Positions 1 to 64,000 of a stretch of DNA of 64,000 nucleotides are shown here, one piece after another. Source of the stretch: Prosthecobacter sp. (GTDB lineage Bacteria; Verrucomicrobiota; Verrucomicrobiia; Verrucomicrobiales; Verrucomicrobiaceae); assembly GCA_021733925.1 (NCBI GenBank), contig JAIPJY010000027.1, positions 1 through 64,000 of the forward strand, read 5' to 3'. Under the pieces are notes generated by a model that made no database searches, had not been told where the DNA came from, and worked only from the letters and a program-made list of their open reading frames with translations. Each line of letters begins with the position of its first letter. Positions within the stretch are counted from its first letter, which is position 1. Both the position numbers and the translations under genes were made by a program.

Positions 1-59
1 GACATTGATTTCCATGCCCACTACCCTCCAAGGCGCGGCTACACCCAACAACTCTTCCC

Positions 60-671
60 ATGCTTTTGTGTCCATTCTGGCTACTTGGTTCTCTTTTCGT
101 CACTCCGCATCACACGGAAATGTTTGAATGGCCGTTTAATTCCGATTTAGAATCTGCCGGCATGTGGGCCATTTATGGACATAAAGGAATTGCGGTTCGG
201 ACTAACCTGGAAAAGCTTCAATCAGCGTTGCCAGATAGCCGTTCATTTCAAATAGCACGAATGCGTTACGTTGATCGTCGCCCGTGTGCCGAAAATGCGT
301 TTGATGCTGAAGGAAAAGACCGGGATCTGATCCTTAAACCACATCTCACAAAAGCTGTCGAATATGAGCATGAACACGAATTCAGAGTAGTGACTAAATG
401 CCCAGAAAAATGCGGAGGAGTTCTTGTCGATAACCTAAATTGGAAGGCTCTTATACAAGAGATCACCATCTCACCACTTTTGCCTCCACAAGAGGCCAGT
501 GCGATTAAGACAATGCTCAAAAAAACTTGGAAGTCAGCAATCAGTATTGAGCGTTCCAAGTTACTAGCCGATACAAGTACGGACACTTCCGACGGCTTGA
601 TCGAAGCTATGCGTAAAGCTAACGGCGGACACTATGAGCAGGACCTTCCTGCTCAATTTGCAACGCTCTAA
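60..671 (+). CDS. DUF2971-like protein, probably truncated at its N-terminus
   Basis: Encodes 203 residues. The segment around MWAIYGHKGIAVRT, the YEHEHEFRVV motif and the ITISPLLPP stretch match the C-terminal two thirds of DUF2971 proteins, whose function is unknown; some members lie in defence or accessory islands. An in-frame stop at 6-8 closes the frame, and the first 20 residues do not resemble a normal family N-terminus. The start is therefore uncertain: the gene may be truncated, frameshifted near the window edge, or start later. It points toward the convergent isocitrate dehydrogenase gene and ends 9 bases from it. Confidence 0.5.
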   Translation: MLLCPFWLLGSLFVTPHHTEMFEWPFNSDLESAGMWAIYGHKGIAVRTNLEKLQSALPDSRSFQIARMRYVDRRPCAENAFDAEGKDRDLILKPHLTKAVEYEHEHEFRVVTKCPEKCGGVLVDNLNWKALIQEITISPLLPPQEASAIKTMLKKTWKSAISIERSKLLADTSTDTSDGLIEAMRKANGGHYEQDLPAQFATL

Positions 672-680
672 TATGCCATC

Positions 681-3531
<2,851 letters not shown>

Positions 3532-3626
3532 GGGCGTTGGGTATGTGTGACGGGTCTGGCGCAATTAGTTAACCAAAAGGTTAAATGAGCAAGCGCAAAT
3601 TTCAGGCATTCATGGTTGCCTGGGAT

Positions 3627-5366
3627 TCACCGCACCGCATCACGGATCACTGGCACCAGCAGCTCCGCGACGAGCTGCTGGCCGAGGTCGTTCGGGTGCA
3701 TGCCGTCCAGCAGCAGCCCCTCGATGGTGGTCTGGTGCTTGGCTGCGAATTCGGGGTAGGCGGCGCGGACATCCACTAGCGGCACTTTCAGCTCAATGGC
3801 GAGCTTGCGCAGGGCGTCGTTGTATCCAGTGAGCGTGGCGGAGTCGAAACCGTCTTCGGCAGCGGGGTCGTAGGGCGGTTTGCCGTAGACCTCGCGCAGC
3901 TTGGAGGTCCAACGCAGCGGATTGGTCGTCATGAGGATGACTTTGGCCTTGGCCTCCTGTGCGGCGGCGATCATGCGGCGCAGATTGGCGAGGTATTCGG
4001 TCAGCGGCACGCGGGGTGCCGTGGCGGGTGGGTTCCTCCAGACATCCACGGCGGAGTCATTGATGCCGAACTGCATCACGACAATGCGTGGCTGGTATTT
4101 GAGCACGTCGTTTTGCAGACGTTTGAGCGCGTCCCGCGTGGTGTTGCCGCCGATGCCGGCATTGTGCACGCCGAGCGATGAGCCGATGCTTTGCAGCGCC
4201 GTCTCCACCCGTGTGGCATACACCTTGAGGCTGCCGCGCGGCGCGGTGGTGGAATCGCCAAACATGACGATGCCACCGGGCTTGGGCTCCTTTTTTGGCG
4301 GCGGAACAAAGACCGGGATCTCACCCGCAGCGAGGTCGGCGGTGTTGATCTTCATGCGCAGGCCGCCCTGCATCGTGGTGATCCACAGTTCGCCGGGCTT
4401 GCGCTCATAAAGATAAGGGTAGGACACGCGACCACCCGGCACGTAATTCGCCGCCACGATGACGGACTTGGACCAAGTGGCCGTTTCATCGTCTGAAAAG
4501 GCGAGCGACAGCTCCACCCGGCTGGAGCCGCTCTTCGGGTCATGCCTAGGCGGTGCATTCCAGAGCAGCGCGATGCGGCCATCGCTCAAACGTGCCATTT
4601 GCGGGCAGCAGGTGACGGAGGCGATCTTCGTGGTCTGCAGACCGGTCCACTTCAAACCATCCCGCGAAGTCGCCTCCCACAGAAAGCCCGACTCCGTGCG
4701 CAGCAGCAGATAGAGTGAGCCGTCTTTGCGCTCGATGACCGTTCCTTCGAGGGAGCCTGCGTGATCATGCGTACCGACGCCGTAGTCGAGCATATCGCCA
4801 CGCTGCCAGCTTTTGCCGAGATCATCCGAAACCCACATCACCGTGGCATGCCGCCATTGTGGAATGATTTCCTGCCCCACGAGCACGATGCGGCCCGACT
4901 TCATCTGGATCATCGAGTGGATGCAGCCGCACCACGGGGTGCTGAGCTTCACGGGTGTCTCCCAGGTTTTGCCATCGTCCGTGCTGCGGCAGGAATAAGT
5001 CGGCAGCACAAAGGCGTGCCAGTCCACGCCCGGTTCACCCCAATGCCAGCCTTTGGGCTCCTTTCTTTCCGCACCGTTCATCCACGCCGAAATGATGACG
5101 CCTTCGCGGGTGCGCAGCAGCGAGCGTTCATTGCTGACATTGAACTTCGCCGCCTCTGCAAACAACGGCGTGCTGCTCCAGGTGCGGCCTTCATCCGCAC
5201 TGCGCAGCGCGTTCTTCGCATCAATGCATAGCACGCCGCCATCCGCAGCAGTGACAAACGGCCCCTGATGCGTGAAGGGCAGCGCCACCGCCTTGGGATG
5301 CAGCGTGGGTGAGTCAGCAGCGAAGGCGGTGGCGGTGATGCCGAGGAGCAGCGGAAAGAGTCTCAT
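3627..5366 (-). CDS. Exported sialidase-like BNR propeller fused to an SGNH hydrolase
   Basis: Encodes 579 residues: a signal peptide (about 1-18), a sialidase/BNR propeller (about 20-375) with Asp-box motifs SADEGRTW, STDDGKTW and SDDLGKSW, then a C-terminal SGNH/GDSL esterase (about 385-575). The SGNH blocks are intact: FGDST with the nucleophile Ser, GIGG, GIND, and DGMHPN with the Asp/His pair. The likely role is extracytoplasmic glycan trimming: propeller binding or cleavage of a sugar combined with ester (often acetyl) removal. Classical sialidase Arg-triad residues cannot be confirmed by eye, so true exo-sialidase activity is unproven. The start at 5366 places MRLFPLLLG as the signal peptide and has a purine-rich TAGGAGAG about 9 bases upstream. 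Confidence 0.85.
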   Translation of the reverse strand: MRLFPLLLGITATAFAADSPTLHPKAVALPFTHQGPFVTAADGGVLCIDAKNALRSADEGRTWSSTPLFAEAAKFNVSNERSLLRTREGVIISAWMNGAERKEPKGWHWGEPGVDWHAFVLPTYSCRSTDDGKTWETPVKLSTPWCGCIHSMIQMKSGRIVLVGQEIIPQWRHATVMWVSDDLGKSWQRGDMLDYGVGTHDHAGSLEGTVIERKDGSLYLLLRTESGFLWEATSRDGLKWTGLQTTKIASVTCCPQMARLSDGRIALLWNAPPRHDPKSGSSRVELSLAFSDDETATWSKSVIVAANYVPGGRVSYPYLYERKPGELWITTMQGGLRMKINTADLAAGEIPVFVPPPKKEPKPGGIVMFGDSTTAPRGSLKVYATRVETALQSIGSSLGVHNAGIGGNTTRDALKRLQNDVLKYQPRIVVMQFGINDSAVDVWRNPPATAPRVPLTEYLANLRRMIAAAQEAKAKVILMTTNPLRWTSKLREVYGKPPYDPAAEDGFDSATLTGYNDALRKLAIELKVPLVDVRAAYPEFAAKHQTTIEGLLLDGMHPNDLGQQLVAELLVPVIRDAVR

Positions 5367-5427
5367 GGTAGGTTCTCTCCTACGCTTCGAATCATCGACC
5401 TCGTGCTTTTGGCCTCTCGCAAATCCG

Positions 5428-7770
5428 TCACCCCAGCACATTCTCGCCGCGATTTTCCTGCTGCTGGAGCGTTACGGGCCAGCCGGGAAACTGATTCGTG
5501 GGCTTGCCGTCGGTGGCGTCGATGAGAAAGCGGAAGGACTCGATGAAGTAGGTCTTCTTCACCGTGTCGAAGGTGATGAAGCCAAAGCCGCTGCCTTTCT
5601 CGTGCGCCTTGTCGTAGCGGTTCGCTGCCTTGCCGACCTCCGGGTTGCCCACGGCATACACGTAGGCCTTGTTGCCCAGCCCGTCGATGAATTCGCCCGT
5701 GTTGGCCTGCCCATGCTTGGGCCGGTTCTCGTGCGGCATCTTCATTTCATCCGGCCGCCACCAGCGCGGATACCCGGCGGAGATGGCCGGCGTGCAGAAG
5801 GACCAGTTGCTGTCGCGCTGCTTTTCCACACCGTACTGCGTCAGCGTGGTGAGATGCTGGTCGCCATTGATGTGCAGCGCCATGGAGGGGCGTATGATTT
5901 CCACCGCACGATTGCGCGGCGTCTGCGGCCAGCCACCGGAATCGAGATCGGCTTTGAGATAGCCATCCGGCCCGCCATGATGTGTCGCCACATTGGCAAA
6001 CACCGTCTGGCTGAGCATGGCCTTCAGCGTGTGCCCGCGCCAGTCCTGCGCCCATTTTTTGAGAAACTCCTCCTGGCGCTCGCCCAGCAGCACCAGACCC
6101 GGTTTGTCGAGCTTGGAGGTGTCAAAATTCTGGTCAGGCACGTGATCGGCGCGGCCACTGCCCGTATCCACATGCTCCGGCCCGCTCTTCCACTGACGGT
6201 CGGCGATGATCGCAAAGCTGACGCCACCGTACAACATGTCGCCGTAATAAACGCTGATGTCCTGCAGCACCGGCTTGGGATCATACGCATCCGGATGATG
6301 CGCCACGTTGGTCCTGTGCACCACGTTGACCATCTTCGCCGGTTCGATGTAGCCGCCCTTGGAGGATGCGCCCGTGTCGCCCACCTCCATTTTCTTGCCG
6401 CCCTCGCCCCAGATGTTGCCTTGAAACACATCGTGATCATCCGGCAGGCAGAGCGTGGGCGCATTGCGCATCACTTCGCGGAAGGCCCAGCCGTGCTGGT
6501 AAAACTTGCGCAGGTAGTTCAGGATCGCGGGCTCGGCGGGTTCACGGATGATGCCAAAGCCACCGTGGTTCTCATAGATCTGGTCGCCGGAGAAAAAGAC
6601 GAGATCAGGATCAAGCTTCAGCAAATTCTGCGCCACGGGCGCATAAGGGAAGCCGTAGTCGTTCTGGCAGGTCAGCGCCGCCATGCGCAGCGGTCGGCCC
6701 TCGGGGTTCGCCTTGATCGTGCCGCTCCACTCATGCGGCGTCTCGCTGCCGTCCGTGTGTTTCTCAAGGTACACCACCTTGTAGGGCGTGGCCTGCTTCG
6801 CATCCCACTTCGGAATGCGGAACGTCGCCACCCACGCGTCGGGATCCAGCTTCGCCTCGCCGAGCGATTTCCACGCGCCACCCTTCTGCACCTGCAGCTC
6901 GACCACCTGGCTGTCTTTCGCTCCCATCGGACCCGTGAGCGCGCTGAGCTTCATCACAAAGCCATCGTCGGTGCGTGAGTCGCTCAGCGAGTACATCGAC
7001 CACAGCAACGGCCCAAACTGATGCTCCGGAGTCACCGTGAAAGCATTGCCTTCCATCGTCCAGTTTTGAAAACGGTAGCGTCCAGCACCTCCAGCACCGG
7101 CCTTGCCCTTGTTCTTCTTCGCTCCCGCCACCGCACCGGCGGCGAAGTTGTTGGCGATCGATACATTGCCAAGAATCGCGTCTGCATCGAACGCATGCGA
7201 GACCACCGCCAGCTCCACACCAGAGTCTGCGGAATTCGCTGTGAGCGTCAGCAGACACTTGTCATCCTCGGCTGCGCCCTTGAGTGTCAGACGCACTTGC
7301 TTCAAAGAACTGCCATCTTTGAGCGGCACCGTTTTCGGTCCCAACACGAGCTGATCGCCCTGCCACCCGGCATTGATGCCCTTCTGCACAAAGCAGTTGC
7401 TGCGATGCTCATTGAGCTCACTTCGAATGCCAATGCGAAAGCCCGCGCCGCCGTCGGACTTGCCAATTTCCAGCCGCGTCAGCATCACGCTCATGGTGAA
7501 GTCCCCGTTTCGTTTCACCTGATGCGTCAGCGAATGCACGCTGCGCCCGCCGCCCATGCTGAGGCACTCCGCGCCGCTTTCGCTCACGCGCCAGTCTTCC
7601 ATGGGATTGGCCCAAAACTCACCGCCAAGAAAGACGCGGCCATGGGTGTTGGCCCAGACATCCTTTGGTGCGTCGGGAGCAGCAGGAGCGTTATCACGGC
7701 CTGCGAGGCCCATGAGGGTTCCTGCCGTCATCAACTTGAGTCCGGTGCGTCGGGAGATCTTTCGTTTCAT
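5428..7770 (-). CDS. PhoD-like alkaline phosphatase, Tat-exported
   Basis: Encodes 780 residues. The N-terminus [13 protein letters not shown] is a twin-arginine signal, fitting export of a folded metalloenzyme. Residues about 35-230 look like a beta-sandwich (LamG or 3-keto-disaccharide-hydrolase-like) module, and the rest is a PhoD-type metallophosphatase with likely metal-binding blocks [23 protein letters not shown] and [11 protein letters not shown]. PhoD enzymes hydrolyse phosphate mono- or diesters in the periplasm. The long N-terminal module is unusual for textbook PhoD but common in PVC bacteria. The ATG at 7770 is used because it starts directly at the Tat signal; the frame is open 13 codons further. 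Confidence 0.85.
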
Positions 7771-7827
7771 GAGTGCGATGCAACGACGGCAATGGGTCGC
7801 GCCCATCATTAAATTTGACCTTTCGCC

Positions 7828-10269
7828 TCAACTGCCCTCCGGCGCTTCCGCAGCAATCCGCCGGTAGATCTCCTTCGCCGCCTCATACGCTCGCCTGGCC
7901 TCGTCCCGCTCCGCCGGGGCGATGTTTTTTTCCCGCACGCGCCAGAGCTGCTCGATGCAGGCCAGGCACCACTGGGCGCTGCGTCGCGACGCACGAATGG
8001 GTTGTTCCGCGACGATGACGTTCACCGGATTCGTGTGAAGCTGCGGAAACTGCCGCACCGCCACCCAGCTGCTGCGTGCAATGTCGGCGCTGAAGGTGAT
8101 CTCGTGCACCTGATCATCGGCAGGCACCTCGCGCATGGCCACGGGCATGCCATTCACGATGAGCTCGACCTTGCGTTTGCCACCGGCATACGGCTGTGCC
8201 GCGGTGGTGTCGTGATAGTTCACCGTGTCACCCGTCAGACGCCTGCCTGCGACGGGTGTCGCGCCGCCATAGGCGATCTCCAGCGGAGTCTCTGAACTGA
8301 ACGCCACTTTGGCACTCACCTTCACACGCCCCGGCTGTGCGAGTTTCACTTCACCACCGGAGGTTTGTCCCTCGACCGCAAAGTCGAGCGCGTGCGCTTA
8401 GCCATCGCTCACATAGCTGCGCCCCTGCGCGAGTCCCTGGCACCATTGGGTGAAATGAAGGCGCGCCACCTTGCCCAGCTTCACATATGTGCGGCCCTGA
8501 CCCACGCGTGTGCCGCTCATGCAGGGGAAATCGGTCTCGCCGGCGGCCTTCAGGGGAAAGCCACAGCTCATGAGGTGATACCAGGTGTTCCACTCCAGCA
8601 GTCGCGCAGTGTCCATCGCGCTGATGAAATCACACACGCCATGCGCGGTGGTGACGAAAATCTCATGACCGCCCGCGTCGGGTGTCGCGACGTTTGGCAG
8701 CAGATCCAGCACCCGCTCATGACTGCTGACGAGTTCGGCTTCGTTCAGCCCGCCATCGCGGTCGGCATCGATCTTCTCAAACGGCTCCGGCAATAGCGCA
8801 TCCTGCGTTTCGGCAGCAGTGAGTCGCGCATCCTTGCTGACATCGTACGCATCGAGCATCCGCTTTGCCGCCGTGGCGGAGTTCACCTGCATGCCGCTGC
8901 CGGAGTGCGGATAGCCCGTGAAGCCGCCCTGCTGCTTCGTCCAGCGAAGCGCGGGCAGGGTCCAGGTGGGCCAGCCTTTGATGCCCTCTGCGCCGGGATA
9001 CACCAGCTCGCGCAGGTTCAGCAGGCACACGTGGCCGAGTGCGGCTGAGCCGAACCCGCTAACCTCCATGTCGTATTTCATCTGCGTCAGCGGCTCGCTG
9101 AGGAGATCAACCTGCGGGCCGAAAAACTGGCGCTGATAGTCGAAGCAGTAGCCCCAGGCGAGCACGCAGCCGACGTTCAGTCCCTCGCCTTTCACCTGCT
9201 GAAACATGTCCTCCGGCCGCATCCCTTCAGAGGGAGAGGTGTAGTGCGCACAGCCAGCGGCGTGGATGTGATGATCACCGCTGTAATAACCGAAGTCCGC
9301 CGCATGGATCCAGCGTTCGAGTTTCACGGGCAGCGTGGTCTCCTTCGCCGCAGGAATCGTCACCTTCGTCTTCACCGTGCGGTATTCTGGTCCACGTGAG
9401 GCCTCCATCGTGAACTCTCCCGACGGCAGCAGCACGGTTCCGCCGCTCGGGCGGTACAGGTGTTTTTGGAAAAAGAAATCAGGTGCCAGACGGCGTGCCT
9501 GCGGAGGAAAGACATGGCCTTGAGCATCGGTGAACGTCAATCGTGCCGTCGTGGGCGTGCCGTCGAAATCCTTCACGTCGAGTTTCACCGTTACTGCAGG
9601 CCGCACATCGAACAGCACCGGTACCTCCGCACGAAAGCCCAGATCCTGCGTCCCCTGGCCGATGTCGAACACCAGCGTGGCCTCGCGTTTGCCCGCTTCG
9701 CTCGAATAAATGAGCGCGATAGCGTACTCGACCTCCAGCCCGCTTAGGTTTGAGGTCATCGGCGGTGCATCGAAAAGGCTGATCTCCAGGAAGCGGTTGG
9801 CGCCCTGCGTGTTCTCGTTCTCCCGCAGGTGCGTCTGCCGCTCGCGCTCCATGGTTCCCTTGGCCACTCCTGCGTAGGAAGGGCCGGACTGCGGGCTGCT
9901 GATCTGCAGGCGCGCCACGCTGGTGGCGTGGTTGATCACCTTGATCAGCACCGGCGTGTAGCCTCCCTGCTGCACCTGCGCGGCCGCCGGTCCACGCTGC
10001 GCCTTCACCCGCGATTCGGGGCTGATGTCCACCACGCACAGCACCTGCGAATCCAGCGCCGCCTGCACTCCCGCCGCATCACGCCTTGTAATCGTAGCGT
10101 CCAGCTTCGTTCGCACATCATTCGCCAGCGGCGCACCGAGAAAATCCAGCGCCTGCACGATGCGCTGCGCATTCGCCGCCAGCGGCTGGCCTTCCACTTC
10201 GATCACCGGCAACGGCTCTGCGTAGGCTGCGAGGGCGAGCGTCGCGAAAAGGGCGCAGAGTTTGTTCAT
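7828..10269 (-). pseudogene. CehA/McbA-family metallohydrolase gene interrupted by one in-frame stop
   Basis: Read in one frame this gene codes for about 813 residues: a signal peptide, an N-terminal beta-rich region, a PHP/CehA-McbA-type metallohydrolase core (YYSGDHHIHAAGCAHYTSP and YPHSGSG are candidate metal-site motifs), an EF-hand-like loop DADRDGGLNEAEL, and a C-terminal beta domain. A TAA at 8398-8400 follows GRSYVSDG. The same frame continues AHALDFAVEGQ and runs 190 codons to the real stop at 7828, with no shift. The interrupted codon is most simply Tyr (TAC or TAT changed to TAA). The pieces are 8398-10269 (623 residues) and 7828-8397, the latter with a possible GTG restart at 8349. 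It may be a young pseudogene, a sequence error, or still yield an active truncated enzyme. Confidence 0.8.
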
Positions 10270-10303
10270 GCACTCAATACGCTGCGAAAGTGCGTATCTT
10301 GGA

Positions 10304-11554
10304 TCAAGGACTGAACTCCACCACCGTGCTCACCATCGCATCGCGTTCATCGCTGACGGTGATGAACCAGGTGTTGGCACTAGCAGGCGGTTTGGGCGCC
10401 GTGATGGTGCCGTCCTTGATCGTGGCTAGAATTGATTTCCATTCGCGTTTGGAGCGCAGGCCGGTGTCGGTGGTGTAGTTGAGCTCGGCTTTCTTCAGCG
10501 GCACCTTGCTCTCGCATGTGACGGTGACGAGATCGCCGGAAACGGCGGGTGCGCCCGGGTTTGGCAAGGGATCGCCGCCGCGACACTTCGAGTCTATGAA
10601 GAGACCGATCTCCTGCGGTGCCCAGCCGGGCGGATGGCCATGCGGCATCTTGATCTGGATGCGGAGGTGCTTCTCTCCAGGCACGGCGTTGTAGCTCTTC
10701 ATGTAGCTGTCGAGTACGTAGTGGACGTCGTTGGTGCCATTCACGAAGAGGATGGGTACATTGCAGCGTGGCAGCAGGCTGCCCGGATCGTATTCCTTCA
10801 CCCACAGTGCGCGGTGTTCGGGGTCCAGCTTGTCGATGCTGGGCTTCTGTACGGACTCGCCTTCATGCAGGAAGCCGCAGCCATAGACGGGCACGGCGGC
10901 TTTGAAGCGGTCATCCAGCGAAGCGACGAGGCAGGTCGTGTAGCCACCCCAGCTGATGCCGGTGACGGCGGTATGCTCGGCATCCACCTCGGGAAAGCTG
11001 CGCAGCAGACTGTGCGCACGCATCACGCTAGCGGCGGCGTGGAAGGGCCAGTCGTCGCTGGTGTCAGGGGTGAGGACGCAGTCGAATTTTTCCGCATGAC
11101 CATGCGGTGGTCCGCCATTCGGCAGGCGCGTGCGAACGCCGCGATGCCCGTTGCCAATCGCCATGCCGGTCTTCGGATCAAACTCAGCATCAGGCGGGCG
11201 CGAGCCGTTCAGATCCATCGCGATGGCTGCGTAGCCGCGCTTGGCCCACAGGTGCACCCAGTCGGCAAACGCCGTACCGCCACCGCCGTGAATAAGCACC
11301 ACAGCGGGGAACTTGGTACCCGGCTTCGCTTCCCCCAGCGTGATCGGCGAGGCATAAAACGCGAAGACATCTGTGTCCTTGCCCTGATACTTCTCGCCTG
11401 CATAGGTCAGCGAATGAATCGGCTGATCCTGCCGCACCCACTTCACTGCGGGCACGTTGTTTTTGAGTTCAGTGAGATTCCACGGGCCGATTCGCTCGGT
11501 ACGATGGCATGCGGAGAGAAAAAGTGCGGTGATGAAGAAAAGAGAAAACCTCAT
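10304..11554 (-). CDS. Alpha/beta hydrolase lipoprotein (acetyl-xylan-esterase/dienelactone-hydrolase-like)
   Basis: Encodes 416 residues beginning with a lipoprotein signal (LFLSAC, Cys at about 16), so it is probably anchored in an envelope membrane. The hydrolase core shows VVLIHGGGG for the oxyanion region and GISWGG as the nucleophile elbow; candidate acid and base are in LFVNGTNDVHY and MPHGHPPGW. About 90 C-terminal residues form an extra beta-rich domain. Likely a carbohydrate esterase or peptidase of the S9/DLH group acting on extracellular material; the substrate cannot be named. It is the first gene of the minus-strand hydrolase run, 34 bases before the CehA-like gene. Confidence 0.8.
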   Translation of the reverse strand: MRFSLFFITALFLSACHRTERIGPWNLTELKNNVPAVKWVRQDQPIHSLTYAGEKYQGKDTDVFAFYASPITLGEAKPGTKFPAVVLIHGGGGTAFADWVHLWAKRGYAAIAMDLNGSRPPDAEFDPKTGMAIGNGHRGVRTRLPNGGPPHGHAEKFDCVLTPDTSDDWPFHAAASVMRAHSLLRSFPEVDAEHTAVTGISWGGYTTCLVASLDDRFKAAVPVYGCGFLHEGESVQKPSIDKLDPEHRALWVKEYDPGSLLPRCNVPILFVNGTNDVHYVLDSYMKSYNAVPGEKHLRIQIKMPHGHPPGWAPQEIGLFIDSKCRGGDPLPNPGAPAVSGDLVTVTCESKVPLKKAELNYTTDTGLRSKREWKSILATIKDGTITAPKPPASANTWFITVSDERDAMVSTVVEFSP

Positions 11555-11602
11555 GGCGGGAGATCAAACGCCGCCATGAGCTCGATTCAGCATCTTTTTT
11601 CA

Positions 11603-11650
11603 CCAAACAAAACCGCCGCAGCGAGCGACTCCTGGCACTCACTGCGGCGG
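11603..11650 (-). terminator. Intrinsic terminator downstream of the YHS-haemoglobin gene
   Basis: A perfect 9-bp stem, CCGCCGCAG at 11613-11621 with CTGCGGCGG at 11642-11650, is followed on the minus strand by a T-rich tract (TTTTGTTT, 11605-11612). It lies 28 bases past the stop of the haemoglobin gene and before the lipoprotein hydrolase start, so it would separate the two units. Confidence 0.7.
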
Positions 11651-11678
11651 CGTGTGGCCTCTGAGAGATGGACGGCTC

Positions 11679-12275
11679 TCAGTTGGCTTTCTTCGGACGG
11701 CCAAGGACATCGTCCTTGGTCGTGAGCGCGATGGCGACGACCTGGTCGATAAGTTCCTGCTTGATCTTGAGATCCTTCAAAGTGTTCACGAGATTTTCAG
11801 CGATAGCGTTGAAATGCACCTCGGTCAGGCCCATGCCCTCGTGGGCTTTGCGCATGTCCTTGCCGGTCCATGGCAGCGGTCCGCCGAAGGCCGCGCTGAG
11901 AAATTCCTTCTGCTTCCGGCGCTGCTTGTCCATGCTCACGTCATCAAAGAAATGCTTCACGCGGTCATCGGCCAGCACTTTGACGTAGAAGGCGTCCACC
12001 GCAGCCTCCATGGCGGGTTTGCCACCCAGTTTTTGGTACAGGCTGTCTTCACGGGCCTTCACCCATTTCGTTTTGCAGGCTTCTTTGGCGAAGGACCACT
12101 TTCGGCCTTCGTATTCGGCGGTGATCGACGGATCGACCGGTTTGCCGGTGATCGGGCAGACCGTGTTCGTGGCTGCTTCAGTGGCGACGGCGGCGGGATC
12201 AATGGCCATGGCGGCATTGACCAGCAGTGTCATGGTGAGACAGATGGTGGCGAGGGATGTGAGGATGAGTTTCAT
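11679..12275 (-). CDS. Exported YHS-domain/group I truncated haemoglobin fusion
   Basis: Encodes 198 residues: a signal peptide (about 1-23, ending near AAMA), a short YHS-like metal-binding segment (about 35-75, CPITGKPVD then FAKEACKTKW), then a group I truncated haemoglobin (about 80-190, LYQKLGGKPAMEAAVDAFY through AHEGMGLTEVHF). The His in KAHEGMGL fits the proximal haem ligand. Group I globins bind O2 or NO and can detoxify NO. A secreted globin fused to YHS is atypical and suggests periplasmic NO or haem chemistry. The ATG at 12275 is chosen because it starts the signal peptide. The gene diverges from the group III globin gene and has a promoter overlapped by an NsrR-like operator. Confidence 0.85.
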   Translation of the reverse strand: MKLILTSLATICLTMTLLVNAAMAIDPAAVATEAATNTVCPITGKPVDPSITAEYEGRKWSFAKEACKTKWVKAREDSLYQKLGGKPAMEAAVDAFYVKVLADDRVKHFFDDVSMDKQRRKQKEFLSAAFGGPLPWTGKDMRKAHEGMGLTEVHFNAIAENLVNTLKDLKIKQELIDQVVAIALTTKDDVLGRPKKAN

Positions 12276-12291
12276 GGTTTGGTTGGGCCAT

Positions 12292-12319
12292 TTAATAAGT
12301 TGCATCGAAGATACATCAA
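12292..12319 (-). promoter_or_regulatory. Promoter of the YHS-globin gene with overlapping NsrR-like operator
   Basis: On the minus strand TTGATG (12314-12319) and TATTAA (12292-12297) are spaced 16 bases, a credible -35/-10 pair ending about 17 bases before the ATG. The imperfect dyad at 12297-12319 (AAGTTGCAT, spacer, ATACATCAA) fills the region between them. It resembles the AAGATGCAT/ATACATCTT pattern known for the NO-sensing repressor NsrR, with about 17 of 23 positions equal to a typical enterobacterial site by eye. Repressor identity is inferred; no nsrR gene is in the window. Confidence 0.5.
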
Positions 12320-12420
12320 TGCACCGATCCTGCGCAGAGATGCGCGTTTATTGCTCGACCCACGCCGCGTCAATTCCTGCGCACAACGGCGCAGAAACGG
12401 TGGAGCGACAGAGTTGGTTA

Positions 12421-12443
12421 AAGTTGCATGGTGGATGCATGTT
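12421..12443 (+). promoter_or_regulatory. Second NsrR-like operator at the group III globin start codon
   Basis: AAGTTGCAT at 12421-12429 repeats exactly the left half of the site near 12297, followed by ATGCATGTT, giving a TGCAT/ATGCA dyad around GGTGG. It overlaps the start codon of the group III globin gene, where a bound protein would block transcription or elongation. The shared 9-mer in both arms of the divergent region supports a common regulator. Confidence 0.45.
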
Positions 12444-12900
12444 TGAAACCAAGCCTGACATCACCAGACGCGACGAAATCGAAACTCTGGTGAACACCTT
12501 CTACGACCGCATCCGCACCGACGAGGTGCTGGGGTTCATCTTCAACGACGTGGCGCAGACCAACTGGACCATGCATCTGCCCAAGATGTACGCCTTCTGG
12601 GAGACGGTGCTCTTCCGCACCGGCGGCTTCACCGGCAATCCCATCGCCGCGCATGCGAAGCTGGTTCCGCAGACGGCCATGGGACGTGCGCAGTTTGACC
12701 ACTGGCTGCAGCTTTTCCGCAGCACGGTGGACGATCTCTTTGCCGGTGAGAAGGCCGAGCACATCAAAAACTGTGCGGCAGACATGGCGAACGTGATCTA
12801 CTCCCGCATCAACCAGGTTCCCGATCCCCGGTTTGATCCAGCCACCCTCACGCCGGAACAACGCGCGCGTTATTCACGTTATCAGCAGCCAGTCGCATGA
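12439..12900 (+). CDS. Group III truncated haemoglobin
   Basis: Encodes 153 residues typical of group III globins: LVNTFYDRIRTDEVLGFIF, then MHLPKMYAFWETVLF, GGFTGNPIAAH (proximal His region) and the FDHWLQLFRSTVDDLF helix. Group III members are cytoplasmic and usually linked to NO or microaerobic metabolism. The frame is open far upstream, but family sequence begins at MFETKPDITRRDE, so the ATG at 12439 is used. It overlaps the NnrS gene by 4 bases (ATGA), implying co-transcription and coupled translation. Confidence 0.9.
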   Translation: MFETKPDITRRDEIETLVNTFYDRIRTDEVLGFIFNDVAQTNWTMHLPKMYAFWETVLFRTGGFTGNPIAAHAKLVPQTAMGRAQFDHWLQLFRSTVDDLFAGEKAEHIKNCAADMANVIYSRINQVPDPRFDPATLTPEQRARYSRYQQPVA

Positions 12901-14099
12901 GCCAGTTCCCCGCCTGCAAACACAAGAAGCACAAAGCCACAGGGCCGCACAAAAGCGGTCTGCGCTGGCTCGCGTCGGAGCCGTATCGCCTGTTCTTTTT
13001 CAGCGGCGCGGTGTGGAGCATCATCGGCGTGGCGCTGTGGCCGTTGTATTATGCGCAGCAGTTTGGCTTTTATCCCAGCTTCGTTCACGCGCGCATCATG
13101 ATCGAGGCCTTCGGTGCCGCGTTCGTCGTCGGTTTTCTCGGCACCGCCGGGCCGCGCATGGCCACGGCCCCCAAGCTCACGCCGATGGAACTCCTCTGGC
13201 TCTTCGCGCTGCACCAAGCCTGTGGCATCTGCCATCTCACCCTGCACATGGCTTGGGGGGATATGTTCTTCATCGCGCTGCTCGGTTCGCTGCTGCTGTG
13301 CCTTGTGATCCGCGTGGTGAAGTTCCGCAAAGAAGCACCGCCACCACAGTTGCTCCTCGCACTCACGGGTCTTGTCTGCGGCATCACGGGTACGTCACTG
13401 CTGCTGTCTTCAGCGACCCTGCTAGATCCCCAGCGCCTTCGTCTCGCGAATCTCCTGCTCTATCAGGGCCTGCTGCTGCCTCCGGTGCTCGGCATCGGCG
13501 CGTTTGTATTCCCACGCATGCTCGGCGGTGATTTTGGCGATCCGAAAACAGCGGCGCAGAGCCGGGCCAAGCTCTTGCGCGCCCTCGCAGCGGCTGTCCT
13601 GCTCGTGGGGAGCTTTTTCCTCGAAGCCTGCGGTCAGATCATCGCGGGTTATGCACTGCGAGCCCTCGTGGCGGCGGGTTATTTGCTCATGGAAGTGCGC
13701 TGGAAAACGTCACAAAGCGGTTCCCTCACCACGGGTCTGATGTGGGCGCTGATCCTCGGCTGGCTCGGTCTGGCGCTCTCCGGGTTTTTCTACGCTCAGC
13801 ATGTCAGCGTGGAGCACCTGCTCTACATAGGCGGTTTCGGCATGCTGATGCTCATCGTCGGCAGCCGGGTGCTGTTTGGTCACAGCGGCGATCTCGACGG
13901 CTTCTTTGTGAAGAGCAAATGGGTACGCTTCCTCATCTTCCTCGGCGTCCTTGCCGCCATCACCCGCGCCACGCCTGCCTGGGTGCCTTCCACGACGGTG
14001 TCCCATCACATCTACGCCGCATTGACGTGGGCGCTGCTCGCAGTGCTCTGGCTGCTTTGGCACCGCCGGCGGTTTGTGAAGCGGGACGAGGAGGATTAG
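12897..14099 (+). CDS. nnrS: NnrS-family haem/copper membrane protein
   Basis: Encodes 400 residues with about 12 hydrophobic helices. It starts with a basic cytoplasmic tail, then YRLFFFSGAVWSIIGVALWP and HARIMIEAFGAAFVVGFLGT, the conserved NnrS opening with its His. NnrS proteins contain haem and copper and protect cells from NO stress by limiting NO-derived iron complexes; they are typically co-regulated with NO reductase or globins. The start overlaps the group III globin stop. The C-terminus is charged (RRRFVKRDEED), ending in the cytoplasm. Confidence 0.9.
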   Translation: MSQFPACKHKKHKATGPHKSGLRWLASEPYRLFFFSGAVWSIIGVALWPLYYAQQFGFYPSFVHARIMIEAFGAAFVVGFLGTAGPRMATAPKLTPMELLWLFALHQACGICHLTLHMAWGDMFFIALLGSLLLCLVIRVVKFRKEAPPPQLLLALTGLVCGITGTSLLLSSATLLDPQRLRLANLLLYQGLLLPPVLGIGAFVFPRMLGGDFGDPKTAAQSRAKLLRALAAAVLLVGSFFLEACGQIIAGYALRALVAAGYLLMEVRWKTSQSGSLTTGLMWALILGWLGLALSGFFYAQHVSVEHLLYIGGFGMLMLIVGSRVLFGHSGDLDGFFVKSKWVRFLIFLGVLAAITRATPAWVPSTTVSHHIYAALTWALLAVLWLLWHRRRFVKRDEED

Positions 14100-14180
14100 C
14101 ACCAAACACCCCGCAAAATCAGCACAGCTTTCCACAGGTGCAGGAGGGACTGCTGCGGCATCCATCCGTTAGTTCCTCGT

Positions 14181-15284
14181 ATGAACACAGCGCTTAGCAA
14201 TCCCGAGTGGTCCAGGGTAGCCTCGATGGCCTACGATGGTTTTGATGAACGTCCGTTTCTCGTGTTTTGGGAGATCACTCGCGCCTGTGCGCTGGCGTGC
14301 CGACACTGCCGGGCTGAAGCGCAATCCCATCGTCATCCCAATGAATTGAATCGTGAGGAATCGAGTCGGCTGATCCGTCAGCTCGCTGAATTGAATCCGC
14401 CGATGCTCATCCTCACCGGTGGCGATCCGCTCATGCGCACGGATGCGCTGGATCTGGTGCGCGAGGCGACGGCTGCCGGGCTGCACGTGGGCCTGAGCCC
14501 TTCGGCGACGGCGAGACTCATGAACGCTGATTTTGCAGAGATCAAAGCAGCGGGTGTGGACCGCATCTCGCTGAGTCTGGACGGCGCGTCACGCGAGACG
14601 CATGATGCCTTTCGCGGCGTGAAGGGCACCTTTGACCGCACCATCGCAGCGGTGCATCGCGCCCATGCGGCGGATCTGAGCGTGCAGATCAACACCACGC
14701 TTACACGCGGCAATCTGCGTGAGTATGAGGCCTTCAAGAAGCTCATGTTTGAACTGAAACCGGCCATGTGGAGTGTCTTCCTGCTGGTGCCCACCGGTCG
14801 CGCCGCCATCGCGGATCTGCCCGACCCGCAGGACATCGAACACGTCTTCCAAGACATGGCCGCACTCGTCGGCAAGGCGCCTTTCGCCATCAAAACCACG
14901 GAGGGTCATCACTTCCGCCGCGTGCTGATTCAAAAGCATGGTGCTGGTGGCAGACAACGTCCAGGCATGCGCTCACCGCTCGGAATTCGCGACGGACGCG
15001 GGGTGATGTTCATCTCACACACAGGCGTCGTCTCTCCGAGCGGCTTCCTGCCCTTCGACTGCGGCAATGTGCGCGACGAACACCCCGCCGAAATCTACCG
15101 GCATCATCCGCTCTTTGTCTCGTTGCGTGACAACGATGCCCTCGGCGGCAAATGCGGACGCTGCGAGTACCGCACGGTCTGCGGCGGCTCCAGAGCACGC
15201 GCCTATGGCATCTCGGGCGATCCCTTTGCCGAAGATCCGGCCTGTGTGTATCAGCCGCGCCAGGGCAGCACCGTGGTCACTTAA
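14181..15284 (+). CDS. Radical SAM/SPASM protein, NirJ/AhbD-like
   Basis: Encodes 367 residues. The radical SAM cluster motif is CALACRHC (CxxxCxxC) about 33 residues in, followed by LTGGDPLM, and the SPASM region carries CGRCEYRTVCGG and a final DPACVY Cys for an auxiliary Fe-S cluster. WEITRACALACRHCRAEA is characteristic of the TIGR04053-type group, related to enzymes that modify tetrapyrrole side chains (NirJ, AhbD). Its place after two globins and NnrS makes a haem or d1-haem related role attractive but unproven. An alternative start is the ATG at 14226. Its TAA stop overlaps the convergent sulfatase stop (TTAA, 15281-15284). Confidence 0.8.
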   Translation: MNTALSNPEWSRVASMAYDGFDERPFLVFWEITRACALACRHCRAEAQSHRHPNELNREESSRLIRQLAELNPPMLILTGGDPLMRTDALDLVREATAAGLHVGLSPSATARLMNADFAEIKAAGVDRISLSLDGASRETHDAFRGVKGTFDRTIAAVHRAHAADLSVQINTTLTRGNLREYEAFKKLMFELKPAMWSVFLLVPTGRAAIADLPDPQDIEHVFQDMAALVGKAPFAIKTTEGHHFRRVLIQKHGAGGRQRPGMRSPLGIRDGRGVMFISHTGVVSPSGFLPFDCGNVRDEHPAEIYRHHPLFVSLRDNDALGGKCGRCEYRTVCGGSRARAYGISGDPFAEDPACVYQPRQGSTVVT

Positions 15285-16804
15285 AGCGAGGGCGGCGTCC
15301 AATCGGGAATGCCGCCGGACTTGAGCTGCTTCTCGTAGAGCTCCCAGAAAGGCTTCGTGGGAGACATGGGCGCGGTTTCATTGACCATGAGCGGACGTGT
15401 TTCCTTCCAGAAGGCCTCATAGGCGGTGTTCATCTTTTCGGCTACTTCTGGGTAGTCGCCGCTGACGTCGGTCTTCTGATAGGGATCGGCTTCGAGATCG
15501 TAGAGCGCACCTTTCGCGGGTGATGCAGCAGCCTTTTTGTTCTTCTTCGGATTTCCGCCACCACCGCGAGGGCCGACGAAACGGAAGCGCTGGTTGCGCA
15601 CGCCGTAGTTGAGAAACTCAAACTTGTTCGGATCTTCGCCCGTGGGCCAGCGCGCGACGTGGGTGAAGAGGAAGCGGTCCTCCCACTTGTCAGCCTTGCC
15701 TTCGATCAGCGGCAGCAGGCTGCGGCCTTCGACCTGGTTCTTCGGCAGTTCCGCACCGGCCAGCGCAGCAAAAGTGGGCAGCAGGTCGATGTGCGCCGCG
15801 ATGGTGCTGATGTCACGCCCGGCATTGATCCTGCCATCCCAGCGGATGAAGAACGGCACACGCACGCCACCTTCATCGGTGGAGCCTTTCATGCCCACCT
15901 GGTCGCCGTTGAAGAATGCATACCCAGGCGCGATCTCCTTGCCCGCGATGGAGGCGCCAGGTCCGCCCCCCGTCGTTCCGTTGTCAGACATGAAGATGAC
16001 CACGGTGTTTTTATACAGATCCCATTCCTTCAGCTTCTCCGCGAGGCGGCCCATGTTTTCGTCGATGTTCTCGATCATGCCGTAGAATCCGGCCTGGTCT
16101 TTGCCAAAGCCAAGATCCGTGAAGCGCTTCGCATTTTTCTCCGGCGCGGTGTAGGGGCCGTGCGGCGCGTTCGTGGCCAGGTAGGTGAAGAACGGCTTGC
16201 CGCTGTCCTTTTGCTGCTTGATCCAGCCGAGCGCGGCGGTGAAGAACACATCCGTGCAGAAGCCATGCGTCTTCACAAAGCTGCCGTTATGCCGGATCAC
16301 AGGGTCCGTGTATTTGTTGCCCGGCGCATCCGCACAGGAGCAGGGATACGCCTGGCCGATGCCACCCGCACCGTGGATGAATGCCTCGTCAAAGCCGCGA
16401 TTGTTCGGCTGATATGGCTCTTCATCACCGAGGTGCCACTTGCCAAAGATGCCGGAGGTGTAACCCGCCGTTTTGAGCACCTGCGGCAGGATGGTGGCGT
16501 CCAGCGTCATGCGCTCGCGCTCCAGAATCGTGTGAGTGATCCCGTTCTTCATCGGATGCCTGCCCGTCATGATCGCGCTGCGCGTGGGCGAGCACGTGGG
16601 GCTGACGAGGAAGCGCGTGAAGCGCAGGCTCTGGGCATGCAGCGCATCGAGGTTTGGCGTCTTCAGCCAGGGATGGCCATGACATGCCAGCTGGCCGTAG
16701 CCCTGGTCATCCGTCATGACGAGAATGATGTTCGGCTTGCCGCCCGCGAGATCGGCGAAGGCATGCAAGGAGAGGACTAAGAGAAGGGTCAGGGCGAGTT
16801 TCAT
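15281..16804 (-). CDS. Sulfatase S1 family, Cys type (A)
   Basis: Encodes 507 residues with a signal peptide (about 1-16). The sulfatase signature CSPTRSAIMTG puts the formylglycine-precursor Cys at residue 71; metal ligands lie in MTDDQGYG and MSDNGTTGG, and GKWHLG is intact. A 30-residue charged insert near FVGPRGGGGNPKKNKK precedes the C-terminal YDLEADPYQ block. It should hydrolyse sulfate esters of a carbohydrate or arylsulfate outside the cytoplasm after activation by a formylglycine-forming enzyme, which is not present here. It lies 69 bases downstream of sulfatase B, a probable operon. Confidence 0.9.
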   Translation of the reverse strand: MKLALTLLLVLSLHAFADLAGGKPNIILVMTDDQGYGQLACHGHPWLKTPNLDALHAQSLRFTRFLVSPTCSPTRSAIMTGRHPMKNGITHTILERERMTLDATILPQVLKTAGYTSGIFGKWHLGDEEPYQPNNRGFDEAFIHGAGGIGQAYPCSCADAPGNKYTDPVIRHNGSFVKTHGFCTDVFFTAALGWIKQQKDSGKPFFTYLATNAPHGPYTAPEKNAKRFTDLGFGKDQAGFYGMIENIDENMGRLAEKLKEWDLYKNTVVIFMSDNGTTGGGPGASIAGKEIAPGYAFFNGDQVGMKGSTDEGGVRVPFFIRWDGRINAGRDISTIAAHIDLLPTFAALAGAELPKNQVEGRSLLPLIEGKADKWEDRFLFTHVARWPTGEDPNKFEFLNYGVRNQRFRFVGPRGGGGNPKKNKKAAASPAKGALYDLEADPYQKTDVSGDYPEVAEKMNTAYEAFWKETRPLMVNETAPMSPTKPFWELYEKQLKSGGIPDWTPPSL

Positions 16805-16873
16805 GGTTGAAAGAGTGAGGACGCAGGTAATGCGACGCTCTTTCAACGCAATGCCCTCAGGCACGGCCATGCG

Positions 16874-18289
16874 CTACTTTTTATACGGCGTGCGCTTCAC
16901 CTCTTCGATGACAGGCACGTCCTTGTTCATCACCTCATAGGCGGCCAGCAGGCGCTTCACTTCGTCAGGCTGCTCTGCAGCCACGTCATGCTGCTCTCCG
17001 GGATCATTTTGCAGATCAAAGAGCTGCATCTTCGCCGCAGCATCGCCGGTGTTGAGCCCGGGAAAGGCGTCGAGGTTGTACTGCTCGTAAGGCGCGAGGA
17101 TCGTGACGCCATCCGGCGCACGTGGATCAAGCCACTTGCCATCCGCGCCCGGCTTGAGCTTCATCTGGGTGGCAGGAAGCACGTGCAGCTTCCAGCGCGC
17201 ATCGCGGATGTTGGCCAGCTTGGAGTTGAGATGGCCGAAGATGTACTCGTGGGGCGATTTCGCTGCGCTGGTGAACAGCGGCATGATGTTGCGGCCATCC
17301 AGCACGCGATCATCTGGCATCTTCGCTCCCGTCACTTCCAGCACCGTGGCAAAGAGGTCCATCGTGATCGCCATCTGATCGCTCACCTGTCCCGCGGGGA
17401 TCTTGCCAGGCCAGCGTGCGATCATCGGCACTCGATAACCGCCCTCCCACTGCGCCGCCTTCATCCCGCGCAGTCCGCCGCTGCTGCCGCCGAACCACGG
17501 GCCGTTGTCGCTGCTGAAGAGCACCAGCGTGTTTTCATCCAGCCCCAGTTCCTTCAGTTTCGCAAGCACCTGCCCCACGCTCCAGTCCAGTTCCTCCACC
17601 GCATCGCCATAGAGGCCTGCATCGCTCTTCTTGTAAAACGCCTCGGAGGCCGCGAGCGGCTTGTGCGGCATCGCCTCCGCAAGGTAAAGAAAAAACGTCT
17701 GGTCCTTGCTGCGCTCGATGAATCCCAGCGCGCGCTCCGTGAAGCGCCGCGTCAGCGTGGCTTGCACCACGGGGTACTCGATGACCTGCGTGTTTTCCAG
17801 CACCTGCACAGGCCGCATGTCATTCGAGTAGGGGATGCCGTAGTACTCATCGAATCCGCGATCTGTGGGCAGGAAGCCCTCTTTGTGGCCGAGATGCCAT
17901 TTCCCCACCATGCCCGTGGCATAACCGGCTGATTTCAGCACCTGCGGGAGCGTGATCTCCTTCTCCGGCAGATGCAGCGCATCCGCCGCCGGGCCGCCAT
18001 CCGGCGCTGGGTTCTGTGTCATGCCGCAGCGAAACGGATAACGCCCCGTCATCAGTGCCGACCGCGTCGGTGCGCAGAACGGTGCCGGGCAGTTGAACTG
18101 CGTGAGTTTGGCCCCCTCGGCCGCCATGCGATCAAGATTCGGCGTTTTGATCAGTGGATGCCCATAGCACCCGAGATCGCCATAGCCAAGATCATCAGCG
18201 AGGATGATGACCACGTTCGGCTGCTTCGCGGGCAGTGATGAGATCAAAAAGGCGAAAGAAGAAAGCAGAGTCAGGAGCGCAGTTTTCAT
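16874..18289 (-). CDS. Sulfatase S1 family, Cys type (B)
   Basis: Encodes 471 residues: a signal peptide (1-22), ADDLGYGDLGCYG metal site, CAPTRSALMTG signature (Cys 72), GKWHLGHKEG, FSSDNGPW metal site, and the C-terminal LFDLQNDPGEQHDVA block typical of arylsulfatase A-like and N-acetylgalactosamine-6-sulfatase-like members. The ATG at 18289 is used; the 22 open codons upstream lack signal-peptide character. It leads the sulfatase A gene, and the esterase gene ends 173 bases upstream, so all three may be one transcript. Confidence 0.9.
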   Translation of the reverse strand: MKTALLTLLSSFAFLISSLPAKQPNVVIILADDLGYGDLGCYGHPLIKTPNLDRMAAEGAKLTQFNCPAPFCAPTRSALMTGRYPFRCGMTQNPAPDGGPAADALHLPEKEITLPQVLKSAGYATGMVGKWHLGHKEGFLPTDRGFDEYYGIPYSNDMRPVQVLENTQVIEYPVVQATLTRRFTERALGFIERSKDQTFFLYLAEAMPHKPLAASEAFYKKSDAGLYGDAVEELDWSVGQVLAKLKELGLDENTLVLFSSDNGPWFGGSSGGLRGMKAAQWEGGYRVPMIARWPGKIPAGQVSDQMAITMDLFATVLEVTGAKMPDDRVLDGRNIMPLFTSAAKSPHEYIFGHLNSKLANIRDARWKLHVLPATQMKLKPGADGKWLDPRAPDGVTILAPYEQYNLDAFPGLNTGDAAAKMQLFDLQNDPGEQHDVAAEQPDEVKRLLAAYEVMNKDVPVIEEVKRTPYKK

Positions 18290-18462
18290 AAAGCGTAGCT
18301 TGGTTGGCGGCGTTATGTACTCCACGGCGAAGGGCTGGAACTCTTTCAAATACATCAGCGTCCGGCAGCAGGGGGAGGCACCCTCACTTACGAAGGTCTT
18401 CGGCAGCGTCGCCGCCCATGCGGCGTTTCAGGACTTCAGGCTGCCTGACCGCCAGATTCCTC

Positions 18463-19326
18463 TTATGCCTTCGGCAGGCTCTTGAGCCACTCCAGCAGCA
18501 GATCCGGCCACTGCGCGGGCGGAAAGCCGTTCTTCACGCGCTGGGGGATGAGATTCCCAACGCCGTGCGCCCCTTCATCGAAGACCGCCATGCGCACAGG
18601 TACACCGAGCTTTTCCAGATCCGCTTTGATGTCTTGCGGCATCTCGATGGGTGCGCCGCCTTTTAGACCATCGTTCGTGGCATGCACGAGAAACACGGGC
18701 GGTGTGTCTGCGTGAAACACAAACGGCGACTCCTTCTGCCGCCAGTGCCACGTCGCGAGACCAACGGCAAATGCAGGGCGGCTGCTTTCGCGTTCCATGG
18801 GATCAGACGACTTTGCATCGCCACCATCAAAATTCGCCGCGAGATTCATGCTTAGATTCCCACCGGCTGAATACCCAGCGATGCCGATCTGCTGCGGATC
18901 AAGGCCCCACTCCGCCGCACGGTGCCGCACCAGCCTTACCGCACGCTTCGCATCCATCAGTGTCAGCGCCTGAATGCCGGCGTTGTCGAGTTTGTGCGGG
19001 GGACGCAGCCGGTACTTCAGACCGATGATGGCGACTCCCTTTGGGTTGAAAACTATCGCGGCGTATTCCACATGCGTCTTCCAGTCCAGCGCACCATAGC
19101 CACCGCCCGCACACACGATGATCGCCATGCCCGTGCGTTTGTCCGCAGGCGGCAGAAAGAGCGTGATCGCGGGCACAGTGACATTTCGAATTGTGCCGCG
19201 CTCCTCCTGTACCTCGGCAGGCGCGCTCTCCATAAACTGCGGCGGCTTGTCCGGCCAAAGCGGTATCGATTCAGCAGCGCGGAGCGCGACGGCTGAAAGG
19301 ATCAAAGCAAAGCACAGCAGTTTCAT
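18463..19326 (-). CDS. Exported alpha/beta hydrolase, carbohydrate-esterase-like
   Basis: Encodes 287 residues with a signal peptide (1-17). Features are VCAGGGYGALDWKTH (HGGG-like oxyanion loop with Cys-Ala before it), GYSAGG as nucleophile elbow, HATNDG with the acid Asp, and EGAHGVG with the His. This pattern matches BD-FAE/acetyl-xylan-esterase-like enzymes of PVC bacteria that remove ester groups from polysaccharides. It sits immediately upstream of two sulfatases, fitting deacylation and desulfation of the same glycan. Confidence 0.85.
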   Translation of the reverse strand: MKLLCFALILSAVALRAAESIPLWPDKPPQFMESAPAEVQEERGTIRNVTVPAITLFLPPADKRTGMAIIVCAGGGYGALDWKTHVEYAAIVFNPKGVAIIGLKYRLRPPHKLDNAGIQALTLMDAKRAVRLVRHRAAEWGLDPQQIGIAGYSAGGNLSMNLAANFDGGDAKSSDPMERESSRPAFAVGLATWHWRQKESPFVFHADTPPVFLVHATNDGLKGGAPIEMPQDIKADLEKLGVPVRMAVFDEGAHGVGNLIPQRVKNGFPPAQWPDLLLEWLKSLPKA

Positions 19327-19401
19327 GAGCAGCCCCCTCAAACGTTGGTTTGGCAGAATAATTCGTGAAATAAATGTGCCGGGCTGCCGCCTCTCACCGG
19401 T

Positions 19402-20346
19402 ATGAAGCTCGCTTTTTTCGCCCTCGCCCTCATGCTTCCTTCACTGTCCTGCTCCGCCAGCACCACCCCGCAGCCTGAAGAGGCCGGAGCGGTGCACTGG
19501 AGCCGCATTCTGGAAACCGCTCTGGCCTCCAGCGCCCAGACGGGCAAACCGGTGTTCGCTCTGTTCCAGGAGATCCCCGGCTGCGCGGGCTGCAAGCAGT
19601 TCGGCCGCGATGTGATGTCCAATCCGCTGCTGGTCGAGGCCGTCGAGACCGAGTTCACCCCGCTGCTCATCCACAACAACAAGGGGGGAAGAGACGCGGA
19701 GGTGATGAAGCGTTTTGGCGAACCGGCATGGAACTACCAGGTGGTACGCTTCCTCAATTCAAACGGAGAAGACATCCTTCCGCGCAAGGACCAGGTGTGG
19801 GACACCGCTGGCATCGCCGAGCGCATGGTCGCGACGCTGACACAGGCGAAAAGGCCCGTGCCCGCCTACCTGACACTGCTGGCCGCCGAGCAGTCGCCAC
19901 GCCTCAAGCAGGCCGTGTTTGCCATGTACTGCTTTTGGACCGGCGAGCTGGCGCTGGGCCAGATCGACGGCGTGATCACCACCGAGGCCGGCTTCATGGC
20001 CGGGCATGAGGTGACCTTGGTCAAATACGACCCCTCGGTGATTTCACTGCCGCAGTTGATCGCCGCAGCTGAGAAGGTGGAATGCGCCAATGCCGTCTCA
20101 GTCCCTGCGACGGACCTGCCTGCGGCAAAGGCAACGCGGCTCAAGGTTGGCACCATCTCAGGCTACCGCACAGCGCCCGCAGACGATCAGAAAAAGCAAA
20201 TCGGCGGCACTCCGGCGGAGACGCTGACACTCTCTCCAGCCCAGGCCACCAAGGTGAATGCGTGGATCCGCACGGATCCTGCAAAGGCGCTGGACTTTCT
20301 CACGCCATCACAGCAGGCACGGCTCAAGACTGGGGCTTCACGATGA
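19402..20346 (+). CDS. Thioredoxin-like/MsrA-like fusion protein, exported
   Basis: Encodes 314 residues. After a signal peptide, a thioredoxin-like module (about 30-150) carries a CAGC pair (Cys 61 and 64) in FQEIPGCAGCKQFG. Residues about 170-235 resemble MsrA: AVFAMYCFWTGE (compare GCFWG, Cys 177) and AGHEVTLVKYDPSVISLPQL. The pattern resembles the VPGU/C-type thioredoxin-like (seleno)protein family, in which some members carry selenocysteine where this one has Cys 61. Likely role is extracytoplasmic thiol or methionine-sulfoxide redox repair; the MsrA part lacks the usual Gly before Cys, so activity is uncertain. Its 3' end overlaps the convergent beta-helix gene by 23 bases. Confidence 0.65.
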   Translation: MKLAFFALALMLPSLSCSASTTPQPEEAGAVHWSRILETALASSAQTGKPVFALFQEIPGCAGCKQFGRDVMSNPLLVEAVETEFTPLLIHNNKGGRDAEVMKRFGEPAWNYQVVRFLNSNGEDILPRKDQVWDTAGIAERMVATLTQAKRPVPAYLTLLAAEQSPRLKQAVFAMYCFWTGELALGQIDGVITTEAGFMAGHEVTLVKYDPSVISLPQLIAAAEKVECANAVSVPATDLPAAKATRLKVGTISGYRTAPADDQKKQIGGTPAETLTLSPAQATKVNAWIRTDPAKALDFLTPSQQARLKTGASR

Positions 20347-21289
20347 GACTGTCGATCGGCGGCGCATCATGCTCGCCCGTGTTTTCGTAGCCAGGCAGGA
20401 CCTTGCCACGGTGGCGCTCTTCGCGTGACTTCACATCCGGGCCATAGGCCATGCGGAGAATTTTCAGGCCTTCGATTTTGTCCTCCTCCCTCACTCCCAC
20501 CTGCGTGTGATAGATCGCACAATCCTCCACCTTCACGCGTGCATCTCCGCGTCCACCGGGACCACGTACGCGGATGGCCACCTCATTGTTGTCGAATACG
20601 CAGTGCGAGATCACCGCATCAATGTGCTCCTTCAAATTCAGCGCAGCACGTGTCGAGATCTGGCTGGGCTGGTTCCACCCATGCATGTAGCATTGGCGGA
20701 TGGTGAGCTTGCAACGCTCGCCATCGGGCGGGGTCTTTGAATCAAAGGCGTTTTCGCCCGGACTCTGCCCCGCTTTGAATCCCGGTGCATCTTTAGCAAG
20801 CGGCCCTGCCCATAGGTGACATTGCTCAATGGTGAGACTGCCGCGTAACTTGCGATCCGGATCAAACTGAATGCAGTCGCCCGAGATGTGAGAGATGTCG
20901 CAGTTGCGGATGGTGACATCGCCCCAGCGACCCGTGATGCCATGCGCATCGTTCTGCTCCTCAAAAGTGCCGTTCAAGAGATGATGAATGCGGCAGTTCT
21001 CGATCACCACCCGCGTGCCAAACACGCCGACCCCATTCCCAGTGCCATTGAAGATCTCGCAATTGCGCAGCGTGACATCGTCTGCGGTGATTTTCACGAT
21101 GTTGCCACCCTGGCCCTGCGCATCGACTCGGAAGTTTTCATACACACCGGGCTTCGTAATCTCCAGCCGGTGCACCAACTTCGCTCCCGCCTTGGTGCCC
21201 ACTGGACCCGGAGCGCCTGCCAGCTCGGCAGCGCGCAATGGAGTCAGAATACCGAGGATGATCCCGAGGAAGAAGGGTGCTCTTTGCAT
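20324..21289 (-). CDS. Exported right-handed beta-helix protein
   Basis: Encodes 321 residues: a signal peptide (about 1-18), then repeated strand units such as ITADDVTLRNCEI, VVIENCRIHHL, VTIRNCDISHI, LTIEQCHLW and LTIRQCYMHGW, the NosD/pectate-lyase-like right-handed parallel beta-helix pattern with Asn-Cys ladder positions. Such proteins bind or cleave polysaccharides outside the cytoplasm; no specific lyase active site is recognisable. The ATG at 21289 is preferred: longer starts run into the 3' end of the SDR gene just upstream. Confidence 0.8.
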   Translation of the reverse strand: MQRAPFFLGIILGILTPLRAAELAGAPGPVGTKAGAKLVHRLEITKPGVYENFRVDAQGQGGNIVKITADDVTLRNCEIFNGTGNGVGVFGTRVVIENCRIHHLLNGTFEEQNDAHGITGRWGDVTIRNCDISHISGDCIQFDPDRKLRGSLTIEQCHLWAGPLAKDAPGFKAGQSPGENAFDSKTPPDGERCKLTIRQCYMHGWNQPSQISTRAALNLKEHIDAVISHCVFDNNEVAIRVRGPGGRGDARVKVEDCAIYHTQVGVREEDKIEGLKILRMAYGPDVKSREERHRGKVLPGYENTGEHDAPPIDSLIVKPQS

Positions 21290-21341
21290 CCCCCAAGAAC
21301 GCCGCAGAGGCGCCCTTGCTTCCAATGACTCTGCAACGACC

Positions 21342-22028
21342 TCACCAAGGAATGACCAGAAGGTCTTTGACGAACTTCCCACGCAGGTCATGTGGAGATT
21401 CGAGCGCCAGCCAGGTCAGCGTTTCAGCGCCTTCATCGGGTGTACGGGGTGCATCGCTGCCGCCCATTTCGGTACGGCACCAGCCGGGGCACATGCTGTT
21501 GATGATGACATCAGGCAATGCGGCGGTGAGCTGCTGGGTGAGCATGTTCAGCGCAGCCTTGCTGATGCAATAGGCCGGTGCCCAGGCCTGCGGCACGCCA
21601 TCGAGCTGGCCTGCGCCACTGGAGACATTGACAATGCGCGGCGCACTGGATTTGGCGAGCAACGGTGCAAACGCCTGCGAGACCCGCAGCGTCCCGACCA
21701 CATTGGTGTTCAGCGTTTCCAGCAGCACCTCGGGCTTGAGTTCGAGCAGGCTTTGATAGTGGTCCAGCAGGATGGCGGAATTGTTGGCCAGCACATCCAG
21801 CCGGCCAAACTGCCCCTCGATCTGCTTCACTGCAGCTTCCACACTCGCCTGATCCGTGATGTCGAGCGCCACACTGCTTACGTGGTCGCCTAGTTGGGCC
21901 GCAGCCGCGGCGGCTCGGTCGCCGTCACGGCTGCTGATGATGACCTGCGCGCCTCGGGTGGCGAGTTGTGTAGCGGCGGCGAAACCAATGCCGCGTGTGG
22001 CTCCGGTGATGAGGATGACAGGGTGCAT
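21342..22028 (-). CDS. Short-chain dehydrogenase/reductase
   Basis: Encodes 228 residues, classical SDR length. Cofactor motif TGATRGIG sits at the N-terminus, followed by SSRD (NADP-type Arg), LANNSA in place of NNAG, catalytic Ser in VNVSSGAG, and YCISK as the YxxxK pair; PGWCRTEMGG closes the substrate loop. Similar to carbonyl-reductase-like SDRs. It ends the minus-strand set headed by the DsrE gene and divergent from a LysR regulator; the substrate is unknown. Confidence 0.9.
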   Translation of the reverse strand: MHPVILITGATRGIGFAAATQLATRGAQVIISSRDGDRAAAAAAQLGDHVSSVALDITDQASVEAAVKQIEGQFGRLDVLANNSAILLDHYQSLLELKPEVLLETLNTNVVGTLRVSQAFAPLLAKSSAPRIVNVSSGAGQLDGVPQAWAPAYCISKAALNMLTQQLTAALPDVIINSMCPGWCRTEMGGSDAPRTPDEGAETLTWLALESPHDLRGKFVKDLLVIPW

Positions 22029-22052
22029 GCAGAAGGTTGGTGTTCACGGCAT

Positions 22053-22478
22053 TCAAGCCCGCTCCCACCGAAATTTACGCTCCTCCTCGCGAATCGGTTG
22101 ATCATTGATGCTGGCATAGCGCCTGGCCATGTAGCCGTTCTCATCAAACTCCCAGTTCTCATTGCCATGGCTGCGCCACCACTGGCCGGCGTCGTCATGC
22201 CACTCGTATTCAAAACGCACGGCAATGCGATTGCCCGTGAAAGCCCAGAGCGTTTTCTTGAGGCGGTAGTCCTGCTCCCTGACCCACTTCTTTTTCAGGA
22301 ACTCGACGACTTCGGCGCGGCCATTGAGAAAGACATCACGGTTGCGCCATTCCGTGTCGGGCGTGTAGGCCAGCGAGACGCGCTCGGGATCGCGGCTGTT
22401 CCAGGCATCTTCGGCCATCTGGACTTTTTGGATCGCCGTTTCTTCGGTGAAAGGCGGCAGGGGTGGGCGTGGGTTCAT
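22053..22478 (-). CDS. NTF2-like protein (DUF1348)
   Basis: Encodes 141 residues with the DUF1348/SnoaL-like pattern: [40 protein letters not shown], and VRFEYEWHD with [10 protein letters not shown]. The family adopts an NTF2 cone fold and is usually annotated as nuclear-transport-factor-2-like of unknown function, often beside oxidoreductases. It overlaps the PNPOx-like gene by 4 bases, so translation is probably coupled; a 24-base gap separates it from the SDR. Confidence 0.85.
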
Positions 22479-23080
22479 GGTGTTTGGAGTTTGAGTTGGG
22501 ATTCGAGCTCGGCAATGCGGGCCTTCAGCGGTGAGACAGCTTCTTGCACTTCGGCAGCGGTGAAGCGCGGCGTGATGAATTTGGGGCAGTTCCAGTCATA
22601 GGATATAACGTCGATGACAAAGATGCGCTCAACCTTGGCCGCATGACCTCCGGGCGGGGCGATCTTGGCAACGAGATCGGGATGTTCGCGCGCATCCAGC
22701 ACCTTGGCGTGGCCGAGAATCTTCAAACGCTCACGGGCTGGGTAGTCCATGAGAAAGAGACTGACGCGGTCAGTCTTCGCCAGGCTCCCCACGCTGATCA
22801 TCTGGCGGTTGCCGCCATGATCGGCGAACATCAGTTCATTCGGTCCGGTGACTCGCAGAAAGCCCTTCGCTCCGCCGCGATGCTGGAGATACGGCCAGCC
22901 ATTTTCAGTGATGGTGGCCATGTAAAATGAGTCGCGTTCGGAGATGAACGCCGCCTCTGCTGCGGTGAGCGCATCACGCTCAGGCATGGAGTCAAAGGCG
23001 GGATAGGTCCGCCCATAGTAGTGACGCTCCGCCTCGAAGACAGCAGGCGTGAGCACGGTATGCATGAATCGGTCGGCCAT
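22475..23080 (-). CDS. Pyridoxamine-5'-phosphate-oxidase-family flavin protein
   Basis: Encodes 201 residues. [26 protein letters not shown] and [18 protein letters not shown] are typical of the PNPOx-like FMN-binding split barrel; a C-terminal extension ([22 protein letters not shown]) looks coiled coil. Members reduce or bind flavin, F420 or haem; the exact reaction is unknown. The ATG at 23080 begins at [12 protein letters not shown], while earlier codons overlap the DsrE gene. Neighbours NTF2-like and SDR suggest a small redox operon. Confidence 0.8.
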
Positions 23081-23120
23081 AATCGAGGAGGAGTGGGTGT
23101 TGCTGAGAATGAGGGGGGTA

Positions 23121-23492
23121 TCAGAATACAAGTGTCTGCCAGCCTTCGGCCAGATAACGGCGGATGCTAGCCAGCCCAGGAGTTCCAGCCAGTGCATGAT
23201 CTTTGATTTCAGGCAGGCCGCAGGCCTCGACTTCCTTCGTCGCGCCAAAGACAGCGGAGCAGCCACAGGAGGCACCGGTGATGACCGGACGCACGGCATC
23301 GTACAGGCCGTGTGCCGGATGCGTGGGCTTCGTGAGTTCGGCAGGCCAGCGGGTGCCGGTGCCGGCGAACACGACATTGACTTCGTCGTTCTTCGCCTGG
23401 GCTTCCGCTGCGAGAGCGAGGGCATTGAAAACGCGGCCAAGGGCTTCTTCGCCGTTTTTAGGATCTGAGGTGATGATGATTGCGAGTTTCAT
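23121..23492 (-). CDS. DsrE-family sulfur-relay-like protein
   Basis: Encodes 123 residues of the DsrE/DsrF fold: MKLAIIITSDPKN, ALALAAEAQAKNDEVNVVFAGTG, and LYDAVRPVITGASCGCSAVFGA with a GASCGCSA double Cys that could act as a persulfide or redox site. DsrE proteins relay sulfur or are of unknown function; this is a single-domain soluble form. It is the first gene of the four-gene minus-strand unit and lies 128 bases from the divergent LysR start. Confidence 0.8.
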   Translation of the reverse strand: MKLAIIITSDPKNGEEALGRVFNALALAAEAQAKNDEVNVVFAGTGTRWPAELTKPTHPAHGLYDAVRPVITGASCGCSAVFGATKEVEACGLPEIKDHALAGTPGLASIRRYLAEGWQTLVF

Positions 23493-23592
23493 AGGAGGGG
23501 TGTGGTTTGTGGGTTTGGTTCAGCTCTTTCTGGAGCAAGTGAAGACTGCGCTATCCGTGGGCTTGCGGGTAATGCCGGTTCCCTGTTGCCGT

Positions 23593-23609
23593 TATGCCAG
23601 TTGTGCATA
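23593..23609 (+). promoter_or_regulatory. Possible LysR-type operator in the divergent gap
   Basis: TATGCCAGTTGTGCATA is a 5-bp inverted repeat (TATGC/GCATA) that contains a T-N11-A LysR box (TGC at one end, GCA at the other). It sits between the DsrE and LysR genes, as expected for a LysR protein that represses itself and activates the divergent operon. Starting LysR translation at 23621 leaves this site in the leader. Confidence 0.35.
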
Positions 23610-23620
23610 CCCTCGGCGGC

Positions 23621-24514
23621 ATGATGGACCGCATCAGAGCCCTGCTCACCGTGATCGAAGAAGGCAGCGTCAACCGCGCTGCGGTACGGCTGCGCATCAC
23701 CCAGCCTGCGCTGAGCCGCCAGATGCAGGCGCTGGAAAACGAACTCGGCGGCAAGCTGCTGGAGCGCGAAACAAGCGGTGTCAAGCCCACGGGTCTCGGC
23801 CATGCGCTCGTCAAGGCCATGCGTCCGCTGGTGGAAGGCTATGATACTGCATTGGCGGAACTTCGCCGTCAGGCACGTGGCGAGCGCTCCGAACTGCGCG
23901 TGGGCTACCTGCTTTCCGCTGCGCAGAGCATGCTCACTCCGGCTCTGGCAAAGCTGCGCAAGTCTCAGCCGGAGGTGAAGCTCAAACTCCATGACATGTC
24001 CCCGCGTGAACAGATCGACGGACTGCGTGCCGGAGAGCTCGATCTCGCTCTCATCGGCCAGGAGGGCGTGACTGCGGCAAGTGAGTTTCACAGTGCGAAA
24101 CTCTGCTCTCTCCGTGTCTGCATAGCTGTGTCAGACAACGATCCGATCGCAGCGCAAAAAAACATCACACTCAAAGAGCTGAAGGGCCGCGACTTCATCG
24201 GCGTGGATGAAGATCAGGTGCCGGGACGCAATCGCTGGGCGACTGCCCTGTGCAAGTCAGCCGGGTTCAAGCCGCGCTTCGTCGTCGTCGTGGACGGCAT
24301 CACCAATGTGTTCTCCCAAGTCGTCTCTGAGTCAGGCGTAACGTTGCTCCCCGGCTACTTTGAAAAATTGCAGCATCCCGGCGTGACCTTTGTGCCGGTC
24401 AGCGATGAAAAGGCCCGCTGGGACTTCATCGTCCTCTGGCAGAAAGGCCTCGCATCCACTGCCACGCGCGCCTTGGTCGAGGCACTGAAGCAGGTGGCAG
24501 TGACACTGCGCTGA
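23621..24514 (+). CDS. LysR-family transcriptional regulator
   Basis: Encodes 297 residues: an N-terminal winged helix (IEEGSVNRAAVRLRITQPALSRQMQALENELG, about 12-45) and an effector-binding domain (about 90-290) with LRVGYLLSAA and PGRNRWATALCKSAGFKPRF. It probably regulates the divergent DsrE-PNPOx-NTF2-SDR set. The ATG at 23621 places the HTH at the standard distance from the N-terminus; ATG 23594 would add 9 residues and bury the candidate operator. Its stop is directly followed by the convergent GH25-like stop. Confidence 0.9.
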   Translation: MMDRIRALLTVIEEGSVNRAAVRLRITQPALSRQMQALENELGGKLLERETSGVKPTGLGHALVKAMRPLVEGYDTALAELRRQARGERSELRVGYLLSAAQSMLTPALAKLRKSQPEVKLKLHDMSPREQIDGLRAGELDLALIGQEGVTAASEFHSAKLCSLRVCIAVSDNDPIAAQKNITLKELKGRDFIGVDEDQVPGRNRWATALCKSAGFKPRFVVVVDGITNVFSQVVSESGVTLLPGYFEKLQHPGVTFVPVSDEKARWDFIVLWQKGLASTATRALVEALKQVAVTLR

Positions 24515-25393
24515 TCAATGCAGCCGCAGGCCATGCTGCTGCCAGAACGACTGCAGCGCCGCCTGCGAACCGTTGAACACATTGCGCTCCACCGGTCGGT
24601 CGAGATTACCAAAGTAGAGGCTGTTGTGGTGCATGCCATGATTGTAAACCTTCGGCTGTGAGCGGCCATGCCCCCAGTCCACGCCCCCATACTGCCACAG
24701 CGTCCAGTCTGACCACACCTGGTATTGATGGAGCAGCCCACGCGGACTGCCCGGTGCTGGGTACACCGGCCCCGCTCCGCTGTCGTGCGCATAAAGCGCC
24801 AGCCAGTAGGGCATGCGGCGAAGTTTGGCTTTCGTGGCCGGATCAGCGCTGCTGAAGAGCTGTTTCAAATGCGTGCTGTTTTCCAGATACGCCACTGGCA
24901 CCACGCCCGTGCGTGATTCCACACGATCCATGAAACGCAGGATGTCCGAGAGCCGCGAGTTCGCATCAAAGTCAGCGCACAGCAGCAGAGCGGGCGCATT
25001 CCATGCCCGCCCACGAGCCAGCGACTGAGCACGTGAGCAGAATTGATCCGCCTGCGCCACGGCATCCACATGGTTTTGCAGCCGATAGTAAACCCCGGGC
25101 AGCATCCCCGCACGATCCGCCGCCGCGAGGAAGTTCCCGCACTTCTCATCCAAGTTCCCACCCTTGCCCGCCCGCGCGATCAATCCACTCGCCCCATTCG
25201 CGCGCAGCGCAGACACATCATGCTCCGAGTAGCTCTGTCCTGCGCGCTGCTTCTCTTTCGGATCATAGGCCGAAACATTGATGATCTGCGGCATGCCCCA
25301 CGATGACGACGGCAGACTCCCCGCCGTACCGCCGGACTGCGGTGTGGTACAACTGGCAAGCGCGAAAAGAAGAGGCAGCAGCAAATGTTTCAT
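24515..25393 (-). CDS. GH25-like lysozyme-fold lipoprotein
   Basis: Encodes 292 residues with lipobox LFALASC (Cys near 15). The core IINVSAYDP, GASGLIARAGKGGN and AGMLPGVYYRLQ follows the GH25 (Chalaropsis-type lysozyme) barrel, with LLLCADFDANSRLSD where the family usually has an acidic DxE pair (here Asp-Phe-Asp). A role in peptidoglycan binding or cleavage at the envelope is likely, but the changed acid makes activity uncertain. An 88-base gap separates it from the ACP-like gene upstream. Confidence 0.7.
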   Translation of the reverse strand: MKHLLLPLLFALASCTTPQSGGTAGSLPSSSWGMPQIINVSAYDPKEKQRAGQSYSEHDVSALRANGASGLIARAGKGGNLDEKCGNFLAAADRAGMLPGVYYRLQNHVDAVAQADQFCSRAQSLARGRAWNAPALLLCADFDANSRLSDILRFMDRVESRTGVVPVAYLENSTHLKQLFSSADPATKAKLRRMPYWLALYAHDSGAGPVYPAPGSPRGLLHQYQVWSDWTLWQYGGVDWGHGRSQPKVYNHGMHHNSLYFGNLDRPVERNVFNGSQAALQSFWQQHGLRLH

Positions 25394-25481
25394 TGAAGAG
25401 AATGATTCACTTCAGCAGCCTATGCGCAAGGAGCCGTTTCAGAGCGCGATGCTGCTTTTACATGGATGGCTGACACAAAAT

Positions 25482-26051
25482 TTAATCCAACCCCAAGTCT
25501 TCGATAAACCGCTTGTCTTCACCGTACTTTTCTTCCGGCAGGCCAAGCTGGTCGAGAATGATGTGTTTGACGATCAAAGCAATGTCTCCCCGGGTTAAAG
25601 CCTGTCGCTCGTCATCGGTGAGATGCTGAAGTTGATTCTCAGACATCCAGTCAGACAGGTCCCCGAGCGTTTTGAGTTGAGAGGGAAAGTCCGTGCTGAG
25701 CCCGAACCATCGCAGGCGCGGCCAAGTTTTGACATCGAGGTCCTCTTTGAGCTGCCGCCACTGCTGACGGCGTAAACCAAGATCAGCGAAAAACTCATCA
25801 AGTTTTTGATCTCTCATCACTGCATCATCAACCATGCCCGCATTCTGCAAAGCATGGGTCAGTTGCACCCAGGCAGTCTCTTCTTTAGCCCGAATGACGT
25901 CGGCATGGCCCTCCACTTTCGCATCCAGCTTGGCGACGATGCAGTCAATGACATCACGAGGTGTGCGCATCTTTTCAGCTTCCTGATCCAAGATCGAAAT
26001 CTGAAATACTTCCTCAAATGCCATAACAAGTTCAACGCTATCGAGGCCCAT
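25482..26051 (-). CDS. Acyl-carrier-protein-like protein with permuted halves
   Basis: Encodes 189 residues. It opens with MGLDSVELVMAFEEVF, the phosphopantetheine Ser motif and helix II of an acyl carrier protein, without the preceding helix I. It closes with LILDQLGLPEEKYGEDK-type sequence and FIEDLGLD, which is ACP helix I and the residues just before the Ser. Joining the end to the beginning would rebuild one normal carrier domain. The middle (about 50-150) is a helical segment of unknown function. In frame upstream there is a stop 15 codons away (26095-26097), so no longer form exists. It follows the sulfatase operon by 43 bases. Confidence 0.6.
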   Translation of the reverse strand: MGLDSVELVMAFEEVFQISILDQEAEKMRTPRDVIDCIVAKLDAKVEGHADVIRAKEETAWVQLTHALQNAGMVDDAVMRDQKLDEFFADLGLRRQQWRQLKEDLDVKTWPRLRWFGLSTDFPSQLKTLGDLSDWMSENQLQHLTDDERQALTRGDIALIVKHIILDQLGLPEEKYGEDKRFIEDLGLD

Positions 26052-26094
26052 GTCGTGTTTTGGCCTTTGAGCGGGGAAGAGGCAAGCTCTTCAT

Positions 26095-27975
26095 TCAAAA
26101 CTCCGTCCGCGTCACCTTGCCACCGTCCGTAGAACGAAGCTCAATCCAGTCGATCTCGACAGGCTGCTCCTGCATGGGGAGATAAAGACGCACGATGCCG
26201 AGCGGACCGGTGGCGGGGAGTTGCACGGTGACCTCCTGCCAGTCGTCGCCTTTCAGTGTGAAGGGCACACGCTGGGCTTTGCCGCCACTGGGCAACCAGT
26301 CGAAATGCGAGGTGCCGACTTTGGCCTTGATGCGGAAGGTGGCGGTGCTCGGGCCGCTGTGCTTGCCGGCGGCGAATCCAAAATAGCATTCAAAGCCGAT
26401 GTTCGTCACACGCACGATGCTGCCTTTGACCGTCGCTTTGCAGTCGCGCGCCTTCCAGCCTTGCAGAGCGGGATCGCTGACGTCTTTCACAGGCGCTTTC
26501 GCCTTGACCTTCGGCTGCTGCTTGCCCTCGAGTTCGGGGTGGTACTGCTTGGGATCAAAGGCCGGATTCACCACCGGCACCACGGCATGCGTGTCCTTGA
26601 GAAAGGCTTCAATCAGCGCGTCCAGTTCCGCCACCAGCGCAGGCTGCTGAGTAGCGAGGCTTGTTTTCTCGCCGGGATCGTCCTTCAGATTGAACAGCAG
26701 GTAACGATGCGCGCCCTTCTCTCCGCCGTGAAAAATGCGGATGAGCTTCCAGTCATCGCGATGCACGGACACCGCTGGCGGCAGCCAGTCGGGCACGACC
26801 GTATAATGCGGGAAGTACTGGAAGATGGCCTTGCCGGGGAGATCGCCGCCTTTCAGCGCAGGCATAATGCTGCTGCCATCAAAGCGCTGCTCCGGCGCGG
26901 GCTTGATCGCCAGCCCGTCGAGCAGTGTGGGGTAGAAGTCCTCGCTCTGCACCAGAGCTTGGCTGCGGCTGCCAGCGGTGGTGATTCCCGGCCAGACGAT
27001 GATCTCAGGCACCCGCGTGCCGCCTTCGAACAGGCATGCCTTGCCACCACGCAGCGGCGCGTTGCTGGTGGGCGTGGTGTCATCCACCTTGTCATACATG
27101 TTGCCGCCGTTGTCGGAAGTGAAGAGGATGATCGTGTTGTCGGCGATCTTGAGCCGGTCGAGTGTGTCCAGCAGCGTGCCCACGGCGTCATCCATGCTCT
27201 CGACCATCGCGGCATACGTCGGGCTGCGCTGCGGATCGGCAGGATTCACGCGGGCACGGTGCTTTTCGATGAGCGCCTTCTTCGCATCAAACGGCGCATG
27301 CACGCTGAACATCCAGTAGTTCAGATAGAACGGCCCATCCCGATGCTTCTCCATGAAGGCCACGGCTTCCTTGGCCATGCGGTCCTCGATGTGCTGATCC
27401 GGCACGTCGGGGTCCGCATCAAAATCCGCAAACTTCCACGGCGCGATGTAGCTGCCCGCCGGACCCGGGCCTGGATGATGCGGCACATCGACATCAAAAC
27501 CCTGCTGCAAAGGCGAAAAGGGTTCCGGGCCGAGGTGCCATTTGCCAAAATGCCCCGTGGCATAGCCAGCATCGTGCAGCGTCTCCGCCAGCGTGCGGTA
27601 CTCAGTCTTCAATCGCGTCGGCGGCGTGGGTTGAATCGCCTTCTGATTTGGAGCCGCTTTTTTGGGAAGAGTCGCCTCCAGCACCACCTGCGGCATGTGG
27701 CAGTTGGGAATGGTGATGCCCGTGCGTGCCGGACTCAGTCCGGTGAGAAGCGCCGAACGCGTGGGCGAGCACAGCGGACTGGCCGCATACGCCCGCGTGA
27801 AGGTCATGCCGCGTTTCGCCAGACGCTCGACATTCGGTGTCTGGTAAAACTTCGTCGTGCCGTAGAGCGTCGTGTCACTCCAGCCGAGATCATCGGCAAA
27901 AATGATGACGACGTTCGGCTGCGTTGCAAAGAGCGCAGGGCCAAGAGCAAGGAAGCAGAGCAAAAATCGTTTCAT
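26095..27975 (-). CDS. Sulfatase with C-terminal carbohydrate-binding-like domain (C)
   Basis: Encodes 626 residues: signal peptide (1-18), [25 protein letters not shown] (Cys 69), [17 protein letters not shown], and a C-terminal beta-sandwich of about 110 residues (from [12 protein letters not shown] to [11 protein letters not shown]), preceded by a Lys/Pro linker. The tail resembles sugar-binding or jellyroll modules of PVC sulfatases. Last sulfatase of the four-gene operon; start overlaps the sulfatase D stop by 4 bases. Confidence 0.9.
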
Positions 27976-29723
27976 CGTGAAGCAGATTTGAAATCAAGCG
28001 TGCGAAACTGGGCGGGGCCAGTTGGAAGATGCACACGCACATGAATGACACGGCCTTTGACGGGTATCTGTACTTCGTGCGTCTGCCAGTCGTCATTGGC
28101 CTTCACTTCAAACGGGACGCGATTCGCAGGGAGGAAGTCTTTGTCTCCGTCCATGCGCCAGGCGACAGCCCCCTGACCAGATGCAGCGGTTTTGAAGGTG
28201 ACTTTGGCAGTAACAGGGCCCGCGAGTTTGAGCTGGCTGCGCGTGATGAACATACCTTTGCCGCCTTTGTCCGGTGTGAGCACAAGAACGCCCTCTTTGT
28301 CGATCAAGCTGCCGCCACGCGCGAGCCAGCCGCTCGTGCCGGTGCCTTCGGGTTCGGGCTTCGGTGCGGGTTTGCCTTCGAGGTAGTAGTCGAAGTAGTC
28401 ATTCCAAACCTTTGCCATCGGTCCAAGAGCAAGGCCGGGTGGATTGAGCTCCGCGCACCACGCCGTGAGCTTCGTGCGCAGACGTGCGGCGACATCAGGA
28501 TGCTGCGAGGCGAGGTTGTGCTTCTCCTCCAGATCCGTGGAGAGGTCGTAGAGATACTCGCGCTCACCACCGCGCAGAAGTTTCCAGTTTCCCTCGCGGA
28601 TGGCGCTCTGAGCCATCCAGCGCCACATCAGCGCCTCATGCGGCGCAGTGGTGATCTCGCCTTTGAGATAAGGAACCAGATTCACCCCGTCGAGGTCTCC
28701 GGGCTTCACGGAAATGCCCGCCAAAGAAGCAGCCGTGGCGGCGACATCAAGCGCGCTCACGGGATGCTCGTACGTCTGGCCACCGCGAATCGTGCCGGGC
28801 CACGAGATGAGAAACGGCACATGCATGCCGCCTTCGGCCAGCATGCCTTTTTCACCATTGAGCGGTGTGTTCAGGCTGCCATCCCAGCCACCGGCGTCGC
28901 CATCCAGTGGCGAGTCGGTCTTGAGGATCTTCAGCGGCGCGCCGTTGTCACCGATGACGAAGATGAGCGTCTTCTCAGTGAGGCCGTTTGTTTTCAGCGT
29001 GCTCGTGATGAGCCTCACCCCATCATCCACAGCGGCCAGCATGCCCAGCGCGGCGCGGCGGCGCTCAGGCATCGCTCCGGGAAAGCGTTCCTTGTACGAC
29101 TGGGGCGCATCCAGCGGTGTGTGCGGGGCACGGAAGGCAATGTAAAGAAAGAAGGGCTGCTCCTTGTAGCGCTCGATGATCGATGCCGCCGCCTTTGCGC
29201 AACCATCCACATGATACATCGTCGGCGGCAGATCTCCCATTGGCTTGTCCTTGCCCTCAAGCGTGATGTTGGCGGAAAACCTCTGCTGGCCGTGTTGCGC
29301 AAAGGAATGCGTGAAACCGTGCATCGGGATCTCCGCCATGGGGCCCAGGTGCCATTTGCCAAACTGCGCCGTCACATACCCTGAACGCTGCAGGCGCGTG
29401 GCGATGGTGGTTTCCTTGTCGAAGCCCTCCAGCGAGGAGTTGTTGCTGTCTAGATTGAAGCGCCCTTGGAACTTCCCCGTCATCAATCCACCACGCGAAG
29501 GCACGCACTGCGGCGCGCTGCTGTAACCATGTTTGGCAACGACGCCGCTGCGGGCCAGCGCATCGAGATGCGGCGTTTTCACATCCGGCTCCACGCCACG
29601 GATGCCAAGATCGGCAAAGCCGTGGTCATCCGTGTAAATGACGATGATGTTGGGTTTCTCGGCGGAGTTGGCTGAAACAACCAAGCTGCTGAACGATAAA
29701 AAATAGACGAGGAGGCGCTTCAT
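27972..29723 (-). CDS. Sulfatase with C-terminal beta-sandwich (D)
   Basis: Encodes 583 residues with signal peptide (1-20), [25 protein letters not shown] (Cys 73; Val rather than the usual Ser or Ala after Cys), GKWHLG and VIGDNGAP metal site. About 100 C-terminal residues ([20 protein letters not shown]) form a second beta-rich domain like that of sulfatase C. It overlaps genes on both sides by 4 bases, so the order E-D-C is strongly operonic. Confidence 0.9.
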
Positions 29724-31129
29724 GGGCGATTTTTCTTCTTGGGCGGCATCAGTGCGTTGGCTTCATTGTCCACATGGCCGGGCACCACGGCGTCTTTGAG
29801 GAACTCGGCCAGCCTGGCGCGCATAACGGCGGTGCGTTCAGGCTCTTGAGCAGCGAGGTTTTCTTTCTCGCCGATGTCCGTGGCAAGGTTGTAGAGTGCG
29901 AGAGTTTCACCGGATTCAGCGGCCTTCGCTTTGCCCTTTTTGCCTCTCGCCTTGGGAGCTCCTTCGCTGTCGGTAGTGCCGCCGTTCATGACGAGCTTCC
30001 AGTCACCCATGCGCAAGGCGGCGACGGTGAGGGATTGAACACACAGGATGGCGTCGTGCGGAGACGGTGCGCCTTGCGTGAGCATGGGCCATACGTCCTT
30101 GCCATCCAACTCGGTCTTCTGCTCCAGCGATCCTCCGGCGAGTTTTACCAGCGTGGGATACCAGTCCACCGTGTGCATGGGCTCCTTGATGCGCTTGCCT
30201 GCCGGAATGTGTCCGGGCCAGTTCGCAAAGGCACAGCCGCGCACGCCGCCTTCATAGATGCTGCCCTTGAAGCCGCGCAGCGGGGTGTTGTCACCTGGAG
30301 GCGGGCCGCCGTTGTCGGTAGAGAAGATGATGAGCGTGTTGTCACGCTGGCCGGTGCTTTCCAAAGCGGCGACGATTTGCCCGATGGCCTCGTCTACGGC
30401 CGCCAGCATGCCGGCGAGTTTTTGCCGGTTGCCCTTCAGCTCACCATAGGGCTTGAGATATTCATCCGGTGTCTGAAAGGGTGAGTGCACAGCATTGAAC
30501 GGCACGTAGATAAAGAGTGGTTTTGCTTTGTCTTTTTCCGTGATGATGCGGCAGGCCTCACGCGCGATGAGGTGCGTGGTGTAGCCTTCCTCCTTGAGCA
30601 GCTCGCCTTCCTGGTACCAGTCGAGATCCTCGCCGCGCAGGTGGGTGAAGTAGTCGAGCATGCCAAAATAATGACCGTATTGGTGGTCAAAACCGCGTGC
30701 CTTGGGCAGGTAGGCGGGCTCAAACTCACCGAGGTGCCACTTGCCAGTGATGGCGGTGGCGTAGCCCGCATCATGCAGCGCATTGGCCAGCGTGCGTTCG
30801 GTAAGCGGCAGACCCCACGACGCATGCGGGCGCACGATGGTATAAACACCCGTGTGCGTGGCGTAGCGGCCGGTCATCAGCGTCGCACGCGTGGGCGAGC
30901 ACACCGGCTGCACGTAGAGCGAATCCAGCACGGTGCCCTCAGCCGCCAGTTTGTCGATGCTGGGCGTGTGGATTTCCTTGCCGCCATTGAAGCCGCAGTC
31001 CGCATAGCCGAGATCGTCAATGAGCAGAAAGACGATGTTGGGTTGTTTCTCGGCAGCGAATGATGCCGCCGGAGTGAAGACTGAGGCAAGCAGCAGGGCG
31101 AGTGCGAAGGCGCAGCGGTGGGATTTCAT
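29720..31129 (-). CDS. Sulfatase, arylsulfatase-B-like (E)
   Basis: Encodes 469 residues with a signal peptide (1-25). LIDDLGYADCGFNGG, CSPTRATLMTG (Cys 77), TIVRPHASWGLPL, GKWHLGEFEPAYLP and FSTDNGGPPPG match arylsulfatase B-like or I/J-like enzymes that act on hexosamine or uronate sulfates. The C-terminus has a KARGKKGKAKAAE linker and ends KKKNRP, a basic tail. The ATG at 31129 is used; the upstream codons are not signal-like. It is 37 bases downstream of sulfatase F. Confidence 0.9.
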   Translation of the reverse strand: MKSHRCAFALALLLASVFTPAASFAAEKQPNIVFLLIDDLGYADCGFNGGKEIHTPSIDKLAAEGTVLDSLYVQPVCSPTRATLMTGRYATHTGVYTIVRPHASWGLPLTERTLANALHDAGYATAITGKWHLGEFEPAYLPKARGFDHQYGHYFGMLDYFTHLRGEDLDWYQEGELLKEEGYTTHLIAREACRIITEKDKAKPLFIYVPFNAVHSPFQTPDEYLKPYGELKGNRQKLAGMLAAVDEAIGQIVAALESTGQRDNTLIIFSTDNGGPPPGDNTPLRGFKGSIYEGGVRGCAFANWPGHIPAGKRIKEPMHTVDWYPTLVKLAGGSLEQKTELDGKDVWPMLTQGAPSPHDAILCVQSLTVAALRMGDWKLVMNGGTTDSEGAPKARGKKGKAKAAESGETLALYNLATDIGEKENLAAQEPERTAVMRARLAEFLKDAVVPGHVDNEANALMPPKKKNRP

Positions 31130-31166
31130 GAGATGGGTTGGATGGAGAGAGAGCAGGCAGGTCTGG

Positions 31167-32591
31167 TTATTTCTTGCCGCCGTCTTTCGGTTTCTTCTGT
31201 TTGTCTGCACCGGGATCAAGCATCGTGACAGGCTGGCCGATCAGCAGAGGCGTACCGAAGACAGTTTGCTGGTCGCCTTGCTGCTGCATCCACGCATCCA
31301 CTTCGCCACGCAACAGCGTGAGGCGCTCGGTTTGCGCAGGGCCACCCGCAAGGTTGTTCAGTTCGAAAGGGTCGCTCTTGAGGTCGTAGAGCTCCTCCGA
31401 CGGACGTTCGGCGCAGCGTTTCACCACGGCGGCAGCGGCGGGGCTGGTTTTTGCCGCGGTGAGCCAGCTCTGCCAGTAGGCAAACCCGCTCGTACTCTTG
31501 CTGGAGCGTGAGATGTGGGATTGATGCTGAAACTCGGGGTGCAGGTTGCGAATGTACTTCCAGTCACGCGTGCGGACGCTGCGGATGGGATACACATTGA
31601 AGTCACCATCGCCGCTATGCGTGGTGAAGATGCGGTCCCGATGTGTCATAACCGTGCCGCGCAGGACACCGGCGAAAGACTTGCCGTCGATGCCCTCAGG
31701 CACCGTGCCGCCGCCGAGTTCGATGAAGGTGGGCAGCAGGTCCGGCCATGAAATCATGGCGTCGCTGGTGGAAGCCGCTTTCAAATGGCCCGGCCACGCC
31801 GCGATGAACGGGATGCGGATGCCCGCATCATAGAGATTCCATTTCCCAAACGGCCACTGCCCGCCGTGGTCGGCGGTGTAGATGAAGAGCGTGTCTCCCG
31901 GCACCTTGTCCTTGGCCAGCGCACGCAGTTCACCGAGCAGGATGTCCGCACGCGTGATGTCCGAGGTGTAGCGCGTTCGCTGCTCTCGCGTTTCCGCCGT
32001 GACCAAATGCGTGGGCGGCAGTTGGAGTGCGGCCGCGTCATAGCCTGCGTTTTCACCCCAGGGCACATGCGGATGCCGCGTGCCGAAGAACAGGCACAGC
32101 GGCTTGGACGCATCGCGATTGGCGAGGAACTTCGCGACTTCGACCGTGTCGGTGTCACCGATCTGATTGCCCCCCAGGACATCGAACCCATGGTCCTTGC
32201 CGTAGTTTCCATGCGCGACTTTGCCAAACGCCGCGACCTCGTACCCCAGCGCATGCAGTGCAGGCGGCAGCGAGGGCACCCCGGGGTTTTTCGCCTTGTG
32301 ATTCGGCTCCGCCCCATTGCGTGCCGGCCACAGGCCCGTGCACAGCGTCGTGCGGCTGGGACCACAGGCTGGTGAGGCGACAAAGGCATGTGTGAACTTC
32401 ATGCCTTCCGCAGCAAGCCTGGCCATGTTCGGCGTGCGAATATCCGTGGCCCCATAAGGCTCCGAATCCAGCATGCTGTGATCATCCGAGATGAACACGA
32501 CAATGTTCGGCAGCGCCGAGGTTTTCTCGGCGGCGAACAGCGGCAGGCTCAGAAAGAAGGCAGCAAGGAGCGCATAGGGCTGGATGGACAT
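31167..32591 (-). CDS. Sulfatase, N-sulfoglucosamine-sulfohydrolase-like (F)
   Basis: Encodes 474 residues. SDDHSMLDSEPYG, CGPSRTTLCTG (Cys 76) and FGKVAHGNYGKDHGFD resemble the sulfamidase branch that removes N-sulfate from glucosamine, though substrate cannot be settled. The family second metal motif appears as IYTADHGGQWPFGKWNLYD. The tail ends KQKKPKDGGKK. It heads the four-sulfatase operon; the ATG at 32591 is 104 bases from the divergent TPR gene. Confidence 0.85.
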   Translation of the reverse strand: MSIQPYALLAAFFLSLPLFAAEKTSALPNIVVFISDDHSMLDSEPYGATDIRTPNMARLAAEGMKFTHAFVASPACGPSRTTLCTGLWPARNGAEPNHKAKNPGVPSLPPALHALGYEVAAFGKVAHGNYGKDHGFDVLGGNQIGDTDTVEVAKFLANRDASKPLCLFFGTRHPHVPWGENAGYDAAALQLPPTHLVTAETREQRTRYTSDITRADILLGELRALAKDKVPGDTLFIYTADHGGQWPFGKWNLYDAGIRIPFIAAWPGHLKAASTSDAMISWPDLLPTFIELGGGTVPEGIDGKSFAGVLRGTVMTHRDRIFTTHSGDGDFNVYPIRSVRTRDWKYIRNLHPEFQHQSHISRSSKSTSGFAYWQSWLTAAKTSPAAAAVVKRCAERPSEELYDLKSDPFELNNLAGGPAQTERLTLLRGEVDAWMQQQGDQQTVFGTPLLIGQPVTMLDPGADKQKKPKDGGKK

Positions 32592-32695
32592 TCGCCAGTA
32601 ACGAACGGTCTTGCCGCAACATCTCAGCAAATGCATGCCCGATGCGGAAAGCACAGTCCGGCTGGACTCCTCCCAATGGCCGTTCACATTGAATC

Positions 32696-33748
32696 ATGGC
32701 CATAGCTATCGAAGCATTTACTGTCGTGGTTAGAAATGAGGCAGTTCAACACCGGTATCCTGGAGGGGCGGAGGCGTTTCTAATGAATGTACCGAACAAT
32801 ACATTCTGTGCAGATGACTCACTTTCCCGTGTCGACTTTATGGTCGAAAGCGATGCCAAAATGTTCTTTGATGAATTGGAGTCACTTGGGCTTGATATGA
32901 GTGGCGGGAAAGACGCGGTCATCTGCGATGCTTTCCATCAGGAAATCAGGCCCGATTGTGACTGGCTTCAAATGGGCAAATACAAACAAGGAACTATTGC
33001 CTGGATTGAAGGGGAGGAAGTTAAGACCATCATCGGGCCGCCGGGATGGGACCCAGAGGTCCAGCGATTGAACTATGCCACTATCGAAGAAGCGGCCAAA
33101 CGTCTCAAATATCTCCGCAATGACGACAATGTGCAGGTTTTCTGGGATACCGTGGCGGAGAGAGAAGTTTTCGTCGGCAGGACGCAGGTGCCTTTGGACA
33201 TGCTGTTTCAACAAGCGGGAGCCATCGTGACGGCAAATTTAAGAAATCCGGGTTCATCACCTGCCCCCGCTGAAGCTGCGATCGAACTTCAACGAGCCAT
33301 CGAAATGCTGGAGACCGTCGTGGAGCGCGCCCCTGACAGTTGGCGTGCGCACTGGATGCTAGGCAAAGCATGGCATGCACTTGGAAAGTCAGAGCTGGCA
33401 TTTGTGTCGCTCAGCAAAGCGTTTGAACTCGAAAAGCAGGAATCCGTGATTCCAAGAGAGCTCTGTGGCATTTGTCTGGAACTCGGGCGCGGAAATGAGG
33501 CCGTACGTGTTTCAGAACATGCGATTGGCTTGGAGCCGCAAAATCCGGAATTGCTCGGCAACCTTGCCATCGCTCATCTAATTGATGGAAAGCACAAGGA
33601 GGCGGAAACAACAATCGATGCCGCATTGAAACAAAATCAAAATGACCCCGTCAACCAAGCACTGCGGCGAATCATCACCGAAGTCGTGAAAGGCAGGCGA
33701 ACCCAGCCACGAAATTTGTTTGATCTAACTGGAGCACGGAAAAGCTAA
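32696..33748 (+). CDS. TPR-containing cytoplasmic protein, function unknown
   Basis: Encodes 350 residues without signal peptide. An unrecognised N-terminal domain (about 1-165; MAIAIEAFTVVVRNEAV, VPNNTFCADDSLSRVDFM) contains many Trp and acidic residues. Three or so TPR helical pairs follow (about 200-320; SWRAHWMLGKAWHALGKSELAF, NPELLGNLAIAHLIDGKHKEA). TPRs mediate protein contacts. It diverges from the sulfatase operon across a 104-base gap and has lower GC than its neighbours, a possible sign of acquisition. Confidence 0.65.
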   Translation: MAIAIEAFTVVVRNEAVQHRYPGGAEAFLMNVPNNTFCADDSLSRVDFMVESDAKMFFDELESLGLDMSGGKDAVICDAFHQEIRPDCDWLQMGKYKQGTIAWIEGEEVKTIIGPPGWDPEVQRLNYATIEEAAKRLKYLRNDDNVQVFWDTVAEREVFVGRTQVPLDMLFQQAGAIVTANLRNPGSSPAPAEAAIELQRAIEMLETVVERAPDSWRAHWMLGKAWHALGKSELAFVSLSKAFELEKQESVIPRELCGICLELGRGNEAVRVSEHAIGLEPQNPELLGNLAIAHLIDGKHKEAETTIDAALKQNQNDPVNQALRRIITEVVKGRRTQPRNLFDLTGARKS

Positions 33749-33768
33749 GGGCAGCTAGAGTAGGCGGT

Positions 33769-33882
33769 TCAAGTCGTTGTGCGGCACTCTCGAATAATTA
33801 TCTTCAGGAGCGGCAACTGCGCCACTGGCGAGTCGTAGCCGAGCATGGTGTCGAACTTGGCTTGCCTTTCACAGGGCGGCAT
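33769..33882 (-). pseudogene. Fragment resembling the 3' end of the cytochrome P450 gene
   Basis: A 37-codon minus-strand frame includes AKFDTMLGYDSPVAQL, which matches the P450 C-terminus AKFDRTLGYNSLVVKLEAL at about 11 of 19 residues; the DNA agrees at roughly 33 of 43 bases. It has no preceding P450 sequence and so is probably a remnant of a second gene copy. It lies on the far side of the small gene at 33898, and the intact P450 3' end lies on the near side. Confidence 0.45.
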
Positions 33883-33897
33883 TTTAATTTTTCCGCC

Positions 33898-34371
33898 ATG
33901 AATTCGAAATCGACCGCCAGCTCCTCGTCTTCCGCCACCCCCAAGCAGTCCGCCGAATACGCCATCTACAAGCCCAACGGCCGTGGCACCGGCGGTGTGA
34001 TCCGTCTGGAGTTCAACCGCACCAAAGGCGCTGTCTTTGTGGACGCGGCCTCCCAGAGCGGGGAGAAGCAGTTCGACTGGGAGCAGAAGATCACCATGAA
34101 ATGGGGTCTCTCAGATCTCGGCACCGTGCTGGCCACGCTGCAAGGCCGCCAGGAGCAGGCGAAGCTCTTCCACCAGTCTGAAAAGGCCAACAGCGCCTTC
34201 GAACTGACCTTTCGCGATGATCCGCAGAAGGCGCCGTACTTCATGAGCATGTCACGCCAGGACGCGGCGTCGAAAAGCGTGAAGAAGGTCACGATTCCCG
34301 TCACGCATTCCGAGGCCGTGATCCTCGAAACCGCGCTGCGGGCGGCGATCACACGGCTGATCGGGTGGTGA
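33898..34371 (+). CDS. Small soluble protein of unknown function, ssDNA-binding-like pattern
   Basis: Encodes 157 residues with a Ser/Thr-rich N-terminus and an alternating beta pattern (YAIYKPNGRGTGGVIRLEF, AVFVDAASQSG, FDWEQKITMKWGLSDLGTVLATL) ending in a helix (AVILETALRAAITRLIGW). The layout recalls small nucleic-acid-binding beta-sheet plus helix proteins of the PUR/Whirly type, but this is only a resemblance. The ATG at 33898 follows a 36-base alternative upstream start at 33862. Its stop lies 4 bases from the convergent P450 stop. Confidence 0.55.
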   Translation: MNSKSTASSSSSATPKQSAEYAIYKPNGRGTGGVIRLEFNRTKGAVFVDAASQSGEKQFDWEQKITMKWGLSDLGTVLATLQGRQEQAKLFHQSEKANSAFELTFRDDPQKAPYFMSMSRQDAASKSVKKVTIPVTHSEAVILETALRAAITRLIGW

Positions 34372-34375
34372 GGGT

Positions 34376-35518
34376 TCAGAGTGCCTCAAGCTTCACCACC
34401 AGCGAGTTATAGCCAAGCGTGCGGTCGAACTTGGCTTCATGTTCGACACGCTCTTCGGCTTTAAGAATGGTGATGTTCTTGACACGCTCACAGCAAAGCC
34501 GCAGCAGCGTACGCAGGATGAGCCGTGCGTGCGGAGCACCGAGGCAGAGATGCGTGCCGAAGCCAAAGGAGAGATGCGGGTTCGGTTTGCGGTCGAGGCG
34601 GACCTCCTCGGGCTGCGGGAAAGCGCTGGCGTCAAAATTTGCAGAGGCCCAGGCGAGGGAGATGCGCTCACCGGCTTTCACGTTGGTGCCATGGACATCC
34701 GTATCTGCCGGACAGACACGCCCAATGTGCGTGAGCGGCATGAAGACGCGGAAAAACTCCTCGCTGGCCAGCGAGATGCGTTTGGGGTCTTCGCGCAGAA
34801 ACTCCAGCGCCTCGGGATGCTCGGCCAGATAACCCAAGGCGCAGGAAATCGTATGGATGATCGTGTCACGCCCGCCAGCGAAGGCGAGATTGGCAAAGCC
34901 CATCATCTCCTCGCGCGTGAGTTTGCGTCCGCGATACTCCGCCTGCGTGAGAGCGCTGAAAAAATCCACGCCGGGATTCGCCTCGGCACGGTCGAACTGA
35001 GCGTGCAGGTAGTCTTCCAGCACATTGCCCTTTTTAAACTCGCCGCCAGTGACTTTGAACACATGAATGCCCCAGCCAATCCAGGTTTCCCCTTCAGACG
35101 CCGGCACATTGAGCAGGTAGGTCAGAGCGCGTGACTGCACGGGCAGCGCGAACTCGTTCACAATTTCGATGGCCTCACGGTTCAGCGCCTGCGTGACCAT
35201 GCCGTCAATCAGCGCCTCAACCTGCGCGATCATCGCAGGGTCTTTGGCACGCTGGAAAAACGGTTCCACAATGGCGCGGTACTCGGTGTGCTCCGGCGGA
35301 TTCGTCTCGATGGGAAGCTGGCGCATCGTGCGCACGGCTTCCTCCGAAGGGATCGGTACACGGAAGGGCGCGTCAGAGCTGAAGGTCTGCCAGTCCTTCG
35401 CCGCCTTGCGCACGTCCTCGTGGCGCAGGATCATGGTGATGTCTTCGCCATGAAAGGGGCACTGCAGCACGCCAGTGGTGGTGCGGACTTCGCGGAAGGG
35501 GTCGGAGAAAGCGGGCAT
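34376..35518 (-). CDS. Cytochrome P450
   Basis: Encodes 380 residues, bacterial soluble class I P450 size. The haem ligand loop FGFGTHLCLG, the ExxR motif EFFR, and the I-helix AFAGGRDTII are present; the I-helix has Gly-Arg-Asp where AGxxT is usual (GGRDT). It needs a ferredoxin and reductase partner, not seen nearby. The substrate is unknown. The ATG at 35518 (MPAFSDPFRE) is preferred; ATGs at 35542 and 35539 are alternatives. No sulfatase co-transcription is implied, since a 102-base gap separates it from sulfatase G. Confidence 0.9.
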   Translation of the reverse strand: MPAFSDPFREVRTTTGVLQCPFHGEDITMILRHEDVRKAAKDWQTFSSDAPFRVPIPSEEAVRTMRQLPIETNPPEHTEYRAIVEPFFQRAKDPAMIAQVEALIDGMVTQALNREAIEIVNEFALPVQSRALTYLLNVPASEGETWIGWGIHVFKVTGGEFKKGNVLEDYLHAQFDRAEANPGVDFFSALTQAEYRGRKLTREEMMGFANLAFAGGRDTIIHTISCALGYLAEHPEALEFLREDPKRISLASEEFFRVFMPLTHIGRVCPADTDVHGTNVKAGERISLAWASANFDASAFPQPEEVRLDRKPNPHLSFGFGTHLCLGAPHARLILRTLLRLCCERVKNITILKAEERVEHEAKFDRTLGYNSLVVKLEAL

Positions 35519-35620
35519 AGGAGGGGAATGACGAATCATCAACGCTGAACGCGGGACGCTTTCAGTGCAATGTTTGCTCTTTGTAGAATGATGCCTGCGG
35601 CCTGTGCTAAGGCCGTTTGC

Positions 35621-37018
35621 TCACTTCTTTTTCGCCTTGCCTGCTTTTGCTGCGGGCTTCGGAGGTGCGGTGGGGTCTTCGCTTGGGCTGCCATGCCACT
35701 GCGGCGCGATGTTTTTGGCATTCCACTCGTCCCAGGCCTTGGAGAGTTGAGTGACGAGCTCGGGCTTGGCAGCGGCGAGGTCGTGCTGCTCGCCGATGTC
35801 GGTGCTCAGATCGTAAAGCTGCCAGCCGGACTCGGTTTTGGCGTCCATGTCGCGCACATCGACGAGTTTCCAGTTCCCCTGGCGGATGGCTTTCTGGGGG
35901 CCGAAACGCCAGGCGAGAGTGTTGTGCGGTGCGGTGGTGATTTCACCTTTGAGATACGGCAGGAGATTCACGCCTTCGACGCCATCGGGCTGAGGTGCGC
36001 CGGTGACGGCGCAGGCGGTGGGCAGGATGTCCATGGCGCTCACCGGTTGATCATAAGTGGTCCCTGCAGCCAGCTTGCCGGGCCAGCTCACGAAAAACGG
36101 CACGCGAATGCCGCCTTCGAGCGTCTGGCCTTTGTCGCCACGCAGTGGAGTGTTGAGACCCGTGTTGTAGGCAAAGAAGGGCTTCCTGCCGGAGCCGCCG
36201 TTGTCGCCGAAGAAAAACACGAGGGTGTTTGGGTGCTTGGCCTTCAGTTCGGCGGTGATGCGACCTACGTCATCGTCCAGCCCCAGAAGCAGCGAAAGGT
36301 AACCGCGACGATTTGGATCGGTGACATCGGCAGGAATGCGGTCCTTGAGCTTGTCGGCAATCTCCAGCGGTGTGTGGACGGCGTTGTAGGCAAGGTAAAT
36401 GAACCAAGGCTTGGCCGCGTTGCGGCTCATGAAGCTGAGAGACTCATCAGTGAACAGATCCGTCGTATAACCATCGATATGCTGCAGCTCGCGACCACGG
36501 TAGATCATGTTGTGCGAATGGGCGGAGCCGAACTCGGGATCCGCATCCTTGTGAAGCAGGAAGTTGTGCCCGCCGACGAGAAAGCCGGTGAACTCGTCGA
36601 ACCCACGTGACTGCGGATGATGCGCCGCATCGAAGCCCTGATGCCATTTGCCGAAGAGCGCCGTCGCGTAGCCCGCATCGTGCATCACGTTGGCGATCGT
36701 GCGCTGATCCAACGGCAGTCCCAGCGTGGCCTCATCACCGACATGCGGATTGAACTCATGCCCAAACCGCGTCTGCGATTTGCCCGTGAGAAACCCCGCC
36801 CGCGAAGGGCTGCAATATGGCGCGGTGACATAGCCATTCGTACACCGCACACTGTTGGCGGCCAGCGCGTCAATATTCGGCGTGGGCACTGCCTTGCCCC
36901 CCTGCACGCCAATGTCCGCGTAGCCAAGATCGTCGGCGACGATGACGAGAATGTTCGGCTGCGAAGCAGCAGAGATCGAAGTGCAAGCGGCGAAGAGGAG
37001 CAGAGCGAGACGTTTCAT
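35621..37018 (-). CDS. Sulfatase S1 family, Cys type (G)
   Basis: Encodes 465 residues: signal peptide (1-18), VADDLGYADIGVQGG, CSPSRAGFLTG (Cys 69), GKWHQGFDAAHHP, and FFGDNGGSGRK. Replacing the usual GKWHLG with GKWHQG is a small change near the sulfate site. The C-terminus ends with the basic tail KAGKAKKK, a type also seen on sulfatases E and F. It diverges from the DUF6922/AbiEii toxin-antitoxin pair with 80 bases between starts. Confidence 0.9.
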   Translation of the reverse strand: MKRLALLLFAACTSISAASQPNILVIVADDLGYADIGVQGGKAVPTPNIDALAANSVRCTNGYVTAPYCSPSRAGFLTGKSQTRFGHEFNPHVGDEATLGLPLDQRTIANVMHDAGYATALFGKWHQGFDAAHHPQSRGFDEFTGFLVGGHNFLLHKDADPEFGSAHSHNMIYRGRELQHIDGYTTDLFTDESLSFMSRNAAKPWFIYLAYNAVHTPLEIADKLKDRIPADVTDPNRRGYLSLLLGLDDDVGRITAELKAKHPNTLVFFFGDNGGSGRKPFFAYNTGLNTPLRGDKGQTLEGGIRVPFFVSWPGKLAAGTTYDQPVSAMDILPTACAVTGAPQPDGVEGVNLLPYLKGEITTAPHNTLAWRFGPQKAIRQGNWKLVDVRDMDAKTESGWQLYDLSTDIGEQHDLAAAKPELVTQLSKAWDEWNAKNIAPQWHGSPSEDPTAPPKPAAKAGKAKKK

Positions 37019-37098
37019 GGGCGAGAGATAACGATGCAGAGAAGCAGTTCTGGCAGAGGAGAGTTGAGCTTTGGAGAGAGGCGTGTAGCCTTTACAAA

Positions 37099-37425
37099 AT
37101 GAAATCAGCAGCCCCAACCGCCCAAAAAGCGCGGACGCCTCTTGGGCTTCCGGCAGAATGGTTTTGGGATGTGAATCCTGCTCGGCTTAATCCTGACAAG
37201 CACGCAGCACAAATCATTGAGCGTGTGCTGGTCGTTGGTGCGATGGAAGGCTGGCGTGCCATTCGTCGGCACTATGGCGATGAAAAACTTAGTGCGGTAG
37301 TAACTGGGCTGCGCTCGCTCAGTCCGCAGAATGTTGCCCTGCTCTGTCTGGCGCTGAACTTAAAAAAGGAGGATTTTAGATGCTGCACAGCGAAGCCGTT
37401 CCCCCAGGCGCCCTGGCATTACTGA
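37099..37425 (+). CDS. DUF6922-like antitoxin partner of AbiEii-type toxin
   Basis: Encodes 108 residues; GLPAEWFWDVNPARLNPDKHAAQIIERVLVVG and WRAIRRHYGDEKLSAVV match the small DUF6922-type proteins that lie directly upstream of nucleotidyltransferase toxins. It probably neutralises or regulates the downstream toxin. Its 3' end overlaps that gene by 46 bases, and the toxin's Shine-Dalgarno lies inside it, so toxin translation is likely coupled to this gene. Confidence 0.75.
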   Translation: MKSAAPTAQKARTPLGLPAEWFWDVNPARLNPDKHAAQIIERVLVVGAMEGWRAIRRHYGDEKLSAVVTGLRSLSPQNVALLCLALNLKKEDFRCCTAKPFPQAPWHY

Positions 37426-37994
37426 AGAACCTGTGTGCGCACCAGGCCTTGGATGGTTTCGCCTTGGTGGGCGGGACCTCTCTGGCGCTGCGCTTCGGGC
37501 ATCGCATGTCGGTGGATCTCGACTTTTTCCGGCCGGAGAAGTTCGACAACAAAGCCATTGCTGCGGCTCTCGCGGCAGATTTCCCTTCATTCCAGCTCAC
37601 CAACGACAACAGCAATGGCATGATGGCCTTTATTGAAAAGGTGAAGGTGGACTTTGTCACTTATCGCTACCCCCTGCTACATCCTTACGAAACCATTGAG
37701 GGCGTGCGAATGATGAGTCTGCAGGATGTGGTGGCCATGAAGCTGGGGGCCATCAGCAATCGTGGTGCGAAGAAGGACTTTTACGATCTGCACACGCTGC
37801 TCAAGGAAATCGGTCTGGATGAAATCCTGCGCTGCTATGCGCTCAAGTTTCCCAACCACGATTCCATGATTCCGCTGCGCAGCATGATCTACTTTGAAGA
37901 CGCGGAGGAAACCGAGACTCCGAAGAGTCTCGGCAAAACCACCTGGGCCAAAGTCAAAGCGGACATTCTCAAGGCCGTGCGTCCGATGCTGTGA
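37380..37994 (+). CDS. AbiEii/MNT-type nucleotidyltransferase toxin
   Basis: Encodes 204 residues of the AbiEii/AbiGii nucleotidyltransferase family: GGTSLALRFGHRMSVDLDFF contains the GGT...DxD active site, and KLGAISNRGAKKDFYDLHTLL carries the second conserved block with Lys-Asp. These toxins nucleotidylate tRNA or other targets and halt growth; AbiE gives phage resistance. An excellent Shine-Dalgarno AAGGAGG at 37366-37372 precedes the ATG by 7 bases. Paired with the DUF6922-like protein. Confidence 0.85.
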   Translation: MLHSEAVPPGALALLKNLCAHQALDGFALVGGTSLALRFGHRMSVDLDFFRPEKFDNKAIAAALAADFPSFQLTNDNSNGMMAFIEKVKVDFVTYRYPLLHPYETIEGVRMMSLQDVVAMKLGAISNRGAKKDFYDLHTLLKEIGLDEILRCYALKFPNHDSMIPLRSMIYFEDAEETETPKSLGKTTWAKVKADILKAVRPML

Positions 37995-38001
37995 ACTCAG
38001 C

Positions 38002-41000
38002 TCACTTCCCAAACATCGCGTTCGCCTTGTCGCCGCCGCTGAGGACGTAGGCGAGGAGGTCGAGGATTTCGTCTTTCTTGAGCATGGCGAGGAGCATCGG
38101 TGGCATGGGGGAGACCGTGCTGAGTTCGATGCTTTTCACTTCTTTGCGATCCACGTTCACGCGCTGATTCGGATCGGTGAGGTCGGTGTTGAGGGTGACT
38201 CCGTCGCCGCTGAGATTCACCACGACGCCGCTCATGAGGGTGCCGTCGTTTTTGGTGACGATGATGGGGACGAACTGCTCGTTGATGACCTTGCTGGGGT
38301 TGATGATGTTGTCGAGCAAGTCATGCGGGCTGTATCGACCGCCAGCACCGGTGAGGTCCGGGCCGGTCATCCCGCCAGCGTTGCCGAAGCGGTGGCAGGT
38401 GTAGCAGGCGGCGGCGGTGAACATTTTGCGGCCATTTTCGAAGCTACGTTTCTTCATGCCGGTGCTGGTGGCGGCGCTGAGCTCATCAAGCGTCCACATC
38501 GTCGGCGTGCGGCCCACGAACATGGTGCCGACGTTTTCGATGGCGCTCTTCACCTCGGGCTTCCTCGCGATGAGTTCGGCAAGCTGCGCGTTTTCCTCAG
38601 GTGTGAAGGTGGCGAGCGAGTCTTTGCGGATGAATTCGATGAAGATGGCGAAACTGCTGCCGCCTTTGTAGTTAGCCGCCTTGAGGAAGAACTCGAGTTG
38701 TTGCGTGCGCAGCTCCTTGGTCCAGCCAGTCTTCAGGAAGCGCAGGCTGCGGGCATATTCGACCTGCGGCTCCTGGCTTTCAGCGGCGGCAATGAGGGCC
38801 ATGCCCTTGGCGGCGGTGTTCGGTGCCTGGAGATAGGCCAGGGTTTCGGTGAGCAGCCAGTTGAGCTCAAAGTTGTCCGCCGGATATGACGGATCAAGCT
38901 TGGCAATGATCGCAGCCACCGTGGCGTCATCCGGATTGCCAAAGCGGTGCAGCACGATCTCGATGAGACGCACGTAGGCCATGCGTTGCTCGTTCGTGAG
39001 CTTCTTGAAGTCGCGCTTCAGCAGCGCGGCGAGGATTTCATCACGCTTGGCCGTGCTCACCACGTAGCCTTCGGTGCGGTGCGTGGGGCACGCGCCGGTC
39101 ATACGCGTCAGCGCCAGCAGGGCTTCGAGCTGTGCGGTGGCATTCTTTTCATTGAGCGCCTTGCTCTCCCATTCGGCGATGGGATTGTGCTCCAATGCCG
39201 TCCGAGCTGCGCTGCGGATGAAGCGATCCTTGTCACTGAGATAGGGCCAGACGGTTTCGACGGCTTTCGGATCTGCTTTGCCGTGAAAACTTTCGATGAA
39301 GCGGCGGATACCTTGCGGCCCCTGAGGTGTCCCAGCCATCCCGGCGATTCGAATGTTCTCAGGGTTGCGCACAGTGGTATTTTCACTGCCGGCATAAGTC
39401 ACCCGATACAGACCGCTCTGCACTCTGCGGCCGCCGATGGTGAAGTACATCGCGCCGTCTTTGCCAATGATGGCATCGCTCACTGGCAGCGGACCACCAG
39501 TTACGAATTCCTCCTTCGTGGCGGTGTAGCTCGCGCCCTGAGGCTTGAGATGCACGGCGTAGATTTTACCCCAGCTCCAGTCGAGCACGTAGAAAGCCTC
39601 CTGGTATTTGGCAGGGAACTTCGCGCCATAGCCAAAGGTGGTGCCCGTGGGCGATCCTGGGCCGATGTTCAACGTGGCGGGCAGGTTGTCATAGTAGAAC
39701 TCGGGATACTTGCCCGCGCCATTGCGCCAGCCGAACTCCGCACCGCTCACGACGTGATTGATGCGGGTGGGGCGATACCATGAAGTGTTGAAGTCATACT
39801 CCATGTCGGCGTCATAGACGAAGAGTTCGCCGGCGCGGTTCACGCCGCCGTCGAAGATGTTGCGGAAGCCGTTGGCGAACTGGATGAATTCTTTGCCATC
39901 AGGTGAGACGCGATAAACATTCCCGCCTGGAGCCATGACGCTGCGGTTGTGACCGCGACCATCTGGCATGCGTGGCAGCAGATGGTCATCACCCCAAAGC
40001 TTCTGCACGGGTGAGGTCGGGACGGTTTCCGTGAGCACGGCGTTGTTGCCGGTGATGAGATACAGGCCTTTGCCGTCGGGCGTGAGAAGCACCGCGTGCA
40101 CGCCGTGGTCGCCGCCGGAATCAATCGCGCGCAGCAGTTCCACCTTGTCGGGCATGTCGTCGTTGTCGCTGTCAGTGATTCGGTACAAGCCGCTGGGGAT
40201 CTTCTTTTCGTAGTCGTTCACGCCAACGTAGAGCGCGCCAAAGGCAAACAGCATGCCGTTCACCGCGCGGATGTCGGCGGGAACTTTTTGCACGTCGCCC
40301 GGGCTCAGCGTCTTGCCGGGGGCGGGCATCTTGAAGCGATAGAGACCGCCATACTGATCGCTGGCGTAGATGCGGCCTTTGTCGTCCGTGCAAAGGTTCA
40401 CCCAGGAGCCCTCTTCGCCACCAGGCACGGAGTAGAGCAGCTCCACCTTGAAATCAGGCAGCGTTTTGATGTTCGTGACCGGCGTAGCCACGTTCGCACC
40501 GATGGCCGGACCCACGGCATCCGGGCGCTTCGGCTTCACTTTGGCAGCCTTGCCTTTCGCATTGCCTTTGGCCGGAGCAGGTGGTTGAGCTTTGCCTTTG
40601 GCAGCGCCTTTGCCCTTCGCAGGCCCTTTGGCCTCGATGATCTGCGCATCACTTGGGATGGCCGACTTCTCAAACGAGATCACGCCGCCGTCCGGCAGTT
40701 CCTTGAGCATCACGTCCTTGATCTGCACGTTCATGGCCGGGCCGCGATGAATCTGGAAGGCCAGCAGGCCTTCGAGTGAGCGCTTCGATTCATCGAAGTC
40801 CAGCAGGTCGATGGTCACCTTGCCGTCGATCTTGTGAATGAGGTGATTGCCCTGCGCGATGACGGTGTACTCATGCCATTCGGCGATGTCCACCTTCACC
40901 GGTTCATGCTCGGAGGCGAGCCAACGCTTGCCCTCGGGATCAATCACCACGCCCTGTCCGTTTTGCACGATGATGCCACGGCCCTTCTCCTCATAGACCA

Positions 41001-41355
41001 TCGCGTTGTTCGGCGTGGCCGGATGAATGTCGCACTGATAACCACCGATGGACCACTTGCCATTCTCCGGCAGTTCCTTGCTGCGATACTGAATCCCTGT
41101 GTTGTTGCCAGTTTCCTTGATCTTCGCGTGCAGCTCAAAGTTCTTCACCTTGCCGCCGCGCCAGATCAGAAACTGATTGTACGCCAGCTGCTCCGGCCCG
41201 GTGGTCTTGCCGGTGATGCAGCCATCTTCGACGCTCCAGAGTTCCGGATTGCCATCCCAGCCCGTGAGGTCTTTGCCGTTGAAGAGCGGTTTGAAGCCAT
41301 CCTGCGCGGAGGCAAGGGAGGTGAACAGGAGGGAGAGTAAAAGGAGACGATTCAT
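38002..41355 (-). CDS. Exported DUF1080/propeller/c-type cytochrome fusion
   Basis: Encodes 1117 residues: signal peptide (1-17), DUF1080/3-keto-disaccharide-hydrolase-like domain (about 20-205; PLFNGKDLTGWDG), a Lys/Ala/Pro/Gly linker (about 220-260), a PVC-type glucose/sorbosone-dehydrogenase-like propeller (about 275-620), a HEAT-like helical region (about 640-900), and a haem c domain with CYTCH near 985 plus the C-terminal DGTLMSGVVV beta segment. Likely an extracytoplasmic enzyme oxidising or hydrolysing sugars and passing electrons to its haem. No functional metal-site proof is possible by eye. The ATG at 41355 starts the signal peptide. Confidence 0.85.
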   Translation of the reverse strand: MNRLLLLSLLFTSLASAQDGFKPLFNGKDLTGWDGNPELWSVEDGCITGKTTGPEQLAYNQFLIWRGGKVKNFELHAKIKETGNNTGIQYRSKELPENGKWSIGGYQCDIHPATPNNAMVYEEKGRGIIVQNGQGVVIDPEGKRWLASEHEPVKVDIAEWHEYTVIAQGNHLIHKIDGKVTIDLLDFDESKRSLEGLLAFQIHRGPAMNVQIKDVMLKELPDGGVISFEKSAIPSDAQIIEAKGPAKGKGAAKGKAQPPAPAKGNAKGKAAKVKPKRPDAVGPAIGANVATPVTNIKTLPDFKVELLYSVPGGEEGSWVNLCTDDKGRIYASDQYGGLYRFKMPAPGKTLSPGDVQKVPADIRAVNGMLFAFGALYVGVNDYEKKIPSGLYRITDSDNDDMPDKVELLRAIDSGGDHGVHAVLLTPDGKGLYLITGNNAVLTETVPTSPVQKLWGDDHLLPRMPDGRGHNRSVMAPGGNVYRVSPDGKEFIQFANGFRNIFDGGVNRAGELFVYDADMEYDFNTSWYRPTRINHVVSGAEFGWRNGAGKYPEFYYDNLPATLNIGPGSPTGTTFGYGAKFPAKYQEAFYVLDWSWGKIYAVHLKPQGASYTATKEEFVTGGPLPVSDAIIGKDGAMYFTIGGRRVQSGLYRVTYAGSENTTVRNPENIRIAGMAGTPQGPQGIRRFIESFHGKADPKAVETVWPYLSDKDRFIRSAARTALEHNPIAEWESKALNEKNATAQLEALLALTRMTGACPTHRTEGYVVSTAKRDEILAALLKRDFKKLTNEQRMAYVRLIEIVLHRFGNPDDATVAAIIAKLDPSYPADNFELNWLLTETLAYLQAPNTAAKGMALIAAAESQEPQVEYARSLRFLKTGWTKELRTQQLEFFLKAANYKGGSSFAIFIEFIRKDSLATFTPEENAQLAELIARKPEVKSAIENVGTMFVGRTPTMWTLDELSAATSTGMKKRSFENGRKMFTAAACYTCHRFGNAGGMTGPDLTGAGGRYSPHDLLDNIINPSKVINEQFVPIIVTKNDGTLMSGVVVNLSGDGVTLNTDLTDPNQRVNVDRKEVKSIELSTVSPMPPMLLAMLKKDEILDLLAYVLSGGDKANAMFGK

Positions 41356-41564
41356 GGTTGGGCGCGTGGTTAAACGCGACCAACTATCCAAAATTACCAG
41401 CAAAGGATGTGTCGGATTCGGCAAATGGAGCTGGGATTGTCCATTTCAGGCCAGGAACCGCATGTCTTTATGGCAGAAAGTTGTGCCAACTCCGACGCTC
41501 GGTAGGACCGAATGGTATCACGAATGCCATTGAAAATGGCATGGCTTATGCCAATATCATTCCC

Positions 41565-41840
41565 ATGACTGCTACCGTCACCCTCGACAAAGCCGGGCGG
41601 CTCGTGCTTCCGAAGCCCGTGCGCGATCAACTGCACCTTCGTGCGGGTTCCAAACTGCGGCTTGATGTTATGGGCGATCACATGGAACTCACGCAGGAAG
41701 TTCCTGAGGTGAAAATTGTCCAGAAGAAAGACGGACTGCCCGTAGTGGTGGGATGGAAGGGTTTCGATGCCGCCAAGGCTGTACGTGAAATGCGTGAGGA
41801 TCAGGTGGCAAGACTGGACGCACCGTTCCGCAAGAAATGA
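41565..41840 (+). CDS. AbrB/SpoVT-type antitoxin (VapB)
   Basis: Encodes 91 residues with TVTLDKAGRLVLPKPVRDQLHLRAGSKLRL, the swapped-hairpin AbrB DNA-binding fold at the N-terminus and a C-terminal neutralising tail (KAVREMREDQVARLDAPF). Alternative starts at 41541 exist. It binds DNA as a dimer and, with the PIN toxin, represses its own promoter. Overlaps the toxin by 4 bases. Confidence 0.85.
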   Translation: MTATVTLDKAGRLVLPKPVRDQLHLRAGSKLRLDVMGDHMELTQEVPEVKIVQKKDGLPVVVGWKGFDAAKAVREMREDQVARLDAPFRKK

Positions 41841-42256
41841 ACGCATTCATCGACACTTCCATTCTGGTCGCTGCGATGATCGAGAGCGAGGACTTTCATG
41901 GCCGTTGTCGTGCCGTGGTGGCGCAAGGTGATGCAGGCATGTATGCGCACGGTATTACCGAGACGTTCAGCACGCTCACCGGTGGCAAGAAAACCTTTCG
42001 GCTGAGTGCTGCCGTCGCAGCAGAATTTCTCGATGACCACTTTGTTCCACGTCTCACCATCACCGCACTGACTCCCACGGAGATGCTGCGTGCCATGCGC
42101 GAGGCAGAGGCTCGCGGTGTAAGAGGCGGAGCCATCTTCGACTTTCTGCATCTCGTCGCCGCCCGAAAGGTCAAGGCCGACCGGTTTTACACGCTGAATA
42201 TCTCGAACTTCCGCGCCTTCCATCGCGCGGACGATCCAGAAATTGTGCATCCATAA
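41837..42256 (+). CDS. PIN-domain VapC toxin
   Basis: Encodes 139 residues. The acidic quartet is visible: AFIDTS at the N-terminus (Asp 6), GITETFSTLTG (Glu), IFDFLHLVAA (Asp) and a final Asn/Asp position near LNISNFRAF. VapC toxins are Mg-dependent RNases that cut tRNA or rRNA. The start overlaps the antitoxin stop (ATGA). A hairpin terminator follows. Confidence 0.9.
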   Translation: MNAFIDTSILVAAMIESEDFHGRCRAVVAQGDAGMYAHGITETFSTLTGGKKTFRLSAAVAAEFLDDHFVPRLTITALTPTEMLRAMREAEARGVRGGAIFDFLHLVAARKVKADRFYTLNISNFRAFHRADDPEIVHP

Positions 42257-42261
42257 ATGAA

Positions 42262-42282
42262 AGGGTGGCAACCTGCCACCCT
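42262..42282. terminator. Bidirectional hairpin between convergent genes
   Basis: AGGGTGGCA (42262-42270), loop ACC, and TGCCACCCT (42274-42282) form a perfect 9-bp stem between the VapC stop at 42256 and the giant gene stop at 42294. It lacks a clean U-tract on either strand, so a factor-assisted or weak terminator is likely. Confidence 0.55.
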
Positions 42283-42293
42283 CCATATGAGTC

Positions 42294-45200
42294 CTACTTC
42301 ATCGGATGCAGCTTCAGCAGCTCATCCGTCGTGAAGAGCATCATGCGGCCGGGGTTGGCGTCGCGGACGGCTTTGACTTCGGCGGCGGTGACAGGCTCCG
42401 CTTTGTTGCCGAAGTGGTTGCGGACGAAGGTGAGGACGCTGGCGATTTCTTCGTCTTTGAGCATGCCGCCGAAGGGGGTCATGGGGACCTGGCCGTTGTA
42501 TTCCTTGTCGCCGACTTTGAGGGGGCCCATGAGGCCGTACATGGCGATCTTGATGAGGCGGTCGCGGTCGGTGGTCACCCAGGGGCTCTTCACGATGCTT
42601 GGAAAGGCGGGATCAATGCCAGCGCCGTTGGGCTGATGGCAGGTGACGCAGTGGCCTTCGCGGAAATAGACATCCTGGCCGAGCTTGAACTGCTTTTTCG
42701 CGGAGTCGCTGAGATAGGCAGGCGGCGGGATCACGGGGTGTTCTGGGCGCACGACTTCGATGACTCCGGCGAGGCGATCCGCAGCGGTTTGGGCGGCGGC
42801 TTTGCTCCAGTCATCCAGCGGGAGCTTCGAGGCGATGGCGACGATGTTTTTCGCGGCGGGAATATTCGGCAGCCAGGAAGCGGCGACGATGGCTTCGAGA
42901 CGCACGCGGCCGTGTTCGTCGGCGGCTGCTTTTTCAAGCAGGGCGACGTGATCGGCGATGCGATAGGTGTTGTAGCGCAGCACGCGCACGGCGGCGGCAC
43001 GGGCGTGGAAGTCGGGGGAGGCGAGCATCTCACGCAGCAGGCCTTCATCGGCCTCGTTCAGACCCCAGGTGACCCAGAGGGCTTCGAGCTTGGCGTGGGT
43101 GTCCTTTTGTTCTGCGGCCCAGGCCTTGATGGCAGGCAGCACTTCCTTGGGATCGTGCGCACGCAGTTCGCGGCGGGCGCGGTAGCGGACGCGGAGTTCG
43201 GGCTCCTTGAGGTCTTCAAAGAGCGTGGCAAGCGGCGCACCGGCGACAGGCGCGGGCTTCACGAGCGGACGGCCCGCGTAGGTGATGCGGTAGATGCGGC
43301 CATGAACGTGGTCGCGCAGGGGATCGCGTGCGTTGTGCTGCATGTGACCGATGAGGACGTTGTGCCAGTCGATGACGTAGAGCGAGCCATCCGGTGCGAA
43401 TTCGAGATCCACAGGGCGGAAGTTGCCGTCCGTGCTGACGAGCAGGTCGTGTCGATGCGAGGTCTTCCAACCCGTGCCGTCGTCTTCGATTTTCACCTGC
43501 TTGATGCCGAGGAAGCCGATGGCGTTGCAGTAAATGAGATCGCCCTGCACTTCGTCGGGGAAATTGCGTGAGGAGACGACCTCCAGGCCGCTGGTGGGGC
43601 GCACCTTGTGGTCTTTCGGGACGAGATCCGCCGCAGAAGGGGTCTTGCTGCCAAAGGCGGGCTTCACCTCGACGGGCAGCGCCCAGTTCATGGTGGTGCC
43701 GGAGGTGTGCAGGAGGAAATCCTGGCCCCACTGGTCAAAGACGAAGCCCCAGGGATTGGGGATGCTCATCTGGATGGTGCGCTCCAGCATGCCGCGCTGC
43801 GGGCTGTAGCGGTAGAAGCCGCCATCGACGCAGCGCACAGGGCCGTAGGGTGTCTCGATGTTGGAGTGGAGGAACACGCCCTCGCACATCATGAAGGCAC
43901 CGCTGGGATCGGCCGTGTAGGCGCTGATGGCGTGGTGCGTGTCATGCGTGTCGAAGCCGCCGAGGATGATCTCCATGCTGTCCGCGTGGTCGTCGCCGTC
44001 TGTGTCGCGGATGAGCATGAGATTCGGCTCCTGGCTCACATAGACGCCCTCCGGGGCCAGCTCGAAGCCGATGGGCAGGTGCAGCTTGTCAGCGAAGACG
44101 ATTTCCTTGTCCGCCTTGCCGTCGCCGTCCGTGTCTTCGTAGATGAGGATTTTGTCATCCGGCATCGGATCGCCGGGCTTGTAGTGCGGGTAGGTCGGCA
44201 TCGTGGCGACCCACAGGCGGCCCTTGTTGTCGAAGGACATCTGCATCGGGTTCGCGAGGTTTGGGAACTCTTTTTCGGAGGCAAACATCTCCACCTTGTA
44301 GCCTTCGGGCACCTTGAGGGACTTCAGCGCGTCCTCGCCGTACAGGTACTTCTCGCTGCCGTTCTTGACGCTCGGCACGTAGTTCGTCGGCACGGGCGGG
44401 AGCACATGCGTCTTGCTGTCATCGACTTTCAAATTGGTGGTTTTGCCGGTGGCGACGGCGTGGATCAGGTTGTCACGCAGCGCGGTCATCTCGCGCGTCT
44501 TCTGCACTTCATCCGGGTAGTTTTGCGGGCCGTAGGGATTGTAGCGCCGGCCGTGGGCGTGGACGCCGTTGAGGATGTTGTAGTCATTGTTCCAGAACCA
44601 GTCCTTCTCCTTCACCGCCTCATGCACCAGCTTGGGATCCGCCTTCGACTCGTAGCTCGCATGGCCATACAGGCCGGTGGCGAGCATCTTGGCGACTTCC
44701 GCATAACCCTTGTCCGTCGGGATGAAACCGCCCGTGGTGAAGAACTCGCCGCCCTTGGACTCAAGTTCCTGCGTCGGGCTGAAGAGGTCAATGTAGGTCA
44801 GGCCGTGTTTTTTGGCGACTTTCTCAATGGCGCTCGCATACAGCAGCAGGTTTGAGTTTTCGACATCTCCCTTGGGCAGTTCGCGTTTCGCGCTCTGGTT
44901 TTCGTAGGCGATGGGGCTCACCAGCACGACGCGTGGAGCGGTCTTGCCGTTGTAGGCCTTGCTCAGGGTGTGCACGACCCAAGCGTCGAGTTCGGCCTCG
45001 AAATTGCCGACCTTGCCGGGGCCGTCGAAGGACTCATTGTAGCCGAAAAAGCCAACGACCGTGTCCGCCTGCAGATGCGTGAGCCACTGGTCCGGCGTGG
45101 CGTAGAAGCCCTGGCCGTTGTGGATGGGCTTGTCAGGATGAAACTTCTCCGCGCCGGGGAAGGCCCACTGCGAGGCGCGTGACGGATGCGGACGGAAGCC

Positions 45201-46484
45201 GGGGGTGTCGCCCACGTGGCCCATGTTGCGGAAGAAGAGATCGCGGTCAGGGTAGCGGAGCTCCAGCTCGGTCTCGATGCGGCTGTACCAGGTGTCACGC
45301 TCGGCCAGACCATTGCCCACAAGCACAATGTGCTCTCCCTTGCTCGGTGGTGCGACGGCCTGTGGGCGCGCGGAGGTGGCTGCGGTGGGTTCCACGCTGG
45401 GCTGATGCGGTGGCTTGACTTCCTCAGGCTTTTTCGCGTCCGCCTTCTTGCCTGCCACCTTCTTTGATTTGTCTTCGGGCAGTCCCATGGACGGGCTGCT
45501 GCCGGTGCCAAAGTCGCCGGGCTTGAGATTGCGCTGCTTGAAGTAGCCCGAGTCCTTGATGAAGCCGAAGGCGGTGGGGTTGAAGGGGTCGATGAAGGCG
45601 ACATCTGCCTTGGCCGCCACGGGCAGCTTCAGCAGCGAGTACACCGCATTGACGATGAGACGGCGCAGGTTCTCGTCCGTGTAGTCCAGGGACGCACCCA
45701 TTGTGGTGCAGAAGGAGCGGCCCTTGGTGGTGCCGTCGGGGGCGGTGTAGTCGTGCAGCCAGGCGATCGGCTGCATCGGTTCGTTCTTCGCACCTGCCAC
45801 GTTCTTGGATTTGGGATCGAGCGTCTCGGTGACCGCACCGCGCAGCAGGATCGTTTCGTTCTCCGGCTTCACATCCGGGGCACCATAGACATCGGTGGTG
45901 CAGAAGATCTCCCCGACACCGCGAAGGATTTCGTTCTTGCTGTTCGCTTCCACGACGACGCTGCGGGTGCCTTCCTTTTTGTGCGAGCCGTGATGGCTGA
46001 CCCATTTCTCCCCGAGGATTTTCAGACCGAATTCGGCCCACTTGAAGTCGCCCGTTTTGGCGCTGCCGGTGAAGGCATGCGTGGCCGTGCGGAAGCCGAT
46101 CACTGGTTTGCCGGCGTTCAGAAACTTGGCAAAATGAGCCAGGCTCGCGTCGGGCAACTGACGGAAACGGGTGCCGATGATGAGCAGGTCCGCGTCATCC
46201 AGCATCTCGGTGCCACGGATGTTCTTCTGGTTGTTCGGGTCGATGAAACCCGCCTTTTCGTCCGTGGAGAAGAGCACGATGCAGTTGAAACCATGCTTCT
46301 TGGCCAGGATCTTCGCCAGCATGGGCATGCTCTCTTCGGTGTGGTACTCCTCGTCACCGGCCACAAGGACGATCCTTTTGCCGCCTCCAGCACCGCCCGG
46401 ATTGGCTGAGATTTCGAGGTAGTCCTGCGCGTGCGCGGATGCGACCGAGCCAAGCAGGGCGAGGGTGAATAGAAGATGCTTCAT
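42294..46484 (-). CDS. Giant ThuA-like/SGNH-like/propeller/HEAT/c-type cytochrome fusion
   Basis: Encodes 1396 residues: signal peptide (1-19), a ThuA-type (glutamine-amidotransferase fold) domain (about 35-290; KRIVLVAGDEEYHTEESMPM), an SGNH-like domain (about 385-640), a PVC-type dehydrogenase-like propeller with Asp-rich calcium-type loops DTDGDGKADKE and DTDGDDHAD (about 735-1080), HEAT repeats (about 1100-1240), and a haem c domain with CVTCH near 1280 and a methionine candidate in MTPFGGM. In the SGNH-like part the nucleophile Ser is replaced (VGNGLAE rather than GDS) and the terminal DxxH reads IPTDKGY, so it is probably not a working esterase. Extracytoplasmic sugar oxidation with electron transfer is the likely theme. 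Confidence 0.85.
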   Translation of the reverse strand: MKHLLFTLALLGSVASAHAQDYLEISANPGGAGGGKRIVLVAGDEEYHTEESMPMLAKILAKKHGFNCIVLFSTDEKAGFIDPNNQKNIRGTEMLDDADLLIIGTRFRQLPDASLAHFAKFLNAGKPVIGFRTATHAFTGSAKTGDFKWAEFGLKILGEKWVSHHGSHKKEGTRSVVVEANSKNEILRGVGEIFCTTDVYGAPDVKPENETILLRGAVTETLDPKSKNVAGAKNEPMQPIAWLHDYTAPDGTTKGRSFCTTMGASLDYTDENLRRLIVNAVYSLLKLPVAAKADVAFIDPFNPTAFGFIKDSGYFKQRNLKPGDFGTGSSPSMGLPEDKSKKVAGKKADAKKPEEVKPPHQPSVEPTAATSARPQAVAPPSKGEHIVLVGNGLAERDTWYSRIETELELRYPDRDLFFRNMGHVGDTPGFRPHPSRASQWAFPGAEKFHPDKPIHNGQGFYATPDQWLTHLQADTVVGFFGYNESFDGPGKVGNFEAELDAWVVHTLSKAYNGKTAPRVVLVSPIAYENQSAKRELPKGDVENSNLLLYASAIEKVAKKHGLTYIDLFSPTQELESKGGEFFTTGGFIPTDKGYAEVAKMLATGLYGHASYESKADPKLVHEAVKEKDWFWNNDYNILNGVHAHGRRYNPYGPQNYPDEVQKTREMTALRDNLIHAVATGKTTNLKVDDSKTHVLPPVPTNYVPSVKNGSEKYLYGEDALKSLKVPEGYKVEMFASEKEFPNLANPMQMSFDNKGRLWVATMPTYPHYKPGDPMPDDKILIYEDTDGDGKADKEIVFADKLHLPIGFELAPEGVYVSQEPNLMLIRDTDGDDHADSMEIILGGFDTHDTHHAISAYTADPSGAFMMCEGVFLHSNIETPYGPVRCVDGGFYRYSPQRGMLERTIQMSIPNPWGFVFDQWGQDFLLHTSGTTMNWALPVEVKPAFGSKTPSAADLVPKDHKVRPTSGLEVVSSRNFPDEVQGDLIYCNAIGFLGIKQVKIEDDGTGWKTSHRHDLLVSTDGNFRPVDLEFAPDGSLYVIDWHNVLIGHMQHNARDPLRDHVHGRIYRITYAGRPLVKPAPVAGAPLATLFEDLKEPELRVRYRARRELRAHDPKEVLPAIKAWAAEQKDTHAKLEALWVTWGLNEADEGLLREMLASPDFHARAAAVRVLRYNTYRIADHVALLEKAAADEHGRVRLEAIVAASWLPNIPAAKNIVAIASKLPLDDWSKAAAQTAADRLAGVIEVVRPEHPVIPPPAYLSDSAKKQFKLGQDVYFREGHCVTCHQPNGAGIDPAFPSIVKSPWVTTDRDRLIKIAMYGLMGPLKVGDKEYNGQVPMTPFGGMLKDEEIASVLTFVRNHFGNKAEPVTAAEVKAVRDANPGRMMLFTTDELLKLHPMK

Positions 46485-46894
46485 GGTTGGGAAAAAACGG
46501 ACGGGAGATGCTTATACCGCATGAGGCGGTGAAACCGGACAATAAAAATGCGGGTTGGGTGGGAGAAATGAGCAGGGAATGATTCTTGCCAGAGACATGC
46601 GAGACACCCGCCGATGGTGGTGAAAGGGTGCGGTGCGCCGGGCAAGATCAATCAGTGTGGCGTGTCAAAGACCTTCGGTCCACAACAGGCATAATCTACT
46701 GTGATCCAGTTATTTGCGTCATATGGCCGCTTAGGCCATCTGGTGCGCGGCCCTCAATTTCGCGAGGTCTGCCAGGGTGATCCATAATATTGGGCACACA
46801 AGATCCAATACCCGTAGATCGGGCAGATCAAGTCGGCTCGATTCATTGCATTCAACTGGCTGATACTTCACGTGGCCGTCTAAGCCCGGGCAGC
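46485..46894. other. Gene-free gap of 410 bases
   Basis: Between the start of the giant fusion gene and the stop of the BamE-like gene. A small hairpin ATGGCC-GCTTA-GGCCAT lies at 46723-46739. No tRNA, coding sequence with family support, or terminator with U-tract was recognised. A short minus-strand frame at 46731-46922 is not supported (see rejected items). Confidence 0.5.
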
Positions 46895-47281
46895 TTAGTT
46901 TGCTCCGTGGGTGCGGCGCCACCCTTCCTGGAAGGCATTGCCATAGTCTTCGGCACCGGCACCAATGACTTTGCCGTCCGCTCCGAAGCGCACGACATGC
47001 TCTTCAACCTTTGCCCAGGTGCCATAGACCGGCACATGACGTTTCCAGCCCTGCTGCGCCCAGCGCCAGAGTTCGCCACTGGCGATGGTTTTCTTTTCAT
47101 CGGGTTCTCCCCATGCTGCGACGACTTGGGCCTTGGTCATGCCGGGCTTGATCGTTCCATCACTGGAAGCAGACCCCGTAGGCGTAGAAGCGCTTCCGTC
47201 ATTGCTGGCTGGAGCCACACATTGGCAAAGGCTGAGTGTGAGGGCGGCGAGTGAAAGGAGAGGGATGAATTTGAATGTCAT
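46895..47281 (-). CDS. BamE/SmpA-OmlA-like small lipoprotein
   Basis: Encodes 128 residues: a signal peptide ending in a lipobox-like LSLCQC, a Ser/Thr-rich linker, and DGTIKPGMTKAQVVAAWGEPDEK, the SmpA/OmlA beta-alpha motif (GMT, VxxxxGxP). The fold recurs in BamE, which helps outer-membrane protein assembly, and in other lipoproteins, so BamE function is not assured. The ATG at 47281 is used. Confidence 0.75.
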   Translation of the reverse strand: MTFKFIPLLSLAALTLSLCQCVAPASNDGSASTPTGSASSDGTIKPGMTKAQVVAAWGEPDEKKTIASGELWRWAQQGWKRHVPVYGTWAKVEEHVVRFGADGKVIGAGAEDYGNAFQEGWRRTHGAN

Positions 47282-47460
47282 AAGCGGCCTTTTTATCCAG
47301 AGCGGCTTCATTCGTCAAGCTTGAGTGCAAGGCTGGTAAATGCGCAGTTTCGGTCCCGCTTGCTGCCAGACTACGCTTGAAAGCCTGCCCATTGTCCACA
47401 CCGCGCTATGGCGGCCGAAGGGAGCCGGAAATGAACATAGGCCATGAATTTTGTGGGCCA

Positions 47461-47856
47461 CTACGACACCAGATCGCGCAGCCTTTGGGTCACCTCATCG
47501 CGGTTTAGGACACCAGCAGCGGTTTCGAGGGTGAGGTTTTCCCAGGCGTCTGCATTGAGGTCTTCGGTTTTCAACAAGCCATTCTCACTCAGGAAGACCA
47601 GGCAGGTGGCCAAGGCGACGGGTTTGCCGCCATCGATGAAGGCGTCATTGCGACAAAGGTAGAACAAATAGGCCGCTGCGATTTCGATGGGGTCCGAGAT
47701 CACGGGAGTTCCCAGCAGCGCGGCTTGGGGAGTTGCCAGGGCGGATTCGAGGAGTTCTCGGGAACGCAGGCCGGGACTGCCTTCATGCTCGGCGAGGACT
47801 GCGGCATGGATGGCGATTGTCCCTTCGAGGGTCGGATGGAGAATCGGGGGGCTCAT
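47461..47856 (-). CDS. Doc-like Fic-fold toxin with altered active site
   Basis: Encodes 131 residues of the Doc/death-on-curing type: HPTLEGTIAIHAAVLAEHEGSPGLRSRELLESALATPQ and AAAYLFYLCRNDAFIDGGKPVALATCLVFL. The catalytic loop normally reads HPFxDGNKRTA; here the His is Asp (NDAFIDGGKPVA), Asn is Gly and Arg is Pro. Doc phosphorylates EF-Tu using that His, so this protein may be inactive or use other chemistry. Paired with the AbrB antitoxin upstream with a 4-base overlap. Confidence 0.75.
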   Translation of the reverse strand: MSPPILHPTLEGTIAIHAAVLAEHEGSPGLRSRELLESALATPQAALLGTPVISDPIEIAAAYLFYLCRNDAFIDGGKPVALATCLVFLSENGLLKTEDLNADAWENLTLETAAGVLNRDEVTQRLRDLVS

Positions 47857-48083
47857 GAGAGGCGGCGGAAGAGCTCGCTGTTTTTTTGGATCAGGCGTTT
47901 GACAGTTTCAGCGGCTTTGGCGGCCTCGATGACTGCGGGGTACAGGGGGGTGATGGTGATCGTGCCGCCAGCGTGCACCTCGACGTTCACCTCATCTCCG
48001 ACCTTGAGTCGGGCAAGCTGGAGCAGGGCGGAATCGAAAATGAGGCCCTGAGAGTTGCCGATTTTGCTGATGGTCTTGATCAT
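47853..48083 (-). CDS. AbrB/MazE-type antitoxin of the Doc-like pair
   Basis: Encodes 76 residues: IKTISKIGNSQGLIFDSALLQLARLKVGDEVNVEV is the swapped-hairpin DNA-binding half, and VIEAAKAAETVKRLIQKNSELFRRL is the helical toxin-binding tail. A promoter with perfect TTGACA (48112-48117) and TAGTTT (48089-48094), 17 bases apart on the minus strand, would start transcription about at the ATG, so the message could be leaderless. Confidence 0.85.
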   Translation of the reverse strand: MIKTISKIGNSQGLIFDSALLQLARLKVGDEVNVEVHAGGTITITPLYPAVIEAAKAAETVKRLIQKNSELFRRLS

Positions 48084-48543
48084 GGGTTAAACTATGTATT
48101 ACGTGGTGAGTTGTCAATTGTGAGAGTGGCCCTAGTTCATGCCCTGGGTTGGTGGACCTAGTATGAGCTACCGTAGTTCCAGAGGGTGCTGGCATGGTGC
48201 GAGGCCTTGGGAGTGCGGCTGCGATTAGCCCGCATTTATCAGACTCAGAGGGAATCTGAAAACAGCGTGTCGCACGCGTAATGTAGCTCGGAATTCCGAT
48301 TCCGAGTGGCACCCTTCGCGGAATCGGAATTCCGCGCTACATCCCCGCATGTCAATGTTGGGAGTGTGAGAGGTGCGGGTTAGCTGCCGCTTTCGAGCGT
48401 CTCGTGGTGTTCGAGAGCTGACCAGCCTGCGAAAGCGGTAGCTGCGCTCGTGCCTCGCTACGCAACCGCAGTCCAAACGGGGTGCGGTTCGAATCGGTAT
48501 TTATCAGGTTAAACTATGTTTTACGCCTCAAGCTTAGAGACGT
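48084..48543. repeat. Hairpin-rich gap bounded by a 19-bp direct repeat
   Basis: GGTTAAACTATGTATTACG at 48085-48103 recurs as GGTTAAACTATGTTTTACG at 48507-48525. Between them are three inverted repeats: 48281-48304 with 48319-48342 (23 of 24 bases paired), 48382-48395 with 48430-48443 (13 of 14), and AACCGCA at 48464-48470 with TGCGGTT at 48483-48489. The left repeat copy contains the proposed -10 of the antitoxin promoter. No protein frame with family support was found. The layout suggests a small non-autonomous repeat element or local duplication. Confidence 0.6.
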
Positions 48544-50064
48544 TCACTTTGCGAGCACCGCGATCTCTGCATCGCTCAGGGCACGGTCCCAGAGGGCGAA
48601 TTCGTCCATGGCGCCGCTGAGATGGCGGATGGCGACGCCGCCGGAACTGCGACGGTCGTTCCAGTTGCCGAGTTCGGCGATGCCGATCTTCAGGGCCTCG
48701 GTGTCATTCAGAGCGGAGCGTGTCAGCAGTTCGCCATTGGCGTAGTGGCGCACTTCCTTGGTGGCGGGATCAAAGACGACGGCCAGATGGGTCCAGCGGC
48801 CAAAGCGTTCCGGGGTAAAGAGGACGGGGGTGTCGTGGTCGGCATGGTGGGCACCGTGACTGCCGGCGATGCCGAGCCGCACTTTGCCTTCCCGGGTGAT
48901 CTGCCAGTGGACTTTGCGGTCGCCCCAGCTTTCGGACATGAAGAGTGAGTTGAAGGTGCGGTCGAGGCCGTTGACGCGCACCCAGACGGCAATCGTCAGG
49001 GTTTTCGTTTCGCCGGGAATGTTCAGCCGCACGCGGTCGCTCACGTTGCGGAATTCGAGAGCGCGCTTACCCGGCCAGCGGCCCGTCGTCCAGGAAGCGC
49101 CGACGATGCTGCCGTCAGAGATCTGGGTGCCGTTCATCGCGTGATTGCGCAGCGAGCGCGAGCCTTCGTCGTCCTGGAAATCAAAGCGCAGGAGCAGTCC
49201 GGCATCGGCGTTCAGCTTGGAGCTAAAGCCCAGCCATTTTTCGAACTGGAAACGTTGGGAGATCGCGCTGCGCGCGTCCAGCTCGTTGAGCGAGGCAAAG
49301 CTGGATGCATTCGCGGAAAGCATGGCGGTGTTGCCTGCGATCGCCATGGCCTGGCCTTCCTTGAGGGACTTCATGGTCACATCAGGCTGATGCAGCTCCA
49401 CCTCGCCTTTGAACACATGCACCTCCTCATTCGCAGCGCTCACATCCAGTCCGAACTCCGTGCCGAGATCGACGATGGTGCCTTTGGGCGTGTTGATGCG
49501 GAAGCCTTTCGCCTGCGGTGGCACCTGAGCACTGAGTTTGCCATGCGTGCAGGTCGCTTCGCCGGAAGACACGAGCTGCAATTCGGCGGGGCCTTCGATC
49601 AAGACGCGAGCACCTTGATAAAACTCGATCTGGGCGATGCCCGATTTCAGTTTGAGCCAGCCCGGCGAGAGCGGCGTGCCGGGGGTGATGGTGGCAGATT
49701 CCCATTCCAGATTCACCCCGCGCGTCAGCACGGCCACGGAGGCCGTCGTTTCCTCGGTCTCGGGCCGCAGGTCCAGTGCGGCATTCATCAACCAAGTACC
49801 CAGCAGGGTGATGCAGGCGGCCATGGCCGCCACGCTGGTGACGGTGGCGAAGGTGAAGCGGCGCTTGGGCAGAAGCGCGGGACGGATGATGTTGTCTGCC
49901 ACCAGTGGCTTCGTGGCGCGCAGCATGGCATCCATGTCGAACTGCTGGAGCAGGCGCTCGCCCAGCTCCGGTTGCGCTTGCAGCAGCTCGTGCAACTCCT
50001 CCGCCTCGGCGGTGGTGAGCGTGCCTTCGAGGTAGTGCTGGATCAAAGTGTCGGTGTCAGGCAT
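48544..50064 (-). CDS. FecR-like/LamG membrane protein
   Basis: Encodes 506 residues: an N-terminal anti-sigma-like zinc-free helical part (about 1-60), a transmembrane helix (about 65-85, FATVTSVAAMAACITLLGTW), a FecR domain (about 95-240; FRINTPKGTIVDLGTEFGLDV), and a LamG/concanavalin-like C-terminal domain (about 300-505; LTIAVWVRVNGLDR, MDEFALWDRALSDAEI). In PVC bacteria such proteins follow an ECF sigma factor and link surface ligand binding to sigma control. The ATG at 50064 (MPDTDTLIQHYLEG) is the standard start; upstream open codons lie in a repeat. Confidence 0.85.
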   Translation of the reverse strand: MPDTDTLIQHYLEGTLTTAEAEELHELLQAQPELGERLLQQFDMDAMLRATKPLVADNIIRPALLPKRRFTFATVTSVAAMAACITLLGTWLMNAALDLRPETEETTASVAVLTRGVNLEWESATITPGTPLSPGWLKLKSGIAQIEFYQGARVLIEGPAELQLVSSGEATCTHGKLSAQVPPQAKGFRINTPKGTIVDLGTEFGLDVSAANEEVHVFKGEVELHQPDVTMKSLKEGQAMAIAGNTAMLSANASSFASLNELDARSAISQRFQFEKWLGFSSKLNADAGLLLRFDFQDDEGSRSLRNHAMNGTQISDGSIVGASWTTGRWPGKRALEFRNVSDRVRLNIPGETKTLTIAVWVRVNGLDRTFNSLFMSESWGDRKVHWQITREGKVRLGIAGSHGAHHADHDTPVLFTPERFGRWTHLAVVFDPATKEVRHYANGELLTRSALNDTEALKIGIAELGNWNDRRSSGGVAIRHLSGAMDEFALWDRALSDAEIAVLAK

Positions 50065-50154
50065 GTGCGGGACGCTTAGTGAAAGCGGTGTTTCGTTCGT
50101 TGTTGGCACTCCACCCGCAAAGCCAGTGCGGCTCCGCTGAGGAAACCGCGCCAG

Positions 50155-50321
50155 GAGCGCGGACCTCCGAGTCCGCAGCGGGTCGCTTCCTCGAAGCGGG
50201 TGTCGTTGCATGTAGAAACACCGGAAGCACGAAGACTTCAGGGACGAGAGAGCTATTGCGGCAGGGAGGATTCGGAGCCGCGTGTTTTTGCGGTGTGCTG
50301 CGGACTCGGAGGTCCGCGCTC
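50155..50321. repeat. 25-bp inverted repeat between sigma factor and FecR genes
   Basis: The arm at 50155-50179 is the exact reverse complement of 50297-50321, with a 117-base spacer. Each arm also contains its own small palindrome (GCGGAC/GTCCGC around CTCCGA). It occupies the gap between the sigma factor stop and FecR start and would make a large stem on the transcript. It looks like an interspersed REP-type element. Confidence 0.65.
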
Positions 50322-50357
50322 CTCAAGCGCTGGGCGCTTAACCGACTGTCATTCTTC

Positions 50358-50891
50358 TCAAACATGTGCGGGACCTCCCTGGTTAGACGAGCGCTCGATG
50401 CACTCGCGCAGTTTTTCGCGCACGCGGGAGAGGGCGCGGCAGACGGTGTCCGCCTTCATGTTGATCTGATCGGCGATCTGCGGCGTGCCGATGTCGTTGT
50501 AATAGTAGAGCTCCACCAGTTCGCGGCTTTTCTCCGGCAGCTTTTGCAGGCAGGTGCGCAGCACGCTGATCTCCTCCTCATAGCGTGGCGGTGCCTCGCG
50601 TTCCTCAGCCAGCAGGCGGATGTGATCTGCGAGTTTTTGCACCACCTCGGGCTGCTGCCGTGTGCGCTCGCGCCACTGCCGCATGGCGATATGCCGCGTC
50701 ATCGTCGCCAGCAGCGGCCGTGCATCCGTGCTCAGGTCCCACTGAGACTCCTTCGCCATGAACTCCAAAAACACCTGCTGCGCGATGTCCTCCATCAGCC
50801 CCGGCCAGGGCGCATACTTCAGCGCTACGCCCCTCACAAAATCGTGATGGGCGAGGAAAACCTGCGCGGCCTGGGTCTCATGCGTGTTCAT
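50358..50891 (-). CDS. ECF-type sigma-70-family RNA polymerase sigma factor
   Basis: Encodes 177 residues. Region 2 is FVRGVALKYAPWPGLMEDIAQQVFLEFM and RPLLATMTRHIAMRQWRER; region 4 is SRELVELYYYNDIGTPQIADQINMKADTVCRALSRVREKL with a clear HTH. It belongs to the PVC/Planctomycete-type short ECF group that pairs with FecR/LamG partners, here the downstream gene 293 bases away. The start at 50891 is an ATG with no strong Shine-Dalgarno. Confidence 0.9.
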   Translation of the reverse strand: MNTHETQAAQVFLAHHDFVRGVALKYAPWPGLMEDIAQQVFLEFMAKESQWDLSTDARPLLATMTRHIAMRQWRERTRQQPEVVQKLADHIRLLAEEREAPPRYEEEISVLRTCLQKLPEKSRELVELYYYNDIGTPQIADQINMKADTVCRALSRVREKLRECIERSSNQGGPAHV

Positions 50892-50948
50892 GCGTCTGGC
50901 AGTATCTCACGCGGGAAGGGGAAACCGGACAGGGTTTTTCCGACTGCC

Positions 50949-51368
50949 TCAAGGATTCGCGGCGAGCCAGTCAGTCGGAGTGACGCCTCCCGCACGTTGC
51001 AGATGCTCGTTGTCCCACGAGATCAGCGGGCTCTGGCTTTGTTGGGCGACAGTGGCATAGAGCGCGTCGGCACCTCGGAGAAACTGGCGGGTGCCGATGC
51101 TCTCCGTTGCAGTCAAAAACGCAGTGTCCATGGCAACCTCCGAAGTAACCATTCGATTCATGAGCGAATGTGTCAATTGCTGTGCCAGCGTACCATCGCG
51201 CAGTCGACGAGCCAGCGCACACGCAACCTCGGTTTTGCCAAAGGCTGGTTGTATCACTGCGATACCATCCGCAACGACTTTACGCAGGAGATCACGGCTT
51301 TGCAGATGGAACTTGTCCGTCACATCTGCTGCGGCGATCCAAACGCTGGCATCAATCGTCAAGCTCAC
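50949..51368 (-). CDS. PIN-domain VapC-like toxin
   Basis: Encodes 139 residues with SLTIDASVWIAAADV (first Asp), KTEVACALARRL (Glu), RGADALYATVA (Asp in the RGxDAxY block) and SPLISWDNEH (final Asp). Probable Mg-dependent RNase toxin. It overlaps the antitoxin gene by 4 bases (ATGA) and ends 58 bases before the sigma factor start. Confidence 0.85.
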   Translation of the reverse strand: MSLTIDASVWIAAADVTDKFHLQSRDLLRKVVADGIAVIQPAFGKTEVACALARRLRDGTLAQQLTHSLMNRMVTSEVAMDTAFLTATESIGTRQFLRGADALYATVAQQSQSPLISWDNEHLQRAGGVTPTDWLAANP

Positions 51369-51643
51369 GCGTTCTCAAGCCGGTTACGGTCTTGCATGAG
51401 AAGCTCCCGCGCCGATGGTCCTGCTGAAGCACGAGAGACCGCCTCGTCCGCCGAGCGGAACCAATCTTCCAGCCAATGCGCATCCGCAGGCTGTGCCGCT
51501 GTCGGAACGGATGCATCCTTTTCATCAACCAGCCAACGCTCGTAGAGTTCAACAGTCACTTCAGGCATGCGGCGCCCAAGCGAAGCGGCACGACCGGTCA
51601 CTTTCTTGTAGAGATCATCTGGGATGTCGATCACGGCAGTCAT
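51365..51643 (-). CDS. VapB-like antitoxin
   Basis: Encodes 92 residues: TAVIDIPDDLYKKVTGRAASLGRRMPEVTVELYERWL forms a short ribbon-helix-helix-like DNA-binding start, followed by an acidic tail (WLEDWFRSADEAVSRASAG) that would wrap the toxin. The ATG at 51643 is preferred to 51694, whose extra residues are non-conserved. Confidence 0.8.
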   Translation of the reverse strand: MTAVIDIPDDLYKKVTGRAASLGRRMPEVTVELYERWLVDEKDASVPTAAQPADAHWLEDWFRSADEAVSRASAGPSARELLMQDRNRLENA

Positions 51644-51700
51644 GGACCAAGTGTCCTTCACCGACGAACCCGTGTCAACCTTGCCCGGCGGCATAGCCCC

Positions 51701-52327
51701 CTACGCCAACACAAAATCCCGCATCGTGCTGAGCATGATGACGACGGAGCAGGCGCCGGCGTCGGGGAAGCCGAGGCAGGCTTCGCCGAGGGTTTTGGCG
51801 CGTCCGAATTGGGCGATCATGGCCTTGCTGGCTTCTTTGCCGGCTTCGGCTGCTGCGGCGACGGCGGTCAGTGCTGCGGTGAGTGAGAGGGCGACGGATT
51901 CGCGGGCTTTGGTAGCGGCGGGGGCGAGGGCGTCGATCATGGTTTTGTCGCCGGGCTTGGCACCACCGCGTTTCATGACGCCTTCGAGCGCGGCTTCGAG
52001 CAGGAGTGCGAGAGCTTCGGCATCGAAGGCCGGACGCCCGGCGAGGGCCTTGCCACCGGCGCGGTAAACGGTGCCGAAGAGGGCACCGGAAGCGCCGCCC
52101 ATGCTGGTCATCATCGCGGTGCCGGTGGTGACGAAAACCTGCTCCACGCTGGCGGGATCCATGGGCTCAAGCTGGGCTTTGACGGCCTCCATGCCGCGCT
52201 TCATGCCGAGGCCGTGGTCGCCATCGCCGAGATCGCGGTCGGCTTGGGAGAGCATGGGTTCAGCGGCGATGATGGCATCGGCGACTTGCAGCATCATGAG
52301 CCGCACCTGGTTGGAGTTGAGTTGCAT
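51701..52327 (-). CDS. DhaL-type dihydroxyacetone kinase subunit
   Basis: Encodes 208 residues of the DhaL fold: ADRDLGDGDHGLGMKRGMEAV carries the Mg-ATP/ADP Asp residues, then TSMGGASGALFGTVYRAGG and GDKTMIDALAPA. DhaL binds nucleotide and works with DhaK to phosphorylate dihydroxyacetone or related ketoses. No DhaK is adjacent; it follows the LsrF-like aldolase by 73 bases, so it may serve a sugar-phosphate step made by that operon. The ATG at 52327 is used because longer starts are Arg/Ser-rich and non-conserved. Confidence 0.85.
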   Translation of the reverse strand: MQLNSNQVRLMMLQVADAIIAAEPMLSQADRDLGDGDHGLGMKRGMEAVKAQLEPMDPASVEQVFVTTGTAMMTSMGGASGALFGTVYRAGGKALAGRPAFDAEALALLLEAALEGVMKRGGAKPGDKTMIDALAPAATKARESVALSLTAALTAVAAAAEAGKEASKAMIAQFGRAKTLGEACLGFPDAGACSVVIMLSTMRDFVLA

Positions 52328-52400
52328 GGAAGGAGAAAAAGCGGAGGTGGATGGGGAAGGGGGATCTGGCTGATCCCCCTTCTTAGAATGACGTTTGGGA

Positions 52401-53369
52401 CTACTTCTTGCGCAGCTCCTTTTTCTTGAGGTCGTTGTACATTTCGAAGGCCTTGTTCGCATTGAGGCCGCCGTGGACGACGCCTTGGACGGCCTGCATC
52501 ATCGACACCGGAGCATCGCTCTGGAAGATATTGCGGCCCATGTCCACGCCGCTGGCACCCTGCTTGATGGCGTTGGCGCACATCTTCAGCGCGTCGAGCT
52601 CAGGCAGCTTCTTGCCACCGGCGATCACGATCGGCACTGGGCAGCAGCTCGTCACCGTTTCGAATTCTTTTTCGGTGTAGTAGCACTTCACCACGTTCGC
52701 GCCGAGTTCCGCCATGATGCGGGTGGCCAGGCGGAAATACTGCGGGGTGCGTGCCATGGCACGGCCCACGGCGGTCACGCCCATGACGGCGATGCCGTAG
52801 CGGCTGGCGGCATCGACGAGGTCGGTGAGGTTTTTCAGGGACTGGCGCTCATAGGCGCTGCCGATGAAGACCTGCACGGCGAGGATGCTGGCGTTGAGGC
52901 GGATGGCTTCTTCGATGTTGAGGGCGGTGCTCTCGTTGGAGAGGGGCTCAAAGCCGGGGCGGGCAAATTTGGCCTTCTTGCCGTCGATCTCGCCTTCCCA
53001 CTCTTCCATCGGGCTGATCATCGAGGTGCCGCCGGAGGCGCGCAGGGCGATGGCCTTGGTGGTAGATGCAGGAATCACGGAGCGCTGGATGCCGCGGGTG
53101 AGCATGAGGCAGTCTGCGTAGGGGGCGAGGGGGAGGATGGTCTGGTCCACGCGCTCCAGGCCGGTAGTCGGGCCCTGGAAGTAGCCGTGGTCAAAGGCGA
53201 GCATGACGGTGCGGCCATCCTTGGGATTGAACACTTTAGCGAGGCGGTTTTTGAGGCCCCAGTCGTACTGGTGGCAGCCCTTGAGGAAGAAGCCGGGGGC
53301 CTCCTGGGGGACGTCGGTGAAGAATTCCTTTTCCTTCTTGTCTGCTGCGCTGGTTTGGATGTCGGCCAT
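52401..53369 (-). CDS. LsrF-like class I aldolase/thiolase
   Basis: Encodes 322 residues of the DeoC/LacD-LsrF group: [28 protein letters not shown], and [14 protein letters not shown] with a candidate Schiff-base Lys, then IVIAGGKKL and [10 protein letters not shown] phosphate loop. LsrF degrades phosphorylated autoinducer-2; relatives cleave other phospho-sugars, so specificity is uncertain. Start [15 protein letters not shown] at 53369. First gene of the LsrF-DhaL unit, divergent from an AraC regulator. Confidence 0.85.
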
Positions 53370-53460
53370 GGTAAGTATAATTTTGGTTGAGGCTGAAGCC
53401 ATAGGCAGTCGGTGCTTGCCGTCCATGGACATGCTCGCCAGATTTGTGTCGGATTTCGCA

Positions 53461-54297
53461 ATGGCCATGAAAAAGGACAGCATTCTCAGCCTCGTGCCCG
53501 CCGGCTCTGCGCATCGCGTGCAGGGTCAGCGGACTGTGGCGCTGCCGGGGGTGACGGTGGATATTTTGACCACGCGCAAGATCGAACTGCAGCAGTGGGA
53601 GCTGAGGCGGCTGAATGATCCCTATTGGAGGCTGTACTGGCCGGTGAGTCCGGGAGGGGTGGTGGAAATTGGTGGTGAGAAGACGCAACTTGAGCCGGGC
53701 TTCATGTATCTGATTCCGCCACACACGACTTTCAGCACGACGACGAGCCGGCCGTTCAGCAAGTGGTATGCGCATTTCAATCTGGGGCCGCTGGCGGACC
53801 GGGCGGCGCCGGGCATTCATTGTTTTCCCACCAACGCGCTGATGCAGAGTCTGATTCCCGGGCTGATCAAGATGAGCAAGGAGAAGGTGGCGGTGAGGTT
53901 TCCGTGGCCCACGATCCAGCTTGTTATTGCCGCGGTGGAATGCCTGCCGGAGAGCGTGTGGGAGAAGCAGCATCTGGATGCGCGGGTGCTGCGGGCGATG
54001 GAGTTCATGCACCAGCATCACGGGCTCAAACTGACTGCGGAGCAGGTGGCCAAGCATGCGGGGCTGAGCCTGCGGAATTTGAACCATCTCTTTCAGCAGG
54101 AACTGCAGCAGCCGCCGATGCGGGTGCTGCTGGACTACCGGCTGGATGAGGCCTGCCGCAAGCTGAGGCACACGAAGGAGAGCATCGAAACCATTTCCGA
54201 GCAATGCGGGCTGACGAACCGGTACTACTTCAGCCGCATGCTGAGGCAGTACCGGAATACCTCGCCGGCGACGTATCGGGAGGAGAGCTGGGCGTGA
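53461..54297 (+). CDS. AraC-family transcriptional regulator
   Basis: Encodes 278 residues: a cupin-like ligand-binding N-terminus (about 15-110; [24 protein letters not shown]) and C-terminal double HTH (about 180-275; [23 protein letters not shown] and [23 protein letters not shown]). It faces away from the LsrF/DhaL genes and probably activates them in response to a sugar. Start ATG at 53461 or 53467; longer ones overlap the divergent gene. Convergent and abutting with sulfatase H. Confidence 0.9.
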
Positions 54298-55827
54298 TCA
54301 GGGAAGCTGGGGCTTCACTGGTGTGGTGGTGCCTTTTTCGACGGGATAAACGGCGTGCTGGGCTTCGAGTCCGGCGATGAGGCCCTGCATGAGGCGTTTG
54401 AGTTCAGCGGGGTTGGTTGTGGCGAGGTTCATTTGTTCGAAGGGGTCGTCCTTCAGGTTGTAGAGCTGGTAGTGGCTGCCTTCGGAGACTGCGGTGGGGA
54501 AGTAGTGGTAGATGACCTTCCATGCGCCATCGCGGTAGCTGGTGAAGTAGTTCGTGCGATGCGGGGAATGCGGGTAGTGCATGAGGAATTTTTCATCGCG
54601 GTTGCTGTCGGCTTTGCCGGTGAGCAGGGTGTCGAGGGGGCTGCCGTCGAGAGCGTGCTGCGCGGGTGTTTTGACATCGACGAGGCCGAGGACGGTCGGG
54701 AAGAGATCGTACACGGCGGCCTGCTGGCTCTGGATGGTGTTTGCGGCGATGGGCAGGCGCTGCTGATGAGGATTGGTGGCATCTGCCCTGGCCCAGGCGG
54801 CGATGAAGGGGACGCGCATGCCGCCTTCGTAGTGAGAGCCTTTTTTGCCGCGCAAGGGGGCGGCGCAGGCGACGGCGTGTTCGTTGCCGAGGGGGGCGTC
54901 GCTGCCGTTGTCGCCGAGGAAGAGGATGAGGGTGTTGTCGGCGACGCCGAGGGTATCGAGATGATCCATGATGTCGCCGAGGGACTTGTCCATGCCTTCG
55001 ATCAAGGTGGCAAAGGACTGGGCCGGAGCATCCTTGCCGCTGTCCTTGTAGTGGTCGGCGAAACGCGGGTCGGAATTGAACGGGGCGTGCACGGCATACT
55101 GCGCGAAGTAGAGGAAGAAGGGTTTCTTTTCCTTCACGGCATCGCTGAGGTGTGACTTGGCTTCCAGGGTGAGGGCCTCGGTGAGGAAGATGTCCTGGCC
55201 GTGGTATTTTTCGAGACCGGGAACAGCGGAGCTGCCGCGTTTGGCCTTCGCCTTGCCTTTGGCGGGGCGGTCGAAGTTTTCCTTGCCGTAGTAGCTGCCG
55301 GGGGCGCCGATGGAGCCGCCCGCCACATTGATGTCGAAGCCGATCTTCGAGGGATCTGCACCGTCAAAGGCACGTGGCGCGAAGTGGCCTTTGCCGACGT
55401 GGATGGTGCGGTAGCCTGCGCCCTCCATCAGGCCGGCGAGTGTGACATCGCCAGGATTGAGACCCTTCCAGTTCCAGTCGGGCGGGCCTTGAGGGCCGGC
55501 GTTGTCGTTGTCTGGATTGATCCAGTTCGTGGTGCGATGGCGTGCGGCGTTTTGGCCGGTCATGATGCTGATGCGCGTGGGCGAGCACACGCTCATGGCG
55601 CAGAAGTTGTTGAAGCGAACGCCCTTGGCGGCGAGACGCTCCATGTTGGGCGTGCGGTAGTGGTCATTGAGCGGGTAGCGCTTGGGCTTGCCCTCGGCAT
55701 CGGTCAGAAAGGGCAGCGATGTGTCCATCACGCCCATGTCATCGACCAGCATGATGACGATGTTGGGAGGCGGTGCGGCGAAGAGCTGCAACGCGAGGAA
55801 CGGGAGTGTCAGTAGAAAGCGCTTCAT
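54298..55827 (-). CDS. Sulfatase S1 family, Cys type (H)
   Basis: Encodes 509 residues: signal peptide (1-18), LVDDMGVMDTSLPF with an inserted loop, CSPTRISIMTG (Cys 81), GKGHFAPRAF in place of GKWHLG, and FLGDNGSDAPL. The GKGHF variant and the loop set it apart from the other seven. C-terminal LYNLKDDPFEQMNLA is typical. The ATG at 55827 starts the signal peptide; upstream codons overlap the divergent frameshifted gene. Confidence 0.9.
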   Translation of the reverse strand: MKRFLLTLPFLALQLFAAPPPNIVIMLVDDMGVMDTSLPFLTDAEGKPKRYPLNDHYRTPNMERLAAKGVRFNNFCAMSVCSPTRISIMTGQNAARHRTTNWINPDNDNAGPQGPPDWNWKGLNPGDVTLAGLMEGAGYRTIHVGKGHFAPRAFDGADPSKIGFDINVAGGSIGAPGSYYGKENFDRPAKGKAKAKRGSSAVPGLEKYHGQDIFLTEALTLEAKSHLSDAVKEKKPFFLYFAQYAVHAPFNSDPRFADHYKDSGKDAPAQSFATLIEGMDKSLGDIMDHLDTLGVADNTLILFLGDNGSDAPLGNEHAVACAAPLRGKKGSHYEGGMRVPFIAAWARADATNPHQQRLPIAANTIQSQQAAVYDLFPTVLGLVDVKTPAQHALDGSPLDTLLTGKADSNRDEKFLMHYPHSPHRTNYFTSYRDGAWKVIYHYFPTAVSEGSHYQLYNLKDDPFEQMNLATTNPAELKRLMQGLIAGLEAQHAVYPVEKGTTTPVKPQLP

Positions 55828-55887
55828 GGGACGATCCTTAACGAAGCGTGATGCCAGGTGTTGCAGACAAGAGAATCGCGCCAAGAT

Positions 55888-57101
55888 ATGAGCATGATGA
55901 ACGGAATGACTCGCAGACAAGTCTTGAAGCAGTGGGGTGGTGCCGGAATGGGCGCGATGGCTGGAACACGTTTGTTTGGTGTTGAGGCACCCACGTTGAT
56001 TGATGCTGCGGCTTGGAAAAAACAGGGGGAGATGTTTCGGCATTCGGGTGAACCGGCAGGCGGCTGGGTGCAGAATTTTACGAGCACGGTGGAACCGCTG
56101 GAAGATGAGCGGTGGCGGGTGTGGTCGAGCGTTTCAGTGCCCAAGACGGAGCTGAAGCAGATCGGTTATCATACCGGGAAAGTGGGGGCGAGTGGAAGCA
56201 TACGGTGGCGGTTTGCAGTGCGGGAGAGCCGGATCGCGACGCGGAGCTGGCGATTGGCGGACTGCCGGAAGGGTGGTTTCCTGTACAGCCGGTGACGCTG
56301 CGGCTGAAGGATGGAAGGACGCGGTTGTACTTCTGGGCGCATGGCAAGGGAGTCGTGCGTTACCTTGCGGCGGACAGTGAGGACGGGCGTGCGTTTAAGG
56401 TCGTGAATGCGCTGACACCGTGCCTTTATCATCCGGCGGACCGGGCGGTGGATGGCAAGGTGGCGGTGGAGGCTGGTCTGACGCATTTCATGAAGCGCAA
56501 AGCGGCTCCGGTAGAGGGTGAGATGCTCGCGCCTGCGGGGTTGCTATCCAATGACGCGACGAATGTGTATCAACTGCCTGACGGGAGTTTCGAAATGTAT
56601 TCGGTGGGACTTGTTGAGGTGGGCAAGGATGACCGGCGGTATGCGGCGCAGGACAACGTTCCCGGACTCGTGCGGGTGATCGAACGGTACACCAGCGCGG
56701 ATGGGCTGAACTGGGGAGGACGCCAGCGGGTGATCATGCCGGATGAGAAGGATCCGCAGGATTTGCAGTTTTATTATTTGTCTGTGACGCACACGGAGAA
56801 GGGGCGTGTGGGATTGCTGGGGCGTTACCGGCTGGATGCGCAGACCATTGACATTGAAGGCTGCTTTTCTGCGGATGGTATTACTTGGGAGCGTGCGCAG
56901 CGAGCGCCGTGGATTACGCGTGATGAGCCGGGGACCACGGCGGGGAGTTTTATTTTGCATGCGCCGCATGCGATGGTGCAGCGTGGTGTTTTATGGTATC
57001 TCTTTTATACCGGTGGAAATTTTGGGCACAATCATCGGGTGGCGCATGGAAAGGAGGATCGTGCGGTGATGCTGGCGACGTGTGAGGGGTTGTGGAAGTA
57101 G
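55888..57101 (+). pseudogene. Tat-exported five-bladed-propeller-like protein, frameshifted
   Basis: The first frame begins with a twin-arginine signal (MTRRQVLKQWGGAGMGAMAG) and codes about 100 residues, then loses similarity after KQIGYHTGKVG. From 56190 the adjacent frame continues with GEWKHTVAVCSAGEPDRDAEL to the stop at 57101. A single base missing from the G5 run at 56184-56188 (V-G-G-E if G6) rejoins both parts into about 400 residues. Repeats such as YTSADGLNW and FSADGITWERA fit a GH32/43/68-like propeller or BNR-type protein. Start ATG at 55888 or 55906. Either a disrupted gene or a sequencing slip. Confidence 0.65.
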
Positions 57102-57509
57102 GCTGGCAGAGGGGTGCGGATTTGGCGGGTGGGGACGTGCTTGAGTTTTGGGTGGGGCGGAGCGGTGATCGACTGGCAGGAGTGCCCATCGTACTTTTTT
57201 GCTGCGTTCGAGATGGGATGGAAGAAGAATCAGCGGTCCAGGTAGAACCAGGCGGCGTTTTGTGTCACCGCTACGCGGTTCCACGAAATTGGGAGACATG
57301 GGTGATTCGGTTCCGTGGGTTGGCACCCACGGCTACGGTTGTGTCAGCGCTACGCGCTTTCGGAAGGAGAGGCTTGCGACTTGAAGTATGCCATAAGATG
57401 CCATGAACTTGCCACGACCATTCGGCACAGGTTTTCAAACACCGCCTTGTTTAAGCTGTCGCGATGGATCGCGGCTTCGATCTGGGTCAGATTGAGGCGA
57501 GGTGGTGAA
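57102..57509. other. Gap with repeats and an amidohydrolase fragment
   Basis: Holds a 22-bp direct repeat (57261-57282 and 57340-57361, 19 matching), a perfect hairpin CCGTGGGT-TGGC-ACCCACGG at 57313-57332, and at 57449-57499 on the minus strand a frame RLNLTQIEAAIHRDSLN that mirrors the C-terminus of the amidohydrolase at 58467 (RLDLAQIEAMIHRDSLN). No complete gene was recognised. Confidence 0.6.
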
Positions 57510-58376
57510 TCATTCTGCTTTGTCGGCGCTGGGGGCTGCCAGCACGCTCACGCTTTTGTCCTGCGCAGAATTTTTCAGTACTTCGGCCGACGCGGCATCG
57601 CTGAAGAGGTGCTGCTTGAGCATGGCGAGGGCGTAGTTTTCATAGATGGCACGGCGTCTGGGGTCCGTTTTGCCACAGACAAATTCGGCGAGAGGGCTGG
57701 AGGGGTTTTCTGCATCGCAGTGGGTGGAATGGTGAATTCGCAAGGCCGTGAGCGGAGCGGCGGCATGGTTCAACCAGGGTACGGAGTTGGCCTGCCGGTT
57801 CCAGGCGCCAAGCTCGGCGAGCAGCATGAGACCGGGGCTGTGGACCGACGCTATCGCTTCCAGGGCATGATTGCCAAAATCCACCGGATCGAGACCGATC
57901 CAGCAACGCAGGCGCTTTTCATGCGAAGCGGCGAGCACGGTGGCGTAACCGCCCGCCGAGTGACCCATGATCGCCACAGCGTTGTTGGGTTGCGGTTGAG
58001 TGAGATGGCCGGGCGTGCGGACCAGGGCGATCAAATCGCTGATCGCATGGGCATTGCGAGTGTGATTGGCGAGGAACGGAAGATTCGGGACCACGGCGAT
58101 CATGCCGTTTTGCGCGAGCAGATTTCCCCAGCCGGCCATGACCCGGCGATGACGCGTGAAGCCATGCGCGACGATGACGACCGGCGCGTTCCCGACGTTC
58201 TGCGGCAGATAAAAATCCACGGGCACCTCCCGGCCCTGAAGGACGAGTTTTTCGGTGCGTTTGACGACGCCCTTCGGCACCGGCAACGATGGCACGCGGT
58301 TCGCGCAGCCGGCCACGATGATCAGTGCCGCGAAAGCGAGCACAGGAAATCGCAAATGGTGGAAGATCCGTTTCAT
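57510..58376 (-). CDS. Alpha/beta hydrolase lipoprotein, PAF-acetylhydrolase/chlorophyllase-like
   Basis: Encodes 288 residues with lipobox LIIVAGC. VVIVAHGFTRHRR is the oxyanion loop, GHSAGG the nucleophile elbow, and LDPVDFG plus a later His candidate complete a typical fold. It could hydrolyse short esters or lipids at the envelope. It lies between a 3'-end fragment of the amidohydrolase gene and the intact amidohydrolase gene, so it may have been inserted there. Confidence 0.8.
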   Translation of the reverse strand: MKRIFHHLRFPVLAFAALIIVAGCANRVPSLPVPKGVVKRTEKLVLQGREVPVDFYLPQNVGNAPVVIVAHGFTRHRRVMAGWGNLLAQNGMIAVVPNLPFLANHTRNAHAISDLIALVRTPGHLTQPQPNNAVAIMGHSAGGYATVLAASHEKRLRCWIGLDPVDFGNHALEAIASVHSPGLMLLAELGAWNRQANSVPWLNHAAAPLTALRIHHSTHCDAENPSSPLAEFVCGKTDPRRRAIYENYALAMLKQHLFSDAASAEVLKNSAQDKSVSVLAAPSADKAE

Positions 58377-58466
58377 GGTTTGTCGCGAGCCGTGTTGTTG
58401 GGTTCCGATGGCGGCGGCCTGATGACAGCCATACCTCGTTTGATGGCGGGCCGTCTGTGGGTTGGG

Positions 58467-59315
58467 TCAGCGATTCAACCCCAGCAGGTTCAAACTATCG
58501 CGATGGATCATGGCCTCGATCTGGGCCAGATCGAGACGGGGGAGCTTGGTGCCTTCGAGCATGTCGTTGAGTTTGCGGATGCCGTCGATGGAGGCGTTGA
58601 CGGTGGTGAAGGGGAAGTCGGTGCCGAAGAGGAGCTTGTGCCAGACGCCGTATTCCTGGGCGAGCATGAGGGAATTGTAGAGCTGCCAGGGGCGGTAGTG
58701 GAGGGCGCTGACGTCGGCGAAGACGTTGTCGTGCTTGCGGATGGTGACGAGGCATTCGCCTTCGTAGGGGTGTCCGAGGTGGGCGAGGATGATTTTTACG
58801 CCGGGATGTTTGAGGGCCACGGGCTCGATGAGGCGTGGCAGGGTGAAGGCGAGGGGGGCCTGGGCGATGAAGGTGGTGCCCATGTGCAGGAGCACGGGCA
58901 GGCTGTGCTTTTCTGCGTACTGCCAGAGGGGTTCGAGTGTGGGATCATCGGGGCTGAAGCCGGCGTACATGGGCAGCAGCTTGATGCCACGCAGGCCGAG
59001 AGTTTCGTGGCCGAACTGCATCTCGCGCTGCCAGTTTTCCTGAGTGGGATCGATGGAGAGGAAGCCGATCAAGCGTGCGGGATCGCGCGCCACGTAGTCT
59101 GCCACGGTCTGGTCATTGACCCAGAGGCCGCTGAGTTTGGCTTTGCCGCCGAAGACGAAGGTGCGGGTGTCTTCGGGAGCAGCGGCGCGATAGGCCTCAT
59201 AGGTCGCGCTGATGTCCACCTTCACGCCGGGGCGGGCGCGACCGGCTTGATGGATGAAATCGTCGGAGAAATCAGAGGGGAAGTTCCAGGCGTGGGAGTG
59301 GACGTCGATGATCAT
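58467..59315 (-). CDS. Amidohydrolase, TIM-barrel type
   Basis: Encodes 282 residues: HxH metal motif in DVHSHAW, LLHMGTTF and IILAHLGHPYEGE with later metal His, and LLFGTDFPF with the catalytic Asp, as in the ACMSD/2-amino-3-carboxymuconate or uronate-isomerase-like amidohydrolase group. No signal peptide, so cytoplasmic. Substrate unknown. The frame is open to 59732 but the family start is MIIDVHSHAWNFP at 59315. It diverges from the TPR lipoprotein with 75 bases between starts. Confidence 0.9.
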   Translation of the reverse strand: MIIDVHSHAWNFPSDFSDDFIHQAGRARPGVKVDISATYEAYRAAAPEDTRTFVFGGKAKLSGLWVNDQTVADYVARDPARLIGFLSIDPTQENWQREMQFGHETLGLRGIKLLPMYAGFSPDDPTLEPLWQYAEKHSLPVLLHMGTTFIAQAPLAFTLPRLIEPVALKHPGVKIILAHLGHPYEGECLVTIRKHDNVFADVSALHYRPWQLYNSLMLAQEYGVWHKLLFGTDFPFTTVNASIDGIRKLNDMLEGTKLPRLDLAQIEAMIHRDSLNLLGLNR

Positions 59316-59354
59316 GGCGGGACCATGGCGTGAAAACGTGCCGAGAAAAGAGTA

Positions 59355-59391
59355 TTGACGCGCGAGGGCCGAGTGGATTACAAATCCGGCA
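59355..59391 (+). promoter_or_regulatory. Promoter of the TPR lipoprotein gene, probably leaderless
   Basis: TTGACG at 59355-59360 and TTACAA at 59378-59383 are spaced 17 bases, a fair -35/-10 pair. The ATG at 59391 follows the -10 by 7 bases, where transcription should start, so the mRNA would begin at or near the start codon. Confidence 0.45.
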
Positions 59392-60275
59392 TGGCACCCG
59401 AAAGTGTCATCGAAAGGCCCCGGCCGCGCAGGCATGCTACGTCTGCGTATAGTTTCTTTGTTGCCGGTTGTCTGGGCTTGATGAGCGGCTGCAATGATAA
59501 AAAGTCGACGGCTGCGGACCCGACTCCAACTGCGCCTGCTGCTGCGGCGACGGCGGACATGGTTATCAACCTGCCCAAAGAGCTGCCGCCTGAGGTGGCC
59601 GGGGAGGTCGCGGTGTTGCTGGAGAAAGAGCAAACCTGGCTGGTTACGCCGCCGAAAGAACTCACACCGCTGCAGCTGGACAAGGCTTTTGCGGATCTGC
59701 GCTGGGAAGTGGCGCAGAAGTTTGGGATGCATGATGTGGAGGGCGCGATCAGTTACGCGCGCGCATCGCTCAAGCTTGACGAGGCGCAGCCGGCGCGCTG
59801 GGAGCGGCTGGGGGATTGGTACAATTTGTCTGGAGAGCTTACTTCGGCCCGTGATGCGGCCAACGCCTATGACAACGCGGTGTTTCTCAATCCGAAGTCG
59901 GTGGGGGCACGCAAAAAACTGGCGGCGGCCAGCCTGATGCTGGGGGATGCGAAGGAGGCGGTGCGAGAGCTCGAATTTTGCCTGTATCAGATGCCTGAGG
60001 CGGAAGCGGGGGAAGTCGTGCCGCTGTATGCGGCTGCGTGCGCGGATGCGGGGGAGTTCAAGCGGGGCATCGCCTTCTGCAAGATCATGGGGGCTGAGGG
60101 TGGGGCGGTGTACGGAGTGGTGCAGGCGATTCTGGAAAAGGCGGGAGGCAACCGAGAGGAGGCGCTGAAGCTGCTGACGGACGTGGAAAAGAAGGAGGAG
60201 CCGGCCTCGCTGCTGAGCCAGTATGTGAAGACGCTGCGGCAGCGGTATGAGAAGGAGAAAGGAGGGAAGCCGTGA
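59391..60275 (+). CDS. TPR-containing lipoprotein
   Basis: Encodes 294 residues with lipobox GLMSGC (Cys about 34), a Thr/Pro/Ala linker, and two or more TPR-like helical pairs (about 125-230; ARWERLGDWYNLSGELTSARDA, GARKKLAAASLMLGDAKEAVRELEF). Likely scaffolds a protein on the periplasmic face. It overlaps the following PASTA gene (GTGA at 60272-60275), so they are one operon, and may partner with it. Confidence 0.8.
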   Translation: MAPESVIERPRPRRHATSAYSFFVAGCLGLMSGCNDKKSTAADPTPTAPAAAATADMVINLPKELPPEVAGEVAVLLEKEQTWLVTPPKELTPLQLDKAFADLRWEVAQKFGMHDVEGAISYARASLKLDEAQPARWERLGDWYNLSGELTSARDAANAYDNAVFLNPKSVGARKKLAAASLMLGDAKEAVRELEFCLYQMPEAEAGEVVPLYAAACADAGEFKRGIAFCKIMGAEGGAVYGVVQAILEKAGGNREEALKLLTDVEKKEEPASLLSQYVKTLRQRYEKEKGGKP

Positions 60276-63200
60276 GCAGGATGCGCCATTCCTGGCTGAT
60301 GGGCGTGCTGTTGCTCGGAGGCATGAACGCGATGGCGGATGATTTTCAACTCGCGCTCGATGAGGCGAAGGGCAAAATGTTCAAGTACCGGCTGGCCAAG
60401 GCCTCGGGTGATCCCACTGCGATTCGCGATGCCACGATGCGGCTGCAGGAGGATCCGCTGGCCATCCGGCGCGTGAACAGCGGCTCCACGGAAGCATTTA
60501 AGACCGAGCTCAACAAAGACATCGGCAATGTGCAGCAGCAGACGAAGGAGCTGATCAAGACGCGGCTGGCGGAAAGAGGGATCGACCCGAAGCGGGTGAC
60601 TTTCTTTGAGGCCACGAATCCAACGAAGCCGGGTGATCCGGTGAAGGTGGGGCAGGACTGGGACATGACTGTGCGGGTGGATGGCCGGGATGTCCCCACA
60701 CGTGTCTCACAACCGATCGCGCATGAGGCTTATTACGAAGTGGCGACCGGCGAAAAGCCGCCTGTCGAGTTTCTCAAAGATAAGCAAGGCAATCTGACGA
60801 AGGCGCGGGATTACAGTGTCGTGAACAAGTTTGCCGAGCGGCAGTCGCTGGCCGTGACGGACTACCAGTACCGTGAGGCGTATGGCGGCAATCAAGCCGA
60901 GGGAGGCCGGATTATCGCAGGTCCCAAAGATGCGCGGCTGCGTGATCCGGTGCAGATGAGCGAGGTCATCGAATACAAGAGCAATGAAGCGCGCAATCTG
61001 GCGACGGAACTGCGGGAGAAGGGCAAGTTTGGGTCTGCCGTGGGGCGTGATATTGAGGAAATCCGGCAGTCCACGAAGCAGTTTGAGAAGCAGGTGAAGC
61101 CGCGGGTGGAGGCCATGGGCGGCGAGGTGCCGGAGTTCATCCAAAAAGGTCAGGAGATGATGAAGCAGATGGACTCCGGCAAACTGACGCCGGGGCAGGT
61201 GCGCGAGCAATTGCGAGGCATGGGGGAAACGCCGGAGACCTTCATCCGCAAGACGGCGCAGCTGGTGGAAGCCGCCCAGGTGCTGCAGCCTCCCGGCGAG
61301 CGCGGGGCACCGGCACCTGAAGTTTTCACCGAGAATGTGCTCAACCGGCTGCAGAACCGGCGGATGATGAAAATCCTGGAGCAAGTGGACAGAGGCGAAC
61401 TGACGGTGGAGCAGGCGCGCGAACAAATCCAAAAGATGGGGACGCCTCCGGGAGTGGAGCCGCCGGCTGAAAGTACGTTGTCCATCACCAAACGTCAGGC
61501 GGGCAATGCGCTCACGGGTCTTTGGCTGACCTCCACCGCCTTCGACGGCGCGGCCGAAGAAGGCCAGCGTGCCGCCATGGCGGGCGAAGCCCCCAGCAAA
61601 CTCAGAGCGGCGGGCAATGCCCTGGCGGAGGCGACGATGATTCCAGGCATGATCCAGGGAATCAAGCATGGAACGGAAATCGGCGAGGAGGAGCTGGCCA
61701 AGGCGGACAAGGAAAAGCGCAGCGAGCTGAGCGCCACTCTCAACGGCTTTGGCCGCTATGGGAAAGAACTTTCCGGCTGGACACTCGGCACGCAAGTGGC
61801 CGAGGAGGAGATCACCGATGAAGAAGCGCGTGCGGCGCAGGAGGGGCGAGAGCCCAACTACCTGGCGAGCTGGGCCAATGCGACGCTGCGTGGGCTGGGA
61901 GAGGTGCTGATGATCAACTCCATCGCGCGCTCCGCGAACAGCGTGACGGAGGAGGAGGTGACCCAGGTGGGCCAGGACCAGGTCTTTCGAGCCTGGGCGC
62001 AGGGCAAGCTGATCGAAGACACGAAAGCCTTTCAGGGCATCTCGCGGGACCTGGAGGAGTTCATGATGAAGGGCGATCTGAAAGACCCGGAATTCCGCAA
62101 AAAATTCGAGGAGCTGGCTGATCGCTACAACAACGCCCGTCTGGCCATGGCCAAGCTGACGGACGGCACCGTACGCCAATTTGGCGACAAGGACCCCCTG
62201 GCACGCGCCATGCAGAGCAGGATCATTCACATGCTGGATCCTCCCAAGGTGGAGGCGGTCATTGAGGTGCGTGAGGCCGCCATGGTTCCGGTACCCTCCG
62301 TGGTGGGCCAGGACCCGGCGTCTGCGGGGCGCACCCTCACGAAAGCAGGGCTCAATCCCCAGGCCGCCGACACGGCGAAAAAGCCTGAGAATGTGAAGGC
62401 GATGGTCGTCTTTGGGCAGGACCCGGAGGCGGGAAAACGCGTGGAACCGGACTCCACGATCACGTTCCTTTACAGCAGCGGCAAAGCGGTCGCGAAGACC
62501 GTCAAAGTACCGGACGTGACCAAGCTGGCGCGCGCTGATGCAGAAAAGAAGCTGGCCGAACTGAAGTTCACTTTCATGGCGACTGCGGGCAAGGAGAAGC
62601 CGCCGCGGACTGCCAAGAAGCAGGAGGTGTACCTGCAGTCTCCCGAGAAGGACACGGAGGTGGCCGAGGGGAGCGATGTCGGCTTCACTTATTACGCGGG
62701 CATCATGGTGGGGGACTACCTGGCGCTCACCAAAAGTGAGGCGGAGGCGGCGATCACTTCGGACGGCTTCAAACCGAATGTCCATGAGGGCGACCTGATG
62801 GCGAAGACCGAGCCCGAGCGCTTCAAGGTCTATGAGCAGAAGACGCGGCCCGGGCAGTACCTGTGGTATGACGATGAGGTGGAGTGTCTCAACTACAAGA
62901 CGGCGCTTGGCTTTCAGGATAAAGACGGCGAGCGAGTGGATCCACGCTTCGCAGAGGCCAAGGTGAGTGATGGTGACAAAACGCTGCCGCCAGACGCGCA
63001 GAAGCCGTCCGCCGGGGAGCGGTCGGAGATAATGTTCAGCACCTCCAGCGGCAGCGGATTTGGGGCGCAGAGCCTTGGGTGGACGATCCGCAAATACACG
63101 GATGCCAGTGATGCGCGCGCCGTCCTCGCGCCCATGCACAAGGATGGATTCCTCACGGTTCAGGACATGAGTGCGGCCGGTACCACGATCACTTCGAAAG

Positions 63201-63418
63201 ACCGGAAGATTGGGCCGGAGACGGCGATAGGAACCCTTTACACCTCAACAGCCCAGGGGAAGCTCAGCAGCCATGTGGCCATGATCGTTTACCGGAAGGT
63301 GTTTTTGATCACCTTTACGCACCTCGAGCCGGTGTATGGATTCGATTTTTCGAAGGAGTCGGCAAAAATCCTGCAGTACAGCAAGGAGCTGATCAATGAC
63401 CGGTTTCCGGAGGATTGA
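60272..63418 (+). CDS. Very large exported PASTA-domain protein
   Basis: Encodes 1048 residues: signal peptide (about 1-22), a long helical, Glu/Lys-rich middle (about 30-650), and two PASTA domains (about 670-810; VPVPSVVGQDPASAGRTLTKAGL and VKVPDVTKLARADAEKKLAEL). PASTA modules usually bind muropeptides, and in Ser/Thr kinases they sense cell-wall fragments; here no kinase domain is present. A C-terminal beta-rich domain (about 820-1048) is unrecognised. GTG at 60272 is favoured by GGAGGG at 60261-60266, six bases away; ATG 60281 is an alternative. Confidence 0.75.
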   Translation: MSRMRHSWLMGVLLLGGMNAMADDFQLALDEAKGKMFKYRLAKASGDPTAIRDATMRLQEDPLAIRRVNSGSTEAFKTELNKDIGNVQQQTKELIKTRLAERGIDPKRVTFFEATNPTKPGDPVKVGQDWDMTVRVDGRDVPTRVSQPIAHEAYYEVATGEKPPVEFLKDKQGNLTKARDYSVVNKFAERQSLAVTDYQYREAYGGNQAEGGRIIAGPKDARLRDPVQMSEVIEYKSNEARNLATELREKGKFGSAVGRDIEEIRQSTKQFEKQVKPRVEAMGGEVPEFIQKGQEMMKQMDSGKLTPGQVREQLRGMGETPETFIRKTAQLVEAAQVLQPPGERGAPAPEVFTENVLNRLQNRRMMKILEQVDRGELTVEQAREQIQKMGTPPGVEPPAESTLSITKRQAGNALTGLWLTSTAFDGAAEEGQRAAMAGEAPSKLRAAGNALAEATMIPGMIQGIKHGTEIGEEELAKADKEKRSELSATLNGFGRYGKELSGWTLGTQVAEEEITDEEARAAQEGREPNYLASWANATLRGLGEVLMINSIARSANSVTEEEVTQVGQDQVFRAWAQGKLIEDTKAFQGISRDLEEFMMKGDLKDPEFRKKFEELADRYNNARLAMAKLTDGTVRQFGDKDPLARAMQSRIIHMLDPPKVEAVIEVREAAMVPVPSVVGQDPASAGRTLTKAGLNPQAADTAKKPENVKAMVVFGQDPEAGKRVEPDSTITFLYSSGKAVAKTVKVPDVTKLARADAEKKLAELKFTFMATAGKEKPPRTAKKQEVYLQSPEKDTEVAEGSDVGFTYYAGIMVGDYLALTKSEAEAAITSDGFKPNVHEGDLMAKTEPERFKVYEQKTRPGQYLWYDDEVECLNYKTALGFQDKDGERVDPRFAEAKVSDGDKTLPPDAQKPSAGERSEIMFSTSSGSGFGAQSLGWTIRKYTDASDARAVLAPMHKDGFLTVQDMSAAGTTITSKDRKIGPETAIGTLYTSTAQGKLSSHVAMIVYRKVFLITFTHLEPVYGFDFSKESAKILQYSKELINDRFPED

Positions 63419-63501
63419 TGAGGGGTGGGACGGTGTGACCGGGGGCGGACGTTGCGGGGATGAGGGCGCTGAGCTCATCTCGGCGGAGCGAGATGGCGAC
63501 T

Positions 63502-64000
63502 TTATTCTGCGGCGGCGAGCATGCGGTCGAACTGGCGTTCCACTTCGCGTTTGGTTTCGTCATCCAGTGTGAAGCCGACGGGGCCACGGACGAGGGTGTT
63601 TTTGAAGATGCCCTGGCGGACGAGGAGGTGCTTTTCGACGGCGAGGAAGCCGTCGAGGCTGGTCTGCATGGAGATGAGGGCGGAGAGGGGGCCGTGGATG
63701 CGGTCGGCTTTTTCGGTGTCGCCGGCTTTGAGAGCGTTCCAAAGGGGGACGAGGCCGCGAATGAGGTCCGCGCCGGGCATGGTGCCGACGACGCCGCGCT
63801 TGAAGGAATCCACGAGGGCGATGCCGCCGGTGCCTTCGAAGACTCGGGCGCGGCCCTGGGTGGCATCGCGAAGTTCTGAGAGCTTGGGGCCGATGGGGGA
63901 GGCTTCGGGTTTGTATTGAACGCGCTCGGGGCCGAACTCGGCGAGCAGTTTGGCCTGCATGGCGATGGGCATGGGCTTGCCGACGTAACCGCTGGCGTCC
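63502..64000 (-). CDS. DapA/N-acetylneuraminate-lyase family protein, C-terminal part
   Basis: Only the last 166 codons are in the window; the gene continues past the right edge on the minus strand. Visible features are DASGYVGKPMP, FEGTGGIALVDSFKRGVVGTMPGADLIRG, typical of the C-terminal half of class I aldolases such as DapA, where a Gly-rich loop follows the Schiff-base Lys region (out of view). Without the Lys and start, dihydrodipicolinate synthase cannot be told from other DapA-like lyases. Confidence 0.75.
   Translation of the reverse strand, partial: DASGYVGKPMPIAMQAKLLAEFGPERVQYKPEASPIGPKLSELRDATQGRARVFEGTGGIALVDSFKRGVVGTMPGADLIRGLVPLWNALKAGDTEKADRIHGPLSALISMQTSLDGFLAVEKHLLVRQGIFKNTLVRGPVGFTLDDETKREVERQFDRMLAAAE

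What the first reader, a model, noticed from the sequence alone, without database searches (positions are those of the whole stretch)
25482..26051. Acyl-carrier-protein halves in permuted order
The protein starts with the Ser motif half (GLDSVELVMAFEEVF) and ends just before it (EDKRFIEDLGLD), so joining end to start rebuilds one ACP. A stop in frame 15 codons upstream rules out a missed longer gene. Either a circular permutation, a recombination of a tandem array, or a carrier that works only as a dimer of swapped halves.
Basis: partly seen in the sequence, partly recalled or inferred. Interest (0 to 1): 0.7.

Follow-up and report, generated by a model that had tools for sequence, protein, structure and literature searches.

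The report
Naturally permuted acyl-carrier-like protein
A small bacterial gene encodes an acyl-carrier-protein fold whose two halves have swapped order, cut exactly where normal carriers attach their working arm; the same rearranged protein occurs in many bacterial phyla, so it is a real protein family of unknown job rather than an accident.

Summary
In detail: ORF 25482-26051(-) starts with the second half of an acyl carrier protein (ACP), ends with the first half, and is closed upstream by an in-frame TGA. The order is conserved: relatives lie in 10 phyla. Close ones are under purifying selection (dN/dS 0.13-0.26), and 20 of 20 genomes checked also hold a normal ACP with its Ser.
A gap-free join (...EDLGLD | GLDSVELV...) beat eight other arrangements in 75 of 75 proteins. 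It puts Gly2 on the phosphopantetheine Ser36 and Ser5 on residue 39. Residue 5 is Ser in only 60 of 103; Gly2 is 103 of 103, and 27 of 27 among profile-found members of the main type. So the cut lies exactly at the attachment site, and phosphopantetheine should not attach. A sister type (9 proteins) has moved ends.
AlphaFold2 models of the window protein and of an 86-residue relative are confident. Best reading: a circularly permuted, Ser-less ACP paralogue that docks ACP-handling enzymes, with a free N-terminal glycine where the arm would be. Function is unproven. Eight paper searches showed no report of it.

The parts
25482..26051 (-). Gene of the permuted, Ser-less ACP-like protein (189 aa plus TAA stop)
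   Evidence: homologues over full length; dN/dS 0.13-0.26
26046..26051 (-). Met1-Gly2: chain start. Gly2 falls on the phosphopantetheine Ser36 of normal ACP
   Evidence: gap-free join best in 75 of 75; one codon lies between the two hits on the genome's own ACP; curated NCBIfam models; Gly2 in 103 of 103 and in 5 more of 5
25920..26051 (-). Residues 1-44: second half of ACP (helices II-IV)
   Evidence: NCBIfam ACP model NF002149, residues 3-41 to profile 38-76 of 78; Foldseek 7qso_T, 44 columns, rmsd 1.5, 41% id
25596..25919 (-). Residues 45-152: middle domain, weakly ACP-like, without a DSL motif; a strongly hydrophobic stretch (probable TM hairpin) lies here in long relatives
   Evidence: hhalign of 41 middle domains against normal ACPs E 2.1e-5, three column shuffles 0.52-0.87; hydropathy
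25485..25595 (-). Residues 153-189: first half of ACP (helix I and loop 1), ending at the residue that matches Asp35
   Evidence: C-end at the same place in 94 of 103
26091..26093 (-). In-frame TGA stop upstream of the start
26095..27975 (-). Upstream gene on the same strand (arylsulfatase-like, name recalled from its sequence, no family search run), 43 bp before the ACP-like gene; a like neighbour at 43 bp in L033 and L034
24515..25393 (-). Downstream gene on the same strand (GH25 lysozyme-like, name recalled, no family search run); like neighbour in L033-L036

Best explanation
Shown by sequence: the gene encodes a natural circular permutation of the acyl carrier protein. The chain begins at the place of the phosphopantetheine serine (Met1-Gly2), runs through helices II, III and IV, passes a weakly ACP-like middle domain, and ends with helix I and loop 1 at the residue that matches Asp35. 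The core of the ACP is covered without gap or duplication; only the serine itself is replaced. Predicted: the single chain closes on itself into an ACP fold. Inferred: since no member read has a Ser at position 36, phosphopantetheinyl transferases should not load it, so it is not a phosphopantetheine carrier. It most likely works as an accessory ACP look-alike. Its helix II, the docking face of ACP (recalled knowledge), is the best kept part, so it probably docks ACP-handling enzymes or ACP-binding regulators as a permanent apo form. In many relatives it is probably tethered to the membrane by a hairpin in the middle domain. The free N-terminal glycine (after the expected removal of Met) stands where the arm would be. 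Permutation, site of the cut and lack of the Ser are about 0.9 likely; the docking function is about 0.45 likely.
For: The gap-free join scores best in 75 of 75 proteins, median 59.4 bits against 50.0 for the overlap join implied by 'Ser5 = attachment site' and 31.0 as it stands. Joined family against normal ACPs: hhalign 99.9% probability, E 6e-32, 79 columns without a gap. In the own genome's normal ACP the two hits leave exactly one codon, that of the Ser. Gly2 and Leu3 in 103 of 103, Glu7 (Glu41) in 101, Val6 (Val40) in 100, Glu13 (Glu47) in 103; C-end at the same place in 94 of 103. AlphaFold2: window protein pLDDT 91.3, pTM 0.79; 86-aa relative pLDDT 91.8, pTM 0.81. Foldseek of the window model: the two best PDB hits are named carrier proteins and the next three are chains of respiratory complexes that I take for their ACP subunit (recalled), though every E-value is above 1. 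Purifying selection among four close relatives. A normal ACP with its DSL Ser in 20 of 20 genomes that hold a permuted gene. The permuted set is one side of a branch from normal ACPs, SH-aLRT 96.
Against: Docking is inferred from conservation only; no partner gene recurs broadly beside it. A pure docking module would not be expected to need Gly2 and exact chain ends. The scan required an MGL[DE][SA]VE[LI]V-like or a TPR-like peptide, so the start is biased in those 80. The 27 profile-found members of the main type are not forced, but I sorted them by eye from the loci fetched, and set apart 9 sister-type proteins that lack the MGLD start and the DLGxD end. Most profile hits that begin at model position 3 were taken for normal ACPs and not fetched, so a short permuted protein with another residue at position 2 could hide there. 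L201 has Met for Leu3, and L203 has an extra residue after Gly2 and no C-terminal half. The tree has only 80 columns, the column of the cut among them.
Confidence: 0.55

Rival explanations
1. The termini are the working site: after Met removal the alpha-amine of Gly2, standing where the phosphopantetheine arm leaves, accepts an acyl or other group (or acts as a catalytic amine), so the protein is a carrier without a prosthetic group.
For: Gly2 in 103 of 103 and in 5 further of 5; C-end at the same place in 94 of 103 and 4 of 5. A merely structural N-cap would not demand Gly in all. A Cys at the start of the middle domain (C-x5-F-x3-R in 62 of 79 proteins of 150 aa or more) could be a second reactive group.
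Against: The sister type (9 proteins) has another start and keeps the rest. The Cys is absent from the window protein and from 14 others of the 79. No transferase was seen to recur nearby. Short members have no middle domain.
Confidence: 0.25
2. The protein works as a domain-swapped dimer or head-to-tail polymer: helix I of one chain completes helices II-IV of the next.
For: The ends of the chain are halves of one domain, which permits swapping.
Against: Single chains are predicted to close confidently; by my count links can be about 5-11 residues in short members (sequences), probably enough for closure within one chain. No oligomer was modelled.
Confidence: 0.1
3. It is a phosphopantetheine carrier loaded at Ser5, with a three-residue deletion in helix II.
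For: GLDS looks like the DSL motif; Ser5 is present in the window protein and in 60 of 103.
Against: The overlap join loses in 75 of 75; Ser5 is absent in 43 of 103, in 16 of 22 profile-found members and in 5 of 5 more.
Confidence: 0.03
4. Artefact: a missed start, an assembly error or a decaying fragment of a longer ACP gene.
For: Seven of 103 members have lost the C-end and look decayed or cut, and so has L203.
Against: In-frame stop upstream; no alternative start between the upstream stop and the ATG in 67 of 103; same ends in loci of 10 phyla; dN/dS 0.13-0.26.
Confidence: 0.01

Closest known systems
Acyl carrier protein of type II fatty acid synthesis (TIGR00517, Pfam PF00550; E. coli AcpP)
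   Same: The ACP core aligns without gaps (79 columns, E 6e-32); helix II residues are kept.
   Different: Helix order II-III-IV-I; chain cut at Ser36; Gly in place of Ser; often a middle domain and a probable TM hairpin; present besides the normal ACP.
Carriers that use a chain end instead of a prosthetic arm (LysW amino-group carrier; ThiS/MoaD), recalled, not compared here
   Same: If the Gly2 amine is used, a chain end would be the attachment point.
   Different: Other folds; they use the C-terminal end, not an N-terminal amine. A recalled analogy only.
Circularly permuted lipoate-protein ligase of Streptomyces coelicolor (only its title seen, in the reference list of PMC9307952)
   Same: Natural circular permutation of a protein of fatty-acid related metabolism.
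   Different: An enzyme with another fold (recalled).

Membership tests
Acyl carrier protein (PF00550 / TIGR00517) | Sequence similarity over the whole domain | tested here: met
   In permuted order only: joined family against normal ACPs E 6e-32; the window protein as it stands is below the Pfam cut-off (19.4 < 20.8) and the TIGR00517 cut-off (52.7 < 70.45).
Acyl carrier protein (PF00550 / TIGR00517) | Helix order I-II-III-IV in the chain | tested here: not met
   Order II-III-IV-(middle)-I.
Acyl carrier protein (PF00550 / TIGR00517) | Phosphopantetheine Ser in the DSL motif | tested here: not met
   Position 36 is Gly2 in 103 of 103; register.
Acyl carrier protein (PF00550 / TIGR00517) | Docking face of helix II (Val40, Glu41, Met44, Glu47 in E. 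coli numbering, role recalled) | tested here: met
   Conservation only: Val6 100, Glu7 101, Glu13 103 of 103; Met10 65, Leu 20, Ile 12 of 103. Binding was not tested.
Acyl carrier protein (PF00550 / TIGR00517) | Loaded by a phosphopantetheinyl transferase | not testable with these tools
   Needs an experiment; not expected without the Ser.
Domain-swapped ACP dimer | Obligate oligomer | tested here: inconclusive
   Monomer models are confident; no oligomer was modelled.

The most novel reading that the evidence does not exclude
A carrier protein that has given up phosphopantetheine: circular permutation put the chain's own start at the attachment site, and the N-terminal glycine amine (perhaps with the conserved Cys of the middle domain) takes and hands on acyl groups, so the polypeptide itself is the arm.
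Probability: 0.12. Interest if true: 0.92.

Novelty: new variant of a known kind. Interest (0 to 1): 0.7.

Why it matters
ACP is one of the most studied small proteins, and a natural circular permutation of it, cut exactly at its active serine and kept in many phyla, was not found in the eight paper searches made here. It suggests that the ACP fold has a life without its prosthetic group, and it bears on genes that automatic annotation would call 'acyl carrier protein' (one short relative, L095, passes the TIGR00517 cut-off) although they should not carry acyl chains on phosphopantetheine. If the glycine amine is used, it would be a new way of carrying a group.

Tried and rejected
Considered and rejected: a longer normal ACP starting upstream (stop codon; relatives agree); a pseudogene (dN/dS); Ser5 as attachment site; a defence system (PADLOC, 0 hits for 4 proteins at E up to 0.1); a virus gene (viral contigs: 6 pattern matches, none a relative); a partner operon (no neighbour family recurs in more than 7 of the 80 loci; the largest sets are ABC ATPases and sulfatase-like genes, names recalled). 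A plasmid search with the Aquimarina protein found one Persicobacter plasmid of 72,556 records. An alignment of the 86-aa relative with the long ones (A4) was not used for folding, because MAFFT put its helix I on the middle domain of the long ones. The VIA-align library was not available. The repeat search that showed a cassette-like array in L050 showed no such array in L049 and L064.

Literature. I saw search listings and abstract starts only, apart from the single passage around 'permuted' in PMC9307952 (a reference title). The library holds open-licence PubMed Central papers only, no preprints, so absence there is not proof of absence in print.

Full report
Observation. The ORF at 25482-26051 on the minus strand encodes 189 residues, MGLDSVELVMAFEE ... 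EDKRFIEDLGLD, followed by TAA; the frame is closed upstream by a TGA at 26091-26093 with no ATG, GTG or TTG in between. Pfam PP-binding matches only residues 3-38 of the protein as it stands and stays below its cut-off; a joined end-plus-start piece passes it. So the halves are there in reverse order.

It is conserved. A search of 56 genomes (the window's own among them) found the same kind of protein in 8 others, 87 to about 30% identical: G027, G020, G002, G030, G017, G011, G015 and, from another family of the order, G049. All nine start MGL[DE][SA] and stop at the end of a D-x-G-x-x motif. A scan of species genomes with the nine-row alignment A1 gave 84 relatives, of which the best 80 were returned. 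Leaving out four broken ones, 76 were placed by record title: Bacteroidota 21, Verrucomicrobiota 20, Pseudomonadota 10, Planctomycetota 10, Acidobacteriota 5, Melainabacteria 3, Gemmatimonadota, Thermodesulfobacteriota, Myxococcota and Lentisphaerota 1 each, unplaced 3. Many are metagenome bins, and of the phyla with one locus only Thermodesulfobacteriota rests on a named strain. Cultured strains by title include Mesonia, Aquimarina, Winogradskyella, Tenacibaculum, Pedobacter, Hymenobacter, Pelagicoccus, Bryocella and Oryzomonas. That scan used the peptide patterns MGL[DE][SA]VE[LI]V and one further stretch, so the start of those proteins is biased by selection; their end is not. Profile searches, which do not demand these letters, were run on 384 genomes of the class, 20 genomes of known loci, 119 of the class of an Aquimarina, 199 of the phylum of a Pirellulaceae and 299 of the phylum of a Parabeggiatoa. 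In the last three only 8, 11 and 11 genomes had any match at E 1e-15, some of them normal ACPs, so the family is sporadic.

Where the cut is. In the own genome's normal ACP the two parts of the query match on either side of a single codon, that of the serine (query 156-189 ends at base 76777, query 3-38 starts at 76781; sequence). An HMM of normal ACPs from related genomes (23 found, duplicates merged) was used to score nine arrangements of 75 permuted proteins (the window and 74 of the 80 loci; L061, L081, L086, L099, L101 and L112 left out). The join ...DLGxD | GLDSVEL without the Met was best in 75 of 75, median 59.4 bits; with Met 53.7, with three residues added 52.8, without the Gly 52.6, with three residues overlapped (which would make Ser5 the attachment site) 50.0, as it stands 31.0. 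The curated NCBIfam models agree: residues 3-41 of the window protein match positions 38-76 of 78 of NF002149, and residues 208-240 of the 241-residue L091 match 3-35; solved ACPs likewise (model position 3 to residue 37 of 1acp). The joined family aligns with normal ACPs over 79 columns without a gap, E 6e-32. Hence Gly2 stands on Ser36, Leu3 on Leu37, Asp4 on Asp38, Ser5 on Thr39, and the last residue on Asp35.

Conservation. Over 103 members (window, 80 loci, 22 profile-found) Gly2 and Leu3 are 103 of 103, Glu13 103, Glu7 101, Val6 100; residue 5 is Ser 60, Ala 28, Gly 9, Ile 2, Thr 2, Leu 1, His 1. In the 22 profile-found ones Gly2 is 22 of 22 and Ser5 only 6. Five further profile hits that start at model position 1 were read later: Gly2 in 5 of 5, Ser5 in none; L201 has Met for Leu3, and L203 has one extra residue after Gly2 and no C-terminal half. 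The C-end is at the same residue in 94 of 103; L116 has one residue more, L061 one less, and seven (L081, L086, L101, L112, L121, L122, L124) have lost it; in the five later ones 4 of 5. Against this, nine profile-found proteins (L161, L172, L173, L175, L176, L177, L178, L184, L191) are a sister type with the same general layout but another start and no DLGxD end, so exact ends hold for the main type, not for the whole superfamily. Most short hits that begin at model position 3 were not fetched; those read were normal ACPs. No alternative start lies between the upstream stop and the ATG in 67 of 103, and a Shine-Dalgarno-like word is present in 31 of 103 against 11.7% in background windows.

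Is it functional? Pairwise dN/dS among four close relatives (six pairs) is 0.13-0.26 over the whole gene. Each of 20 genomes that hold it gave one MGLD-type permuted gene at E 1e-10 and one further short match (G441 also a sister-type protein); all 20 short matches are normal ACPs with a DSL serine. In close relatives the neighbours are kept: the upstream gene at 43 bp in L033 and L034, the downstream one in L033-L036. Elsewhere no neighbour family recurs broadly.

Fold. AlphaFold2 of the window protein with 72 rows gives pLDDT 91.3 and pTM 0.79; of the 86-aa relative L066 with 13 rows 91.8 and 0.81, with helices at 6-16, 22-27, 31-44 and 51-66. Foldseek hits of the window model are weak (27 with E up to 10, none below 0.001); the first two are named carrier proteins, and ranks 3-5 are chains of respiratory complexes that I take for their ACP subunit (recalled). 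For L066 (110 hits with E up to 10, the best 50 shown) many are ACPs aligned over 28-43 columns, mostly at 0.5-1.2 A, which is what a sequential aligner can do with a permuted fold; other hits, such as secretagogin, cover more at poor rmsd. Coordinates were not given, so the contact of the halves is inferred from pTM.

Middle domain. Proteins fall into short (16), middle (40) and long (38) classes among the 94 in the tree. All 38 long ones, 2 of 41 mid-sized and 0 of 16 short ones have a 19-residue stretch of mean hydropathy 1.6 or more, probably a TM hairpin. The middle of 41 mid-sized ones aligns with the whole of normal ACPs at E 2.1e-5, probability 52%; that of the long ones at 4.5e-4, probability 14%; three column shuffles give 0.52-0.87. 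NCBIfam NF003757 also matches residues 53-89 of L073 with its positions 5-41. The aligned part has no DSL motif. A Cys opens it in most proteins: C-x5-F-x3-R in 62 of 79 of 150 aa or more, 39 of them with the fuller C-x-[ST]-Q-x-x-F-x-x-x-R, but not in the window protein and its closest relatives L033-L035.

Origin. On a tree of 94 permuted and 28 normal ACPs (80 columns, few; L008, L061 and the seven broken ones left out, L116 cut by its extra residue, normal ACPs thinned at 80% identity and two false rows removed by hand) the permuted ones are one side of a branch (SH-aLRT 96), so one origin is not ruled out; size class changes at least 17 times and Ser5 against other residues at least 18 times. 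Duplication of an ACP/ACP-like tandem followed by new start and stop at the same site is the simplest route, but it is not shown.

Mechanism. Shown: permutation, cut at the attachment serine, serine absent, selection in close relatives, presence beside a normal ACP. Inferred: no phosphopantetheine; docking by the conserved helix II. Open: whether the invariant N-terminal glycine is used. I rank docking without load first, a working N-terminus second, swapped oligomers third.

Novelty. None of eight paper searches listed a natural circularly permuted ACP; the 60 best PDB sequences shown of each search (of 114 and 106) are normal ACPs by name and range; the NCBIfam hits of 10 proteins and the Pfam hits of 72 were general ACP or PP-binding models and a few stray ones. 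It is a new variant of a known kind.

Noticed in passing
L050 (Winogradskyella haliclonae), whole 12.6 kb locus: Ten copies of a 44-nt intergenic repeat between small genes, all 12 listed neighbours on one strand, with partner repeats; it looks like an integron-type gene-cassette array (attC not tested), and the permuted ACP gene lies between two such repeats (5830-5873 and 6577-6617). L049 and L064 showed no such array.
   Followed up: partly
L161, L172, L173, L175, L176, L177, L178, L184, L191: A sister family with a similar permuted layout and mostly a hydrophobic middle stretch by eye, but another start and no DLGxD end; L178 has a further C-terminal part.
   Followed up: partly
middle domain of most members, e.g. 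L038 near residue 50: Conserved Cys motif C-x5-F-x3-R (62 of 79) of unknown role, also seen in several sister-type proteins.
   Followed up: partly
L110 6001-6279 and the gene 87 bp downstream: A 93-aa permuted gene lies just upstream of a normal ACP gene in a Lentisphaerae genome.
   Followed up: no
L035, L073, L080, L088: A PhyH-like dioxygenase gene (name recalled) is the nearest upstream gene of the permuted gene in a Verrucomicrobia bin, two Melainabacteria and an unplaced bacterium.
   Followed up: no
window 26095-32687: Four sulfatase-like genes in a row on the minus strand (names recalled from sequence).
   Followed up: no
L066 and L085: In two Alphaproteobacteria bins the short permuted gene is within 8 bp of a 253-aa glycosyltransferase-like gene (name recalled), on different sides.
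   Followed up: no
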